The notes under the pieces were generated by a model. That model was not told the DNA's origin and did no database searches. It was given only the letters and a program-made list of their open reading frames with translations. The translations under genes were made by a program, and so were the position numbers. A stretch of 64,000 nt of DNA from Micromonospora citrea (GTDB lineage: Bacteria > Actinomycetota > Actinomycetes > Mycobacteriales > Micromonosporaceae), in NCBI RefSeq assembly GCF_900090315.1, contig NZ_FMHZ01000002.1, positions 1,900,501 through 1,964,500 on the forward strand. The letters run 5' to 3'. Shown piece after piece: positions 1 to 64,000 of this stretch (position 1 is the first letter of the stretch; every line of letters begins with the position of its first letter).

Positions 1-460
1 CGCAGCAGGCAACACGGGCAGCAGGCGGGTGGCGGGCCGGGGGGTGGTGGCTGGCGGGCGGGGGGTGGCGGTGGATCTTGGCAGGGAAGTGGCCCCTGGA
101 GGGGCCCTTGGGTACCAGGATCGGCGGGAAGGCGGCGAACGGCGGCGGTCGGGGCGGCCCGTCGTCCAGGTCGGCGACCGTCACCCGGTGCGCCGAACCT
201 CAGGTGGGACCGGCCAGTTTGCCCGTCGTGCCAGCCGAGGTGGGACCGGCGAGTTTGCCCGTCGTGCCAGACCCCGTCACCCGCTGAGGCCGGGCGGGCC
301 GCGACACCGCCGACGTCACACCCCGAACGGCCCCGTCACCCGCTGAGGCCGGGCGGGCGGTGACGCTGCCGGGGTGGGACGTCGGAGGCGTCACCGCCGG
401 TCGGCGCGGGACGCCGGGCAGCGTGCGGTGCAGGTCGGCGTCACCGCCGGTCGGTCTGCG
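1..460. repeat. Non-coding edge region with three pairs of short direct repeats
   Basis: No convincing gene is visible here; the open frames have poor protein character and overlap on both strands. Three direct-repeat pairs are seen. A 32-bp unit beginning GGTGGGACCGGC occurs at 203-234 and 239-270 (period 36, one difference). A 28-bp unit beginning CCCCGTCACCCGC occurs at 272-299 and 331-358. An 18-bp unit, GGCGTCACCGCCGGTCGG, occurs at 387-404 and 437-454. The repeats look like slippage-type intergenic sequence. The left neighbour lies outside the window. Confidence 0.6.
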
Positions 461-550
461 TCACTGACGGGTGTCCATCGAGGTCTGCAGCGCGCGGCGC
501 ATCTGCTCGCGGGCCTCGTCGGTGGTCTCGGGCTTGGGCTTGTTCGGCAT
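461..550 (-). CDS. Small conserved-looking hypothetical protein, 29 residues
   Basis: A short frame starting MPNKPKPETTDEAREQM and ending with a TGA codon encodes a charged, helix-prone 29-residue peptide. A purine-rich ribosome binding site (GGAAGGGG) lies about six bases upstream of the ATG. Third codon positions are almost all G or C, as in real genes of this genome. I do not recognise a function. Similar tiny proteins beginning MPNKP are, from memory, seen in related actinomycetes, but this is not proven here. It stands alone between repeat-rich DNA on the left and an empty stretch on the right. Confidence 0.55.
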   Translation of the reverse strand: MPNKPKPETTDEAREQMRRALQTSMDTRQ

Positions 551-856
551 GGTGGTCCCCTTCCAGGGCGCGGGCCACCGACACGACGGCGGCCCTCACG
601 GGCGGCGTGCTGAGCGCCCGGCAGCGGTCCGGGGTCACCGGAGCAGCTGGTGGGCAGCGTGAGCCCGGGTCGATCGACCCTGGAGGGAGGTGTTGCCGGG
701 TGTGGCCGCACCGCCCACGACCAGCGCCGCCACACGACGCCGGCCGATTCCCAAGCTATCGTTCAGGTCCACATGCTGCCCACGGTTCCCGCGATCTGGA
801 CTCACGTTGGTCCGTCGGGCGGGTGCCGCCACGATCGGGGGATGCGGCGTCGGCGG
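551..856. other. Gene-free stretch, about 300 bases
   Basis: No supported gene. Open frames on both strands lack ribosome binding sites and give low-complexity Arg/Ala/Pro-rich products. It should hold the promoter of the 29-residue gene on its left and the 3' end of the membrane-protein pair on its right. No clear terminator was recognised. Confidence 0.4.
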
Positions 857-1069
857 TCAGCGGGCCAGGAAGTGCCAGCCGAGCCACCACCAGAAGCCGA
901 ACAGCCCGATCCGGCCGACCGGCACCGGGCCCACCTCGTAGCGCATGACGTACGCGCAGACCTCCCCGAGGGTCGGGATCCGGGAGCCCTCCCGCCGGGC
1001 GGCCCACTCCACGGCGGCGAAGAGCGCCAGCGCCACCAGAAAGCCGCCGATCGCCAGTGCACGCATCAT
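857..1069 (-). CDS. Small membrane protein, DUF6186-like, 70 residues
   Basis: The product starts MMRALAIGGFLVALAL, giving one hydrophobic helix over residues 3-20. A short charged loop follows (EWAARREGSR), and then a Trp-rich second hydrophobic segment ends in FGFWWWLGWHFLAR. Length and pattern resemble the small actinobacterial DUF6186 family (recalled, not searched). The ATG overlaps the stop codon of the upstream gene by four bases (ATGA), so the two are almost certainly co-translated. Function unknown; the Trp-rich C-terminus suggests an interfacial membrane anchor, which is inference. Confidence 0.7.
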   Translation of the reverse strand: MMRALAIGGFLVALALFAAVEWAARREGSRIPTLGEVCAYVMRYEVGPVPVGRIGLFGFWWWLGWHFLAR

Positions 1070-1473
1070 CGCCGCACCAACCCCCAGAACGCCGACAGCC
1101 AGGCCAGCCAGGCCGCCGAGCGGACCAACCGGTCCTCCAGCAGCGGGTCGGCCAGCCGGGAGAAGGTGGGAAACTCGTCCCCCGCCGCCAGCACGAACGT
1201 GGTGCCCTCGAAGACCCCGAAGACCACCACCGGCAGGGCCCACCAGGCCGCCGGGGCGCCGAGCCGCCGGGGTGCGGGCCGCCGGGGCACCCGGTTGCTC
1301 AGGCCCAGCCAGATCAGTACGCCGCCGGTGCCGAGGGTCCAGAGGTTGGCCTCCGTCGAGAACGACGGAAACCGGCCGCCGACCAGCGAGAGGCAGACGA
1401 GCACCGGCACGGTGACGGCGGGACGGTCCCAGGCGCGGGGCGCCTCGACGGTGAGCTCGTGGGGCTGCTCCAT
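1066..1473 (-). CDS. Hypothetical multi-pass membrane protein, 135 residues
   Basis: The predicted protein has about four hydrophobic stretches: VTVPVLVCLSLVGG, a segment around LGTGGVLIWLGL, AWWALPVVVFGVFEG, and the C-terminal AAWLAWLSAFWGLVRR. A basic proline-rich loop ([10 protein letters not shown]) lies between the second and third. No enzymatic motif is visible. It overlaps the DUF6186-like gene by four bases, so both probably form a two-gene operon encoding a membrane pair. I do not recognise the family. Confidence 0.65.
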   Translation of the reverse strand: MEQPHELTVEAPRAWDRPAVTVPVLVCLSLVGGRFPSFSTEANLWTLGTGGVLIWLGLSNRVPRRPAPRRLGAPAAWWALPVVVFGVFEGTTFVLAAGDEFPTFSRLADPLLEDRLVRSAAWLAWLSAFWGLVRR

Positions 1474-1557
1474 CCCGCGATTCTCCCCGTACTCGCCGGC
1501 CCCGGAAAGACGGACACTCCCCCGAGCTGACCCTGATCTTTCCCGGCGAGGGGCCGG

Positions 1558-2640
1558 TCAGCGCCGGACCGGCCCCGTCAGCGCGCCGCCGAGCTCCGCG
1601 CGGATCCGGTCGACGACCTCGTCGACGGTGCCCCGACCGGTGAATCCGGCGGCGAAGCGGTGCCCGCCGCCGCCCAGCGCGACCGCCACCCGGCTGACGT
1701 CCACCGCGCCCTTGCTGCGCATGGAAACCGCCCAGTCGCCGGTCGCGGTCTGCTTGACCACGCAGCTCACGTCGGCCTCGGCGGTGCACCGGACCGAGTC
1801 GATGAGCGCCTCGAGCACGTACGGCCGCTGGTCGTGCCGGGCCAGGTCGTCCTGGGTCGCGTACGTCCAGACGAGGCCGTGCCCGGCGGCCGCGGCGGGC
1901 TCCAGGCGTGCCCGGCCGAGCACCTCGCCGAACAGGCGCACGGCGCCGAAGGGCCGGGTGTCGAAGATCCGACGGGAGATGTCGCCGGGGCGGATGCCGG
2001 TGGCGAGCAGGCGCGCCGCGAGCTGGTGCACCGCCGGGGTGGTCGCCTCGAACCGGAACGAGCCGGTGTCGGTGCTCAGGGCGACGTAGAGGCACTCCGC
2101 GATGGCCGCGTCCAGGTCGACGCCGAGCCGGGCGAGCAGCTCCTCGGCGACCACCGAGGTGGCCGCCGCGTGCCGGTCCACCAGGTTGACGCGGCCGAAG
2201 CGGGTGTTCGACGCGTGGTGGTCGAGCACCAGCGCGCCGCCGGCGGTGGCCAGCCGGTCGGCCAGCTCGCCGAGCCGGGACTCGCTGGCCGCGTCGAAGC
2301 AGATGACCAGCTCGGGGTCGGCGTACGCCTCGGTCGCCGGCACGAGCAGGTCGAGCCCGGGCAGCTCACGGAACGACTCCGGCACCTCCGGCGGGCCGGG
2401 GAAGGTGGCCTGCATTTGGCGTACGCCGAGCCGGCGCAGCCCGAGGCCGAAGCCGAGCATGCTGCCCAGCGCGTCGCCGTCGGGGTTGACGTGGCAGATG
2501 AGCAGCACCCGCCCGTCCGGCGGCAGGGCCCGCACCGCCGCCACGGCCGCCGCCCAGTCGGCCTCGGTCGGGCCGGAGTCGGCCGGCGGCGTCGCCTCGG
2601 CGAGTGCGCCACCGGCCGGGTCTCCGGAGGTTCCGGTCAC
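1558..2640 (-). CDS. nrnA: DHH-family phosphoesterase (NrnA-like nanoRNase / pAp phosphatase)
   Basis: A 360-residue DHH-DHHA1 phosphoesterase. Members degrade 2-5 nucleotide RNAs and convert 3'-phosphoadenosine 5'-phosphate to AMP; some also hydrolyse cyclic-di-AMP or pApA. The metal-binding motif HVNPDGDAL sits at residues 50-58, an Asp of motif II in VICFDAAS near 116, and the DHH triad at 140-142 (LDHHASN). The DHHA1 substrate-binding motif GGGGHRFAAGF starts at residue 323. Its start overlaps the stop of rbfA by four bases. The infB-rbfA-nrnA order is conserved in actinobacteria, which fits a role in RNA turnover linked to translation. The first 35 residues are Ala/Pro-rich and probably disordered. 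Confidence 0.93.
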   Translation of the reverse strand: MTGTSGDPAGGALAEATPPADSGPTEADWAAAVAAVRALPPDGRVLLICHVNPDGDALGSMLGFGLGLRRLGVRQMQATFPGPPEVPESFRELPGLDLLVPATEAYADPELVICFDAASESRLGELADRLATAGGALVLDHHASNTRFGRVNLVDRHAAATSVVAEELLARLGVDLDAAIAECLYVALSTDTGSFRFEATTPAVHQLAARLLATGIRPGDISRRIFDTRPFGAVRLFGEVLGRARLEPAAAAGHGLVWTYATQDDLARHDQRPYVLEALIDSVRCTAEADVSCVVKQTATGDWAVSMRSKGAVDVSRVAVALGGGGHRFAAGFTGRGTVDEVVDRIRAELGGALTGPVRR

Positions 2641-3128
2641 CGACGGTCCCCGCCCCGGGGGGTATCGTCCTCGTCCTCGTCCTCGTCGCCCTGGGCGGCC
2701 TCGTCCTCGTCCTCCTCCAGCCGGTACGGCTGGGCCTCGCCCGCGTACTCGGCCCTGGCGGCGAGCCGTTGCACCTCGGCGTCGGCGTTGCGGGCCTGGG
2801 CGAGCAGGTCGTCGATGTGCTTGACCTGGTCCTGCACGTCGTCGAGGACGAAGGTCAGGGTCGGCGAGTGCCGCAGCCCGAGCGCCTTGCCGACCGTGCT
2901 GCGCAGCATGCCCTTGGCGCTCTCCAGCGCCGCGGCGGTGCCGGCCTGGGCCGCCGCGTCGCCGAGCACCGTGTAGAACACGGTCGCGTCACGCAGGTCG
3001 GCGGTGATCCGGGCGTCGGTGATGGTGATCATGCCAAGCCGGGGGTCCTTGATCTGGCTGCGCACCACCGACGCGACCAGTTCACGCACCCGCTCCGCGT
3101 GCCGGCGTACCTTGGCCGGATCCGACAT
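2637..3128 (-). CDS. rbfA: 30S ribosome-binding factor RbfA
   Basis: RbfA binds the immature 30S subunit near helix 1 of 16S rRNA and is needed for late 16S processing and cold adaptation. The 163-residue product has the KH-like core: MSDPAKVRRHAERVRE, then LVASVVRSQIKDPRLG and MITITDARITADLRDATVF. A highly acidic, probably disordered C-terminal tail (EEDEDEAAQGDEDEDE) follows. The ATG is preceded by a strong GGAGG site at good spacing. It overlaps the downstream nrnA gene by four bases. A 14-bp palindrome (3160-3173) lies about 33 bases upstream. Confidence 0.96.
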   Translation of the reverse strand: MSDPAKVRRHAERVRELVASVVRSQIKDPRLGMITITDARITADLRDATVFYTVLGDAAAQAGTAAALESAKGMLRSTVGKALGLRHSPTLTFVLDDVQDQVKHIDDLLAQARNADAEVQRLAARAEYAGEAQPYRLEEDEDEAAQGDEDEDEDDTPRGGDRR

Positions 3129-3451
3129 ATCGCCACCTCCACGGCGTCCCGCTCCCAGCCGTCACCGGTGACGCGGAGCGCCCCCGGAGCCGACCGGCCA
3201 ACATCTCGAACACTACCCGCGCGGCAACCGCCGCCGCGCGCCGCCGGTGGTGCGCCAACCCGGCCGCGGTGGCCCCGGCACACCCCACGCCGACGGGGTC
3301 ACGCCCGCCGCGCGCATCCGCGCCGCCGGCCCCGTCCTCCGCCGGCCCACAGGGCCACAGGGCCCGCGCCGACCTTGTCACCCCGCCCGGCGCGTACGGG
3401 TCCACGCCGGCCCCGTCACGCCGGGGCGCGCAGGTGCGCGCGCCCGGCGGG
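3129..3451. other. Gap between DUF503 gene and rbfA, with a 14-bp palindrome
   Basis: No gene is supported in these 323 bases. A perfect palindrome, CGTCACCGGTGACG, lies at 3160-3173, 32-45 bases upstream of the rbfA start. It could be an operator or the base of a small 5'-UTR hairpin. The remainder is very G+C-rich and contains no clear terminator. Confidence 0.5.
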
Positions 3452-3745
3452 TCAGTCCTCCTCGCCGTAGAGCCGCCGGCGCACCGAGAGCAACTCGGCC
3501 TCCGGCCGGCCGGCCACCAGGCGCTCGCAGGAGTCCAGCACCTCGCGGACGTGCGACGCCTCGGCGGCCACCACGGCCACGGCTATCTCGGCCCGACCGT
3601 GCAGGTCCAACGCCCCGACCTCGGCGGCCGAGACCTCGAAGCGGCGCAGGGCCGCCACGATCGGGCGTACGTATGATCTCTTGGCCTTGAGCGACCGGGA
3701 GTCGCCCGGCAGCAGCAGGTCGAAGACCGCGGTTCCGGTGAACAT
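3452..3745 (-). CDS. DUF503 domain protein (YlxP-like)
   Basis: A 97-residue protein of the DUF503/YlxP family, small alpha-beta proteins encoded next to infB and rbfA in many bacteria and implicated in ribosome maturation. The core motif LLPGDSRSLKAKRSYVRPIV near the N-terminus is the family hallmark (SLKxKR). I chose the ATG giving MFTGTAVFDL because it aligns with the usual start; a longer reading (3784) would add a non-conserved leader containing the infB terminator stem. It sits between infB and rbfA, as in other actinomycetes. The molecular function is not settled. Confidence 0.88.
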   Translation of the reverse strand: MFTGTAVFDLLLPGDSRSLKAKRSYVRPIVAALRRFEVSAAEVGALDLHGRAEIAVAVVAAEASHVREVLDSCERLVAGRPEAELLSVRRRLYGEED

Positions 3746-3777
3746 CGCCCCGGACGATACCCGGCCGGACCCCCACA

Positions 3778-3819
3778 TGATCAAGGGGTTTACGCCTTTC
3801 GGCGTAAACCCCTTGATCA
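3778..3819 (-). terminator. Perfect 19-bp hairpin terminator after infB
   Basis: Two exact 19-base arms (3778-3796 and 3801-3819) enclose four bases. Read as minus-strand RNA the loop is GAAA closed by C-G, a stable GNRA tetraloop. It lies 14 bases past the infB stop. No U-tract follows, which is common for actinobacterial terminators. The right arm's distance to the DUF503 start means it could also insulate that gene. Confidence 0.85.
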
Positions 3820-3832
3820 GTGGTTCACCGGA

Positions 3833-6829
3833 TCAGGCGCGAGCCTTCTCCCGCATCTCGAAGGTCTCGATGATGTCGCCGACCTGGACGTTGTTGTAAC
3901 CACCCAGGGTCAGACCACACTCGAAGCCCTCGCGAACCTCCGTGGCGTCGTCCTTGAACCGCTTGAGCGAGCTGATGGTGAGGTTGTCCGCCACCACCGA
4001 GCCGTCGCGCAGCAGGCGCGCCTTGGCGTTGCGCCGGATGACACCCGACCGGACGATGCAACCGGAGATGTTGCCGACCTTGGACGAGCGGAAGACGTCG
4101 CGGATCTCCGCGCTGCCCAGCTCGACCTCCTCGTACTCCGGCTTGAGCAGCCCCTTGAGCGCGGCGTCGATCTCCTCGATGGCCTGGTAGATGACGGTGT
4201 AGTACCGGATCTCCACGCCCTCGCGGTCGGCCATCTCGCGGACCTTGTTGGCGGCCCGCACGTTGAAGCCGATGATCGTGACCGCCTCGGACGAGGCGCT
4301 CGCGAGCATGACGTCGCTCTCGGTGATCGCACCCACGCCCCGGTGGATGATCCTGAGCTGGACCTCCTCCGGGATGTCGAGGTTGAACAGCGCGTCCTCG
4401 AGGGCCTCCACGGAACCGGAGACGTCGCCCTTGAGCACCAGGTTGAGCGAGGTCTTCTCGCCCTCCTTGAGCTGCTCCATGAGCGTCTCGAGGGTCGCCC
4501 GGCCGCGGGAGTTGGCGAACGCCGCCGCCCGCCGCCGCGCCTGCCGCTGCTCGGCGATCTGGCGCACCGTGCGGTCGTCCTCGGCCGCCAGGAAGGTGTC
4601 ACCCGCACCCGGCACCGCGGTCAGACCGAGCACCAGGACCGGACGGGCCGGACCCGCCTCGGCGACCTGGTTGCCGTTCTCGTCGAGCATCGCCCGGACC
4701 CGGCCGTGCGCCCCGCCGGCGACGATCGAGTCGCCCGCCCGCAGGGTGCCCTTCTGCACCAGCACCGTCGCCACCGCACCGCGGCCCTTGTCCAGGTGCG
4801 CCTCGATGGCCACACCCTGCGCCGGCCCGTCGATCGGAGCGGTCAGCTCCAGCGACGCGTCGGCGGTCAGCAGGACCGCCTCGAGCAGGTCGTCGATGCC
4901 GATGCCCGGCTTCGCCGCCACGTTGACGAACATCGTGTCGCCGCCGTACTCCTCGGCGACCAGCCCGTACTCGGTCAGCTGCTGGCGGACCTTGTCCGGG
5001 TTGGCCTCCGGCTTGTCGACCTTGTTGACCGCCACCACGATCGGCACGTCGGCCGCCTTGGCGTGGTTCAACGCCTCGATCGTCTGCGGCATCACGCCGT
5101 CGTCGGCCGCCACCACCAGCACCACGATGTCGGTGACCTGGGCACCACGGGCACGCATGGCGGTGAACGCCTCGTGACCCGGGGTGTCGATGAAGGTCAC
5201 CGCCCGGTCCTCGCCCTCGTGCGGGACGTGGACCTGGTAGGCCCCGATGTGCTGGGTGATGCCACCCGCCTCGCCGGCCACGACGTTCGCCTTGCGGATC
5301 GCGTCGAGCAGCTTGGTCTTACCGTGGTCGACGTGACCCATGACGGTCACCACCGGCGCACGGCTGACCAGGCGGTCCTCCGCGACCTCGGCGTCGAGGT
5401 CGATGTTGAACTGCGCGAGCAGCTCGCGGTCCTCGTCCTCCGGGCTGACGATCTGCACGTTGAAGCCGAGGTGCTCACCCAGCAGCAGCAGGGTGTCGTC
5501 GGAGCAGGACTGGGTCGCGGTGACCATCTCGCCCAGGTTGAACATCTCCTGGACCAGCGAACCCGGGTTGGCGTTGATCTTGTCGGCGAAGTCCGACAGC
5601 GAGGCGCCACGGGAGAGCCTGATGACCTGACCCTGACCCCGGGGAGCGCCCGAGCTCATGGTCGGGGCCGACAGGTTGTCGAACTCCTGTCTGCGCTGCT
5701 TCTTGGACTTGCGACCACGGGTCGGCCGGCCACCCGGACGCCCGAAGGCGCCCGCGGCGCCGCCGCCACGGCCACGACCGCCGCCACCGGGACGACCGCC
5801 GCCACCGGCCGGGGCACCCGGACGGAAACCGCCACCGGGAGCACCGCCGCCGCCACCGGGACCGCCGCGGTAGCCACCGCCGCCGCCACCGGGACCGCCG
5901 CGGAAACCACCGCCGCCGCCACCGCCACCGGGACCGCCGCGGAAACCACCGCCGCCACCGGGACGACCCGCGCCGCCACCGGGGCCGCCACGCCCGCCGC
6001 CGGGACCGCCGGGGCGGCCGGTGGTGGGGCGCTGGCTCGGCATGGACGCCGGGCTGGGCCGGGGCGGCATGGAGGCCGGGCTGGGCCGCGGCGGCATGCC
6101 CGCCGGGCTGGGCCGGGGGCCACCGGCACCGGCGGCCGGCGGCCGCTGCTGCTGGCCGCCCTGGATGCCGAACGGGTTGTTGCCGGCGCCGCGCGCCGGC
6201 GGACGACCGCCCGGCCGGGCGCCCGGACCCGGCTGCGGGGCGCCGGGACGACCCGCGGCCGGGGAACCCGGACGGGGCGGCACGGCGTTCGGGCCGGGAC
6301 GCGGACCCGGACGGGGACCACCCTCGGTCGGGGGCTCCCGTCGGACGTTCTCCCGCTGCTGCTGGCGGGCGGCCTGCGCGGCCTTGACCGCGGCCTCCTG
6401 CTCAGCCTTGAGCGCGGCGGCGCGCGCCTCGGCGGCCGCCACCTCGATGTCGTGCGCGCTCGCCGGCTTGGCGACCGGGGTCGCCGCCTGCGGCGGGCCG
6501 GGGACCGGGCCCTTGGGCTTCGGTCCGGGGGTCGGCGCGGCCGGCCGCCGGGGCGGCATCGGCTTGGCCGAGACCCGGGGGGCACCCGGGGTCGGGGGCG
6601 GCGTCGGGGTCGGTGCCGGGCTCGGGGCCGCCGCCGGCGGGGCGGTCGGCGCCGAGGAACCACCGGCGGACGCGACGAATGCGCCACGCAGCCGTCGGGC
6701 GACGGGCGCCTCGACGGTGCTGGACGCGGACTTCACGAACTCGCCCATCTCCTTGAGCTTGGCGAGAACGGTCTTGCTTTCGACCCCGAGCTCTTTTGCA
6801 AGCTCGTGTACGCGGGCCTTACCTGCCAC
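3833..6829 (-). CDS. infB: Translation initiation factor IF-2
   Basis: IF-2 is the GTPase that delivers initiator fMet-tRNA to the 30S subunit and promotes subunit joining. The 998-residue product begins [18 protein letters not shown], the IF2_N helical module. A long Pro/Ala then Gly/Arg-rich disordered region follows (roughly residues 55-380). A second IF2_N-type module precedes the G domain near residue 495, with GHVDHGKT (G1), DTPGHEAF (G3) and NKVDKPE (G4). Domains II-IV complete the protein. The GTG at 6827-6829 was chosen because GAGGAG sits about six bases upstream; an in-frame GTG at 6841 would overlap that site. It is downstream of ylxR and nusA and ends at a strong hairpin. Confidence 0.97.
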
Positions 6830-6922
6830 TGCACTCCTCACTCCGAGGTCGTGCGGGCAGCACCCGCAGCGACCTCACTCGTGCACTTGAAGCCTGGTCA
6901 TTTCAGGGACTTCATCGTGTGC

Positions 6923-7255
6923 TCATGTCGGTCGTCCTACCCTGCTAGCGACCCTCGCCCGGTCGGGCTGACCGGACGTAGTGGTTGGCGCATCGACGTG
7001 CTCGGCAAGCTCACCGTGGTCGAGGACCCCGGTGATGCGCAGCGCCCGCCCGAAGGCGCGCCGCCGCACCGCTTGCGCGAAGCAGGCCGGATCCGGGTGC
7101 ATGTTCGCTCCCCGACCCGGCAGCCTGCGGGCCGGATCGGGCCGAAGGCTGTGACCAGCCTCGTCGCCGACCGCGACGATCCGCAGCAATTCGCTGGCCG
7201 GCGCACGACGCCGGCAACCCACACAGGTGCGCTCCGGCAGCGCGCGTCGTACCAC
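6923..7255 (-). CDS. ylxR: YlxR / RnpM family RNA-binding protein
   Basis: A 110-residue DUF448 protein. Family members bind RNA, and in Bacillus the homologue modulates RNase P. The signature ERTCVGCRRRAPASELLRIV opens the protein, followed by GRGANMHPDPACFAQAVRRR, which carries the GRGA and C-terminal Cys of the family. The C-terminal 30 residues are divergent and probably disordered. It lies 16 bases downstream of nusA and 93 bases upstream of infB, the standard nusA-ylxR-infB order. Confidence 0.94.
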   Translation of the reverse strand: MVRRALPERTCVGCRRRAPASELLRIVAVGDEAGHSLRPDPARRLPGRGANMHPDPACFAQAVRRRAFGRALRITGVLDHGELAEHVDAPTTTSGQPDRARVASRVGRPT

Positions 7256-7271
7256 TGGAGGAAGTCTACCC

Positions 7272-8315
7272 CTAGGCGCCCGAGATCGCGCCGCCCGGTT
7301 CCGGGACGTGATCAGCCCCGCCCCGGCCCGCCGCGCCGGCCTGCTCCGCGTCGGACCGGATGTCGATCCGCCAACCGGTCAACCGGGCGGCAAGCCGGGC
7401 ATTCTGCCCCTCCCTGCCGATGGCGAGGGAGAGCTGGAAGTCCGGAACGGTCACCCGGGCCGTCCGGCTGGCCAGGTCGACCACCTCGACCCGCAGCGCC
7501 TTGGCCGGCGACAGCGCGTTGCCGACGAAGGTGGCCGGATCGTCCGACCAGTCGATGATGTCGATCTTCTCGCCGTGCAGCTCGCTCATCACGGCCCGGA
7601 CCCGCTGGCCCATCGGGCCGATGCAGGCACCCTTGGCGTTCACGCCCTGAGCGGTGGAACGGACCGCGATCTTCGTACGGTGACCCGCCTCACGCGCGAT
7701 CGCGGCGATCTCCACGGTGCCGTCGGCGATCTCCGGCACCTCCAGCGCGAAGAGCTTCTTCACCAGGGCCGGGTGCGAGCGGGACAACGTCACCTGCGGG
7801 CCACGCAGCCCCTTGGCCACGTGCACCACCACGCAGCGGATCCGCTCGCCGTGCTGGGGATCCTCGCCCGGGACCTGCTCGGACTGGGGCAGGACGCCCT
7901 CCAGCTTGCCCAGGTCGACGCTGATGATGCCCTTCTCGCGGCGGGTCTCGTGCGCCTGCACCACGCCGGTGACCAGGTCGCCGTCGCGGCCGACGTACTC
8001 GCCGAAGTGCACCTCGTCGGTGGCCTCCCGCAGCCGCTGGAGGATCACCTGCTTGGCGGTCATGGCGGCGATCCGACCGAAGTCGTGCGGGGTGTCGTCC
8101 CACTCCCGCACCACGGTGCCGTCGTCGTCCAGCTCCTGCGCGTAGACCAGGGCCGCGCCGGACTTACGGTCGATCTCCACCCGGGCGTGGGGTTCCGCCC
8201 CCTCGGTGTGCCGGTAGGCGGTCAGCAGCGCGGTCTCGATCGCCGCGAGGATCGTGTCGAACGGGATCTCCCGCTCGCGCTCGAGTGCGCGCAGCGCCGC
8301 GAGGTCGATGTTCAC
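7272..8315 (-). CDS. nusA: Transcription termination/antitermination factor NusA
   Basis: NusA binds RNA polymerase and modulates pausing, termination and antitermination. The 347-residue product has the N-terminal RNAP-binding domain ([19 protein letters not shown]), then an S1 domain around [18 protein letters not shown]. Two KH domains follow, with [20 protein letters not shown] in KH1 and [19 protein letters not shown] in KH2. It lacks the acidic repeats of the E. coli protein, as is normal in actinobacteria. The start is GTG and overlaps the rimP stop by four bases (GTGA), so rimP and nusA are translationally coupled. Confidence 0.97.
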
Positions 8316-9013
8316 CTCTCCTCGTCCTCCACATCATCTTCGTCGTCGAAGTCGTCGGTGTCGTCCATGTCGTCGGGTTCGTCCGTCTCCTCGATCTCGT
8401 CGAGGCGGTGGAACTCGACCTGCACCCGGCCGGGGCCGAGCTGTGCGTACGTCCAAGTGGCGGGGCCGGTGTCGGTCTCCAGCACCACGCGCTCGTCGTC
8501 GGCCTCGACCACCCGGCCGGTGACCTGCCGGTCACCGGCGGGCTGCTCGGCGCGCCGCCCGGGCGGGGCGGCGGCGCCGCGGGCGGTCACCTTGACCAGC
8601 CGCCCGACGTTGCGCCGCCAGTGCCGCGGCAGCGTCAGCGGCCGGTCCACGCCGGGCGAGCTGACCTCCAGCTGGTATTCCCCGGCGACGATGTCGCCGC
8701 CGGCCTCCTCGGCCGCGTCGAGGGCGGCGGAGACGGCCCGGGAGACCTCGGCGACGGCGTCCAGGTTGATCCCGCCGTCGGCGTCCACGATCACCCGCAC
8801 CACGTGCCGTCGGCCGGCGCGCGAGACGGAGAGGTCCTCCAGGTCGTAGCCCGCGCCGGCGACCACCGGCTCGATGACCTCACGCAGCCGGGCCCGCCGG
8901 GCGGCGAGGTCGCCGCGCGGGCCGCCGGCGCGTTCCCCGCCCCGGGGGGCCTCCGCGCGCCGGGGCCTGCCCGCCGGACCCGTCGACCTCGTGGCACGGC
9001 CACGCTGCGTCAT
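8312..9013 (-). CDS. rimP: Ribosome maturation factor RimP
   Basis: RimP is needed for 30S assembly. The 233-residue product has the alpha-beta N-terminal domain ([40 protein letters not shown]), the conserved [14 protein letters not shown] motif, and a C-terminal SH3-like domain with [15 protein letters not shown]. Two regions are unusual: an Arg/Gly-rich N-terminal extension of about 35 residues, and a very acidic tail ([20 protein letters not shown]). The ATG is preceded by an AAGGG/GGAG purine stretch. It is the first gene of the rimP-nusA-ylxR-infB unit and is divergent from the lipoprotein gene. Confidence 0.95.
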
Positions 9014-9167
9014 CTCCGCACCCTTCTCGTGATCGACGGCGCCCGGTCGGTCGCCATGCCGGCACGCCACCGGAGCTGACGCGCCGGTGGCTGCGCAGAG
9101 CGTAACGCGCCTGCCGTGCGCGGGACCGGGCGGCGCACCGACGCCGGTGACCCACGTACGGCGGGTG

Positions 9168-9692
9168 ATGGTGTTGACTTGTCCGGTGGCGACGGGCAGA
9201 ACGACGCAACGCGGCGGAGCAACCGGGCATTCCCGGCGAACAGTGCTGCGCGCCGGGACACTCCTGGCGCTCGGCGGGGCGGTCGCGCCGCTGACCGCCT
9301 GTGATCTTCTCGACCGCGGCGACGATCCCGCCCCCGGGCCCGACCCGCTCACGCCGCTGCTCGACGAGGCGCTCCGGCTCGCCGCCGCACACCGCGACGC
9401 GGTCGCGGCGCACCCCGCGCTGGCCGGGGTCCTCACCCCGATCGCCGAGGCGCACGGCGCGCACGCGGCCGAGCTGGCCCGGGTGATCGGCGTACCGCTG
9501 CCCTCGGCGCCCGCCACGGCCACCCCGGCTCCGGCGGGCGACCCGGCCGCGGCCCGGGCCGCGCTGCGCGAGCGCGAGGACGCCGGCCGGAAGAACGCGA
9601 CCAGCGCCTGCGCGGCGGCGCCGGCGGAGCGGGCCGCGCTGCTCGCCTCGATCGTCGCCGCGCGGGCGACGCACGTGGAGGCGCTGAGGTGA
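9168..9692 (+). CDS. Putative Tat-exported lipoprotein
   Basis: The N-terminus carries a twin-arginine type signal, [19 protein letters not shown], ending in a lipobox-like LTAC, so the mature protein should be lipid-anchored at Cys. The rest is Ala-rich and helical ([20 protein letters not shown]), reminiscent of four-helix ferritin-like proteins, and the next gene encodes a DUF4439 ferritin-like protein. The start is uncertain: ATG at 9168 or GTG at 9186, neither with a strong ribosome binding site. The stop overlaps the next start by four bases (GTGA). No function is known; a helical periplasmic-side partner of the DUF4439 protein is inferred. Confidence 0.72.
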
Positions 9693-10135
9693 CCGCACCC
9701 ACACCGTCCGGCGCGCCGAACGCCCTCGGCGCGGCGCTCACCGCCGAGTACGCGGCGGTCTGGGCCTACGGCCCCATCGGGGTGCGCCTCACCGGCGCGG
9801 CCCGCCGGGCCGCCCGGGAGGCGGAGGCCGCGCACCGGCGTCGCCGCGACGACCTGGTGCTGCGGTTGAGCACGGGCGGCGGCGCCGTCCCGCCCGACCG
9901 GGCGGGCTACGCCCTGCCGTTCCCGGTGACCGACCGGGCCAGCGCGCTGCGGCTGGCCGTCGAGGTGGAGGAGCGCACGGCGGCGTTCTGGCGGGCGGTG
10001 GTCCCGGCCACCACCGGCGCCGACCGGGACCGGGCCCTGGCCGCCCTGGTCGACTACGCCCTGCGGGCGACCCGCTGGCGACGGACGGCCGGGATCACCC
10101 CGTCGACCGTGCCGTTCCCCGGTCGGCCCGCCTGA
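9689..10135 (+). CDS. DUF4439 ferritin-like protein
   Basis: A 148-residue all-helical protein with the DUF4439 pattern: an N-terminal helix with [20 protein letters not shown], a His/Arg-rich second helix ([15 protein letters not shown]), a [15 protein letters not shown] turn, and [17 protein letters not shown]. Glu and His residues sit where ferritin-like proteins bind metals (EY in helix 1, E..H in helix 2), but metal binding is not proven. It uses a GTG start that overlaps the upstream lipoprotein stop. The pair is a common actinobacterial two-gene unit of unknown role. Confidence 0.8.
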
Positions 10136-10171
10136 GCACCGCTGCCCACCGTCACGCTCCGGTTGCGGGTC

Positions 10172-10191
10172 GCATACCAGGTATGCATACT
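10172..10191. promoter_or_regulatory. Palindromic operator and -10 region of the PadR operon
   Basis: GCATACC-A-GGTATGC (10172-10186) is a perfect 15-base palindrome, overlapped by a second palindrome GTATGCATAC (10181-10190). It sits 14 bases before the padR-like ATG. The right part also resembles a -10 box (CATACT), which would place the transcript start at or next to the ATG. An autoregulatory PadR site is inferred from position and symmetry. Confidence 0.6.
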
Positions 10192-10199
10192 CCGTTCCC

Positions 10200-10787
10200 A
10201 TGTCCATCCGTCACGGGCTGCTCGCCCTGCTCGAGCGCGGCCAGATGTACGGCTACCAGCTCCGCGCCGCGTTCGAGGAGTCGACCGGCTCGACCTGGCC
10301 GCTGAACATCGGGCAGGTCTACACCACCCTGTCCCGCCTGGAGCGGGACGGGCTGGTCCGCTCGCTTCCCGAGAGCGAGGCCGGGCAGCGCCCGTACGAG
10401 ATCACCGACGCCGGGCGGGCGGACCTGACCCTGTGGTTCGCCACCCCGGTCAGCCGCACCGACCGGCCCCGCGACGAACTGGCGATCAAGCTGGCCCTCG
10501 CGTTGACCACCCCCGGCGTCGACGTGCGGTCGGTGGTGCAGACCCAGCGCAGCGCGACCATGCGCACGCTGCAGGAGTTGACCCGGTTGAAGTACGCCAG
10601 CGACCGCCCGGAGGAGCTGCCGTGGCGGCTGGTGCTGGACGCCATGGTCTTCCAGGCCGAGGCCGAGGTGCGCTGGCTGGACCACTGCGAGACCAGCCTC
10701 GTGGGCTACCGGCCGACCGGGCCCGGTCGGCTGCCGACGAGCCCTGCCGAGGCGGTGGACCGGGCGGACGAGGAGGCGCGACGGTGA
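10200..10787 (+). CDS. PadR family transcriptional regulator
   Basis: A 195-residue PadR protein. The winged helix spans residues 1-85: [20 protein letters not shown], then [18 protein letters not shown] and the wing with [15 protein letters not shown]-terminal helical dimerisation region follows, with a Vir_C-like pattern. The ATG has no Shine-Dalgarno sequence and may be leaderless. Its stop overlaps the GTG of the ABC ATPase gene by four bases, and that gene overlaps the permease gene, so the three form a coupled operon. Many PadR proteins repress an adjacent exporter until a drug or peptide binds; the ligand here is unknown. Confidence 0.9.
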
Positions 10788-11542
10788 ACGCGGGCGGCCC
10801 GTCGGCGGGCGAAGGCCCGGCCACGGCCGTGCTCGACGTGCGTGACGTGCACCGCACCCACGGCGTCGGGCCGGCGGCGGTGCACGCGCTGCGCGGGGTG
10901 AGCCTCGCCGTCCACCCGGGGGAACTCGTCGCGGTGATGGGCCCCTCCGGCTCCGGGAAGTCCACCCTGCTGGCCCTCGCCGGCGGGCTCGACGGCCCGA
11001 CGGCCGGCGAGGTGTACGTCGAGGGCGAGCAGCTCGGCGCCCTGGACCGGCGCCGTCTCGCCCAGGTGCGCCGCCGCCGGATCGGCTACATCTTCCAGGA
11101 CCTCAACCTGCTCGGCAGCCTCACCGCCGTGGAGAACGTCGCCCTGCCGCTGGAGCTGGACGGGACCGGTGTCCGGCGGGCCCGCCGGCTGGCGCTGGAC
11201 GCGTTGGCCGAGGTGGGCCTGCCCGAGCTGGGCGACCGGTTCCCCGACCAGCTCTCGGGCGGCCAGCAGCAGCGGGTGGCCATCGCCCGCGCGCTGGTCG
11301 GCGAACGCCGGCTGGTGCTCGCCGACGAGCCGACCGGGGCGCTGGACTCGCAGACCGGCGAGGCCGTGCTGCACCTGCTGCGCCGGCGGGTCGACGCGGG
11401 GGCCGCCGCGGTCCTGGTCACCCACGAGGCGCGGCACGCCGCCTGGGCCGACCGGGTGGTGTTCCTGCGCGACGGGGTGCTGGTCGACTCCACCGCCCCG
11501 CTCGGCAGCGTGGAGCAGTTGTTGAGCGGCAGCGGTCGATGA
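10784..11542 (+). CDS. ABC transporter ATP-binding protein (MacB/LolD type)
   Basis: A 252-residue ATPase for an FtsX-type permease. The Walker A motif GPSGSGKST lies at residues 53-61, the Q-loop in IGYIFQDLNLLGS, the signature LSGGQQQRVAIARAL, Walker B LVLADEPTGALDS, and the H-loop in VLVTHEARHAA. All catalytic residues are intact. The GTG start overlaps the padR stop (GTGA) and its stop overlaps the permease ATG (ATGA). Together they should form a mechanotransmission-type or lipid/drug-export ABC complex at the cytoplasmic membrane. Substrate unknown. Confidence 0.92.
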   Translation: MNAGGPSAGEGPATAVLDVRDVHRTHGVGPAAVHALRGVSLAVHPGELVAVMGPSGSGKSTLLALAGGLDGPTAGEVYVEGEQLGALDRRRLAQVRRRRIGYIFQDLNLLGSLTAVENVALPLELDGTGVRRARRLALDALAEVGLPELGDRFPDQLSGGQQQRVAIARALVGERRLVLADEPTGALDSQTGEAVLHLLRRRVDAGAAAVLVTHEARHAAWADRVVFLRDGVLVDSTAPLGSVEQLLSGSGR

Positions 11543-14268
11543 CGGCGGGCCGGGGCGGCCGGCTCGCCGGCGTCGTCGGTTCCTGGTGGGCGGCGCTGCG
11601 GATCGCCCGGCGCGAGGCCCGCCGGGCGCGGGGGCGTACGGCGCTGGTGCTCGCGATGATCACGCTGCCGGTGCTGGTGCTGACCTTCACCGCGGTGAGC
11701 TGGGACATGTCCGACCTGACCCGGGCCGAACGGAACGACCGCCAGCTCGGCACGGCGGACGCGGAGCTGCTCTGGGTGGCGCGGGGCCCGGTCTTCCAGG
11801 ACGCCTGGGGCGAGGGCTGGGGTTCCCCGGGAGACAACCTGGTCCCGGCCGGGCCGGTCACCGCCGCGCAGGTGACCGCCCTGCTGCCGGCCGGGAGCCG
11901 GGTCGTCCCGCTGCGCCGGTGGGTGGCGTTCGACGCCCGCGTCGGCGAGCGGGTCGTCGGCGGCGTCACCGGGCGGGAGGTGGACCTCGCCGACCCGCTC
12001 GGCCGAGGGCTGGCGCGGTTCCACTCGGGTCGGGCGCCGGCCGGGCCGGACGAGATCGCGGCGAGCCCCGCGGCGCTGCGCCGCCTCGACGTCCGTCCCG
12101 GTGGCACCGTCACCTCCGGCGACGGCGCGCGCTCGTGGCGGGTGGTCGGGGTGGCCGAGTACCCCGACGACCTGGGGCCCGTGGTGACGCTGTACCCGTC
12201 GACGGAGGGCCGGGCGGCCGAGCCGGAGTCGAGCTGGCTCGTGGACCTGCCCGGCGGCGTCGACGAGGCGTTGTTCCGCCGGCTCAACGAGCAGGGCGTC
12301 GTGGTGCGCGCCCGCACCCCGGCCCCGCCGTCGGGCACCGGTTCGCCCCCCTTCGCCACTTCCACCGGCATGGACGTCGAGGGGATGAGCGTCTCGGTGC
12401 TCGTCGGCGGGCTGGGGCTGCTGGAGGTGGTGCTGCTCGTCGGGCCGGCCTTCGCCGTCGGCGTACGCCGGCGACGCCGCGATCTCGCGCTGGTGGCGGT
12501 GGCCGGCGGGGACGACGCCCACCTGCGCCGCATCGTGCTGGCCGACGGCGTGGTGCTGGGCGCCCTCGGGGCCGCCACCGGGGTGACGCTGGGCGTCGCC
12601 GCCGCGTTCGCCGGCCGCCCGCTGGTGGAACAGCACCTCTACGGCGCACGCTTCGGCGGGTACCGCTGCTGGCCGGAGGCCCTCGTGGCGATCGCGGCCG
12701 TCGCGGTGCTGACCGGGGTGCTGGCCGCGCTGGCGCCCGCCTGGGCGGCCGCCCGGCAGGACGTGGTGGCGGGACTGGCCGGCCGCCGTGTCCCGCCGGC
12801 GCACCGCCGGCGCTGGCCGGTGGCGGGGCTGGCCCTGACCGTCGGCGGCGCGGCGCTCGCCGCGTTCGGGGCCGCCCGGACGGCGCCGGCGGTGCTCCTC
12901 GTCGGCCTGATCCTCGGCGAGTTGGGACTGGTCCTCGCCACCCCCACGCTGGTCGGCCTGCTCGCCCGGCTCGGCCGGTCGCTGCCGCTGGCCCCGCGGA
13001 TCGCCCTGCGCGACGCCAGCCGCAACCGGTCCTCCGCCGCCCCGGCGATCTCGGCCGTGATGGCGGCGGTCGCCGGCAGCGTCGCCGTCGGGGCGTACCT
13101 GGCCAGCGACCGCGCCCGGTCGGACGCCATGTACGCGCCGAGCCTCCCGCCCGGCACCGTGCTGGTGACCCTGCCGGAGGACGGCGCCGACCCGGCCCCG
13201 GACCGGCGGGGCGGCCGCCCGAACCTGGAGCAGGTCGCCGGGTCGGCCCGCGACCACCTGGGCGCCCGCACCGTCGTGCCGGTGGCCGAGGCGAGGTGCG
13301 GCGTCGGTGCCGACCCCTGTTCGGTCTCGCCGGTGCTGCCGCCCGAGCGGGCCTGCCCCTGGCCGTCGCGGGACGGCCTCGGCCGCGCCGAGCAGCGCCG
13401 GGCGCTCGCCGACGCCCGCTGCACGGGCGACCACGCCCCGTACGGCACGTACTTCCAGGCGGTGGTGGACGACGGCACCGTGCTGCCGGCCCTGACCGGG
13501 GCCGGTCCCGCCGAGGTGGCCGCCGCCACCGCCGTGCTGCGGGCCGGTGGGGTGGTGGTGACCGATCCGCGCTACGTGGTCGACGGCCGGGTCGACGTCG
13601 TGGTCGCCCGTTCCGGGCCGGACGGGTCCGTGGCGCCCCCGCCCACCACCGTCGACGGGTACGCGTTCCGCACCGGCCTGGGCGCGCAGCGGCTGCTGGT
13701 GTCCCCGCAGGCGGCCGACCGGCTCGGGTTGACCGCCCACCCGGTCGGCTGGGCGGTGTCGGCCGACGGCGCGCCCGGCGAGGAGCGGCAGGAGCGGTTC
13801 CGCACCGCCCTGCGGCCGTTCGGGGTGCAGTTGGAGTTCGAGTCGGGCGGCTCGGGCGACGACGAGCGGCCGGCGCTGCTCCTGCTGGCCGCCGCGGCCG
13901 GGGTGATCACCCTGGGGGCCGCCGGCATGGCCACGGGGCTGGCGGCGGCCGAGGGGCGGGCCGACCTGTCCACCCTGGCCGCGGTCGGCGCAGCCCCGGG
14001 GCTGCGCCGGCTGCTGTCGCTCTGTCAGGCGGGGGTGATCGCCGTGTCGGGCTCGGTGCTCGGCATCGGCGCCGGCCTCGGCTCGGCCGTGATCATCCTG
14101 ACCGCGCTGAACCGCCGGTACGCCGAGATGTGGCCGGTCCAGGACCCGTACCCGGTGCTGGTCCCCTGGGCCACCCTCGGCGTCCTGCTGGTGGTGCCGC
14201 TTGTCGCGATGCTCGGCGCGGGACTGTTCACCCGGTCCCGGCTGCCGGTCGAGCGACGTCTCGACTGA
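11539..14268 (+). CDS. FtsX-like ABC transporter permease, 909 residues
   Basis: A large permease with a transmembrane helix near the N-terminus (TALVLAMITLPVLVLTFTAV), a long extracytoplasmic domain, a first FtsX-type membrane block around residues 290-410, and a second set of helices around residues 430-530. A second periplasmic domain with several Cys residues (RCGVGADPCSV, ERACPWPS, DARCTGDH) is followed by a C-terminal FtsX block (LLAAAAGVITLGAAGMATGL). This is the duplicated-FtsX architecture common in actinomycete exporters. Four to five clustered Cys residues suggest disulfides outside the cell. It is translationally coupled to the ATPase gene. Confidence 0.88.
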   Translation: MTAGRGGRLAGVVGSWWAALRIARREARRARGRTALVLAMITLPVLVLTFTAVSWDMSDLTRAERNDRQLGTADAELLWVARGPVFQDAWGEGWGSPGDNLVPAGPVTAAQVTALLPAGSRVVPLRRWVAFDARVGERVVGGVTGREVDLADPLGRGLARFHSGRAPAGPDEIAASPAALRRLDVRPGGTVTSGDGARSWRVVGVAEYPDDLGPVVTLYPSTEGRAAEPESSWLVDLPGGVDEALFRRLNEQGVVVRARTPAPPSGTGSPPFATSTGMDVEGMSVSVLVGGLGLLEVVLLVGPAFAVGVRRRRRDLALVAVAGGDDAHLRRIVLADGVVLGALGAATGVTLGVAAAFAGRPLVEQHLYGARFGGYRCWPEALVAIAAVAVLTGVLAALAPAWAAARQDVVAGLAGRRVPPAHRRRWPVAGLALTVGGAALAAFGAARTAPAVLLVGLILGELGLVLATPTLVGLLARLGRSLPLAPRIALRDASRNRSSAAPAISAVMAAVAGSVAVGAYLASDRARSDAMYAPSLPPGTVLVTLPEDGADPAPDRRGGRPNLEQVAGSARDHLGARTVVPVAEARCGVGADPCSVSPVLPPERACPWPSRDGLGRAEQRRALADARCTGDHAPYGTYFQAVVDDGTVLPALTGAGPAEVAAATAVLRAGGVVVTDPRYVVDGRVDVVVARSGPDGSVAPPPTTVDGYAFRTGLGAQRLLVSPQAADRLGLTAHPVGWAVSADGAPGEERQERFRTALRPFGVQLEFESGGSGDDERPALLLLAAAAGVITLGAAGMATGLAAAEGRADLSTLAAVGAAPGLRRLLSLCQAGVIAVSGSVLGIGAGLGSAVIILTALNRRYAEMWPVQDPYPVLVPWATLGVLLVVPLVAMLGAGLFTRSRLPVERRLD

Positions 14269-14296
14269 GCGGACGGCGACGGGCACACTGGTCTCC

Positions 14297-14797
14297 GTGC
14301 CCGTTCTGGGAGCCCTCACCCGCCGCGTCGGTCACCACCGCTGGTTCGGCGCCGCCGCCCGCCTGCTCGTCCCCGCCGACCGGGTGGTCGGGCGGCTCAC
14401 CCGGGGCCGGGTGGTCGCGCTGGGCCTCGTCCCGTCGCTTGTCGTCACCACCACCGGCCGTCGCTCCGGCAAGCCGCGCAGCAACCCCCTGTTGTACGTG
14501 CCCGACGGCGGGGCGTACGTGGTGGTGGGCACCAACTTCGGCCAGACCCACCAGCCGGGCTGGGCGCTGAACCTGCTCGCCGACCCGACGGCCGAGGTGG
14601 CCGTGAAGGGTCGCCGGCTCCCGGTGCGCGCCGAGGTCGCCACCGGCGCCGAACGGGAGCGGCTGTGGCGGCTCCTGGTCGACCAGTGGCCCGCCTACGA
14701 GGCGTACGTGCGGCGGGCCGGCGGCCGGGAGATCCTCGTCTTCCGGCTGGTCCCCACCGGGCGCGGCGGGCCGGGCGGACCGGAGGGACGCGGCTAG
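14297..14797 (+). CDS. Deazaflavin (F420)-dependent nitroreductase family protein
   Basis: A 166-residue split beta-barrel protein of the Ddn/F420-dependent oxidoreductase family. The hallmark segment LVVTTTGRRSGKPRSNPLLY is followed by YVVVGTNFGQTHQPGWALNL and LADPTAEVAVKGRRLPVRAE, all typical of the family. Members reduce nitro-compounds, quinones or enoates with reduced F420, or simply bind F420. The GTG start at 14297 gives an N-terminus (VPVLGALTRRVGHH) that fits homologues; longer upstream readings overlap the permease gene. Substrate unknown. Confidence 0.88.
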   Translation: MPVLGALTRRVGHHRWFGAAARLLVPADRVVGRLTRGRVVALGLVPSLVVTTTGRRSGKPRSNPLLYVPDGGAYVVVGTNFGQTHQPGWALNLLADPTAEVAVKGRRLPVRAEVATGAERERLWRLLVDQWPAYEAYVRRAGGREILVFRLVPTGRGGPGGPEGRG

Positions 14798-14883
14798 GGT
14801 GGTGCGGGTGACCGGCGCCGACGGTGACACCGGCGGCCCGGCCCCGACGGACGGCCCGGTGGCGAGGGCGTGAGGTGGTCGGC

Positions 14884-15621
14884 GTGGACGTGGAGGACGG
14901 TGCCGCCGACGGCGGCGTACGCCCGGACGATCCACGGTGGGCGGTGGCCGGGCGGGTCGCCGACGCCGCGCGCCGGCGCTTCCCGGCCGACGTGCTCGCG
15001 GTGGCGGTGCACGGCCCGCTGGCGCACGGCGACGACGACGGCGGCGGGGACGGTGAGGTCGGGTTGCTGGTGGTGACCTACCGCCCCGGCGGCGGGCCGC
15101 CCCCGGCCACGCGGCGGGTCGACGGCGTGCTGGTGGACCTCACCGTGTCCGGCGCGGACGACTACCTGCGCCAGGCGCGGGTGATCTCGCCGCTCTGGCC
15201 GCTGACCGCCGACCGTTACGTCAGCACCCGGGCGCTGCACGACCCGACCGGCTGGCTGCGCGCCCTGCGCGACGAGCATCTGGGCCGGCTGGCCCGGGCC
15301 CGGCCCGCCGAGTTCAGCACGGCCGCCCGGCAGGCGTGGTACAGGGGCAGCGCGGCGCACGCGCGGGCCGCCCGGCTGGCCGAGTGGTACGAGACCGACC
15401 AGGCCCTGCTGATGCTCGGCGAGGCGCGGCTGGCGGCGGCCACCGTGCACGGGCTGCTCAGCCGCACCTACTTCCGCGACCCGGGGGACGCCGTGCGGCG
15501 CACCGGTCTGGCCGGCGCGGACATGACCGAGGTGGGCGCGGTGCTGGCCCGCCAGGCGGAGGAGCTGGCCGCGCGGGGCCGCCCGGTCGACGGCACGGTG
15601 GACGACCTCCTCGACGGCTGA
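14884..15621 (+). CDS. Nucleotidyltransferase-fold protein
   Basis: The N-terminal half matches a minimal nucleotidyltransferase fold: VAVHGPLAHGDDDGGGDGEV, a diverged G[GS]-x(9)-D-x-D signature, then VLVDLTVSGADDYL carrying a third possible Asp. The C-terminal half is helical (FSTAARQAWYRGSAAHARAA), like kanamycin nucleotidyltransferase-type proteins. The usual D-x-D is weakened (Asp-Gly-Glu), so activity is uncertain. A GTG at 14884 was chosen because GAGG lies eight bases upstream; a GTG at 14875 is also possible. It could be an aminoglycoside-type enzyme or an antitoxin-like relative. No resistance phenotype can be inferred. Confidence 0.7.
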   Translation: MDVEDGAADGGVRPDDPRWAVAGRVADAARRRFPADVLAVAVHGPLAHGDDDGGGDGEVGLLVVTYRPGGGPPPATRRVDGVLVDLTVSGADDYLRQARVISPLWPLTADRYVSTRALHDPTGWLRALRDEHLGRLARARPAEFSTAARQAWYRGSAAHARAARLAEWYETDQALLMLGEARLAAATVHGLLSRTYFRDPGDAVRRTGLAGADMTEVGAVLARQAEELAARGRPVDGTVDDLLDG

Positions 15622-15769
15622 TCCCGACGGCCCTTCACTCGACGGCAGCCCGCGTCGCCTCCGTGCGGCGGGTGACGACGCACTGCGGGCGGGTGGTCCG
15701 CGAGGGCGATCACGAGCAGGCGGGACGGCGGCCCGGCCCGCCCGCGTCGCCGGGGTGGGCGACCGTGGC

Positions 15770-16486
15770 TCAGCCGATGCCGCCCTGGACGCCGATGAGG
15801 GCGCCGATCAGGTAGGTGGCGCCGGCCGCCAACGCGCCGAGCAGGAGCTGCCGCAGGCCGCCGGTCCACCAGGGCCGGGCGGTGAACCGGGCGACCACCG
15901 CCCCGGCCGCGAAGAGCCCGAGGCCGCCGACGCCCAGCGCGAGCCAGAGGCTCGTCGCGCCGAACAGGTAGGTCAGCAGCGGCACCAGGGCCCCGACCGA
16001 GAAGAACAGGAACGACGAGATCGCGGCCGCCCACGGGCTGGGCTGGTCGTCGGGGTCGACGCCCAACTCCTCCCGGACGTGCACCCGCAGGGCCTCCTCC
16101 GGGTTGCGCCGCACGGCCTCGGCGACCTGCATGGCGAGGTCGTGCGGCAGGCCCCGGGCGACCCACGCCTGGGCCAGCTCGCGCGCCTCGGCCTCGGGGT
16201 GCCGCTCCAGCTCCCGGCGCTCCTTGGCCACCTCGGCCGCGACCTGCTCGTTGGCCGAGCGGACGCTCGTGTACTCCCCCAGCCCCATCGAGATGGCGCC
16301 GGCCACCAGGCCGGCGGTGCCGGTGAGCACGATGCTGCGAGGCGACACCCCGCCGCCACCGACGCCCGCGATCAGGGCGATGTTGGTGACCAGGCCGTCC
16401 ATCGCGCCGAAGACGGCGGGCCGCAGCCAGCCGCCGGAGACGTCCGCGTGGTGTGCCTCGCGCAGCGCGGCAGGGGTGTCGGTCAC
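15770..16486 (-). CDS. VIT1/CCC1 family iron/manganese transporter
   Basis: A 238-residue membrane protein. The first helix region [20 protein letters not shown] and the second [20 protein letters not shown] carry the Asp, Met and Glu signature residues of VIT-family transporters. A cytosolic metal-binding helix pair rich in Glu follows ([37 protein letters not shown]). Three more helices complete the five-helix pattern. VIT proteins export Fe(II) or Mn(II) in exchange for protons; in bacteria they probably protect against metal excess. The GTG start overlaps the map stop by four bases, so the two are co-transcribed. Confidence 0.9.
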
Positions 16487-17340
16487 GGCAGGGTGAGGAT
16501 CTCGTGGCCGTCCTCGGTCACCACGATCGTGTGCTCGAACTGGGCCGTCCACCTGCGGTCCTTGGTGACCACCGTCCAGCCGTCGTCCCACATGTCGTAC
16601 TCGTGGGTGCCGAGGGTGATCATCGGCTCGATCGTGAACGTCATCCCCGGCTCCATCACGTCCGTGGGGCGGGGGCTGTCGTAGTGCGGCACGTAGAGCC
16701 CGCTGTGGAAGGACTCGCCGATGCCGTGGCCGGTGAAGTCCCGCACCACGCCGTAGCCGAAGCGCTTCGCGTACGACTCGATGACCCGGCCGACGACGTT
16801 GATCTGGCGGCCCGGGGCGACCGCGCGGATGCCGCGCATCATCGCCTCGTGGGTCCGCTCGACCAGCAGGCGGGCCTCCTCGCTGACCTCGCCGACGCAG
16901 AAGGTGGCATCCGTGTCGCCGTGCACCCCGTTGATGTACGCGGTGACGTCGACGTTGATGATGTCGCCGTCCTGGAGCACCGTCGAGTCGGGGATGCCGT
17001 GGCAGATCACCTCGTTGAGGCTGGTGCAGCAGGACTTGGGGAAGCCCTTGTAGCCCAGCGTCGACGGGTAGGCGCCGTGGTCGCAGAGGAACTCGTGCAC
17101 GACCCGGTCGATCTCGTCGGTGGTCACGCCCGGCTTGCAGTGCTCACCGGCGAGCTGGGTGGCCTGCGCGGCGAGTCGACCGGCGATCCGCATCTTCTCG
17201 ATCGTCTCGGGGGTCTGCACGTGCGAGCCGCGCCACTGGAGCGGACGCTTCTTGCCGACGTACTCCGGGCGGACGATGTGGGCGGGCACGGCCCGCCACG
17301 GGGAGAGCGTGCCTGGGGTCAGCGGCGCACGGACGGTCAT
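16483..17340 (-). CDS. map: Methionine aminopeptidase, type I
   Basis: Removes the initiator Met from nascent proteins. The 285-residue product has the five metal ligands in place: Asp131 (IINVDVTAY), Asp142 (HGDTDATF), His205 (FTGHGIGES), Glu238 (FTIEPM) and Glu269 (AQFEHTI). The substrate-binding His114 (VICHGIPD) is also present. An N-terminal extension with [17 protein letters not shown] is typical of the longer actinobacterial MetAP1c form. The ATG at 17338-17340 is used; longer frames run into the STAS gene region. It overlaps the VIT-type transporter gene downstream. Confidence 0.97.
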
Positions 17341-17436
17341 GGCCCCAAGCCTATCGCCGCGCGGGCGGGTGACCCCCGCCACCGCCCGCCCGTCCCGGTT
17401 GTTGCCGCGCCGCGACCGCTGTGCCATTGTGGCTGC

Positions 17437-17754
17437 GTGGATCAAGGGGACGCCGCGCCTCCCGTCTTTTCCGCCAGCGCGGAGGTCGACGGTGGTCACG
17501 TCCGTGTCGTGGTGACCGGCGAGGTCGACATGGCGACCGCCGACACGATGGTCCAGACGGTGCTGCGGGAGCCGGCCGAGCGGGTGACCCTCGACCTGCG
17601 GGCGGTCACCTTCTTCGACTCGGCGGCCATCCACGCCGTGGTCCGCCTGGCCCAGCAGTTCCCCGCCACGCTCGCCGTGCTGCCGTCGCGGCAGGTCCGC
17701 CGGGTGCTGGACATCTCCGGCCTGGGCGACCAGGCCTGGCTCCGCTCCGCCTGA
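17437..17754 (+). CDS. STAS domain protein (anti-sigma factor antagonist type)
   Basis: A 105-residue single STAS domain: [36 protein letters not shown]. Ser62, directly after Asp61 in FFDSAA, occupies the position that is phosphorylated in SpoIIAA/RsbV. In partner switching the unphosphorylated form captures an anti-sigma kinase. It converges, with a 24-base gap, on a gene whose product carries both a PP2C phosphatase and an RsbW-like kinase domain. That protein is therefore the obvious candidate partner (inference). The GTG start lacks a strong Shine-Dalgarno sequence. Confidence 0.87.
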
Positions 17755-17778
17755 GCAGTTCCGCCGCCGGGGGCCCGC

Positions 17779-21438
<3,660 letters not shown>

Positions 21439-21757
21439 GCAGCCTCCCGCTCCGGCCGATCCCCCGTCCGACCCGATGATCCATCCGGCCGTGCCCCGCT
21501 CTGTACCCCGACGGACCAGCAACGTAACGCATCACGCGCGTGGCGCGCCGGTTACGTCCGCCTCACCGGGTCGTCGACTGCCCGACAGCTCCGTCGCTGT
21601 CGGACGGGACTGAGCGGGCCACCGTCCGAAACCCCGGGCGGCAGCGCGTTCGGTCCCACCGACGGGACTACCCCGGGCCCGCCCGGGCCATCCGTCACAT
21701 CGTGTGTGATATCGGTGACACCCCCGGCCGACGGCCCTCCACAGCGGAGGAACGGAC
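21439..21757. other. Gap with three inverted repeats between kinase fusion and SDR genes
   Basis: No gene is supported. Three inverted repeats are seen. CCGACAG/CTGTCGG occupies 21582-21603 with an 8-base loop. TCGGACGG/CCGTCCGA occupies 21600-21629 with a 14-base loop. TCACA-TCGTG-TGTGA lies at 21695-21709. The first two overlap at one arm and may be alternative hairpins ending the SDR operon. The third looks like a protein-binding palindrome. Confidence 0.5.
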
Positions 21758-22525
21758 TCACAGCGGGGTGACGTACGCGCCCGTGATGCCCCCGTCGACC
21801 ACGAACTGCGCGGCCGTCATGAAGGAGGCGTCGTCGCTGGCGAGGAAGGCCACCGCCGCCGCGATCTCCTCCGGCCGGCCGAACCGCCCCATCGGCACGT
21901 GCACCAGCCGGCGCTCCGCGCGCTCCGGGTCGGCGGCGAAGAGCTCCAGCAGCAGCGGGGTGGCGACCGGGCCGGGGCAGAGCGCGTTGACGCGGATGCC
22001 CTCCCGGGCGAACTGCACGCCCAGCTCCCGGGTCATCGCCAGCACCCCGCCCTTGCTCGCCGTGTACGCGACCTGCGAGGTGGCCGCCCCCATCAGCGCC
22101 ACGAACGAGGCGGTGTTGATGATCGAACCCCGGCCCTGCCGGCGCATGTGCGGGATGACGTACCTGCAGCACAGGTAGACGCTCGTCGTGTTGACCCGCA
22201 GCACCCGCTCCCAGGCGTCCAGCCCGGTGGTCAGGATGGAGTCGTCCTCCGGCGGGGAGATGCCGGCGTTGTTGAACGCGACGTCGATCCGGCCGTGCCG
22301 GGCGGCCACCCCGTCGAAGAGGTCCCGCACGGCCGCCTCGTCGGCGACGTCGGCCGCGACGAACTCGCCGCCGACCTCCTCGGCGGCCCGCCCGCCGGCC
22401 TCCGGGTCGATGTCCACGCAGACCACCCGCGCCCCCTCGGCGGCGAACCGCCGCACGGTGGCCAGCCCGATCCCGCTGCCCGCCCCGGTGACCACGGCCA
22501 CCCGGTCCTGAAGACGACCCCGCAC
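21758..22525 (-). CDS. Short-chain dehydrogenase/reductase (SDR)
   Basis: A classical SDR of 255 residues. It has the Rossmann glycine motif VTGAGSGIG, NAD-preferring acidic residue in VVCVDIDPEAGG, the NNAG motif (VAFNNAGIS), and the catalytic YTASKGG (Tyr-x-x-x-Lys) with an upstream Ser/Asn-containing strand (GSIINTASFVALMG). A GTG at 22525 is preferred: GGAGGA ends nine bases upstream. A GTG at 22534 would overlap the ALDH stop. It lies downstream of an aldehyde dehydrogenase gene and a glutamine synthetase-like gene, so it probably oxidises or reduces an alcohol or keto intermediate of the same catabolic route. Confidence 0.88.
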   Translation of the reverse strand: MRGRLQDRVAVVTGAGSGIGLATVRRFAAEGARVVCVDIDPEAGGRAAEEVGGEFVAADVADEAAVRDLFDGVAARHGRIDVAFNNAGISPPEDDSILTTGLDAWERVLRVNTTSVYLCCRYVIPHMRRQGRGSIINTASFVALMGAATSQVAYTASKGGVLAMTRELGVQFAREGIRVNALCPGPVATPLLLELFAADPERAERRLVHVPMGRFGRPEEIAAAVAFLASDDASFMTAAQFVVDGGITGAYVTPL

Positions 22526-22530
22526 GCGCC

Positions 22531-23886
22531 TCACTCCTCCGTTGCGATGAACACGTTCTTGACGTCGGTGAAGGCGTGCAGCGCGTCCGGGCCCAGCTCG
22601 CGGCCCAGCCCGGAGCGCTTCATCCCGCCGAAGGGCGTCCAGTAGCGCACGGAGGAGTGCGAGTTGACGCTGAGGTTGCCCGACTCCACCGCGCGCGCCA
22701 CCCGCACGGCACGCCCCACGTCGCGGGTCCAGACGGAACCGGAGAGGCCGTACTCGGTGTCGTTGGCGAGCCGCACCGCGTCGGCCTCGTCGTCGAACGG
22801 CAGCACCGAGACGACCGGGCCGAAGATCTCCTCCCGCCAGTGCCGGTCCGCCGGCGAGTCGGCGAGCAGCACCGTCGGGGCGTGCCAGAAGCCGGGGCCG
22901 TCGGGGCGCGAGCCGGTGAAGGCGATCCTCGCCCCGTCGACGTACCCGGCCACCCGGTCCCGCTGGGCGGCGGAGATCAGCGGACCCATCTCGGCGGTCT
23001 CCCGCGCCGGGTCCTCCACCCGCAGCGCCCGCACCGCCGGTTCGAGCAGCTCCAGGAAGCGGTCGTACGCCGGGCGTTGGACCAGGATCCGCGACCGGGC
23101 GCAGCAGTCCTGCCCGGCGTTGTCGAAGACGGCGTACGGCGCGGTGGCCGCCGCCCGCTCCAGGTCGGCGTCGGCGAAGACCAGGTTGGCGCTCTTGCCG
23201 CCCAGCTCCAGCGTCAGCCGCTTCACCTGCGCGGCGCAGCCGGCCATGATCCGGGTGCCGACCTCCGTGGAGCCGGTGAAGCAGACCTTGCGGACGGCGG
23301 GGTGGGTGACGAACCGCTCCCCCACCACGTCACCCCGGCCGGGCAGCACGGTGAACACGCCGTCGGGCACACCCGCCTCGCGGGCCAGCTCGGCCAGGCG
23401 CAGCGCGGTCAGCGGGGTGAGCTCGGCCGGCTTGAGCACCACGGTGTTGCCGGCCGCGAGCGCCGGGGCGAACCCCCACGCGGCGATCGGCATCGGGAAG
23501 TTCCACGGCACGATCACCCCGACCACGCCGAGCGGCTCGTGGAAGGTGACGTCCAGGCCGCCGGGGACGGGGATCTGCCGGCCGGTCAGCCGCTCCGGGG
23601 CGCCGGCGTAGTAGTCGAGGACGTCCCGGACGTTGCCCGCCTCCCACCGCGCGTTGCCGACGGTGTGCCCGGAGTTGCGCACCTCCAGCAGCGCCAGCTC
23701 CTCCAGGTGCGCGTCCACCACCGCGGCGAACCGCCGCAGCACCCGCGCCCGCTCCCCCGGCGCCACCCGGCGCCACCGCTCGTACGCCCGCGCCGCCGCC
23801 TCGATCGCCGCATCGGTCTCCTCGACAGACGCGGCGGGCACGCTGGCCACCACCTCCCCCGTGGCCGGGTTCCTCACCTCACTCAC
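22531..23886 (-). CDS. NAD(P)-dependent aldehyde dehydrogenase
   Basis: A 451-residue aldehyde dehydrogenase. Seen motifs are PWNFPMPIA and LKPAELTPL (cofactor and substrate entry), FTGSTEVG (NAD-binding loop), the general base Glu227 in LELGGKSA, and the nucleophile Cys261 in NAGQDCCARS. Oxyanion Asn129 is in PWNF. It is close to gamma-glutamyl-gamma-aminobutyraldehyde/betaine aldehyde dehydrogenase types. The gene order glutamine synthetase-like, ALDH, SDR resembles gamma-glutamylated amine catabolism (PuuA-PuuC logic), which makes an amino-aldehyde a likely substrate (inference). The GTG start has GAGGG upstream. The longer reading crosses the inverted element at 23911-23980. Confidence 0.9.
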   Translation of the reverse strand: MSEVRNPATGEVVASVPAASVEETDAAIEAAARAYERWRRVAPGERARVLRRFAAVVDAHLEELALLEVRNSGHTVGNARWEAGNVRDVLDYYAGAPERLTGRQIPVPGGLDVTFHEPLGVVGVIVPWNFPMPIAAWGFAPALAAGNTVVLKPAELTPLTALRLAELAREAGVPDGVFTVLPGRGDVVGERFVTHPAVRKVCFTGSTEVGTRIMAGCAAQVKRLTLELGGKSANLVFADADLERAAATAPYAVFDNAGQDCCARSRILVQRPAYDRFLELLEPAVRALRVEDPARETAEMGPLISAAQRDRVAGYVDGARIAFTGSRPDGPGFWHAPTVLLADSPADRHWREEIFGPVVSVLPFDDEADAVRLANDTEYGLSGSVWTRDVGRAVRVARAVESGNLSVNSHSSVRYWTPFGGMKRSGLGRELGPDALHAFTDVKNVFIATEE

Positions 23887-23910
23887 GCGCCCACCCTCTC
23901 CCCACTCCGG

Positions 23911-23980
23911 CGATCTTGCAGTTGCTGCCCCGACAAAAGCCACGCGTCACCACGAACCGGCGGCAGAAACTGCAAGATCG
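23911..23980. repeat. Inverted repeat element, GATCTTGCA family, copy 1
   Basis: The outer arms CGATCTTGCAGTT and AACTGCAAGATCG are exact complements, extending to about 19 paired bases with one mismatch. They enclose a loop of about 30 bases. The element fills the gap between the glutamine synthetase-like gene and the ALDH gene. A second copy with the same arm core lies at 54342-54412. It may act as a terminator or processing site, or be a non-autonomous dispersed repeat. Confidence 0.8.
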
Positions 23981-23997
23981 CGGGGCGGCGGGGGTGG

Positions 23998-25365
23998 TCA
24001 GAGGCGTTCGAAGCCACGGACGAGTTCCCAGTCGGTGACAGCGGCGTCGAAGGCGGCGAGTTCGACCTTCGCGTGGTTGGCGTAGTGGGCGACCACCTCG
24101 TCGCCGAAGGCCTCGCGGGCCACCGCGGAACCCTCCCACAGGACGACGGCGTCGCGGAGGGTGCCGGGGACGCGTTCCGCCGCCGCGTCGTCGTACGCGT
24201 TGCCGGTGCACTCCGCGCCCGGCTCCAACTCCCGCTCGATGCCGTGCACCGCCCCCGCGACCAGCGCCGCGATCGCCAGGTACGGGTTGACGTCCGCGCC
24301 GGGCACCCGGTTCTCCACCCGCATCCCCTGCCCGTGCCCGACCAGCCGCAGCGCGCAGGTGCGGTTGTCGGTGCCCCAGCGCAGCGCGGTCGGGGCGAAC
24401 GAGCCGGGCTGGTAACGCTTGTAGGAGTTGACGTTCGGGGCGAACAGGACGCTGAACTCGCGCATCGTGTCCAGCAGCCCGGCGAGCACCCGCTGCCCGG
24501 TCACCGACAGGTGCGCCGGCCCGTCGCCGAGCATCGCGGAGCGACCCTCGGCGTCGCGCAGCGAGAAGTGGATGTGGCAGGAACTGCCCTCCCGCTCGTT
24601 CGGCTTGGCCATGAAGGTGATCGACATGCCCTCCTGGGCGGCGATCTCCTTCGCCCCGTTCTTGTAGATCACGTGGTGGTCCGCGCAGGCGACCGCCTCG
24701 TCGTAGCGGAAGGCGATCTCGTGCTGGCCGAGGTTGCACTCCCCCTTGGCGCTCTCCGGGGTCAGCCCGGCGGCGGCCATCTCGGTGCGGATGCGGCGCA
24801 GCAGCGGCTCCACCCGGGCGGTGCCGAGCAGCGAGTAGTCCACGTTGTACTGGTTGGCCGGGGTGAGGTCCCGGTAGCCGCGTCGCCAGGCGTCCTCGTA
24901 CGAGTCGCGGTAGAGCACGAACTCCAGCTCGGTCCCGGCGTACGCGGTCAGCCCGTGCGCGGCCAGCCGGTCCAGTTGGCGGCGCAGGATCTGCCGGGGC
25001 GAGGCGACCACCGGCCCGGACCCGTCGAGCCACTCCAGGTCGGCCAGGAGCATCACGCTGCCCGCCTGCCAGGGCACCCGCCGCAGGGTCGTGAGGTCGG
25101 GCACCATCCCGAAGTCGCCGTAGCCGCGCTCCCAGCTCGACATCGCGTACCCGTCGACGGTGTTCATGTCGACGTCCACCGCGAGCAGGTAGTTGCAGCC
25201 CTCGCTGCCGCCGGTGGCCACGTGGTCCAGGAAGAAGGGGGCGTGGAACCGTTTGCCCTGCAACCGCCCCTGCATGTCGACCAGGGCGAGCACCACGGTG
25301 TCGATCTCGTCCTCGGCCACGGCGACCCGCAACCGTTCCAGCGTCAACGGGGTTCTGCTCGTCAG
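23998..25365 (-). CDS. Glutamine synthetase family protein (gamma-glutamyl amine ligase type)
   Basis: A type I glutamine synthetase fold of 455 residues. Recognisable signatures are AYAGTELEFVLY (metal Glu residues), ESAKGECNLGQHEIAFRYD, ITFMAKPNEREGSSCHIHFS, VNSYKRYQPGSFAPT and ENRVPGADVNPYLAIAALVA. The 'KPNxxEGSSCHIH' form is typical of GlnA3/GlnA4/PuuA-like enzymes, not of the true GlnA adenylylated at a Tyr. These ligate glutamate to polyamines or monoamines. With the ALDH and SDR genes downstream it suggests amine catabolism. Start: no ATG or GTG exists near the N-terminus. A CTG at 25363-25365, four bases after GGAGG, gives LTSRTPLTLERL. A TTG at 25395 lies upstream of the likely transcript start. 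Confidence 0.88.
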   Translation of the reverse strand: MTSRTPLTLERLRVAVAEDEIDTVVLALVDMQGRLQGKRFHAPFFLDHVATGGSEGCNYLLAVDVDMNTVDGYAMSSWERGYGDFGMVPDLTTLRRVPWQAGSVMLLADLEWLDGSGPVVASPRQILRRQLDRLAAHGLTAYAGTELEFVLYRDSYEDAWRRGYRDLTPANQYNVDYSLLGTARVEPLLRRIRTEMAAAGLTPESAKGECNLGQHEIAFRYDEAVACADHHVIYKNGAKEIAAQEGMSITFMAKPNEREGSSCHIHFSLRDAEGRSAMLGDGPAHLSVTGQRVLAGLLDTMREFSVLFAPNVNSYKRYQPGSFAPTALRWGTDNRTCALRLVGHGQGMRVENRVPGADVNPYLAIAALVAGAVHGIERELEPGAECTGNAYDDAAAERVPGTLRDAVVLWEGSAVAREAFGDEVVAHYANHAKVELAAFDAAVTDWELVRGFERL

Positions 25366-25382
25366 CGGGCCTCCATCACCAA

Positions 25383-25411
25383 GGTCTACTGGCAAACCAG
25401 ATCACCGTCAA
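25383..25411 (-). promoter_or_regulatory. Probable promoter of the glutamine synthetase-like operon
   Basis: On the minus strand TTGACG (25411-25406), a 17-base spacer, then TAGACC (25388-25383) fit a housekeeping actinobacterial promoter. The -35 box overlaps the stop of the upstream HxlR gene. The start point would fall near 25376, just ahead of the GGAGG at 25374-25370, leaving a 5' leader of only about ten bases. Confidence 0.6.
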
Positions 25412-25842
25412 TGCCCGGCCGGACGCCCCCGCACACCCGACCGGCCGCCGCGGCCGTCCCGCAGCGGCTCGGGGCGCGCCTCGAACCGCTGCTGAGCGGC
25501 GAGAACCGCGTCCGCCCACGTGCTGGCCCAGGCACCCATGGCCCGCATGGGCTCCAGCAGCGCGCCGCCCGCCTCCGTCAGGGCGTAGTCCACCCGGGGC
25601 GGCGCCTCCCGGTACCGGCGGCGCCGCACCAGGCCGTTGCGCTCGAGGCGGCGCAGGGCGTCGTTGAGGGCCTTGGGGCTGATCCCGCCTATCCGGGTGA
25701 GGAGCACCGCGGGACGCGTCGGACCGTACGCGCCGAGGGTGAAGATCACGACGCTGTCCCAGCGGTTGCCGAGCACCTCGAACGCCACCCGGGCCCGGCA
25801 GTCCGAGGTGTAGTCGTAGATCTGGTCGGGGTGCTGGGCCAT
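25408..25842 (-). CDS. HxlR family transcriptional regulator
   Basis: A 144-residue winged-helix protein with the HxlR pattern: a Cys near the N-terminus (DYTSDCRARVAFEVLGNRWD), the recognition region TRIGGISPKALNDALRRLER, and the wing with PRVDYALTEAGGALLEPM. Many HxlR proteins sense electrophiles or oxidants through the N-terminal Cys. It is divergent from an F420-oxidoreductase-like gene; a perfect palindrome (25867-25882) lies between the two starts, 24 bases upstream of this ATG. It probably controls that gene and itself, and could influence the GS-like gene 40 bases downstream. Confidence 0.9.
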   Translation of the reverse strand: MAQHPDQIYDYTSDCRARVAFEVLGNRWDSVVIFTLGAYGPTRPAVLLTRIGGISPKALNDALRRLERNGLVRRRRYREAPPRVDYALTEAGGALLEPMRAMGAWASTWADAVLAAQQRFEARPEPLRDGRGGRSGVRGRPAGH

Positions 25843-25866
25843 GGGCCCATCCTGCCCTGCTCGTCA

Positions 25867-25882
25867 CACACCGTTCGGTGTG
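25867..25882. promoter_or_regulatory. Candidate HxlR operator
   Basis: CACACCG-TT-CGGTGTG is a perfect 16-base palindrome in the 110-base divergent region between the HxlR gene and the NAD(P)-binding oxidoreductase gene. Its position relative to both starts fits autoregulation and control of the divergent gene. Assignment to HxlR is inference. Confidence 0.65.
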
Positions 25883-25952
25883 CATCGGCCTGTCTATCGT
25901 CCTGCCCGGCGGTCGGATCAGGCCGCCACGGCACGATGATCGGAGGACACGG

Positions 25953-26600
25953 ATGAGGATCGGCATTCTCGGAACGGGCGGCATGGCGACCGCGCTCGGC
26001 GGGGCCTGGACCACCGCCGGCCACGACGTGCTGATCGGCGGTCGGGACCAGGAACGGGCGGAGCGGACCGCCGCGTTGGTCGGCGCCGCCGGTCACGGGA
26101 GCCTGACCGATGCGGCCCGCCACGGCGAGGCCGTCCTCGTGGCGGTGCCGGCGACACAGGCACCGCACCTGGTCGACCACCTGGCGGCGGACCTCGCGGG
26201 GCGGACGGTCGTCGACTGCACCAACCCGATCACACCGACCGGCGAGGGATTGATGCTCGCTGTCGATGGAGCCACCTCGGTCGCCCGGCAACTGGCAGCC
26301 ACCGCACCCGACGCGCACGTGGTCAAGGCGTTCAACCTCTGCCACGTCAGCATCTGGACCCTGCGTCCGCCGACGTTCGAGGACGTGCCTCTGGCGGTGC
26401 CCTATTGCGCCGACCATCCGGCCGCAGCCACTGTCACGGAGACCCTGATCAGCTCGATCGGCTGCACGCCGGCCGCGTGCGGCGGGCTGGCGCGGGCCGC
26501 GTACCTGGAGGCGACGGCGGCGCTGGCGATCGGGCTGTGGTGGACGGGCGGGCAGCCCCGCGCCGCGTTTCCGTCGCCGGGCGAGGTGCCGCACCCCTGA
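25953..26600 (+). CDS. NADPH:F420 oxidoreductase-like NAD(P)-binding protein
   Basis: A 215-residue Rossmann protein beginning MRIGILGTGGMATALGGAW, the dinucleotide-binding GxGxxG of the F420-dependent NADP reductase / Pro-C reductase group. Further family traits are VLIGGRDQERAE, VLVAVPATQAPHLV, TVVDCTNPITPTGEGL and VVKAFN. True Fno enzymes transfer hydride between F420 and NADP; the shortened C-terminus here leaves this uncertain. The ATG has GGAGG at good spacing. It is divergent from an HxlR regulator, which suggests it is induced by a small reactive compound. Confidence 0.85.
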   Translation: MRIGILGTGGMATALGGAWTTAGHDVLIGGRDQERAERTAALVGAAGHGSLTDAARHGEAVLVAVPATQAPHLVDHLAADLAGRTVVDCTNPITPTGEGLMLAVDGATSVARQLAATAPDAHVVKAFNLCHVSIWTLRPPTFEDVPLAVPYCADHPAAATVTETLISSIGCTPAACGGLARAAYLEATAALAIGLWWTGGQPRAAFPSPGEVPHP

Positions 26601-26966
26601 ATCTCCGCGGTACCGGCGGCCCGCCCCCACGGTAGATGCGACGCGGGTGCCGGTGCCGAAACCGCGTTGCCGTGCGACCGACTCCGAGCGCATGCTTGAG
26701 CCCGTGACCAGGCCCGATCGCGACGGGCCCGAGGACCGGGCGCTCGGCAACGCCCGGTCCGCGCGGCGGCGCGGGGCGTCCACCTCTCTCTCACGTACGG
26801 CGATCCGCCGTGCCCGACGGACGCCCCACGCCGCCGCCTCCTCCGCCACCGTGCGGCGAATGAGTCGTCTTCCGGCGCAGACCCGCCGGTGACGTCGCGA
26901 GCCGGCCGACCCGGGCCGGACGCATCGCGCCCGGGTGGACGGGCTCCGCCCGGACGGTGCGGGACG
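26601..26966. other. Gene-free stretch, 366 bases
   Basis: Only poor frames are visible, including an Arg-rich 81-codon plus-strand frame (26647-26892) without a ribosome binding site. The region should hold the 3' ends of two convergent genes (the F420-reductase-like gene and the DUF456 gene). No clean terminator was found. It may contain a decayed gene, but I cannot support one. Confidence 0.4.
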
Positions 26967-27527
26967 TCAGGCGAACAGCAGGCCGGCCACCCAGAGCGCG
27001 GCGACGACCAGCCCTGCCAGGAACTCGACCAGCATGGACAGCCCGGCCGCCTTCAGCGCCTGCACGGTCGACGGCCAGGCCAGCTGGTTGCTGCCCAGCC
27101 GCAGCCGTTCCGCACCCCACACCCCGCCGACGAAGCCGAGCACCAGCCCGACCACCGGGATCACGAAGAACCCGACCAGTCCCAGCAGCCCGCCGGCGAG
27201 CAGCGACGACGTCGGCACGCCGGTGCGTTTCAGGTTCCGCCCCGGCCAGGCGTACTTGACCACGGTGCCGCCGACCACCACCACGGTCGCCGCCGCGAGC
27301 ACCGCCCACCGGCCGGCGCCCGCACCCCCGAAGAGCGCCCACACCAGCACGCCGCCCCAACACAACGGCAGCGCCGGCAGCCCCGGCACCACCACCCCGG
27401 CCAGGCCGGCCAGGATGGCCAGCGCGGCCACCACCGACACCGCGGCCTGCGAGTCCGTCAGGTCCGCCCGGCCACCTCCACCCGCCGCGCGTCGCCGGGC
27501 ACCCGGCAACTCCAGGAGTACGCACAC
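26967..27527 (-). CDS. DUF456 domain membrane protein
   Basis: The product is a multi-pass membrane protein of the DUF456 family: VVAALAILAGLAGVVVPGLP, CWGGVLVWALFGGAG, LAGGLLGLVGFFVIPVVGL, then GFVGGVWGAERLRLG and a last helix AGLVVAALWVAGLLFA. DUF456 proteins have glycine-zipper-like helices and no known activity. The GTG at 27527 gives a 22-residue unlikely leader. An in-frame CTG at 27461, giving LTDSQAAVSVVAA (164 residues), fits the family length better but lacks a strong ribosome binding site. It lies 70 bases downstream of the GGDEF-EAL gene. Confidence 0.8.
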   Translation of the reverse strand: MCVLLELPGARRRAAGGGGRADLTDSQAAVSVVAALAILAGLAGVVVPGLPALPLCWGGVLVWALFGGAGAGRWAVLAAATVVVVGGTVVKYAWPGRNLKRTGVPTSSLLAGGLLGLVGFFVIPVVGLVLGFVGGVWGAERLRLGSNQLAWPSTVQALKAAGLSMLVEFLAGLVVAALWVAGLLFA

Positions 27528-27597
27528 CGCCCGCCACGCGGCACGCCGACGCCCGGGCGGTACCTCCCTCGCCCGCTTCCGCCGAACCGTACCCCGG

Positions 27598-29760
27598 TCA
27601 CGCCGCCTCGCCGCGCAGCCGGGCGGTGATCTCCGCCGCCGGGGCCGGCGGGCCGAAGAACCGCCCCTGCCCGGTGTCGCAGCGCAGCGCCCGCAGCCGC
27701 TCCGCCTGCACCCCGGTCTCCACCGCCTCCGCGGTGACCCACAGCTCCAGCGCGTGCGCCAGCCGGACCAGCGCGTCCACGATCCGCTCGTCCCGGTGGT
27801 CGGCGGTCGCCTCCGGGCCGTCGCCCCGGATCCCCTCCACGAAGGGCCCGGCCAGCTTCAGGCAGTGGATCGGCAGCCGACGCAGGTACGCCAGGTTGGA
27901 GTAGCCGGTGCCGAAGTCGTCGATCGCCAGCCGTACGCCCAGCGCGGCCAGCCGATGCAGCGACCGCAGCGGCTCCCCGGCGGTGCCCATCACCGCGCTC
28001 TCGGTCAACTCCAGTTGCAGCAGGTCCGCCGGGAGCCCGGTGGAGGCCAGCACGTCCGCGACGGTCTCCACGATGCCGGGGTCGTCGGCCTGCCGGGCGG
28101 CCAGGTTGACGCTGACCACCAGGCGCGCCTCGGGGAACTCGCGCCGCCACGCCTCCGCGTCCCGGCAGGCCTGCCGCAGCACCCACTCGCCGAGCCGCAC
28201 GATCAGGCCGGTCTCCTCGGCCAACCCGATGAACCGGTCCGGCCCGATCAGCCCCAGCTCCGGGTGCTGCCAGCGGACCAGCGCCTCGACGGCCAGCATC
28301 GAGCCCTCCAGCAGGGACACGATCGGCTGGTAGTGCAGCACGAACTCGCCCCGGTCGAGGGCCGCCGGCAGCCCGGCGGCCAGCGCGGAACGGGCGATGT
28401 CCCGGGCGCCGCGCTCCGGGTCGTAGACCGCCCACCGGCCGCGGCCCTCCGCCTTGGCCCAGTAGAGCGTGGTGTCGGCGGCCTTCATCAGCTCCGACGC
28501 GCTCGTCCCGCCGACCGGGCACTCGACGATGCCGATGCTCGCCGACACCGCGAGCTGATGCTCGCCGATCCGGACCGGGGCGGAGACCGCGGTCAGCGCC
28601 GCCTCGGCGACGGCCACCGCGTCGTCGATGCCGGTGCCGTCGTCGACCAGGATGACGAACTCGTCCCCGCCCATCCGCGCGACCAGGTGTCCGCGCCCGG
28701 CGACGCACTCGGCGAGCCGCTGGGCGATCACCACGAGCAGCCGGTCGCCGAGGTCGTGGCCGAGGCTGTCGTTGACCGCCTTGAAGCCGTCGAGGTCGAG
28801 GAAGCAGACCCCGACCCGGTGCTGCGGGTCAGCGAAATCGAAGACCCGGGTCAGCGTCTCGAAGAACAGGGTCCGGTTGGGCAGGCCGGTCAGCGGGTCG
28901 TGCAGCGCCTGGAAGCGGAGCCGCTGCTGGAGTTCGTACCGCTCGGTGATGTCCTCGATCATCGCCACGGTGAACCGGGGCCGGCCGTCGTCGTGGCGGA
29001 TCAGCGAGACGGACAGGTCGGTCCAGACCACGCTGCCGTCCTTGCGGTAGTAGCGCTTCTCGACCCGGGCGCTGTCGTGCTTTCCCTCGATCAACTCCTG
29101 GTAGAGCTCCCACATCCCGGCCGCGTCGTCCGGGTGGAACAGCGACGCCACGTTCATCTGCCGCAGTTCCCCGATGGAGTAGCCGAGCATGTCGGCGAAC
29201 GCCTGGTTGACGTCGATGATCCGGCCGTCGACGCCGGCGATCCCGATGCCCGTGGCCGCGCCGACGAAGACCGCCCGGAACCGGGCCTCGCTGTCGCGCA
29301 GCGCCTGCTCGACCTCGTCCCGCGCCTGCCACGCGGAGCGGGCGATCCGCTCCTGCTGGGCGAAGGTGCGGTCGCGCAGGGCGCGGCCGAACCCGGCCGC
29401 GAGCGCGCCCTGCAACGCCGCGACGCGCCGCTGCGCGCCGTCGTCGTGCGCCCGGGCGGGCAGCACCTCGGCGAGGAAGCGCTCGCCGAGGGCGCGCACC
29501 GACCAGTCGAGCACCCGCGGCTCGGTGAGGTGTTCCCCGATCAGCGCGCGCCCGACCTCCTCGCCGGGCAGGGCCGAGAAGGGCTCGGCGAGCACGGCCT
29601 CGGCCAGCCGAACGGTGTGCAGGTGCAGCAGCCGCTCGGTCTCGGCCGCGCTGAGCGGCACGAAACCGAGCCGGCGCACCGCCCGGGACCACTCGGCCGC
29701 GTACCGCGACGCGCCCGACCGGCTGAGGTCGTCGCCGCCGGGCTCCGGGACGGCGGCCAT
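27598..29760 (-). CDS. PAS-GGDEF-EAL cyclic-di-GMP protein
   Basis: A 720-residue protein that can potentially both make and break cyclic-di-GMP. An N-terminal helical region of about 150 residues is of unknown type. A PAS domain follows (about 160-275; FRAVFVGAATGIGIAGVDG, EDITERYELQQ). The GGDEF domain is next, with intact ARMGGDEFVIL and DLDGFKAVND; no RxxD inhibitory site precedes GGDEF. The EAL domain has EAL (AVEALVRW), VSVNLAAR, LELTES, DDFGTGYSNLAY, LKLAGPF and AEAVET. All main EAL metal and catalytic residues appear present. This layout matches the RmdA-like developmental regulators of Streptomyces. It lies just downstream of an SAM methyltransferase gene (4-base gap). Confidence 0.94.
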   Translation of the reverse strand: MAAVPEPGGDDLSRSGASRYAAEWSRAVRRLGFVPLSAAETERLLHLHTVRLAEAVLAEPFSALPGEEVGRALIGEHLTEPRVLDWSVRALGERFLAEVLPARAHDDGAQRRVAALQGALAAGFGRALRDRTFAQQERIARSAWQARDEVEQALRDSEARFRAVFVGAATGIGIAGVDGRIIDVNQAFADMLGYSIGELRQMNVASLFHPDDAAGMWELYQELIEGKHDSARVEKRYYRKDGSVVWTDLSVSLIRHDDGRPRFTVAMIEDITERYELQQRLRFQALHDPLTGLPNRTLFFETLTRVFDFADPQHRVGVCFLDLDGFKAVNDSLGHDLGDRLLVVIAQRLAECVAGRGHLVARMGGDEFVILVDDGTGIDDAVAVAEAALTAVSAPVRIGEHQLAVSASIGIVECPVGGTSASELMKAADTTLYWAKAEGRGRWAVYDPERGARDIARSALAAGLPAALDRGEFVLHYQPIVSLLEGSMLAVEALVRWQHPELGLIGPDRFIGLAEETGLIVRLGEWVLRQACRDAEAWRREFPEARLVVSVNLAARQADDPGIVETVADVLASTGLPADLLQLELTESAVMGTAGEPLRSLHRLAALGVRLAIDDFGTGYSNLAYLRRLPIHCLKLAGPFVEGIRGDGPEATADHRDERIVDALVRLAHALELWVTAEAVETGVQAERLRALRCDTGQGRFFGPPAPAAEITARLRGEAA

Positions 29761-29764
29761 GGCC

Positions 29765-30592
29765 TCAGCCGGTGGCTCGGTCGTGCCGGGCGACGCCGCC
29801 GAAGGCGCCGAAGCGCTCCGGGTGGTCGTCCACGTCGGACGGCGAGTCCGGACGCCACAGCGGCATGTGCACCACGCCCGGCTCCAGGATCGTCCAGTCG
29901 CCGAAGAAGCCGGTGATCTCGGCCCGGGAGCGCAGCGTGATCTCGGTGTCGGTACGCGCCGAGAGGCGCTGCGCGTCGAGCATCTCCTGCGGCTGGTCCT
30001 CGAAGGTGGAATGCGAGATGACCAGGTGGCTGCCCGGGGCGGCGGCGGCCCGCAGGGTGGCGAGGATGTCGCCGGGGCGGTCGGCCTCCGGGACGAAGTG
30101 CACCACCCCGGCGAGCAGGATGCCCACCGGCCGGCTGAAGTCGAGCAGCCCCAGGGCGCGGGCCTCGGCCAGGATCCGCTCCGGCTCCCGCAGGTCGGCG
30201 TGGATCACCCCGGTCAGCTCGTTGCCGGCGAGCAGCTCGCGGCTGTGCGCCACCGCGACCGGGTCGATGTCGACGTAGACCACCCGGGCCTTCGGGTTGG
30301 CCGTCTGGGCCACCTCGTGCACGTTGCCCACGGTCGGGATGCCGGAGCCGATGTCGAGGAACTGGTCGATGCCGGCGTCGAGCAGCGCGCGGACGGCCCG
30401 GCGCAGGAACTCGCGGCCGGCGCGCATGGTGGCCGCCAGGTTGGGGGTCATGCCGGCGATCTGCTCGGCGAGCTGCCGGTCGATCTCGAAGTTGTGCGCC
30501 CCGCCGAGGAAGTAGTCGTAGACCCGGGCCGCGCTCGGCCGCGAGAGGTCGATCTCGGCGGGAAGTCCGTCCGGCATCTGCACTTGCTGCAC
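29765..30592 (-). CDS. SAM-dependent methyltransferase, PF04672 family
   Basis: A 275-residue member of the actinobacterial 'S-adenosyl methyltransferase' family. Signature stretches are [40 protein letters not shown], then [15 protein letters not shown] (SAM-binding motif I) and [14 protein letters not shown] (acidic loop). [10 protein letters not shown] and [16 protein letters not shown] strands follow. Substrates are not known for this widespread family. It ends 4 bases before the start of the GGDEF-EAL gene, so the two are probably one operon. Confidence 0.9.
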
Positions 30593-31010
30593 CCCATGTC
30601 GTCGCCGCGGTGCGGGAGGGAACCGGTGCCGCAGCGCGCGCGGAGCACGCGGACGAGGCGGCCGGCCGACCCGCGGATCGTGTGGTGCTCACCACTCTAG
30701 GCCGCCCGCTCCCGACTCCGGGAGATCCCGTGACCCACTTCGTCGGCACTTCCGGTGTGCGTCACGGACCGGACACGCAGCGCGAAAACGGGCGGCCCGG
30801 CGCGAGCCGGCAGGCGGCCCGAGGGCGAGCCAGCAGGCGGCCCGAGGGCGAGCCAGCAGGCGGCCCGAGGGCGAGCCAGCAGGCGGCCCGAGGGCGAGCC
30901 AGCAGGCGGGCCGAGTTGACGAGCGGCCGACGCGCGACGGCGGGCGGGCCGTGGCGCCGTCGGCGAACTCGCCGCCGGGCGGATCGGCGCGCCCTCGGCC
31001 GGCGGCCGGG
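30593..31010. repeat. Gap containing a 23-bp tandem repeat array
   Basis: No gene is supported in these 418 bases. A tandem repeat with unit CAGGCGGCCCGAGGGCGAGCCAG-like (period exactly 23) starts at 30811, 30834, 30857 and 30880, with a diverged partial copy at 30903-30915. One degenerate copy lies before it at about 30788-30810. The four central copies are identical, which implies recent expansion. The left part should contain the promoter of the methyltransferase gene. Confidence 0.85.
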
Positions 31011-32216
<1,206 letters not shown>

Positions 32217-32291
32217 CAGCGCGATCCTTCGGGGGGTGGGAAGGGGCGGGGGCGGGCGGTTCCGGGTCACGGGGACGCCCGGCCGCCAGGA

Positions 32292-32312
32292 TATCCGCGC
32301 GCGCAGCGGATA
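32292..32312. promoter_or_regulatory. Palindromic site in the thiolase / GST divergent promoter
   Basis: TATCCGC-7-GCGGATA has perfect 7-base arms. It lies 11-31 bases before the ATG of the glutathionyl-hydroquinone-reductase-like gene and 76 bases before the thiolase start. Its right arm overlaps a possible -10 box (TAGGTT, 32311-32316). It may be an operator for a TetR-type or similar regulator that is not encoded nearby. Confidence 0.5.
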
Positions 32313-32322
32313 GGTTGACGGC

Positions 32323-33280
<958 letters not shown>

Positions 33281-33288
<8 letters not shown>

Positions 33289-34084
33289 GCGTCGCCCGGC
33301 CGGTCCGACCGCCGCCCCGAGCGGGCCGCCGCGCCCACCCCGCCCGACCGGCACGCCGCTGCGGGCCGCCGCGGCGTCGGCGGCCACCGGCTGCGCCGCC
33401 GTGGGCGCGGTCGCGGTGGCCGTCGCCGTGGTCGCCGGCCCCGGGCCGGGTCTGACCGGGTACGTCAGCGAGGCGGGCGTCACCGACAGCCCCTACGCCC
33501 CGGCGTACCGGATCGGGGTGTTCGCCCTCGCCGCGGCGCTGCTGCTGCTCGCGGCGGCGCTGCCCGCCCGGCTGCGCGTCGCGGCCGGGCTGCTCGCCGC
33601 CGGCAGCGTGTGCACGCTGGTCTCCGGCGCCGTGGCGTGCAGCGAGGGCTGCCCGTTGCCGCCCTACGAGCGGGCGACGACGGCCGACCTGGTGCACGGC
33701 GGGGCGAGCATCGTCGCGGTGGCCTCGGTCGTCCTCGCGATGCTCGCGATCGCCTTCCTCCCCGGGGCCGACCGGGCGCTACGCCGGCTGGCCGCCGGGG
33801 CGGTCGCGGCGGCCCTGCCGCTGGCCGGGGCGGTGGGGCTGGCGATGCTCGCGATCGGCCGGGGCACCCTGGTCGGGGTGCTGGAGCGGCTGCTGCTCCT
33901 GGTGGCCGTCCTCTGGGCCGCCGCCACCGCGACCGCCATCGCCCTCCGGCGAAGACGCGAGGATGGGCGCCCGGTTGACGCCCGCGGTGGGGGAAGGAAC
34001 GCTTCCGCACCCCGCTGTAAGGAGCGTCACCAGAGCTGGTCCTTCCGGCGCATCGACCGGGGCGATAACCTCGGCGGGCGATGA
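33281..34084 (+). CDS. DUF998 membrane protein
   Basis: A 267-residue protein with six predicted helices: GCAAVGAVAVAVAVVAG, AYRIGVFALAAALLLLAAAL, RVAAGLLAAGSVCTLVSGAV, VHGGASIVAVASVVLAMLAI, GAVAAALPLAGAVGLAML and LERLLLLVAVLWAAATATAI. A Cys pair (ACSEGC) lies in an external loop. This matches DUF998, a poorly characterised family. The last 45 residues, after RRRRED, are Arg/Gly-rich and unlike a normal tail; they overlie the promoter and leader of the next gene. The GTG start overlaps the preceding gene by eight bases; the stop overlaps the leader-peptide ATG. Confidence 0.8.
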
Positions 34085-34170
34085 CCAACGTCTGGCACCT
34101 CACCGTGCGCCTGTATGTCGACCTCCGACTGCAGGCCAGCGGCATCTGTCCGGCGCAGCCGCTCTCCTGA
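34081..34170 (+). CDS. Probable cysteine-responsive leader peptide
   Basis: A 29-codon frame encodes MTNVWHLTVRLYVDLRLQAS followed by GICPAQPLS. It resembles the short 'VDL....S..C' putative leader peptides found before sulfur-related genes in actinomycetes (recalled pattern). A single Cys codon (TGT, 34147-34149) sits near the end. A GTG at 34105 would give the compact form MRLYVDLRLQASGIC. The frame ends 39 bases before the ATG of a DAACS-family symporter. The inference is that translation through the Cys codon senses Cys-tRNA and attenuates expression. Its ATG overlaps the DUF998 stop (ATGA). Confidence 0.6.
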   Translation: MTNVWHLTVRLYVDLRLQASGICPAQPLS

Positions 34171-34209
34171 CGCTGCCCCGTTCGACCTCCAGACCCTGGG
34201 ACATCTCTC

Positions 34210-35523
34210 ATGGCATCCGCCCTACGCAAGATCCCCTTCTCCGCGCAGATCCTGCTCGGCCTCGTCCTCGGCGTGGCGCTCGGCTTCCTCGCCCGCGCCA
34301 ACGACCTGAGCTGGCTCACCAGCACCCTCGACACCGTCGGCGGCCTCTTCGTCCAACTGCTCAAGCTGGCCGTGCCGCCGCTGGTCTTCACCGCCATCGT
34401 GGTCAGCGTCGTCAGCCTGCGGGGGGTGGCCAACGCCGCCCGGCTCGCGCTGAAGACCCTGCTCTGGTTCGGCGTCACCGCGCTGATCGCGGTGAGCATC
34501 GGCATCGGGCTCGGCCTGCTCACCGACCCCGGCCGCGGCGTGACCCTGGACACCTCGGGCGCCACCGCCCCGAAGCGCACCGGCTCCTGGACCGACTTCC
34601 TCACCGGCATCGTGCCGACCAACCCGGTCGGGGCGTTCGTCGAGGGCAACGTGCTCCAGATCGTCTTCCTGGCCCTCGTCGTCGGCGCCGCCGCGCTGCT
34701 GGTCGGCGAGGCCGCGGAGCCCTTCGTGGCACTCAACCGCGCGCTGCTGGAGATCGTCCAGAAGGCGCTCTGGTGGGTCATCCGGCTCGCCCCGATCGGC
34801 ACCCTCGGCCTGATCGGCAACGCCGTCGCCTCGTACGGCTGGGACCTGGTGGCGCCCCTCGCCAAGTTCACCACGGCCGTCTACGTCGGCTGCGCGATCG
34901 TGCTGTTCGTGGTCTACCCGCTGCTGCTGGTCGCGGCCGGCCGGCTCAACCCGCTGCGCTTCTTCGCCGGCGCCTGGCCCGCGATCGAGCTGGCCTTCGT
35001 CTCCCGCTCCTCGGTGGGCACGATGCCGGTGACGCAGCGCTCCGTCGAGCGGCTCGGCGTCCCCCGCGAGTACGCCTCGTTCGCGGTGCCGTTCGGCGCG
35101 ACCACGAAGATGGACGGCTGCGCCGCGATCTACCCGGCGCTCGCGGCGATCTTCGTCGCGCAGGTCTTCGGGGTGGACCTCGGCGTCACCGACTACCTGC
35201 TGATCGCCTTCGTCTCGGTGGTCGGCTCGGCGGCCACCGCCGGCCTGACCGGCGCGATCGTGATGCTCACCCTGACCCTGAGCACGCTGGGCCTGCCGCT
35301 GGCCGGCGCCGGCCTGCTGCTGGCGATCGACCCCATCCTCGACATGATCCGCACCGCCACCAACGTGGCCGGCCAGGCGCTGGTGCCGACCATCGTCGCG
35401 GCCCGCGAGGGCACGCTGGACCGGACCGCGTACGACTCGGCCGGCCGGCGCTCGCCGCTCGCCCCGGCGGACGCCGACGCCGCGTCCCGCCGCCCGGAGG
35501 ACCTCAGCCCCGTCCCGGCCTGA
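34210..35523 (+). CDS. Dicarboxylate/amino acid:cation symporter (DAACS family)
   Basis: A 437-residue secondary transporter of the GltP/TcyP superfamily. Helices include AQILLGLVLGVALGFLA, VQLLKLAVPPLVFTAIVVSV (TM3 core) and HP/TM7-TM8 regions with AFVSRSSVGTMPVTQ (hairpin 1) and PFGATTKMDGCAAIYPALAA (TM7). The common NMDGT signature is changed to KMDGC, and SAATAGLTGAIVM forms hairpin 2. Substrate may be a dicarboxylate, acidic amino acid or cystine. A leader peptide with a Cys codon directly upstream favours a sulfur amino acid link (inference). The hydrophilic 40-residue C-terminal tail is variable. Confidence 0.92.
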   Translation: MASALRKIPFSAQILLGLVLGVALGFLARANDLSWLTSTLDTVGGLFVQLLKLAVPPLVFTAIVVSVVSLRGVANAARLALKTLLWFGVTALIAVSIGIGLGLLTDPGRGVTLDTSGATAPKRTGSWTDFLTGIVPTNPVGAFVEGNVLQIVFLALVVGAAALLVGEAAEPFVALNRALLEIVQKALWWVIRLAPIGTLGLIGNAVASYGWDLVAPLAKFTTAVYVGCAIVLFVVYPLLLVAAGRLNPLRFFAGAWPAIELAFVSRSSVGTMPVTQRSVERLGVPREYASFAVPFGATTKMDGCAAIYPALAAIFVAQVFGVDLGVTDYLLIAFVSVVGSAATAGLTGAIVMLTLTLSTLGLPLAGAGLLLAIDPILDMIRTATNVAGQALVPTIVAAREGTLDRTAYDSAGRRSPLAPADADAASRRPEDLSPVPA

Positions 35524-35700
35524 GCGCGCGCTCCCGGCCCGAGCCCCGTCCCGGCGTGGGCGTCGCCTCCCGGCCCGGGGGTCCGCTCCCGGCCCGAGCC
35601 CGGCTCCCGGTCCGGGCGCCCGCTCCGGGCTGATGCCCGGCGAGGCGAACGTGTCCGCCGCCGGGCCGGGGACGCCCCGGCCCGGGCCGCACCCCGTCGA
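35524..35700. repeat. Intergenic stretch with repeated CTCCCGGCCCG motifs
   Basis: Between the symporter stop and the hairpin at 35701-35736, the motif CTCCCGGCCCG or a one-base variant recurs about four times between 35530 and 35620. It looks like degenerate tandem duplication. No gene is supported. Confidence 0.5.
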
Positions 35701-35736
35701 TCGAGGAGGGCCCCTCACGCGAGGGGTCCTCCTCGA
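35701..35736 (+). terminator. 16-bp hairpin ahead of the old yellow enzyme gene
   Basis: Arms 35701-35716 and 35721-35736 pair over 16 bases with one G-U and a 4-base loop (ACGC). The hairpin lies 19 bases before the ATG of the OYE-family gene and 177 bases after the symporter stop. It may terminate the symporter transcript or act as an attenuator for the next gene. Confidence 0.7.
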
Positions 35737-35755
35737 CGCCCGAGAGGATGACGAC

Positions 35756-36823
35756 ATGAGTGTCCTGTTCACGCCGCTGACCCTGCGCGCGGCCACCCTG
35801 CCCAACCGGATCGCCCTGGCGCCGATGTGCCAGTACAGTGCCGGCCCGGACGGCCTGCCGACCGACTGGCACCTGGTGCACCTGGGCGCCCGCGCCGTCG
35901 GCGGCGCCGGCCTGGTGATGACCGAGGCCACCGCGGTGGTGCCCGAGGGGCGGATCAGCCCGCAGGACACCGGGCTCTGGTCCGGCGCGCACGTCGACGC
36001 CTGGCGGCCGGTGACCGCGTTCGTCGCGGCGCACGGCGCCGTGCCGACGGTGCAGCTCGCGCACGCCGGGTTCAAGGCGTCGACGTACCGGCCGTGGGCG
36101 CCGGAGCGCGGCGGGGTGCCGGACGCGGAGGGCGGCTGGACGCCGGTCGGCCCCGGCTCGGCGCCGTTCGTGCCCGACTACCGGGTGCCCACCGCGCTCG
36201 ACGAGGCCGGCATCGCCGGCGTGGTCGAGGCGTTCGCGGCGGCGGCCGAGCGGGCCGTCGACGCCGGATTCGCCGCCGTGGAGATCCACGCCGCGCACGG
36301 CTACCTGCTGCACGAGTTCCTCTCGCCGCTGACGAACCACCGGCAGGACGACTGGGGCGGGGACCGGTCCCAGCGGATGCGGCTGACCCTGGCGGTGGCC
36401 CGCGCGGTACGGGCGGCGGTCGGCGAGGACGTGCCCGTGCTGACCCGGATCTCGGCCACCGACTGGGAGCCCGGCGGCTGGACGGTCGAGGACAGCGTGG
36501 TGCTCGCCGGCGAGCTGGCCGGGGCCGGGGTCGACCTGGTCGACTGTTCCTCGGGCGGCGCGTCGGCGACCGCGTCGGTCCCCGTCGGCCCGGGCTACCA
36601 GGTGCCGCTGTCCGCCCGGGTACGCCGGGACGCGGGCGTGGCCACCGGCGCGGTGGGCCTGATCGTCGAGCCGGAGCAGGCCGAGGAGATCGTCGCCGCC
36701 GGCGACGCCGACCTGGTCCTGCTCGGGCGGGAACTGCTGCGCGACCCGTACTGGCCGCACCGCGCCGCCGCCGAGCTCGGCGCCACCGCCTCCTGGCCCG
36801 CCCAGTACCTCCGCGCCTCCTGA
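35756..36823 (+). CDS. Old yellow enzyme family NADH:flavin oxidoreductase (YqjM-like)
   Basis: A 355-residue FMN-dependent ene-reductase. The N-terminus PNRIALAPMCQYSAGPDG carries the YqjM-class Cys that tunes FMN. HAGFKAS, EIHAAHGYLLHEFLSPLTNH (substrate-binding His-x-x-H region), DDWGGDRSQRMRLTL, ISATDW and LVLLGRELLRDPYWP are family signatures. It reduces activated C=C bonds or quinones with NADPH/NADH. The ATG at 35756 follows GAGG. It stands alone after a hairpin and converges with the fused ABC gene. Confidence 0.92.
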   Translation: MSVLFTPLTLRAATLPNRIALAPMCQYSAGPDGLPTDWHLVHLGARAVGGAGLVMTEATAVVPEGRISPQDTGLWSGAHVDAWRPVTAFVAAHGAVPTVQLAHAGFKASTYRPWAPERGGVPDAEGGWTPVGPGSAPFVPDYRVPTALDEAGIAGVVEAFAAAAERAVDAGFAAVEIHAAHGYLLHEFLSPLTNHRQDDWGGDRSQRMRLTLAVARAVRAAVGEDVPVLTRISATDWEPGGWTVEDSVVLAGELAGAGVDLVDCSSGGASATASVPVGPGYQVPLSARVRRDAGVATGAVGLIVEPEQAEEIVAAGDADLVLLGRELLRDPYWPHRAAAELGATASWPAQYLRAS

Positions 36824-36877
36824 CCCCCTCCCCCGTGGCGTCGAACCCGGGGTTGGCGGGTGTCGTGCCACCGCCGA

Positions 36878-36893
36878 CCCCCGAAGACGGGGG
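36878..36893. terminator. Short G/C hairpin between convergent genes
   Basis: CCCCCG-AAGA-CGGGGG forms a six-base stem with a four-base loop, 54 bases past the OYE stop and just before the end of the convergent ABC gene. It probably terminates transcription from both sides. Confidence 0.55.
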
Positions 36894-36910
36894 GAGCCGG
36901 GAGGGCGGGG

Positions 36911-39900
36911 TCAGCCGGCGAGGTGGGACCAGTGGGGCTCCAGGTCGCGCCAGGGGCCCTGGGCGGCGACCGTGCCGGCGAGGAGGACCACGACGTGGTC
37001 GGCCCGGACCAGGGCCGCCCGCTTCGAGGTCGAGCCCACCACGGTCACCCCGTGCTCGCGCAGGGCCTGCCAGAGCGCCAGCTCCGTGGTGACGTCGAGC
37101 GCCGAGGACACGTCGTCGGCGACCAGCAGCTCGGTACGCGGCGCGAGCGCCCGGGCCAGCGCGAGGCGCTGCAGCTGCCCGCCGCTGAGCCGGGTGCCCT
37201 TGTGCCCGATCAGCAGCCCCAACCCGCCCCCGGCCGCCGCCAGGTCGTGGTCGAGCTGGGCGGTCGACACCGCGGCGGCGGCGTCCACCTGGTGGCCGAG
37301 GGTGATGTTGTCGGCCACCGTGCCGGAGAGCACCCGGGGCAGCTGGCCGACGTAGCCCACCTGGTTGGGGCGCAGGAACAGCTCCGGCTCGGTGACCGGC
37401 TCGCCGTTCCAGGTCAGCAGGCCGGTGTGCGGCGCGATGCCGGCCAGCGCCCGCAGCAGCGACGACTTGCCCGCGCCGACCGGCCCGACGACCAGCACGA
37501 GCTGGCCGCGTTCCACCGTCAGGTCGACGTCGCGGACGGCCACCGTCCCGTCGGAGTGGCGGACGCCGAAGCCGGTCAGCTCCAGCCGACGCAGCGGCCG
37601 CCGGGGCGGCACCTCGGGCGCCGGGGCGGTGCCCGCGCCCAGGTCCACGTCCGGCACCGCCGCCGACCACGCCCTGACTCCGGTCATCGCCACGGTCCGC
37701 CGCGTCCACACCCGCGCGGAGGGGATCTGCGAGATCAGCGACGCCGTCGTCCAGGCGAACCAGCGGGCCGCGGCCAGGGTGGCGACCACCACCAGCGTGG
37801 CGCCGGCCGACAGCTCGCCCGCCAGGTACAGCGCCCACGCGCCGATCGGCAGCAGGCCGCTGACCATCGACGGCGTCGACCGCGACCACACCTGCACCGC
37901 GATCTCCCGGCGCTGCCGGTCGCTGCGGACCACGTCGAGGTCGGCCAGGTGGGCCAGCACCGGGCGGGTCGCACCGGCGAGCTTCACCGTACGGGCGGCC
38001 GACAGCGTGGAGACCAGCGCGGTGGCGAACGCGGCCCGGGCCGCGACGGTCGCCCGCGCGGAGCGTTCCAGCCGGGGCCCGAACAGCGTCGCGACCAGTC
38101 CGGACACCAGCATCGTCCCGGCGAAGAAGAGCCCCGGCACCACGCTGCCGGTCACGGCCGTCATCGCGGCCAGCAGCACGAGGGAGATCCCCTGGTCGCT
38201 GACGTTGTCGGCGAGCTGCACCACCCGCTCGGTGTCGCCGCCCTGGGCCACCACCTCGGCCGGGGTGTGGCCGCTGACCCGGCGCGGCCCGGTCTGCCCG
38301 TGCACCAGCCGCAGGCTGATCCGCAGCATCTGCCGGACCCACCACTGCGGGAACCGGTAGCCGGTGAACCAGTGCACCGGCACGGTGACCAGCAGGGCGG
38401 CGACGATCCCCGTCGCCGGCAACCAGGGCTCGCCGACGCCGTCGACCAGGTCGGCCCAGAGCCAGGGCAGCACCGGGCCGTCCAGCCCCAGGATCACCAG
38501 CAGCACGAAGAGCGACAGCGAGGCCAGCCCGTACCGGGGGTCGTTGACGCACAGCCGCAGGACCTCGCGCAGCTCCCGCAGACCCCGCAGCCCGCGGGGC
38601 GGGGCCGACGCCGCGGACGCCTCGCCCTCGTGCGCCGCCGACGCCCCGTCGCCGCCCCGCGCCCCGCCGCCGTCGCCCGCCGCCGGCGGCACGGCCGCGT
38701 CCGGCAGGGCCGGCGACCCGGCCGCGTCCGGGCTCGCCGGCGGCTCGACCGCGTCGGGGCCGGCCGGCGGCCACGGCTCGGACGGGCCGGTCAGCAGGTC
38801 CACGCCGCCGGACCGGGTCACCGAACCGGCGTGCGCGTACGCGGTGGCGTGGCTGGTGGCGAGCAGCTCGGCGAAGCGTTCCGACTCCCGCAGCGGGCCG
38901 GCCTCGACCACCGCCCCGTCGGCCATCACCACGACCTCGTCGCAGCGGCGCACGGACGAGAGGCGGTGCGCGATGACGATTCCGATCCGGTCGCGCAGCA
39001 GCCGCTCGGTGGCCTGCTGCACCCGCGCCTCGGTGACCGGGTCGAGACGGGCGGTGGCCTCGTCGAGGATCACCACGTGCGGGTCACGCACCAGGATCCG
39101 GGCGAAGGCGACCAGTTGCTCCTGCCCGGCCGAGAGCACGTGCCCGCCCTCGCCGAGCCGGGTCTCCAGGCCGTCGGGCAGCTCGGCGATCCAGCCCGCC
39201 AGGCCCAGCTCACGCAGCGCCCGGGCGGCGGCCTCGTGCAGCTCCGGCTCGAACAACGCGACGTTCTCGACCAGGGTGCCGGCGAGGATCTCGGTGCGCT
39301 GGGGCACCACGGCGATCCACCGGCGCAACTGCTCGACGTCGAGGTCCCGCAGGTCGCGGTCGGCCAGGAAGACCGTCCCGGGTGGCACGTCGACGGCCCG
39401 GGTGAGCACCTTGGCCAGGGTGGACTTGCCGGAGCCGGTCCGGCCGACCAGCGCGTACGAGCGGCCCCGGGTGAACGTCAGGTCGACGTCGCGCAGCGCG
39501 GGGCCGCGCCCGCCGTCCGACTCGCCGCTCGGGTAGCGGAAGGTGAGGCCGCGGACGCGCAGGTCGCCCTCGGTCGGGGCGGCCCCGCCCACGGGCTCCT
39601 GCGGGGCACCCGCCAGCAACTGCACCCGGCCCCACGCGCCGAGGGCGTACTGGAGTTCGGGGACCATCCGGCTGACGTGCTCGACGGTCATCCCGAACCC
39701 GATCACGAGCAGCCAGACCGCGGTGAGCCGGGCCCCGTCGATCCGGCCGCCGACCAGCGCCCACGCTCCGCCGAGCACCACGGCGGCGATCGCGGCGACG
39801 CTGGCGCCCGCGGCGACGGTGGTGACCCGGGCGGACATCCGCCACACGCGCACGCCGCGGTCGAGCACCTCGGCCGCCCGCCGGGCGTAGAGGCGCAGCA

Positions 39901-40516
39901 CGTACGGCCGGGCCAGGCTGGTGCGCACGTCGTCCTGGCCGTGGACGGCCTCCTCCATGACGGCGGCGAGGTCGGACCACGCCTCCTCCTCCGCCATCCG
40001 GGCCGGGCCGATGCGTGCGGTGGGCTTGCGCAGGCCGACCGTGAGCAGCACGGCGAGCAGCAGCATCCCGACCCCGGCCGGCCACCAGACCGCGAGGGCG
40101 ACCAGCGTCGAGAGCAGGCCGGCGGTCAGCCCCTGCGTGATCCGTACGCCCTGGTTGCGCACTGCGGCGGCGACCTGGTAGACGTCGCCGTCGATGCGGT
40201 CGAGCAGCTCGCCGACCGGCGTGGTCTCCAGGGTCGGCAGGTCCTGCCCGAGCGCCACCCGGCACAGCCGGCGGCGCACGTCGGCGGACCAGTCGGCGGT
40301 CAGCCCGGCCATCATCAGGCTGACCACGAGGTCGCTGAGCACGGCGGCGACCAGCGCCGCCGCGAGCAGCGCGAAGAACCCGCCGGCGCGGTGCACCAGG
40401 ACGGGGCCGGCCAGCGCGGCGGCGGCGGCCTGACCGCCGGCGCCGAACACGATCAGGAAGGTCACGACCGCCATGCGGCGGGGCGAGGTGGCCCACAGGT
40501 CCCGGAGCAGACGCAT
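36911..40516 (-). CDS. Fused tandem ABC exporter (TMD-NBD-TMD-NBD), second NBD degenerate
   Basis: A 1201-residue single-chain exporter. The first half has six helices, then an NBD with Walker A GRTGSGKST, signature LSAGQEQLV, Walker B VVILDEATARLD and H-loop IVIAHRLSS, all intact. An Ala/Pro/Asp-rich linker of about 75 residues follows. The second half has another membrane domain and an NBD with Walker A GPVGAGKSS and signature LSGGQLQRLALARAL. Its Walker B reads LLVADDVSSALD (catalytic Glu replaced by Asp), and the switch His is missing (TVVGSTSKRAA). One ATP site is thus predicted weak, as in heterodimeric exporters. The ATG has GGAAGGA upstream. Substrate unknown; a drug, siderophore or peptide are all possible. 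Confidence 0.92.
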   Translation of the reverse strand: MRLLRDLWATSPRRMAVVTFLIVFGAGGQAAAAALAGPVLVHRAGGFFALLAAALVAAVLSDLVVSLMMAGLTADWSADVRRRLCRVALGQDLPTLETTPVGELLDRIDGDVYQVAAAVRNQGVRITQGLTAGLLSTLVALAVWWPAGVGMLLLAVLLTVGLRKPTARIGPARMAEEEAWSDLAAVMEEAVHGQDDVRTSLARPYVLRLYARRAAEVLDRGVRVWRMSARVTTVAAGASVAAIAAVVLGGAWALVGGRIDGARLTAVWLLVIGFGMTVEHVSRMVPELQYALGAWGRVQLLAGAPQEPVGGAAPTEGDLRVRGLTFRYPSGESDGGRGPALRDVDLTFTRGRSYALVGRTGSGKSTLAKVLTRAVDVPPGTVFLADRDLRDLDVEQLRRWIAVVPQRTEILAGTLVENVALFEPELHEAAARALRELGLAGWIAELPDGLETRLGEGGHVLSAGQEQLVAFARILVRDPHVVILDEATARLDPVTEARVQQATERLLRDRIGIVIAHRLSSVRRCDEVVVMADGAVVEAGPLRESERFAELLATSHATAYAHAGSVTRSGGVDLLTGPSEPWPPAGPDAVEPPASPDAAGSPALPDAAVPPAAGDGGGARGGDGASAAHEGEASAASAPPRGLRGLRELREVLRLCVNDPRYGLASLSLFVLLVILGLDGPVLPWLWADLVDGVGEPWLPATGIVAALLVTVPVHWFTGYRFPQWWVRQMLRISLRLVHGQTGPRRVSGHTPAEVVAQGGDTERVVQLADNVSDQGISLVLLAAMTAVTGSVVPGLFFAGTMLVSGLVATLFGPRLERSARATVAARAAFATALVSTLSAARTVKLAGATRPVLAHLADLDVVRSDRQRREIAVQVWSRSTPSMVSGLLPIGAWALYLAGELSAGATLVVVATLAAARWFAWTTASLISQIPSARVWTRRTVAMTGVRAWSAAVPDVDLGAGTAPAPEVPPRRPLRRLELTGFGVRHSDGTVAVRDVDLTVERGQLVLVVGPVGAGKSSLLRALAGIAPHTGLLTWNGEPVTEPELFLRPNQVGYVGQLPRVLSGTVADNITLGHQVDAAAAVSTAQLDHDLAAAGGGLGLLIGHKGTRLSGGQLQRLALARALAPRTELLVADDVSSALDVTTELALWQALREHGVTVVGSTSKRAALVRADHVVVLLAGTVAAQGPWRDLEPHWSHLAG

Positions 40517-40717
40517 CAGGAGTCCTTCCGGAAGACGGCGACGGAGCGTCCAGCCTGCTCGGTCGGGGTGTCCCTTTCAACGCATTTACGGCCCACCCAC
40601 CGCCCGCGCGACGCCGCCGGTCGCGCATGCGACACCGGGTGGACGGGTCAGGTCCGGGCGACCCGGCGGACGATGCCGAGCAGCGCCACAGCGCTGGTCC
40701 GGGCCATGCCCGGCGGC

Positions 40718-41557
40718 TCAGAAGAGCACGGTGGCCAGCGTGCCGACCGGCCGGAAGCCGCAGCGCTCGTAGACCCGGCGGGCCGGGGCGTTGAAGTCGT
40801 TGACGTAGAGGCTGACGGTCGGGGCGACCCGCAGCAGCGCGTCGCGCACCACGGCCGCCATCGCCGCCGTCGCGATGCCCCGGCCCCGCCACTCGGGGGC
40901 CACCCAGACCCCCTGCACCTGGGCGGTCCGGCGGGTCACGACGGCCAGCTCGGCCTTGAACACCACCTGGCCGTCGACGAACCGCGCGTACGCCCGGCCG
41001 GCCCGGACCAGGTCGGTGACCCGCCGCCGGTAGCCACGGCCGCCGTCGTCGGCGAGCGGCGAGACGCCCACCTCCTCGGTGTACATCGCCACGGCCGCCG
41101 GGAAGAGCCGGTCGATCTCGCTGCCGCGCACCCGCCGCACCTGCGGGTCCGCCGGCAGCGCCGGCAGCGCGTCGGTGGCCAGCAACGGCTGGTTCGGGCG
41201 TACGTCCCGGGCCGGCCCCCAGACGTCGCAGAGCCGGTCCCAGAGGCCGAGCACGGCGTCGGCCCGGCCCACGATGGACGAGCAGAGCCGCTCCTCGCCG
41301 GCGAGCAGGTCGGCGTACGCGGCGACGGCCGGCTCGGTGGCCAGCACCGGGGTGAGGTTGCCGCCGATCCAGCAGACGGACTCCAGGTTGCGGCGCGTGC
41401 CGTAGCCCAGCACCCGCCCCTCGGCGCGCCACCAGGCGAGGCCGCGCGCGGCGACCCGCTCGGCGACCTGCGCGCCCGCGAACGGGTCGAGGTCGAGCAG
41501 CCGCTCGACAGCGCGGCGTTCCGACTCTCCGAGTTGCCGTACCGGCACCGTCAGCAC
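40718..41557 (-). CDS. GNAT N-acetyltransferase with DUF4081 domain
   Basis: A 279-residue protein. The N-terminal DUF4081 part (VRQLGESERRAVERLLDLDP, AYADLLAGEERLCSSIVGRA) is followed by a GNAT domain with the acetyl-CoA motif VQGVWVAPEWRGRGIATAAM and the C-terminal YVNDFNAPARRVYERCGF. This combination is found next to ispG in many actinomycetes, here separated by an MFS gene. The acceptor is unknown. A GTG at 41557 gives the conserved N-terminus; a reading to 41695 has a non-conserved Pro/Arg extension. Confidence 0.88.
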   Translation of the reverse strand: MLTVPVRQLGESERRAVERLLDLDPFAGAQVAERVAARGLAWWRAEGRVLGYGTRRNLESVCWIGGNLTPVLATEPAVAAYADLLAGEERLCSSIVGRADAVLGLWDRLCDVWGPARDVRPNQPLLATDALPALPADPQVRRVRGSEIDRLFPAAVAMYTEEVGVSPLADDGGRGYRRRVTDLVRAGRAYARFVDGQVVFKAELAVVTRRTAQVQGVWVAPEWRGRGIATAAMAAVVRDALLRVAPTVSLYVNDFNAPARRVYERCGFRPVGTLATVLF

Positions 41558-41612
41558 GGCTACCAGCCTGCCAGATCCGCCCCCCGCCCCGCCGGGCGAG
41601 TGACGAGAGGGA

Positions 41613-42839
41613 CTACGGCACCGCGACCGGCGCGGGATCGGGCGCCGCGGACCGGTTGCGGGCGGCCCAGCCGACGACTCCGGGCACCAGGGCACCGAGC
41701 GACAGGAACAGGGCGCCGAGCACCAGCCACCCCGGCCCGCCCCAGCCGACGGCCAGCGTGGTGACCACCACCGGCGCCACCATCTTGCCCAGCTCGTAGC
41801 CCATGCTGTACGCGCCCTGGTACTGCCCGTGGGCGTTCTCCGGCGCCAGGCCGAAGGAGATCCCCCAGCCGGCGGCGGAGTGCCACAGTTCCCCGACCAC
41901 GTGCGCGAGCGCGCCGCCGACCAGCAGCGCGACGGCGACGCCCGTGGAGCGTCCGCCGCTGGCGGCGAAGAGGACGCAGGCCGCGGCGATGGCGAGCCCG
42001 GCGCGCCGGGCCGCCCGGGCCGCGCCGGTGAGGCTCTCGGTGCCGCGCGCGGCGCGGACCTGGAAGAGCACCACCACCAGCGTGTTGACCAGCATCAGCC
42101 CGGAGAGCACCCAGGCCGGTGCCCGGGTGTGCCCGACGATCCAGAGCGGCAGGGCGATGTTGAGCAGCCCGAAGTGCATCGACATGAGCCCGTCGAGCAC
42201 GGTGAACGCCAGGAACGGCCGGTCCCGCAGCGCGATCAGCCGGGGGCCGTGCGTGGGGGCGGGCGTGGGCGCAAGGTACGGCAGCCGGGTGAAGACGGCG
42301 GCGGCGAGCAGGTAGGTTACCGCGGCGGTGAGGATCAGCGCCGCGTACGCCGCCCGGGTGTCGGCGGCCAGCGCGAAGCCGGCGAGCACGGCGCCCACCG
42401 AGATCCCGACGTTGGTGGTGGCCCGCAGGTAGGCGCGGGTGCGGACGCGCTGGTCGGCCGGGACGGAGCCGGCGATGAGCGCTCCCTTGGCGCCCCGGTC
42501 GGCGGCGTCGGCGACGGCGGTGGCCGCGCCGACGGCGAGGAACGCGGGAAGCGATCCGACGGCCAGCAGCGCGGTGGTCAGCACGCCGCCGACGACCAGC
42601 GCGACGACCTGGGTGGCCCGGGGGCCCAGCCGGTCGGCCAGGTAGCCGGCGGGGGCGCTGGCCAGCAGGCCGACCAGGGCCGAGACGGTCAGCCCGAGCC
42701 CGACCTCGGTGGCGCTCAGGCCGGCCGAGCGGGTGAGGAAGAGCGCGCTGGCCACCAGCCACAGGCCGCGCCCGACGGTGCGGACGAGGGTGCCGAGGGT
42801 GAGGATCCGGGCCGGGCCCGGTTCAGGAAGGAGTCGCAC
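41613..42839 (-). CDS. MFS transporter
   Basis: A 408-residue major facilitator with about 12 helices. N-terminal LLASAPAGYLADRLGPRATQ contains the loop 2-3 motif (G-x-x-x-D-R-x-G), characteristic of MFS. Other segments are ALFLTRSAGLSATEVGLGLTV, AFLAVGAATAVADAADRGAKG and ALPLWIVGHTRAPAWVLSGL. It resembles multidrug or metabolite efflux proteins. The GTG start has AAGG nine bases upstream. A 20-base palindrome lies 14-33 bases upstream (42853-42872), suggesting repression by a TetR-type protein encoded elsewhere. Confidence 0.9.
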   Translation of the reverse strand: MRLLPEPGPARILTLGTLVRTVGRGLWLVASALFLTRSAGLSATEVGLGLTVSALVGLLASAPAGYLADRLGPRATQVVALVVGGVLTTALLAVGSLPAFLAVGAATAVADAADRGAKGALIAGSVPADQRVRTRAYLRATTNVGISVGAVLAGFALAADTRAAYAALILTAAVTYLLAAAVFTRLPYLAPTPAPTHGPRLIALRDRPFLAFTVLDGLMSMHFGLLNIALPLWIVGHTRAPAWVLSGLMLVNTLVVVLFQVRAARGTESLTGAARAARRAGLAIAAACVLFAASGGRSTGVAVALLVGGALAHVVGELWHSAAGWGISFGLAPENAHGQYQGAYSMGYELGKMVAPVVVTTLAVGWGGPGWLVLGALFLSLGALVPGVVGWAARNRSAAPDPAPVAVP

Positions 42840-42852
42840 CCGGGGACCTTAA

Positions 42853-42872
42853 CAAGACGTACGTACGGTTTG
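42853..42872. promoter_or_regulatory. Candidate operator upstream of the MFS gene
   Basis: CAA-2-CGTACGTACG-2-TTG is a 20-base near-perfect palindrome with a 10-base perfect core (42858-42867). It sits in the leader/promoter of the MFS gene. Size and symmetry fit TetR-family operators. No regulator gene is adjacent. Confidence 0.6.
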
Positions 42873-42906
42873 CATCTGCCTTCCCGCCATCCGGCCCCGC
42901 GTACGG

Positions 42907-42946
42907 CGAAGGGGTGGCCGCTCCCGACGGAGCGGCCACCCCTTCG
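42907..42946 (-). terminator. Perfect 18-bp hairpin terminator after ispG
   Basis: Arms 42907-42924 and 42929-42946 are perfect complements with a 4-base loop, 37 bases beyond the ispG stop. No U-tract follows. It closes the dxr-rseP-ispG operon and separates it from the MFS promoter. Confidence 0.85.
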
Positions 42947-42982
42947 GTGGCCCCACACCCGCCTGCCGGCGGGACGGACGCT

Positions 42983-44155
42983 TCAGTGCACGGTGACGGT
43001 CGCCCCCGGGAGCAGGCCGCGCAGCTCCTCGGGCAGCTCGGCGCCCATCTCGTCGGCGATGCGCAGCGCCTCCTCGATGAGCGTCTCCACGATCTGCGCC
43101 TCCGGCACGGTCTTGACGACCTTGCCCTTGACGAAGATCTGGCCCTTGCCGTTGCCGGAGGCCACGCCCAGGTCGGCCTCGCGGGCCTCGCCCGGACCGT
43201 TGACGACGCAGCCCATCACGGCGACCCGCAGCGGCACCGGCAGCCCCTCCAGGCCGGCGGTGACCTCCTCGGCGAGCTTGTAGACGTCGACCTGCGCCCG
43301 CCCGCAGGACGGGCAGGAGACGATCTCCAGGCCGCGCTCGCGCAGCCCGAGCGACTCCAGGATCGCGGCGCCGACCTTGATCTCCTCCACCGGCGGGGCC
43401 GAGAGCGAGACCCGGATGGTGTCGCCGATCCCCTCGGCCAGCAGCGCGCCGAAGGCGACCGCCGACTTGATGGTGCCCTGGAAGGCCGGGCCGGCCTCGG
43501 TGACGCCCAGGTGCAGCGGGTAGTCGCACTTCTCGGCGAGCTGGCGGTAGGCCCGGATCATCACCACCGGGTCGTTGTGCTTGACCGAGATCTTGATGTC
43601 GCGGAAGCCGTGCTCCTCGAACAGCGAGCACTCCCACAGCGCCGACTCGACCAGCGCCTCGGCGGTGGCCTTGCCGTACTTGGCGAGCAGCCGCTTGTCC
43701 AGCGAGCCGGCGTTCACGCCGATCCGGATCGGCACGCCCGCGTCGCCGGCCGCCTTGGCGATCTCCTTGACCTTGTCGTCGAACTGGCGGATGTTGCCCG
43801 GGTTGACCCGGACCGCCGCGCAGCCGGCGTCGATCGCGGCGAAGACGTACTTGGGCTGGAAGTGGATGTCGGCGATGACCGGGATCTGCGACTTCCTGGC
43901 GATCGCCGGCAGCGCCTCGACGTCGTCCTGGCTCGGCACCGCGACGCGGACGATCTGGCAGCCGGACGCGGTCAGCTCGGCGATCTGCTGGAGGGTGGCG
44001 TTGACGTCGGCCGTGAGGGTGGTGGTCATCGACTGCACGGACACCGGCGCGCCGCCGCCGACCGGCACCGGACCGACCATGATCTGGCGGCTGGCCCGAC
44101 GCGGGGCTAGCGGCGGGGGCGGCACGGCGGGGATACCGAGACTGACAGCGGTCAC
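42983..44155 (-). CDS. ispG: 4-hydroxy-3-methylbut-2-en-1-yl diphosphate synthase IspG
   Basis: IspG is the [4Fe-4S] enzyme of the non-mevalonate (MEP) pathway that converts MEcPP to HMBPP. The product has the TIM-barrel part ([45 protein letters not shown]) and the cluster-binding Cys residues in [20 protein letters not shown] and [14 protein letters not shown]. The GTG at 44155 (VTAVSLGIP) is preferred; a GTG at 44164 directly follows the rseP stop. It forms an operon with dxr and rseP, as in most actinomycetes. Confidence 0.97.
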
Positions 44156-44164
44156 TTCAGGCAC

Positions 44165-45415
44165 TCACCTTGAGAAGAGCGTGATCGGGTTGACGACGTC
44201 CGCGGTGATGGTCAGCAGCGTGAACGCGCCGCCGATCAGGATCATCGCGTACGTGAAGGGCATGAGCTTCAGGTAGTCGACGCGGCCGGGGTCGGCCCGG
44301 CCGATCCGGGCGTAGAGCCAGGAGCGGGCCCGCTCGAACCAGGCGATGGCGATGTGGCCGCCGTCCAGCGGCAGCAGCGGCAGCAGGTTGAACACGCCGA
44401 TGAAGAAGTTCAGCGAGACGAAGAGCATGAAGAACAGCAGCCACGCGTTGTTCTCCACCGCCTCGCCGCCGAGCCGGCTCGCGCCGACCACGCTGATCGG
44501 GGTGTCCATGTCCCGCTCGCCGCCGGTGATCGCCGTCCACAGGGCCGGGACCTTCTGCGGGATGCGCTTCATCGCCTCGAAGGTGTTGACCGCCATCTCG
44601 CCGGTGAAGTCGGCGGTCGCGCCGAACGCGCCGACCGGCCCGTACGTCACCCGGGTCGGGGTGCTGGGGACGAGCCCGACACCGAGCGCGGCGACCGCGC
44701 CGACCTGGCCCTTCGGGTCGTCCAGCGGCGGGCGCTGGGTCTGCGCGAGCACCGCGCTGGTCGAGCCCGGCTGGCCGTCGCGCACGTACGCGATCTGCGC
44801 CGTGTCGCCCGGCTTGAGGCCGCGCAGGGTGGTGAGCAACTGGCCGTAGTCCGCGATCGGCGCGCCGTTGATCGCGGTGATCCGGTCGCCGTCGCGCAGC
44901 TGCGCCTGCGCGGCGGGGCTGGCCGGGTCGGCGGTGGTGCACTCGCGGAGGGTGTTCTCCGGGACCACGCACTTCGACAGCTGGATGACCGCCGGCTCCT
45001 TGCGGATCTCGGCCTCGGTGCTGGGGAAGTCCGGGTTGGGCAGGCCGGCGGTGACCGCGATCACCCAGAGGGTGACCAGGGCGAGCGCGAAGTGGGTGAT
45101 CGAGCCGGCGGACATCACGATCGTCCGCTTCCACACCGGGTAGCGCCACATCGCGCGCGGCTCGTCGGCCGGGTCGACGTCGTCGTCCTGCGGCGTCATG
45201 CCGACGATCTTGCAGAAGCCGCCGAGCGGGATGCCCTTGACGCCGTACTCGGTCTCGCCCCGCTTGAACGACCAGAGCGTGGGACCGAAGCCGACGAAGT
45301 AGCGGGTGACCTTCATGCCGAACGCCTTGGCGGTGAGCATGTGCCCCGCCTCGTGCAGGCTGACCGAGATGAGGATCGCGAGGGCGAAGAGCACCACCCC
45401 GAGCAGGTACGCCAT
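44165..45415 (-). CDS. rseP: Site-2 intramembrane metalloprotease RseP (M50B)
   Basis: A 416-residue membrane metalloprotease. The zinc motif HEAGH is in ILISVSLHEAGHMLTAKAFG, and the third ligand Asp is in LLPLLPLDGGHIAIAW. A PDZ-like domain lies between (AQLRDGDRITAINGAPIADY). It cleaves membrane-bound anti-sigma factors and other single-pass proteins after a first cut. Its ATG overlaps the dxr stop by one base (TGATG) and has AAGGAG upstream. The dxr-rseP-ispG order is conserved in actinobacteria. Confidence 0.96.
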   Translation of the reverse strand: MAYLLGVVLFALAILISVSLHEAGHMLTAKAFGMKVTRYFVGFGPTLWSFKRGETEYGVKGIPLGGFCKIVGMTPQDDDVDPADEPRAMWRYPVWKRTIVMSAGSITHFALALVTLWVIAVTAGLPNPDFPSTEAEIRKEPAVIQLSKCVVPENTLRECTTADPASPAAQAQLRDGDRITAINGAPIADYGQLLTTLRGLKPGDTAQIAYVRDGQPGSTSAVLAQTQRPPLDDPKGQVGAVAALGVGLVPSTPTRVTYGPVGAFGATADFTGEMAVNTFEAMKRIPQKVPALWTAITGGERDMDTPISVVGASRLGGEAVENNAWLLFFMLFVSLNFFIGVFNLLPLLPLDGGHIAIAWFERARSWLYARIGRADPGRVDYLKLMPFTYAMILIGGAFTLLTITADVVNPITLFSR

Positions 45416-46629
45416 CAAGCTCCTTCCACCGAACCCGCGATGATGATCTCCTGCGCGTGCGCGCGCGCCCACGACTCCGCCGCGAGCACGTCCTCGACGG
45501 TACCTGGTTCGTCGAAGTCGGGAGCGTCCTCCAACACCCGCCGGAGGGTGTCGACGATGCCGAGGAAGGGCAGCCGGCCGGCCACGAACGCGGCCACGCA
45601 CTCCTCGTTCGCCGCGTTGTAGATCGCCGGCCGGCAGCGCCCGGCCTCGCCGGCGGCCTTGGCCAGCGCCACCGCCGGGAACGCCTCGTCGTCCAGCGGG
45701 GCGAACTCCCAGGTGTGCGCCGTCGTCCAGTCGACGGCGGCGGCGGCTTCCGGCACCCGGTCGGGCCAGCCGAGGCCCAGCGCGATCGGCAGCCGCATGT
45801 CGGGCGGGCTGGCCTGGGCGAGCGTGGAGCCGTCGGTGAACTCGACCATCGAGTGGATCACCGACTGCGGGTGCACCATCACGGCGATGTCGGCGTACGG
45901 CACGTCGAACAGTTCGTGCGCCTCGATCACCTCCAGCGCCTTGTTGACCATCGTGGCGGAGTTGATCGTCACGACCGGCCCCATGTTCCAGGTCGGGTGC
46001 GCCAGCGCCTGCTCCGGCGTGACCCGCGTCAGCTCGTCGCGTCGCCGGCCCCGGAACGGGCCGCCGCTGGCGGTGACGACCAGCCGCCGCACCTCGCCCC
46101 GGGTGCCGCCGCGCAGGCACTGGGCCAGCGCCGAGTGCTCCGAGTCGACGGGCACGATCTGCTCCGGCCGCGTCACCGCGGTCTTCACCAGCGGGCCGCC
46201 GGCCACGAGCGACTCCTTGTTGGCCAGCGCGAGGGTACGTCCGGCGCGCAGCGCGGCCAGGGTCGGCGCGAGCCCGAGCGAGCCGACCACGCCGTTGAGC
46301 ACGACGTCGCAGGGCCACTGCGCTAGCTCGGTCATGGCGTCCGGGCCCGCGACGATCTTCGGCAGCCTGAAGTCGCCGGTGGCCCAGCCGCGCCGGCTCG
46401 CCTCGGCGTAGAAGGCGAGCTGGAGGTCCTGCGCGGCGCTGGCCCGGGCCACCCCGACCGCGTCGACGCCGAGTTCGAGCGCCTGGGCGGCGAGCAGCTC
46501 GACGTTGCCGCCGCCGGCGCCGAGCGCGACCACCCGGAACCGGTCCGGGTTGCGACGCACGATGTCGATGGCCTGTGTCCCGATCGAACCGGTGGAGCCG
46601 AGCAGGACGAGTTCCCGGGGCGAAGTCAC
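45415..46629 (-). CDS. dxr: 1-deoxy-D-xylulose-5-phosphate reductoisomerase
   Basis: Catalyses the second step of the MEP isoprenoid pathway, DXP to MEP, with NADPH. The 404-residue product has the N-terminal NADPH motif [18 protein letters not shown], then [16 protein letters not shown] and [13 protein letters not shown]. The metal-binding residues are in [23 protein letters not shown] and [20 protein letters not shown], and [11 protein letters not shown] is C-terminal. The GTG at 46629 has a GGGGAAGAA stretch upstream. It is the first gene of the dxr-rseP-ispG operon. Confidence 0.97.
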
Positions 46630-46672
46630 CCGGACATTCTTCCCCAACGCCGCCGGGCGCCCACGGGGAGCC

Positions 46673-46794
46673 TCAGCCCTCCGCGTCGGCCTGCTCCCCC
46701 GGCGCGTCCGCGCCCTCCTCCGGCGCCTCCTCGTCGAGAAGGTCGGCCGGGTCGACGGCGAACGGGAAGCCGGGCTCACCCCCTCGGTGGACAT
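46673..46794 (-). pseudogene. Small acidic gene, apparently broken by a one-base shift
   Basis: An ATG (46792-46794) opens MSTEG, but the frame then runs into dxr as an Arg-rich product. A shift by one base at the run of five C on the plus strand (five G on the coding strand) would join it to [20 protein letters not shown] and a short acidic tail ending at TGA 46673-46675. In that second frame nearly every third codon base is G or C, as in real genes here, yet it has no start codon of its own. It may be a frameshifted or mis-sequenced 40-residue gene. Confidence 0.4.
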
Positions 46795-46804
46795 TCTGCT
46801 CAGG

Positions 46805-47392
46805 TCAGCCTAGCCGCCGCAGTCCCGGCCGTCCGGGATCGCACACCCGGTGCACGCCGGTCAGCACGAAGGTCTCCACCGAAACGCCGTCGTACCAGTC
46901 GGTGCGGCGGCCCACGTGGGTCATGCCGAGCCGGCGGGCCACCGCCATCGACGCCTCGTTGCCGGGCGCCACGACGGCGTGGACCTCCCGGGCGCCGGCG
47001 GCGAGTTCCCGCGCCACCACGGCCCGGGCCGCCTCGGTGGCGTACCCGTGGCCCCACGAGTCGGGGTGCAGGTGCCAGCCCACCTCGATGTCCTCGGTCG
47101 GCACGCCCTCGTCGCGCCCCGGCAGCGGCTTGAGCAGCACGGTGCCGGCCACCACGCCCGTCTCGCGGACCTCGATCGCCCAGGTGCCGTACCGGCCGCC
47201 GTGCCCCGCGTGCCGCTCCCGCCACATCTGCAACCGGTCGGCGGCCCGTGCGGGGTCGGTCAGGGGCAGCCCCGGCGCGCTCAGCCACCGGGTGACCTCG
47301 AGCCGGGAGTAGATGTCGAAGATCCGGGCCAGGTCGGCCGGGTCGGCGGTCCACTCCCGCAGCACCAGGCGCTCCGTGGTGAGAACGGTCAT
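46805..47392 (-). CDS. GNAT family N-acetyltransferase (RimJ/RimL-like)
   Basis: A 195-residue acetyltransferase with the pattern [20 protein letters not shown] at the N-terminus, [20 protein letters not shown] (acetyl-CoA binding) and [18 protein letters not shown]. This is the RimJ/RimL/ribosomal-protein N-acetyltransferase type, but the acceptor could be a small molecule. It is divergent from the M23 peptidase gene, with an inverted repeat between them. Confidence 0.88.
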
Positions 47393-47410
47393 GACGGCGA
47401 TCCTATTGAA

Positions 47411-47473
47411 CCTCGACCAACCGATGTCGATCTATGTAGCTCTCTTACGATCATCGATGCTTGTTGGTTGAAT
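47411..47473. promoter_or_regulatory. Long imperfect inverted repeat in a divergent promoter region
   Basis: The left arm (47411-47431) and right arm (47453-47473) match as ATCGA-5-GTTGGT-2-A half-sites in opposite orientation, separated by 21 bases. The site lies between the GNAT and M23 peptidase genes. It could be a double operator. Confidence 0.4.
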
Positions 47474-47518
47474 ACCTCCACCCCGCCCTGCCGTCCCCCT
47501 CGATCTCGGAGGCACCTC

Positions 47519-48493
47519 GTGACAATCGCCACCGCCACACGCGCCCTGGTCGCCGGGCTGACCGCCACGGCCATGGTGCTGCTCGGCCCGGCCGGGCCCG
47601 CGTCCGCGGCCACCACCACCGTGGACAACACGACCGCCGGCCGCTTCGCCGCCAGCGCCAACTGGGGCACGTCGTCCTGGGCCGGCCAGAGGTACGGCGC
47701 CGACTACCGCTTCGCCACGCCCTACACCGGGGGCAGCGACGCCGCCTGGTTCAGCGCGTCGGTCGCGGCCACCGGCGCGCACCTGGTCGAGGTGTGGTAC
47801 CCGGCGGACGCCGGATACAACAGCGCCACCCCGTTCATCGTGGCGACCGCCGCCGGCAACCAGACGGTGGTCGTGGACCAGCGCGCCAACGGCGGCCGCT
47901 GGGTCGCCCTCGGCACCTTCACGCTGGCGGCCGGCGACCGCCCCGTCGTCGGGGTCAGCCGCTGGACCACCGCCGCGGGCTACGTCGTCGCGGACGCCGT
48001 CCGGATCACCTCCACCACCGCCGGCAACCCCGGCTTCGCCCTGCCGCTGCCCCAGAGCGCGCTGCCGCGCAGCGAGTACGACGACCCGCACCACGACTAT
48101 CCCGCCATCGACCTCCCGGTCGGCACCGGCACCAGGGCGTACGCCGTGCGGGCCGGCACCGTGACGATCATCAACGACAGCTCCTGCGGCCAGGGCGTCA
48201 ACCTCACCGGCACCGACGGGGCCGTCTACACCTACTGCCACTTCTCGGCGTGGTCGGTCGCGAACGGCGCGTCCGTGGCGCCCGGGCAGCAGCTCGGCCT
48301 CACCGGCAACACCGGCAACTCCACCGGGCCGCACCTGCACTTCGGCATCCGCACCGGCAGCACCCGGCGCTGCCCGCAGAACTTCCTGCTGGCGCTCTAC
48401 GACGGGGTGACCCCGCCGGCGGCGACGAGCCTGCCCACCACTGGCTGCTACTACGCCACCCTCCGCGGCGGCGAGACCGCGCCGCTGGGCTGA
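47519..48493 (+). CDS. Secreted M23 family peptidase with N-terminal golvesin-like domain
   Basis: A 324-residue exported protein. The signal peptide spans residues 1-30 (LVAGLTATAMVLLGPAGPASA; cleavage after ASA). Residues 31-170 form a beta-rich domain (TTVDNTTAGRFAASANWGTS, DAAWFSASVAATGAHLVEVW) like golvesin/xly-type binding domains. The C-terminal M23 LytM domain has HHDYPAIDLP (zinc His and Asp), TYCHF and PHLHFGIRTG (His272/274). It probably cuts peptidoglycan cross-links or binds and trims extracellular polymers. Cys residues at 223, 240, 285 and 310 may form disulfides. The GTG has GGAGG six bases upstream. Confidence 0.9.
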   Translation: MTIATATRALVAGLTATAMVLLGPAGPASAATTTVDNTTAGRFAASANWGTSSWAGQRYGADYRFATPYTGGSDAAWFSASVAATGAHLVEVWYPADAGYNSATPFIVATAAGNQTVVVDQRANGGRWVALGTFTLAAGDRPVVGVSRWTTAAGYVVADAVRITSTTAGNPGFALPLPQSALPRSEYDDPHHDYPAIDLPVGTGTRAYAVRAGTVTIINDSSCGQGVNLTGTDGAVYTYCHFSAWSVANGASVAPGQQLGLTGNTGNSTGPHLHFGIRTGSTRRCPQNFLLALYDGVTPPAATSLPTTGCYYATLRGGETAPLG

Positions 48494-48514
48494 CCACCGC
48501 CGCACGCGCACGTC

Positions 48515-48547
48515 GGAGCCGCCGGACGCGACCCGTCCGGCGGCTCC
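48515..48547 (+). terminator. Perfect 14-bp hairpin after the M23 peptidase gene
   Basis: Arms 48515-48528 and 48534-48547 pair perfectly with a 5-base loop, 22 bases past the peptidase stop. No U-tract. Confidence 0.8.
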
Positions 48548-48649
48548 CGGCGTACGGGCGCGGCGGATTCCCGGGCGGGTCGGGCGTCGAACCGGTCTCG
48601 GTCGGCGATGCGGTGCGTGACGCGGGGCGGTACGGGGAATGGAGCCGCG

Positions 48650-49501
48650 ATGGGCGGCGGATGGCAGCGGACGAAGCAGATCACCAATGCGGCGTTCCGT
48701 CCGCTGCGCGGCCGGGACCTGTCGCTGCACGCCGCCGCCATCACCTTCTACGGGGCGATCGCCGTGGTGCCGGTGGCCCTGCTGGCCATCTGGCTGACCT
48801 CACTGCTGGCGGGGGCCGACCGGGTCCGCCGGCTCACGTCGTACGCCGTGCGGACGCTGCCGGACGAGATCGGCGCGCCGCACGCGGTGGCCGCGCTGGT
48901 CGAGGCCGGGGTGGGGTTGACGCCGGTGCTGGCGTTGGCGTCGCTGCTGCCGGCGTCGCTCTACGGCGAGGGGCTTCGTCGGGCCTTCGTCTCCGTGGCG
49001 GCCCCGCGCCGAGACGAGTCGCTGGTGGGGTGGCGGGGCCGCCTGCTGCTGCTCCCGCTGCTCGCCCCGGCCCCGGCCCTGCTGCTGTCGGTCCTGCTCG
49101 CGCTGCCCACGACGACGGGGCTGGTGCGGCAGGGCGGGTGGAGCGGCGCGCTGGGCGTGGTGCTGTCGTTCCTGGCGGTCTGGCTGGTGCTCACCCCGGT
49201 GCTGCTGTGGGTGTTCCGCGTGGTCGGCCCGGCGTCGCCGGACTGGCTCTCCGCGCTGGGCGTCGGGTCGTTCACGGCGGCGAACCTCTCCGGCTTCCTG
49301 CACGGCTTCGTGCTGTTCGCCTCGCTCCCGATCGACCTGGGCGTGCCGTTCGGCGGCTTCGACGAGATCGGCGCGGGCGTGGCGGTCCTGCTCTGGCTCT
49401 ACGTGTTCCACGTGATCGTGCTCGCCGGCTACTCCGCCACCCTCGCCCTCTCCCGCTGGCGCACGGCCCGCGCCCGGTCGCGGGAGCCCCGTCGGCGGTA
49501 G
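48650..49501 (+). CDS. YihY/BrkB-like membrane protein
   Basis: A 283-residue membrane protein of the YihY/virulence factor BrkB (formerly RNase BN) group. The conserved N-terminal region RDLSLHAAAITFYGAIAVVP precedes about six helices, among them ALASLLPASLYGEGLRRAFV, RLLLLPLLAPAPALLLSVLL and GVAVLLWLYVFHVIVLAGY. The family is thought to transport or flip small molecules; no nuclease motif is present. The ATG has GGAG upstream. Its stop codon lies in the loop of a terminator hairpin. Confidence 0.88.
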   Translation: MGGGWQRTKQITNAAFRPLRGRDLSLHAAAITFYGAIAVVPVALLAIWLTSLLAGADRVRRLTSYAVRTLPDEIGAPHAVAALVEAGVGLTPVLALASLLPASLYGEGLRRAFVSVAAPRRDESLVGWRGRLLLLPLLAPAPALLLSVLLALPTTTGLVRQGGWSGALGVVLSFLAVWLVLTPVLLWVFRVVGPASPDWLSALGVGSFTAANLSGFLHGFVLFASLPIDLGVPFGGFDEIGAGVAVLLWLYVFHVIVLAGYSATLALSRWRTARARSREPRRR

Positions 49502-49513
49502 GGCCGACGGGGC
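49486..49513. terminator. Hairpin spanning the YihY stop codon, between convergent genes
   Basis: GCCCCGTCGGC (49486-49496) and GCCGACGGGGC (49503-49513) form a perfect 11-base stem; the YihY stop codon TAG (49499-49501) lies in the 6-base loop. The convergent MMPL gene ends 15 bases further on, so it can serve both. Confidence 0.75.
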
Positions 49514-49527
49514 ACCCACGGAAGCCC

Positions 49528-51702
49528 CTATCCGATGGACGTGGGGTGACGCCCGGCCGGCTCGGGCTCGGCGCCCTCCCGGATGCCGTACCGGCGGTAG
49601 AACCGGCCGAGCGGGCCCGGGGCCCACCAGTTCCACCGGCCCAGCAGCCGCATGGTGGCCGGCACCAGCAGCGCCCGCACCAGCGTGGCGTCGACCACGA
49701 TCGCCACGATCATCCCGATGCCGATGAGCTTGATGTACGCCATCCCGCCCGTGGCGAAGCCGGCCACCACGACGATCAGCAGCAGCGCGGCGGCGGTGAT
49801 GATCCGACCGGTGTGCTGGAGCCCCGCAGCCACCGAGGCGGTGTTGTCCCCCGTCCGGTCCCACTCCTCGCGCACCCGGGAGAGCAGGAACACCTCGTAG
49901 TCGGTCGCCAGCCCGAAGAGCACGGCGAGCATGAGGATCGGGTTGCTGGGTTCGATGAACCCGGTCGGGGTGAAGCCGAGCAGGTCGGCGAGGTGCCCGT
50001 CCTGGAAGATCCAGACCACCACGCCGAACGAGGCGCCGATCGACACCAGGTTCATCAGCACCGCCTTGACCGGCAGCACCACCGAGCCGAAGGCGAGGAA
50101 GAGCAGCACCAGGGTCGCGGCGGCCATCAGCAGGGCCATCCAGGGCAGGCGGTCGCCGAGGCTGTCCAGCAGGTCCCGGTCGGCGCCGGGACGGCCCCCG
50201 ACGAGCACCTCCGCGCCGCCCGGCGCGGGCAGGTCGCGCAGCGCCCCGACCACGTCCTGCGCCACGTCGCCGGTCGGCTCGCCCGGGTAGGTCACCGTCA
50301 GCAGCGTCGACGTCCCCCGACTGGCCGCCACCGTCACGCCGGTCACGCCGGGCACGGCGGCCACCCGGTCGGCGAACGGCCGTACCTGCTCCGGGGACGC
50401 CCCGGACACCAGCACGTCGATCGGCGCGACCGTGCCGCCGGGGAACTCCGCGGCGATCCGCTCGGAGACGACCCGGGGCGCGGCGTCCCCGGGCAGCACC
50501 CGCTCGTCGAAGCCGCCGAAGGTGATCCGCAGGAACGGCGCGGCGAGCAGCAGGAGCAGCAGGGTCACCCCGACCAGGTAGCGCACCGGACGGCGCATCA
50601 CGCTGCGCGCGATCCGGGCCCAGGCGCCGCCCGTCTCCCCCGCCGCCGGCCGCCCGCCCCGCGCCGCACGCCGCCCCGGCAGCGGTACGCGCAGCGCGTT
50701 GATCCGGTGGCCGAGCACCGCCAGCAGGGCCGGCAGCACAGTCAGCGTCGCCAGCATGGCGACCAGGACGGCGGCCATCCCGCCGAGCCCCATCGACCGC
50801 AGGAACGCCTGCGGGAAGATGAGCAGGCTGGCCATGGCGAGCGCGATGGTGAGCCCGGAGACCAGCACCGTCCGCCCCGCCGTGGCCATGGTGCGGCGGA
50901 TGGCGGCCGGCGTGTCGTGCCCGGCGGCCAACTCCTCGCGGAACCGGCTGACCACGAAGAGGGCGTAGTCGACCGCCATGCCCAGGCCGATCAGGGTGAT
51001 GACGTTGATGGCGAAGATCGACACGTCGGTGACCATGTTGACCAGCCGGACGGCGACGAACGCGCCGAGGATGGCCAGCCCGCCGATCAGCAGCGGGGTG
51101 GACGCGGCCACCAGCCCGCCGAAGATCAGCACGAGCAGCACCAGCAGCACCGGCATGGAGAGGATCTCCGCCCGGGTGATGTCCTCGGTGGTCTGCCGGT
51201 TCGCCTCGTGCAGGAACGCCACCGTGCCGCCCACCTCGGTCCGCAGGCCGGGCGTGGCGAGGGCCGGCCGCAGGTCGTCGTACGCGGCGGTCCTGCCGTC
51301 CTCGTCGGCGGCCCGGAGCTGGACCAGCGCGTACGTGGCCCGGCGGTCGGTGGACAGCAGCGCGGGCGCCCGCGTGTCGTACCAGGTGGTGACGCTGGTG
51401 ACCTCGGGGCGGGCGCGCAGCCCGGTCACGGTGGCCGTGACCGGGTCGCGGAAGGCCGGCTGCTCGACGGTGGCCCCGTCGCTGCTCCAGAGCACGATCA
51501 GGTCGGCGCCCTGCGGCCCCAGTTCGGCGGTGATCCGCTGGGCGGCGCGGCTCGACTCGCTCGCGGGGTCGTCGTAGCCGCCCCCGGTCAGCTGCCCGAA
51601 GACCCCGGCCCCCCAGGTCGAGCCGACGGCGACCACCACCAGGGCGGCGGCCAGCACCGCCCAGCGCAGCCGCACCAACGCTTGTCCCCACCAGGCGAAC
51701 AT
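49528..51702 (-). CDS. MMPL/RND family transporter
   Basis: A 724-residue RND-type membrane protein with 11-12 helices and two large extracytoplasmic loops. The proton-relay motif is in LIGLGMAVDYALFVVSRFRE and its second-half equivalent in LFGLATDYEVFLLSRVREEW (Asp-Tyr in each half). It is the SSD/MMPL type that exports lipids or drugs in actinomycetes. The ATG has GGGGGAGG upstream. It is divergent from a TetR regulator gene; two palindromes lie between the starts. Substrate unknown. Confidence 0.93.
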   Translation of the reverse strand: MFAWWGQALVRLRWAVLAAALVVVAVGSTWGAGVFGQLTGGGYDDPASESSRAAQRITAELGPQGADLIVLWSSDGATVEQPAFRDPVTATVTGLRARPEVTSVTTWYDTRAPALLSTDRRATYALVQLRAADEDGRTAAYDDLRPALATPGLRTEVGGTVAFLHEANRQTTEDITRAEILSMPVLLVLLVLIFGGLVAASTPLLIGGLAILGAFVAVRLVNMVTDVSIFAINVITLIGLGMAVDYALFVVSRFREELAAGHDTPAAIRRTMATAGRTVLVSGLTIALAMASLLIFPQAFLRSMGLGGMAAVLVAMLATLTVLPALLAVLGHRINALRVPLPGRRAARGGRPAAGETGGAWARIARSVMRRPVRYLVGVTLLLLLLAAPFLRITFGGFDERVLPGDAAPRVVSERIAAEFPGGTVAPIDVLVSGASPEQVRPFADRVAAVPGVTGVTVAASRGTSTLLTVTYPGEPTGDVAQDVVGALRDLPAPGGAEVLVGGRPGADRDLLDSLGDRLPWMALLMAAATLVLLFLAFGSVVLPVKAVLMNLVSIGASFGVVVWIFQDGHLADLLGFTPTGFIEPSNPILMLAVLFGLATDYEVFLLSRVREEWDRTGDNTASVAAGLQHTGRIITAAALLLIVVVAGFATGGMAYIKLIGIGMIVAIVVDATLVRALLVPATMRLLGRWNWWAPGPLGRFYRRYGIREGAEPEPAGRHPTSIG

Positions 51703-51742
51703 TCGCCTCCCCCTCCGCCGACGGCTAAGCTGTAACCATCGC

Positions 51743-51780
51743 TCATTCGAGTGAACGCCGTTAACTATTACAACGGCGTT
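51743..51780. promoter_or_regulatory. Two palindromes in the MMPL/TetR divergent promoter
   Basis: AACGCCGTT-9-AACGGCGTT (51754-51780) is a perfect 9-base inverted repeat. Directly next to it TCATTCGAGTGA (51743-51754) is a 12-base near-palindrome. They lie 26-63 bases before the TetR ATG and 41-78 bases before the MMPL ATG. They are likely TetR operators controlling both genes (inference). Confidence 0.65.
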
Positions 51781-51805
51781 TGCGTTGGTCAAGGGGGTTG
51801 GCCAC

Positions 51806-52558
51806 ATGACCGCACCGTCCCGGCGCGAACGCCTGCGCTCGGCGACCGTCACCGAGATCAAGGACGGGGCACGACGGCTTCTGGTGACCGGCGGCATCGA
51901 GGCGATCTCGCTGCGGGCCATCGCCCGGGACATGGGCATGACGGCACCCGCCATCTACCGCTACTTCCCGAGCCTGGAAGCGCTGGTCGCGGCCCTCGCC
52001 GGCGACCTCTACGACGAGCTGCGGGCGCGGCTGGAGTCGGCCCGGGACGACGCCGGAGCGGAGCCGGTCGACCGGCTGCTGGCCATGAGCCGGGCGTTCC
52101 GCGCCTGGTCGGTGACCCACCCCGCCGAGTTCGGGCTGATCTTCGGCGCCCGGGTTCCGGGGCTGGACGCCTTCGTCGACGACTGCGCCGACCCCGAGCA
52201 CCCCGGCGCCCGCTTCGGGGCGGTCTTCGTGCAGCCGATCATCGACCTCTGGCACCGGTCCCCCTTCCCCACCCCGCCCGCCGAGCTGCTCCGGGAGCGC
52301 CTGGGCGGACGCCTGGAACCGCTGCGGCTGAGCCACGGCGACGTGCCCATCGAGGTCGCGTACGCCTTCCTCTCCGGCTGGACCCGGCTCTACGGGCTGG
52401 TCGCCATGGAGGTCTTCGGCCAGCTCGCCTGGGCCGTCACCGAGGCCGAGCCGCTGTTCGAGCTGGAGCTGGCGACGTTCGCCGCCGCCCTGCGCGGCGA
52501 GCGACCCGGCGGGGCGCCCGCCCGGCCAGGACGGCGAACCGGCGCAGCGCCCAGCTGA
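51806..52558 (+). CDS. TetR family transcriptional regulator
   Basis: A 250-residue regulator. The HTH is typical: ATVTEIKDGARRLLVTGGIE, AISLRAIARDMGMTAPAIYR and YFPSLEALVAAL. The C-terminal part is a TetR_C ligand domain (VTHPAEFGLIFGARVPGLDA, AYAFLSGWTRLYGLVAMEVF), of the WHG/TetR_C type. It is divergent from the MMPL gene and is probably its repressor. The ATG has AAGGGGG upstream. A Pro/Arg/Gly-rich tail follows the domain. Confidence 0.92.
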   Translation: MTAPSRRERLRSATVTEIKDGARRLLVTGGIEAISLRAIARDMGMTAPAIYRYFPSLEALVAALAGDLYDELRARLESARDDAGAEPVDRLLAMSRAFRAWSVTHPAEFGLIFGARVPGLDAFVDDCADPEHPGARFGAVFVQPIIDLWHRSPFPTPPAELLRERLGGRLEPLRLSHGDVPIEVAYAFLSGWTRLYGLVAMEVFGQLAWAVTEAEPLFELELATFAAALRGERPGGAPARPGRRTGAAPS

Positions 52559-52575
52559 CCGCCGGCGGCAGAGCC

Positions 52576-52670
52576 GCCTGTCGCGAGGGCTGACCGACGG
52601 GGTCGGCGGGGCGGCCTGGCGCGGCGTCCGCCCGGCCTGCCGCGAAGGGCTGACCGACGGCGTCGACGGG
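52576..52670. repeat. Direct repeat of about 35 bp, intergenic
   Basis: The stretch GCCTGTCGCGAGGGCTGACC and following bases (52576-52610) recur with few changes at 52635-52670, including the core GGGCTGACCGACGG. The two copies flank a 24-base spacer, in the gap between the TetR gene and the CrtI-like gene. No gene is supported here. Confidence 0.6.
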
Positions 52671-52687
52671 CACTAGGCTCCCCCGGC

Positions 52688-54280
<1,593 letters not shown>

Positions 54281-54340
54281 CCCTCGCGCCCCCTCGCGCC
54301 CTCTCGCGCCCTCTCGCGCCCTCTCGCACCCCCTCGCGCC
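54281..54340. repeat. 10-bp tandem repeat, six copies
   Basis: Six units of CCCTCGCGCC or CTCTCGCGCC (one variant) run from the base after the CrtI-like stop codon to the inverted element. The register is exact at 10 bases. Confidence 0.85.
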
Positions 54341-54341
54341 C

Positions 54342-54412
54342 GCGATCTTGCACTTTCGGCCCGCCGTTCGCGGCCTTTGCGGCTTTTGCGGGGGCAGGAA
54401 GTGCAAGATCGC
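54342..54412. repeat. Inverted repeat element, GATCTTGCA family, copy 2
   Basis: Arms GCGATCTTGCACTT and AAGTGCAAGATCGC are perfect complements, with further imperfect pairing inside. They enclose about 43 bases. The arm core GATCTTGCA equals that of the copy at 23911-23980, while the loop differs. It lies between two convergent genes and could act as a bidirectional terminator or be a dispersed repeat. Confidence 0.8.
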
Positions 54413-54440
54413 CGGAGGTGGGGGCGAGCGGGCGGGCGGG

Positions 54441-56021
54441 TCAGCTGGCGGATTCGCCGGCGGGGGCGGGGGGGTCGGCGTCGACGCGGTGGGCGCGGAT
54501 CTTGTGGCCGACGCTGGTGAGGCAGCGGCCGCTCGCGAGGTCGAACCGCCACCCGTGCAGCTGACAGGTGAGCTGGTCACCGTCGACGATGCCGAAGCGG
54601 GTCAGGTCCGCCTTCAGGTGCGGGCAGCGCCGCTGCACCACCCAGTCGCCCAGGGTGATGTCCTCGGCGTCGCTGGTCCGCTCGTGCTCGTCGTACCAGC
54701 CCTCGGCGTACTGGAGCCGCTCCTGCGAAAGGCACTTGAAGAAGGCGTAGACGAACTCGTTGTACTGACCGATCCGGGCGGCGGAGAAGCGGCAGGAGAG
54801 GAAGAGCGAGTTGACCCAGTCCACCTCGCCGATGTGCAGCAGGTGCTCGATCAGCGCCCGCTCGGTGCGGAACCGGTAGCGCACCTTCTCGTCGGCGTAC
54901 GGCCGGACCTGCTTGCCCGGGAAGTCCACCACGATGGACTCGACCGATTCACCGTCGTAGCCCACCAGGTCGAAGCGGACCGGACCGCCGACCCCCTTGG
55001 CCAGGTAGATCGACTCCTCCAGCAGCGGCTCGATCCGGCGCTGCATCTCCTTGAGCACGTCGACCTCGGGGTGCCGCCAGGACGCCTTCTCGGCCTCGAT
55101 GACCGGCCGCTTGCGCTCCCGCATCTCCTCCAGGTGCGCGACCTTGTTCGCGAAGAACTCCTCGACCGGCACCGGGTGGCTGGTCTCGCAGCTCTCGGTG
55201 GTGATCTCCGCGACGCTGCCCGGCAGCAGCACGACGCCGTTGGTGCCGCCGACCTTGGCGTACTCGCTCAGGAAGACCGACTGGTCGGGGAAGATGTTGC
55301 CCTCGTCGCCGTGGATGTCGTTGAACTGCCACAGCTCGTCGTCGAGGAAGCACGGCGGTCCGGCGATCGGGAAGACGTGGTCGGCCTTCAGGTCGTCGAT
55401 GTAGCGCCACGTCCGGTCGAACTGCCGGTCCCGCTTCTGCTTGCCGAACGCCGTCTTCGCCGCCTGCGGCAGCTCGTAGACCATCGGGTACCAGATCGCG
55501 CCGGAGAACTGGAGCATGTGCGCGTGCACGTGGCCCAGCTCGGCGAAGACGCTCAGGTCGGTGGGGCGGGCGTCGTTCTGGTTGAGCAGCCGCACCCCGT
55601 CGTACTCCACCCAGAGCGAGGAGTCGCCGATCGGGCCGTCGGTCGGGCTGGTCAGCGCCTGGATCATGACCTTCAGGCCGCCGTCCAGCTCGACGACCTG
55701 CTCGTTCGGCGCCTTCAGGAACCTGGTGAAGCCCAGCTCCCGCAGCTCGTCCTCCATCTCGGAGGTGGGGAACGCTGGCAGCAGCACGGTCGCGGACTTC
55801 GACACGAAGCGCTTCAGGTGCGCGGCGTCGAAGTGGTCCCGGTGCAGGTGGGAGACGTAGAGGTAGTCGACGTCGCCGAGGGTCTCCCAGTCGAGCAGGG
55901 AATTGTCCGGGAACGGAAACCACGACGCGAAATAGGCCGGGTTGACCCACGGGTCGCACAGGATGCTGCCCGCGGCCGTGTCGATCCGCATGCTGGCGTG
56001 TCCCGTACCGGTCACTCGCAC
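54441..56021 (-). CDS. Metallo-beta-lactamase fold protein fused to a C-terminal Rieske domain
   Basis: A 526-residue protein. The N-terminal MBL-fold domain has the metal motif SHLHRDHFD (His58, His60, Asp62, His63), with downstream ligands likely in SLWVEYDGVRLLNQND and HVHAHMLQF. The C-terminal domain is a Rieske [2Fe-2S] module, with Cys466 and His468 (RRCPHLKAD) and Cys486 and His489 (LTCQLHGWRFDLASG). The pairing recalls CMP-Neu5Ac hydroxylase, which has Rieske and MBL-like parts, but here the Rieske domain is last. A redox-assisted hydrolase or hydroxylase is possible. The GTG has GAGGGGG upstream. It converges with the CrtI-like gene. Confidence 0.88.
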   Translation of the reverse strand: MRVTGTGHASMRIDTAAGSILCDPWVNPAYFASWFPFPDNSLLDWETLGDVDYLYVSHLHRDHFDAAHLKRFVSKSATVLLPAFPTSEMEDELRELGFTRFLKAPNEQVVELDGGLKVMIQALTSPTDGPIGDSSLWVEYDGVRLLNQNDARPTDLSVFAELGHVHAHMLQFSGAIWYPMVYELPQAAKTAFGKQKRDRQFDRTWRYIDDLKADHVFPIAGPPCFLDDELWQFNDIHGDEGNIFPDQSVFLSEYAKVGGTNGVVLLPGSVAEITTESCETSHPVPVEEFFANKVAHLEEMRERKRPVIEAEKASWRHPEVDVLKEMQRRIEPLLEESIYLAKGVGGPVRFDLVGYDGESVESIVVDFPGKQVRPYADEKVRYRFRTERALIEHLLHIGEVDWVNSLFLSCRFSAARIGQYNEFVYAFFKCLSQERLQYAEGWYDEHERTSDAEDITLGDWVVQRRCPHLKADLTRFGIVDGDQLTCQLHGWRFDLASGRCLTSVGHKIRAHRVDADPPAPAGESAS

Positions 56022-56293
56022 CGCAGTTCCCCCTCGAAGACAAACAAAAGGTGTACGTCCGAAACGCTACCGGAGGGAGTCTGGCGACCGCCCCGCGACG
56101 CCGGTAGTGCCGCCCGGCCCGGCGCGGTCGGGACCTTGGACCCGCGCCCCGCACCACGTACGCCGTGCCGGCGCCCCGCCGAGCCGTCGGCGCGGGACCG
56201 TGCGTTCCGCCTCGTCCGGCCGGACCCACCGCCGAGCCTGGCACGGGGCGTGCCAGACTAACCGGAGATCCGATCGCGAGGGAAGGACCGACA

Positions 56294-56515
56294 GTGGCAG
56301 GAAGCGAGCCGGTAACGTCGCCAGACCAGCACAAGCCGGGGCACCGCAAGTCCGGGCGGATCGGCGCGGTGCTCTCCGCGCTGGCGCTGCTGGCGATGCT
56401 CTGCGGCAACCACGAGGGCAGGGTCGAGGACATCTGGCTGGTCGGCCTGGCCGTGCTGCTGCTGGTCATCGTCATCGGCGACGCCGTGCTGCGGCGCAAC
56501 GGCCTGCGGTCCTGA
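56294..56515 (+). CDS. Small membrane protein, DUF2631-like
   Basis: A 73-residue protein with a hydrophilic start (VAGSEPVTSPDQHKPGHRKS) and two helices, IGAVLSALALLAMLCGNHEG and DIWLVGLAVLLLVIVIGDAV. This is the DUF2631 pattern, found near dxr/rseP or DivIVA-like genes in actinomycetes. A GTG start is chosen because AAGGA lies eight bases upstream. Longer in-frame readings are Pro/Arg-rich and overlap the promoter of the MBL-Rieske gene. Function unknown. Confidence 0.8.
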   Translation: MAGSEPVTSPDQHKPGHRKSGRIGAVLSALALLAMLCGNHEGRVEDIWLVGLAVLLLVIVIGDAVLRRNGLRS

Positions 56516-56560
56516 CCGCACCCCGCCAGCCGGCGTCGCGCGCGCCGGAGGTGACACGCG

Positions 56561-56595
56561 CGAGGGCCCGCCCCCGACCGGGGAGCGGGCCCTCG
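56561..56595. terminator. Hairpin between convergent DUF2631 and DivIVA-like genes
   Basis: CGAGGGCCCGC (56561-56571) pairs with GCGGGCCCTCG (56585-56595), extended by CCCC/GGGG inside with one bulged base. The hairpin is midway between the two stop codons (56515 and 56607). It probably works in both directions. Confidence 0.8.
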
Positions 56596-56606
56596 TCGTA
56601 CGCGGG

Positions 56607-57983
56607 TCAGCGGCCGAACAGGATGTCCTGCACGTCCTTGAGCGCGGCGTCGACCTCGGCCTCGAAGTAGCCGCCGGGCACCAGCGGGAAGCGCAGCGAG
56701 TCGAGTTCCTTGGGGTTCACCGGCATCGGGTTGCGCCCCTGCATGCCCCCGAGGAGGCTGTCGAAGAACCGGTCGACCTGGTCGGGGTCGTAGCCGCTGC
56801 CGAACCGGCGCACCTGGAAGCTGCGGCGGATCTGGTCGACGCGGTAGAGGTCGCTGCCGGGCGGGCCGGCCATGGGCGGGCCGGCAGTGGGCGGCGGGCC
56901 GGCCAGCGGCGGGCCACCCACCGGCGGGCCACCCACCGGCGGGCCACCCATGGGCGGGCCGGCCATCGGCGGCGGGCCGCCGAAGCCCTGCTGCGGGGGC
57001 GGACCGGCCGGGCCCCGGCCGCGCATGTCGCGCAGCTCCCGCTCGGACATCCGGATCTCGGCCGTCATGTCGGCACGGCCGCGCCGGCCAGCCTCGAAGC
57101 CGTCGAAGCGCGGCTCGTCGCCGTAGCCACCGGGGCCGTCACCGTAACCGCCCCGAGGATCGCCGGGACCGTCACCGTAGCCGCCGGGGCCGTCGCCGTA
57201 ACCGCCCCGAGGGTCGCCGTATCCACCGGGTCCGCCGGGCCCGTCGCCGTAACCGCCGGGGCCACCCGGGCCGTCACCGTAGCCACCCCGAGGATCGCCG
57301 GGACCGTCACCGTAGCCGCCAGGGCCACCCGGGCCGTCACCGTAGCCACCCCGAGGATCGCCGGGACCGTCACCGTAGCCGCCAGGGCCACCCGGGCCGT
57401 CGCCGTAGGCGCCGGGGCCGGCGGGCAGGCCGCGCGGCGGCGGACCGCCGTGGCCCATCGGAGCGCCCGGACCCATCGGGCCGGGACCGCCCGGACCGCG
57501 CGCCGGCTCGTAGCCGCCACGGGGGCCGTCGTAACCACCGGCGAAGGCGCCGGTGGGCTCCTCGTAGCGGCCGTAACGGTCGGCGGGCGGAGGGCCGGCC
57601 TGCGCGGGCATCGGCCGGGGCGGCATCGGCTGCGGGACCGGAGACATGCCGCGGTCGTCGCGCGCCGGCGGGCCCATCCGGTCCGGCGGGCCGAGCCGGT
57701 CGCCCATCCGGGGATCACCGCCGCGACCACCGGCGCCACCGCGCTCCTCCAGCTCGGCCAGCTGCCGCTCGACCCGGTCGAGGTGCAGGTCGACCTGCCA
57801 CTCGTCGTAGCCGTTGAAGCGGACCCGGAAGACGACGTCGTGGACCTCCTGGGAGGCGACGGGGGCACCCACCGGCCGGCCGTCGAGCGTCGCCTCGACC
57901 CGGTCCAGGAAGGCGTCGACCTCGTCGACCTTGTATCCCCGGCGGAGCGCCTTACGCCGGAAACGCTGACCCTGACTCGCCAC
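56607..57983 (-). CDS. DivIVA-domain protein with repeat-rich central linker
   Basis: A 458-residue protein with short DivIVA-type modules at both ends: VASQGQRFRRKALRRGYKVD, EVDAFLDRVEATLDGR at the start and DQIRRSFQVRRFGSGYDPDQ, VDRFFDSLLGGM near the end (the TIGR03543/03544-like repeat). A coiled segment (LDRVERQLAELEERGG) follows the first. Between lie about 250 residues of Gly/Pro/Asp/Tyr repeats (GYGDGPGGPG) and MAGPP/VGGPP repeats. A 63-bp exact tandem duplication encodes part of this (57271-57396). Polar-growth or septum localisation is inferred from DivIVA. The GTG has AGGAG upstream. It is downstream of rlmN by 31 bases. Confidence 0.88.
   Translation of the reverse strand: MASQGQRFRRKALRRGYKVDEVDAFLDRVEATLDGRPVGAPVASQEVHDVVFRVRFNGYDEWQVDLHLDRVERQLAELEERGGAGGRGGDPRMGDRLGPPDRMGPPARDDRGMSPVPQPMPPRPMPAQAGPPPADRYGRYEEPTGAFAGGYDGPRGGYEPARGPGGPGPMGPGAPMGHGGPPPRGLPAGPGAYGDGPGGPGGYGDGPGDPRGGYGDGPGGPGGYGDGPGDPRGGYGDGPGGPGGYGDGPGGPGGYGDPRGGYGDGPGGYGDGPGDPRGGYGDGPGGYGDEPRFDGFEAGRRGRADMTAEIRMSERELRDMRGRGPAGPPPQQGFGGPPPMAGPPMGGPPVGGPPVGGPPLAGPPPTAGPPMAGPPGSDLYRVDQIRRSFQVRRFGSGYDPDQVDRFFDSLLGGMQGRNPMPVNPKELDSLRFPLVPGGYFEAEVDAALKDVQDILFGR
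57271..57396. repeat. Exact 63-bp tandem duplication within the DivIVA-like gene
   Basis: Positions 57271-57333 and 57334-57396 are identical, and the unit is 21 codons, so the frame is kept. Shorter related units continue on both sides (57115-57420). It should be length-variable between strains. Confidence 0.85.
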
Positions 57984-58014
57984 TATGTCTCCTGGTCTCG
58001 TTCGCCACGCCCGG

Positions 58015-59163
58015 TCACGCGGTCTCCCCGGTCCGATCGGTGTCCCTGTTGTCGACGGCGGCGGCGAGCTGCCCACACGCTCCGTCGATCTCGCGACCCC
58101 GGGTGTCCCGCACCGTCGTCGACACCCCGGCCTCGCGCAACCGCCGGACGAACTCCCGCTCCACCGGCTTCGGGCTGGCGTCCCAGCGGCTGCCCGGAGT
58201 CGGATTGAGCGGGATGAGGTTCACGTGGGCCAGCTTCCCGGCCAGCAGCCGTCCGAGCAGATCGGCTCGCCACGGCTGGTCGTTCACGTCCTTGATCATC
58301 GCGTACTCGATCGACACGCGCCGCCCCGTCCGTGCCGCGTAGTCCCACGCCGCGTCCAGCACCTCGGACACCTTCCAGCGCTGGTTGACGGGCACCAGTT
58401 CGTCGCGCAGCCCATCATCGGGCGCGTGCAACGACAACGCAAGGGTCACCGAGAGGTCTTCGCTGGCCAGTCGGCGGATGGCCGGCACCAGGCCGACCGT
58501 GGAGACGGTGATGTGGCGCTGCGACAACCCGAGGCCCTCGGGCGCCGGGGCGACCAGCCGGCGGATCGCGGCGATCACCCGGGAGTAGTTGGCCAGCGGC
58601 TCGCCCATGCCCATGAAGACCACGTGCGACAGGCGCGGCGGCGAGCCCGCCACGGCGCCGGAGGCGGCCACGCCGGCCAGGTAGACCGCCTGGTCGACGA
58701 TCTCGGCGGTGGACAGGTTGCGGGTCAGCCCGGCCTGGCCGGTGGCGCAGAACGGGCAGGCCATGCCGCAGCCGGCCTGGCTGGAGATGCAGACGGTGAC
58801 CCGGTCCGGGTAGCCCATCAGCACGCTCTCCACCAGCGAGCCGTCGTGCAGCCGCCAGAGCGCCTTGCGGGTCGCGCCGTCGTCGCAGGCCAGCTCGCGG
58901 ACCGGGGTGAGCAGCCGCGGCAGGAGCTGGTCGGCGAGCCTGTCCCGGGTGGCGGCCGGCAGGTCGGTCATCTCCGCCGGATCCCGCACCAGCCGACCGA
59001 AGTAGTGGGTGGAGACCTGCTTGGCGCGGAACGCCGGCTCCCCCAGCTCGGTGACCAGCGCACGGCGGCCGGCGAGGTCGAGGTCGGCGAGGTGACGGGG
59101 AGGCATCGCGGGTCGTCGCCCGGGGGCGTCGGGGTCTGCGGGGATCAGGGGCAGGCTCGTCAT
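58015..59163 (-). CDS. rlmN: 23S rRNA (adenine2503-C2)-methyltransferase RlmN
   Basis: A 382-residue radical SAM enzyme that methylates A2503 in 23S rRNA and A37 in some tRNAs. The cluster-binding CxxxCxxC is Cys132-x3-Cys136-x2-Cys139 ([12 protein letters not shown]). The methyl-carrying Cys363 is in the C-terminal GACGQL, and a partner Cys125 is in [17 protein letters not shown] and [20 protein letters not shown] are other family motifs. The ATG is clear. The gene lies between cdsA and the DivIVA-like gene on the same strand. Confidence 0.96.
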
Positions 59164-59267
59164 GGCGGGTCCAGTCTGTCACGCCGGACGGCCGACGCAC
59201 CTGTCCGGAGGTGCCGAATCGACCCCCACCGCCCGGACGGGCCCACCGACGCCGGGTGATTCACGCC

Positions 59268-60485
59268 TCACTCCAACACCGGGACGAAGACCGCCAGCAG
59301 CAGGTACGCGGTCGGCAGCGCAAAGAGGATCGAGTCGAGCCGGTCCATCAGGCCGCCGTGCCCCGGGAGCAGGTTGCTCATGTCCTTCACGCCGAGATCC
59401 CGCTTGATCATCGACTCGGCGAGGTCGCCCAGTACGGCCGCGCCGGAGACCGCCAGCCCGAAGACCGCGCCCCACCACGGGGCCACGTCGAAGAGCAGCC
59501 AGAGCAGCAGGGCGCTGCCCAGGGCCGCGGCCGTGACCGAGCCGGCGAAGCCCTCCCAGGACTTCTTCGGGCTCACGGAGGGGGCCATCGGGTGCTTGCC
59601 GAAGGAGACGCCGGCGGCGTACCCGCCGGTGTCGGAGAGGACCACCGCGACCAGCGTCGCCAGCACCCGCAGGTGGCCGTCCTCCGGCACCGCAGCCAGC
59701 AGCGCGGCGAAGCCGCCGAGGAACGGCACGTACACGGCGATCAGGGTGGCGGCGGTCAGGTCGCGCTGGAAGCCGCGCGGCCCGTCGCCGAGCCGCCAGA
59801 CCATCGTGCCCAGCACGGTGACCAGCAGGCCGAGGCTGAGCGCGTCGGGGCCGGCGAACCAGGCCAGCCCGACGGTGAGCACCCCGCCGGCGATCAGCGG
59901 CACCAGCGGCGGGTGGGCGCCGCTGCGGCGTACCGCCCGGGCCATCTCCCAGCTGCCGACGGCCACGGCGCCGGCCACCACGAGCAGGAACCCGAGCCGG
60001 AAGAAGAAGAGCGGAACCACGACCAGGGCGCCGAGGCTCACCCCGACCGCGACGGCGGCGGGCAGGTTGCGCCCGGCCCGGCCCGGCGCGGGCTGCTGGG
60101 TCGGGGGCCGGTCGACGCTGGCCCGCCGTCGGCCGCGCTGCCGCCGGCCCGGGGGGCGCGCGGGCTCGGGCTCCGGCTCGACGTCCCGCACCGGTTCCAG
60201 CTGGGTCGTCGGATACTCGGAGGCGTCCGGGTGGTGGCCGTTCGTCCCGGCCGGGCGGTCGTACGGGGCGCGGTCCGTCCCGGTCGGCTCCGGGTGGGCG
60301 TCGACCTGGGGGCGGGGGCGGGTGTGCGGCTCGGCGTACACGTCAGGCGCGCCGCCGGGCCGGCGGTGCCACGGGCCGGGCTCGATCTCCGGCTCGGGCC
60401 AGGGCAGGGCGGGGGCGGGGGCGGGGGCGTCGGGGCGGTCCCAGCCGCGGGGCTCGGCGCTGCCGTAGGGGTCGAGGTGGGACAT
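59268..60485 (-). CDS. cdsA: Phosphatidate cytidylyltransferase
   Basis: Makes CDP-diacylglycerol from phosphatidate and CTP for phospholipid synthesis. The 405-residue product has a 115-residue Pro/Asp/Glu-rich N-terminal cytosolic extension, then about eight helices (AVAVGVSLGALVVVPLFFFR and others). The CDP signature is in SPKKSWEGFAGS and KRDLGVKDMSNLLPGHGGLM with DRLDS after. The long N-terminal tail is usual in actinomycetes. The ATG at 60485 was chosen; a GTG at 60488 is adjacent. It lies between frr and rlmN, with a 740-base repeat-filled gap on the frr side. Confidence 0.94.
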   Translation of the reverse strand: MSHLDPYGSAEPRGWDRPDAPAPAPALPWPEPEIEPGPWHRRPGGAPDVYAEPHTRPRPQVDAHPEPTGTDRAPYDRPAGTNGHHPDASEYPTTQLEPVRDVEPEPEPARPPGRRQRGRRRASVDRPPTQQPAPGRAGRNLPAAVAVGVSLGALVVVPLFFFRLGFLLVVAGAVAVGSWEMARAVRRSGAHPPLVPLIAGGVLTVGLAWFAGPDALSLGLLVTVLGTMVWRLGDGPRGFQRDLTAATLIAVYVPFLGGFAALLAAVPEDGHLRVLATLVAVVLSDTGGYAAGVSFGKHPMAPSVSPKKSWEGFAGSVTAAALGSALLLWLLFDVAPWWGAVFGLAVSGAAVLGDLAESMIKRDLGVKDMSNLLPGHGGLMDRLDSILFALPTAYLLLAVFVPVLE

Positions 60486-61149
60486 CACGCACCGATGGGG
60501 CCCGGCACGAGATCCACCACATGACGCACAACCACAACCATTCCCCTACCCGCGCGACTGTTCCGTCCGGTTGACCCGCCAGACGGCCGGCCCGATCCCC
60601 TCCGTTCACCGCAGGGTGGCCGGGAATCGTGCCGAGCCTACTGCACCCGCCGCTCCCCCACGTCGGACCGTGGTCGCCGGGGTCGCGCCCGCCGGGGCAG
60701 GCCGACAGGCGGCGCCCCGTACCCGGCCTCGCCGGTCACGCCCGCCGGGCAGGCCGACAGGCGACGCCCCGCCCCTGGCCTCGCCGGTCACGCCCGCCGG
60801 GCGGGCCGACAGGCGACGCCCCGCCCTTGGCCTCGCCGGTCACGCCCGCCGGACGGGCCGGCAGGCGACGCCCCGCCCCCGGCCTCGCCGGTCACGCCCG
60901 CCGGGCAGGCCGACAGGCGACGCCCCGCCCCCGGCCTCGCCGGTCACGCCCGCCGGGCAGGCCGACAGGCGACGCCCCGCCCCCGGCCTCGCCGGTCACG
61001 CCCGCCGGGCAGGCCGACAGGCGACGCCGGGTACCCGGCCTCGCCGAGGAGCCGGAGCCACCGCGCATGCGGGCCGGAGCGTCGCCGGGCGCCGGGCGCG
61101 GACGACGACGGCACCAGGACTGGGCCGGATGCCGGGCGTGAACGACGAT
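60486..61149. repeat. 52-bp tandem repeat array in the cdsA-frr gap
   Basis: Between frr and cdsA no gene is supported. Units starting GGCCTCGCCGGTCACGCC occur at 60725, 60777, 60829, 60881, 60933 and 60985, each exactly 52 bases apart, with a partial one at 61037 and a diverged one from about 60672. Copies 4 and 5 are identical; others differ by one to a few bases. Open frames through the array are artefacts of the repeat. The left part should hold the cdsA promoter. It interrupts the usual frr-cdsA operon. Confidence 0.9.
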
Positions 61150-61189
61150 GGCACCGGACCTCCGCCCGCGTGCGGGCGGCGCCGGTGCC
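61150..61189 (-). terminator. Two-part hairpin after frr
   Basis: Outer arms GGCACCGG (61150-61157) and CCGGTGCC (61182-61189) and inner arms CCGCCCGC (61162-61169) and GCGGGCGG (61172-61179) form a long stem with a 2-base loop and short internal loops. It is 36 bases past the frr stop on the minus strand. Confidence 0.7.
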
Positions 61190-61225
61190 ACGTGTCGTCG
61201 TCGCCGGTGCGGCCGACGTACGGCA

Positions 61226-61783
61226 TCAGACCTCGAGGAGCTCGTTCTCCTTGTGCTTGACCAGCTCGTCGACGGCGGCGACGTAGCGCTGGGTCAGGTC
61301 GTCGAGCTCCTTCTCCGCGCGCCGGCCGTCGTCCTCGCCGACCTCGCCGTCCTTGACGAGGCGGTCGAGCTCCTCCTTGCCCTTGCGGCGGATGTTGCGG
61401 ATGGCGACCTTGGCCTCCTCACCCTTGTGCCGGGCGACCTTGATCATGTCGCGGCGGCGCTCCTCGGTCATCTGCGGGAGCAGAATGCGCAGCTGGTTGC
61501 CCTCGTTGTTCGGGTTCGCGCCGAGGTCGGAATCGCGGATCGCCTTCTCCATGGCGTTGATCTGCGAGTTGTCGTACGGCTTGATGATCACCATGCGCGG
61601 CTCGGGCACGCCGATGGACGCCATCTGGGGCAGCGGGGTGGGGCTGCCGTAGTAGTCGATGATGATCTTGGAGAACATGGCGGCGTTGGCGCGACCGGTG
61701 CGGATCGCGCCGAACTCCTCCTTGGCGTGCTCGATGGCACGCTCCATCTTCTCCTCGGCCTCGAGGAGGGTGTCGTCGATCAC
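61226..61783 (-). CDS. frr: Ribosome recycling factor
   Basis: Splits post-termination ribosomes with EF-G. The 185-residue product has the standard length and sequence: [40 protein letters not shown], then [20 protein letters not shown] and the C-terminal [20 protein letters not shown]. It lies in the rpsB-tsf-pyrH-frr cluster, 79 bases downstream of pyrH. Confidence 0.97.
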
Positions 61784-61862
61784 CGGTCTCCTCGCCTCCT
61801 TCTGTGCTCGTCGTGGGCTTGTCGTGTCGGAGGAACCGCTGAGGGCGGGTCAGTTCGACCGC

Positions 61863-62630
61863 TCAGGCGGTGATCAGGGTGCCGATCTTGTCGCCACCCA
61901 CGGCCCGGATGATGGTGTCGTCGCCCTGCGCGCCGAAGACCAGCATCGGCAGGCCGTTCTCCATGCACAGGCTGAACGCGGCGGCGTCCGCGACCCGCAG
62001 GTTGCGGCGCAGCACCTCGGAGAAGGTGATCGAGTCGAACTTGCTGGCGGTCGGGTCGACCCGCGGGTCCGCGGTGTAGACGCCGTCCACGCCGTTCTTG
62101 CTCATCAGCACCACGTCGGCGCGGATCTCCAGCGCGCGCTGGGCGGCCACCGTGTCGGTGGAGAAGTACGGCATGCCCGCGCCCGCGCCGAAGATCACCA
62201 CGCGGCCCTTCTCCAGGTGCCGGATCGCGCGCAGCGGGATGTAGGGCTCGGCGACCTGGGCCATCGTGATCGCGCTCTGCACGCGCGTCTCGATGCCCTC
62301 CTTCTCCAGGAAGTCCTGCAGCGCGAGGCAGTTCATCACGGTGCCGAGCATGCCCATGTAGTCGGCCCGGGCCCGGTCCATGCCGCGCTTCTGCAGCTCG
62401 GCGCCCCGGAAGAAGTTGCCGCCGCCGACCACCACCGAGACCTGCACCCCGCGGCGCACCACGGTCGCGATCTGCCGGGCGATGGCCTGCACGACGTCGG
62501 GGTCGACGCCGATGGCGCCCCCGCCGAACACCTCGCCGGAGAGCTTCAGCACCACCCGTCGGGCCCGGCCGGGGGGCGGCGCCGTCGGATCGTCCGCCGC
62601 CAGACTCCGGTCACTCACAACCTGCGTCAT
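61863..62630 (-). CDS. pyrH: UMP kinase
   Basis: Phosphorylates UMP to UDP, feeding pyrimidine nucleotides. The 255-residue amino-acid-kinase fold has [14 protein letters not shown] (ATP site), [53 protein letters not shown] (UTP/UMP region) and [20 protein letters not shown]. The first 20 residues are an actinobacterial extension. It lies between tsf and frr, with a hairpin on the tsf side. Confidence 0.97.
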
Positions 62631-62705
62631 CCGCCCCGCCCTTCCCCATGCGCACGTCCCGTACGCCGCGTACCGCGAAACTGCCGTAGCCGACCCTATG
62701 TGACA

Positions 62706-62745
62706 AGGAGGCCGCGGTGCCTGTCACGTACACCGGCGGCCTCCT
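62706..62745 (-). terminator. Hairpin between tsf and pyrH
   Basis: AGGAGGCCGCGGTG (62706-62719) pairs with CACCGGCGGCCTCCT (62731-62745) with one bulge and an 11-base loop, 47 bases past the tsf stop. It probably partly or fully terminates the rpsB-tsf transcript ahead of pyrH. Confidence 0.7.
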
Positions 62746-62791
62746 CGTCGACGTTCCCTGCCCGCGGGCGCCCAACGCGCCCCGGGGCGGC

Positions 62792-63619
62792 TCAGGCCTG
62801 GCCGACCTCGAACCGCACGAAGCGGGTGACCTCGATGCCGGCCTCGGCCAGCAGCTGCTTCACCGTCTTCTTGTTGTCGGCGACCGACGCCTGCTCGATG
62901 AGGACGTAGTCCTTGAAGAAGGCGTTCACCCGGCCCTCGACGATCTTCGGCAGCGCCGCCTCGGGCTTGTTCTCCTCGCGGGCGGTCTGCTCGGCGATGC
63001 GCCGCTCGGACTCGACGACGTCGGCCGGCACCTCGTCACGGGTGAGGTACTTCGGCCGCATCGCGGCGATCTGCATCGCGACGGCGCGCGCGTCGGCGTC
63101 GCCGGCCTCGTCGGTCCGGCCGGAGTACTGCACCAGCACGCCGACCGCCGGGGGCAGGTCCTGGCTCTTGCGGTGCAGGTAGACGGCGGTGGTGCCGTCG
63201 AGCTTGGCGAACCGGTTGAGGACCAGCTTCTCGCCGATCTTGGCGGACTGCTCCTGGACCAGGTCGGCGACCGTCTTGCCGTCGATCTCGGTGGCGAGCA
63301 GCTCCTCGGCGGTGCTGACGCCGCTGCGCTCGCCGTGCTCGACCAGCCGCTGGGCGAGCTCGATGAAGGCGTCGGTCTTGGCGACGAAGTCGGTCTCGCA
63401 GTTGAGCTCGAGCAGCGCCTGGCCCGAGTGGGCGATCAGACCGTTGGCGGCCGTGCGGCCGGCCCGCTTGCCGACGTCCTTGGCGCCCTTGACGCGCAGG
63501 ATCTCGACGGCCTTGTCGAAGTCGCCCTCGGCCTCGGTCAGCGCCTTCTTGCAGTCCATCATGCCGGCGCCGGTGAGGTCGCGGAGCTTCTTGACGTCCG
63601 CGGCGGTGAAGTTGGACAT
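62792..63619 (-). CDS. tsf: Elongation factor Ts
   Basis: EF-Ts is the GDP-exchange factor for EF-Tu. The 275-residue product has the N-terminal signature [20 protein letters not shown], then [20 protein letters not shown] and the core subdomains. The C-terminal part has [20 protein letters not shown]. Length is normal. It lies 135 bases downstream of rpsB, with a hairpin between them. Confidence 0.97.
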
Positions 63620-63705
63620 GGCTCTCTCTTCGGTGTTGAGACTGCGGGTGGGTTGGTCCTGGTGCCGGTTACCCGGATCCGGGCGCGACGTGCCCGGCGT
63701 ACCTG

Positions 63706-63746
63706 CCGCTCCCCGCCGTCCGAAAAAACGGACGACGGGGAAGCGG
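63706..63746 (-). terminator. Hairpin between rpsB and tsf
   Basis: Arms 63706-63722 and 63729-63746 pair over about 17 bases with one bulge and one G-U, around an A6 loop (U6 in the minus-strand RNA). It sits 8 bases past the rpsB stop, and may attenuate read-through from rpsB into tsf. Confidence 0.75.
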
Positions 63747-63754
63747 CGGCGCGG

Positions 63755-64000
63755 TCACTCCGCGGCGGCGGTCGCCGGCTGCTCGGCCGGCTGCCCCTGC
63801 TCGTCGGCCTTCTTCGGCTCCTCGAGCAGCTCGCGCTCCCACTCGGCCAGCGGCTCGTCCGAGGCCACACCCGGCTCGGGCTTCTCGTCGGTGCCCCGAC
63901 GACGGCCGGAGCGGGCGATCAGGCCGTCGGCGACGGCGGCGGCCACGACCTTGGTCAGCAGCTCCGCCGAACGGATCGCGTCGTCGTTGCCCGGGATCGG
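63755..64000 (-). CDS. rpsB: 30S ribosomal protein S2, C-terminal part (runs off the window)
   Basis: Only the last 81 codons are inside the window. The frame reads [20 protein letters not shown], then [12 protein letters not shown], the S2 C-terminal helix region that contacts 16S rRNA and protein bS1. A Glu/Gln/Ala-rich tail follows ([20 protein letters not shown]), an actinobacterial extension. The start lies to the right of position 64000. It is the head of the rpsB-tsf-pyrH-frr-cdsA block. Confidence 0.95.

Follow-up and report, generated by a model that had tools for sequence, protein, structure and literature searches.

A conserved single-cysteine leader frame upstream of a TcyP-like symporter gene in Micromonospora: a candidate for cysteine-responsive translational attenuation

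Arrest peptides of the TnaC type keep a fixed spacing between conserved residues of the nascent chain and the sensing position. Leaders containing cysteine codons were predicted ahead of cys operons in mycobacteria and other species, with no obvious terminators (Seliverstov et al. 2005, PMC1262725). Cysteine-responsive polycysteine leaderless ORFs have been described in mycobacteria by Canestrari et al. 2020, as cited in passages of PMC13236596 and PMC9094748, and in the former their mechanism is termed translation attenuation. Eight leaders have been catalogued in S. lividans, none of which is assigned to cysteine in the accessible parts of PMC8079986. Cysteine leaders are hence already known as a kind. 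The open-licence literature searched gave no instance of a symporter target, a preference for UGU, a fixed R..D..R..C spacing or the masking of a Shine-Dalgarno (SD) region by leader codons; the R..D..C leader motif was not found there either, an absence that carries little weight. The DNA analysed here, called the window, is a stretch of 64,000 nucleotides of the Micromonospora citrea genome. It hosts a short frame with one Cys codon upstream of a symporter gene. The reading favored, with a probability of about 0.7, is that a translated, cysteine-responsive leader controls an importer similar to TcyP, whose substrate is probably cystine or a sulfur amino acid akin to it.

The leader ORF (34081..34170, plus strand, as all features described below) has 29 codons, and the ORF list and the translation of the window give the peptide MTNVWHLTVRLYVDLRLQASGICPAQPLS*. 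The only Cys codon, which is the proposed stall codon, is the TGT at 34147..34149 (codon 23). Six residues follow the cysteine, and 39 bases lie between the leader stop and the symporter ATG (34210). This arrangement is as the first-pass annotation had described it. Comparison of residues with those of symporter leaders and of leaders from the whole class delimits a signature, R10-x2-V13-D14-...-C23 (34108..34149). Counting from V, the window leader has R10 at -3, D14 at +1 and C23, written UGU, at +10. The Arg at +4 of the class-wide consensus is replaced by Leu17.

The genus was represented by 61 genomes, including the window's own, and symporter matches at least 88% identical were taken as orthologues. 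The leader precedes all the 48 orthologues found, the window's own counted. Thirty of these were among the loci already read for the leader (three being identical upstream to named loci); the 18 fetched additionally also have TGT in the leader. Eighty named actinobacterial loci were found by means of the symporter protein, and in 67 of them (66 plus L043) the signature is located before the gene. It is missing in 13 loci, six from Kitasatospora (L024, L031, L034, L035, L037, L056) and seven others (L025, L026, L029, L033, L041, L046, L078). Instead of it, some of these 13 loci feature a short frame rich in Cys, whose AVDxPRxCRAxSC-like motif is shifted. Related leaders precede orthologues in Salinispora, Plantactinospora, Streptomyces, Nonomuraea, Microbispora, Streptosporangium, Nocardia and Streptoalloteichus. 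Weaker symporter matches in the genus genomes, 35 of which were listed (29-35% identical), are paralogues. None of the 18 examined, 31-33% identical, has the leader, and seven of the ten paralogues whose motifs were looked at are DctA-like.

Forty-nine Micromonosporaceae sequences, some genomes being represented twice, align without gaps over the first 75 columns. In 34 distinct Micromonosporaceae leaders of 25 codons, variable sites at codon positions 1, 2 and 3 number 5, 7 and 16 of 24 each; variation is only synonymous at 11 codons, changes the residue at 8, and 5 codons are invariant. Several codons, such as GTC13, CGC10 and CGA16, are nearly fixed. In Nocardia the tract RLHVDL is encoded by AGG TTG CAT GTG GAT TTG, the same peptide resulting from divergent codons. 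Of 93 symporter leaders, repeats kept, 61 have Arg and 32 have Leu at +4. Identical sequences were collapsed in codon, frame-test, opening-energy, duplex and pair counts; L036, a different leader type, was left out of the Micromonosporaceae counts, and L090, L103 and L110 were dropped as duplicates. Conservation of the leader exceeds chance, and the frame is almost certainly a conserved, translated leader. An alignment of 5' regions had been suggested at first pass as a check on the conservation of the VDL and Cys codons, and the outcome, with the leader found before every genus orthologue and the cysteine written TGT in 80 of 80 distinct leaders, bears the suggestion out.

The window peptide matches the NCBIfam profile NF042934 (cis_reg_atten, putative leader peptide) at positions 2-12 of the 19 of the model, with 14.4 bits and E 0.022. 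The score falls short of the curated 27-bit cut-off, so the leader is not filed as a formal member of the family; the profile reads residues and is blind to codons. Among 79 genomes of the class, 64 host matches at E <=0.001 and 57 host matches over the cut-off, and none of the 14 control genomes has any. The class-wide sample corresponds to the 150 matches listed, 130 over and 20 below the cut-off, which were all read, as 30 loci (including L111), 60, and a further 60 (40 over, 20 below). Five leaders of a batch of 60 escaped the first motif string and were added to the counts in a second pass. Class-wide and symporter leaders were compiled separately, and the two sets may overlap.

All the 130 listed leaders over the cut-off read R-x2-[VIM]-D-x2-R, with R at -3, D at +1 and R at +4. 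Cys is found at +10 in 128 of them, encoded by UGU in 127 and by TGC in one (L327); the remaining two have a stop codon at this place (TAG in L311, TGA in L313). The 20 listed matches below the cut-off have TGT in 18 cases, TGC in one (L342) and no Cys in one (L343, Ala). L343 is found inside a 572-residue open frame, and is probably not a leader. In the 92 leaders tabulated, which are 90 over the cut-off plus two from the window's genome that fall below it and were picked by hand (L112, L116), both Arg residues are written with five codons each. As the Arg codons vary and the Cys codon is nearly fixed, selection acts on the peptide and, at the cysteine, on the codon. The other Cys codons present in 87 class-wide leaders are TGC in 87 instances and TGT in 19 (52/11 and 35/8).

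Genes in the 1.1 kb following the 92 leaders were sorted by a crude test on sequence strings. Rhodanese-type sulfurtransferases (35), sulfite/nitrite reductases (16), cysteine synthase-like (5) and CysH-like (4) proteins make sulfur-type strings the neighbours of 60 of the 92. The others are solute-binding lipoproteins (3), SDF symporters (2), DUF4395 (1), KorA (1) and 25 genes left unclassified by the test. Three more genes of the window's genome have the signature before them, with UGU at +10: one for a sulfurtransferase, one for an ABC binding protein for amino acids, and one named by eye as sulfite reductase-like. One of these leaders (L111) is over the cut-off; the other two are the hand-picked L112 and L116. 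The search of this genome gave ten matches, the window leader, the three kept by eye and six left out. Two of the latter (L113, L114) were looked at and showed no leader, and L117-L120 were also left out. The first-pass remark that such leaders are known mainly before sulfur genes thus fits both the genome and the class. Two genomes, G101 and G119, host leaders reading WGLTERLHVDLRRQASAACP[VA], over the NF042934 cut-off, before a symporter recognised as SDF-like from its sequence. These closely resemble the window leader, and the Micromonosporaceae leader is therefore regarded as a diverged relative of the NF042934 family. Membership of the leader in a sulfur/cysteine regulon is highly probable.

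The choice of the Cys codon is nearly exceptionless. TGT is found at +10 from V in all the 39 distinct Micromonosporaceae symporter leaders and in all the 41 others; leaders were searched with a pattern tolerant for spacing, and Cys was at +10 in each of the 80. L020 features a TGC at +9 besides the TGT at +10. The symporter ORFs beside these leaders contain 157 TGC and one TGT codons. One tRNA-Cys with anticodon GCA was found among 56 tRNA matches of the genome, by running ARAGORN on stretches covering these matches. An odd tRNA gene with the four-base anticodon GCAA was also called. Anticodon GCA reads UGU by wobble. Since the only standard tRNA-Cys is GCA, the UGU of the leader should be read by wobble, if that gene is the sole reader. 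Slower wobble decoding may be guessed to be the cause of the UGU preference, and the stop codons at +10 in L311 and L313 would fit a slow step at that place. A role of UGU as a pairing arm for the SD region (UGUCC with GGACA) was also considered, and was rejected as a general cause, because the codon remains UGU in front of many kinds of gene and with various bases following it. In Micromonosporaceae, where second-best windows are at nt 61-63, UGU may contribute to the pairing.

A promoter-like -10 hexamer, TAACCT (34066..34071), ends 9 bases before the leader ATG. It emerged from the comparison of the 49 Micromonosporaceae sequences, some from the same genome, all of which have TANNNT at -15..-10 from the ATG. 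A stricter scan for sigma-70 promoters found nothing in 33950-34260. The position of the hexamer suggests that the transcript may begin with the leader ATG or slightly upstream of it, and be leaderless or nearly so. In the window the upstream DUF998 frame (33281-34084) ends with a TGA overlapping the leader ATG, as had been noticed earlier, and coupling of the two frames had been proposed on this ground. DUF998 was found in 17 of the 22 loci searched, and the end of the frame could be placed in 16. The overlap occurs in none of these 16 relatives, in which the frame ends 28 to 522 bases earlier. The overlap is confirmed for the window, but coupling is left unsupported.

Between the leader stop and the symporter ATG, the main conserved block of the Micromonosporaceae alignment is CCAGAC(n)UUGGA. 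This block can pair with leader codons 2-5 (ACCAAYGUCUGG), and the predicted helix is called P1. The 5' arm of P1 is ACCAACGTCTGG (34084..34095), supported by duplex energies, pair counts and RNAfold; the 3' arm is CCAGACCCTGGGA (34189..34201), supported by alignment, duplex energies and pair counts, and includes a GGGA that weakly resembles a Shine-Dalgarno sequence for the symporter. In 33 of the 39 distinct sequences 9 or more of the 10 pairs may form, in a count permitting a gap of 0-3 nt chosen for best fit. Compared to shuffled sequences, duplex energies give a mean z of -2.53 (range -4.44 to -0.2; below -2 in 32/45), and the best leader windows begin at nt 3-6. In RNAfold ensembles the pairing of the block with leader nt 1-16 has a mean of at least 0.45 in 40 of 46 sequences.

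Accessibility of the SD region plus start codon was near zero in nearly all modelled states, hence uninformative, and opening energies were used instead. The median cost of opening UUGGAC in 46 sequences is 5.39 kcal/mol in the free RNA, 3.43 when leader nt 1-16 are covered and 3.39 when the whole leader is covered up to a stalled ribosome. Placing a model ribosome on the Cys codon alone leaves the region closed (5.42 vs 5.39 kcal/mol), and addition of one follower gives 5.26. In the window sequence full coverage of the upstream leader is unhelpful, the cost going from 5.46 to 5.72 kcal/mol, and an initiating ribosome lowers it to 4.51.

No compensatory changes were found on the leader side of P1 in the 39 distinct sequences; the strongest association, between U9 and A, has p = 0.005, uncorrected for kinship. 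RNAalifold, run on alignment A1, picks, rather than P1, a fold internal to the leader, in which its start pairs with the Cys region. Double changes are found at 3 of the 22 pairs of this fold, and up to 11 of 49 cells are broken at some pairs. It could be a competing fold. A central hairpin, GCCTG..GTCG/CGAC..CAGGC (34109..34136), is located within leader codons 10-19 in the alignment fold; there is no evidence of covariation in it, because its pairs are nearly all invariant. Rfam gave two chance-level matches and nothing credible. In Streptomyces-type leaders a complementarity to the stretch following their own stop had been seen by eye, but turned out to be no better than in shuffles (mean z -0.46, 0/31 below -2, one Microbispora locus, L040, being in the list by pattern). 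Streptosporangiales-type leaders behave similarly (mean z -0.47, 0/8 below -2).

A search for a conserved terminator or an SD-masking fold had been suggested in the first-pass annotation. No terminator-like site was detected in 33950-34260, and with its single Cys codon the locus does not qualify as a classical transcription attenuator. By computation, the leader RNA can mask the downstream ribosome-binding region via P1, one of the properties expected of a translational attenuator. Masking of the SD region by P1 is rated as reasonably probable.

The symporter gene (34210..35523) encodes an SDF/DAACS protein of 437 aa (PF00375, 354.6 bits), which in alignments shows TcyP-like motifs in TM7 and TM8. 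Its identity to the E. coli proteins is 30% for TcyP, 30% for GltP, 26% for SstT and 24% for DctA. Of these four only TcyP shares with it an extra residue in TM7 (DGCAAIYPA; NGCAGLYPA), and the tract [DE]P before the TM8 DM motif is similarly found in the symporter and in TcyP, not in GltP, DctA or SstT. Both features are also absent from the solved aspartate transporters aligned. The symporter and TcyP share SRSS in HP1, a weak mark because TRSS is found in SstT and in an archaeal aspartate transporter. The TM8 motif RT..N is kept. Among solved structures, the best relative carries the name Aspartate transporter; the extra TM7 residue is missing from it. In databases E. coli TcyP is annotated as a cystine/sulfocysteine:cation symporter, and orthologues of the window protein are named generically dicarboxylate/amino acid:cation symporter, among the 120 matches listed. 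The two TcyP-like membrane-helix features make import of cystine likely. Judging from the one TcyP compared, the TM7 and TM8 residues may set specificity for cystine. On sequence grounds the substrate is probably cystine or a close sulfur compound.

The best reading of the data is cysteine-responsive translational attenuation, perhaps aided by the nascent peptide. Transcription would begin on the leader ATG or slightly before it. As long as the supply of Cys-tRNA suffices, ribosomes would clear the leader, codons 2-5 would pair with CCAGACnUUGG, and the symporter start would be masked. When Cys-tRNA is short, ribosomes would stall at UGU23, which the only standard tRNA-Cys found (GCA) should read by wobble. 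Later ribosomes would then queue back to the leader start, P1 would be blocked, and the symporter would be translated. A queue is invoked because covering the leader start opens the SD region in the calculations, and a ribosome on the Cys codon alone fails to do so. Induction of the symporter by low cysteine is predicted, and is quite likely. The R..D..(R).. residues, located 6 to 13 positions before the cysteine, suggest that the nascent peptide might strengthen the stall, a role given slightly less than an even chance. Sensing of Cys-tRNA appears in any case an incomplete description, as a peptide motif at a fixed distance from the cysteine is conserved too, and plain Cys-tRNA attenuation has no need of it. 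A wider proposal, held tentatively, is that class-wide cysteine-sensing arrest peptides exist, of the form R-x2-[VIM]-D-x2-R-x5-C. The nascent chain and a strongly preferred wobble codon, UGU, would jointly allow a single codon to act as a sensitive sensor, to which the symporter leader of Micromonosporaceae would add the masking of the SD region by its own first codons, read via ribosome queuing.

The same motif weighs against plain hungry-codon attenuation, in which supply of Cys-tRNA alone would be sensed, and the conserved residues would be inherited baggage or reflect RNA structure, being inactive in the exit tunnel. This alternative has precedents in the actinobacterial cysteine-codon leaders predicted in 2005 (PMC1262725) and in the cysteine-responsive attenuation by mycobacterial polycysteine leaderless ORFs (PMC13236596 and PMC9094748, citing Canestrari 2020), and the codons for RLYVDLRLQA do form a hairpin in Micromonosporaceae. 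A tRNA sensor, however, requires neither motif nor spacing, whereas Cys is at +10 in all distinct symporter leaders and R(-3), D(+1) and R(+4) are found, with Arg in five codons each, in all the class-wide leaders listed over the cut-off, a figure that selection by the profile may inflate. Its probability is set somewhat below one half. The hairpin, the conserved long-range helix and the reluctance of GTC13, CGC10 and CGA16 to vary would also be accommodated by RNA structure alone, either riboswitch-like or masking the SD region constitutively, with the ORF being incidental. The excess of changes at third positions, the codons varying only synonymously, the encoding of the same peptide by divergent codons in Nocardia and across the class, and the lack of Rfam matches above chance all argue against it, and make this explanation very improbable.

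The leader might also sense cysteine and yet precede a carrier of aspartate, glutamate or C4-dicarboxylate rather than of a sulfur compound. The generic name of the orthologues among the matches listed, the naming of the best solved relative, the RT..N motif kept in TM8 and the presence of the HP1 Arg in the archaeal aspartate transporter aligned are in line with this possibility. It is nonetheless judged unlikely, because the extra TM7 residue and the TM8 [DE]P are shared with TcyP and not with GltP, DctA, SstT or the solved aspartate transporters, the leader family is mainly found before sulfur genes, and the leader is missing from all the paralogues examined, most of those inspected for motifs being DctA-like. 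The preferred reading, a cysteine-responsive leader controlling a TcyP-like importer, offers a testable substrate class, a sulfur amino acid and probably cystine, for transporters that databases name only generically. It also exposes a near-exceptionless rule, UGU ten residues after V where neighbouring symporter genes use UGC, which makes the working of terminator-less actinobacterial cysteine leaders testable by codon and residue swaps.

Compared to known systems, the symporter shares with TcyP (YdjN) of E. coli the SDF fold, the one-residue GC insertion in TM7, the [DE]P of TM8 and, as a weaker mark, SRSS in HP1; at 30% identity it is no closer to TcyP than to GltP. NF042934 leaders and the window leader have in common R-x2-V-D-L, a Cys at +10 encoded by UGU and Actinomycetes hosts, and the family is found in the neighbourhood of sulfur genes; the window leader differs for its score below the cut-off, Leu at +4, a single Cys and six residues following it. 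As in TnaC-type peptides, conserved residues are kept at a fixed spacing from the sensing position, but arrest is putative in the window leader, and the response expected is to low, not high, amino acid. The mycobacterial polycysteine leaderless ORFs, compared here through the papers citing them, have a run of Cys codons where the window leader has one, and the latter differs also for the transporter target and the predicted SD-masking helix. In both, a short ORF with cysteine codons precedes a sulfur gene, and the position of the promoter suggests that the window transcript too may be leaderless, or nearly so.

Further leaders are found in the M. citrea genome itself (G000). The leader L111 (MGTLLTKRRAVDLCRVATCLCRPVI; G000:C2:4082144), which scores over the cut-off of the NF042934 leader peptide profile, is followed by a gene encoding a mercaptopyruvate/thiosulfate-type sulfurtransferase. 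Two weaker leaders featuring the same signature are located upstream of genes for an amino acid ABC binding protein (L112, G000:C2:85076) and a sulfite reductase-like protein (L116, G000:C2:4576193). The Cys codon at position +10, counted from the V of the VDL motif, is UGU in all three; the other Cys of L111 is encoded by UGC. The same genome hosts, close to locus L292, a low-scoring tRNA-like gene with the four-base anticodon GCAA (L296, G000:C2:6285310-6285582). Other low-scoring tRNAs (Ser, Trp, Glu) are clustered nearby, at 6287131-6287400. L296 might be a reader of cysteine codons, or else part of a decayed or mobile tRNA array.

Among the 150 NF042934 matches listed, UGU is replaced by UGC at +10 in two leaders, L327 (G082:C282) and L342 (G091:C119), the latter being Cys-rich (GGCCCLC). 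Where other leaders have UGU, stop codons are found in L311 (TAG; G133:C2) and L313 (TGA; G117:C1), both of which score above the cut-off and retain the R..D..R residues. In a variant leader, RVHMDL[VL]RYAGCVCRPSC, found at four loci (L160, L161, L162, L165), V is replaced by M, and the +10 Cys is still UGU; the downstream genes are unclassified. Downstream of one NF042934 leader (L176) lies a gene for a KorA-like 2-oxoacid:ferredoxin oxidoreductase, which one would not expect a cysteine leader to control.

The gene downstream of the symporter (window 35756-36823) encodes an old-yellow-enzyme (NADH:flavin oxidoreductase), matched, once partially, in 19 of the 22 Micromonosporaceae loci. In the Kitasatospora-type loci L024, L025, L026, L031, L034 and L037, the symporter is preceded by short Cys-rich frames, several including AVDxPRxCRAxSC-like motifs, which are possibly a rearranged form of the symporter leader.
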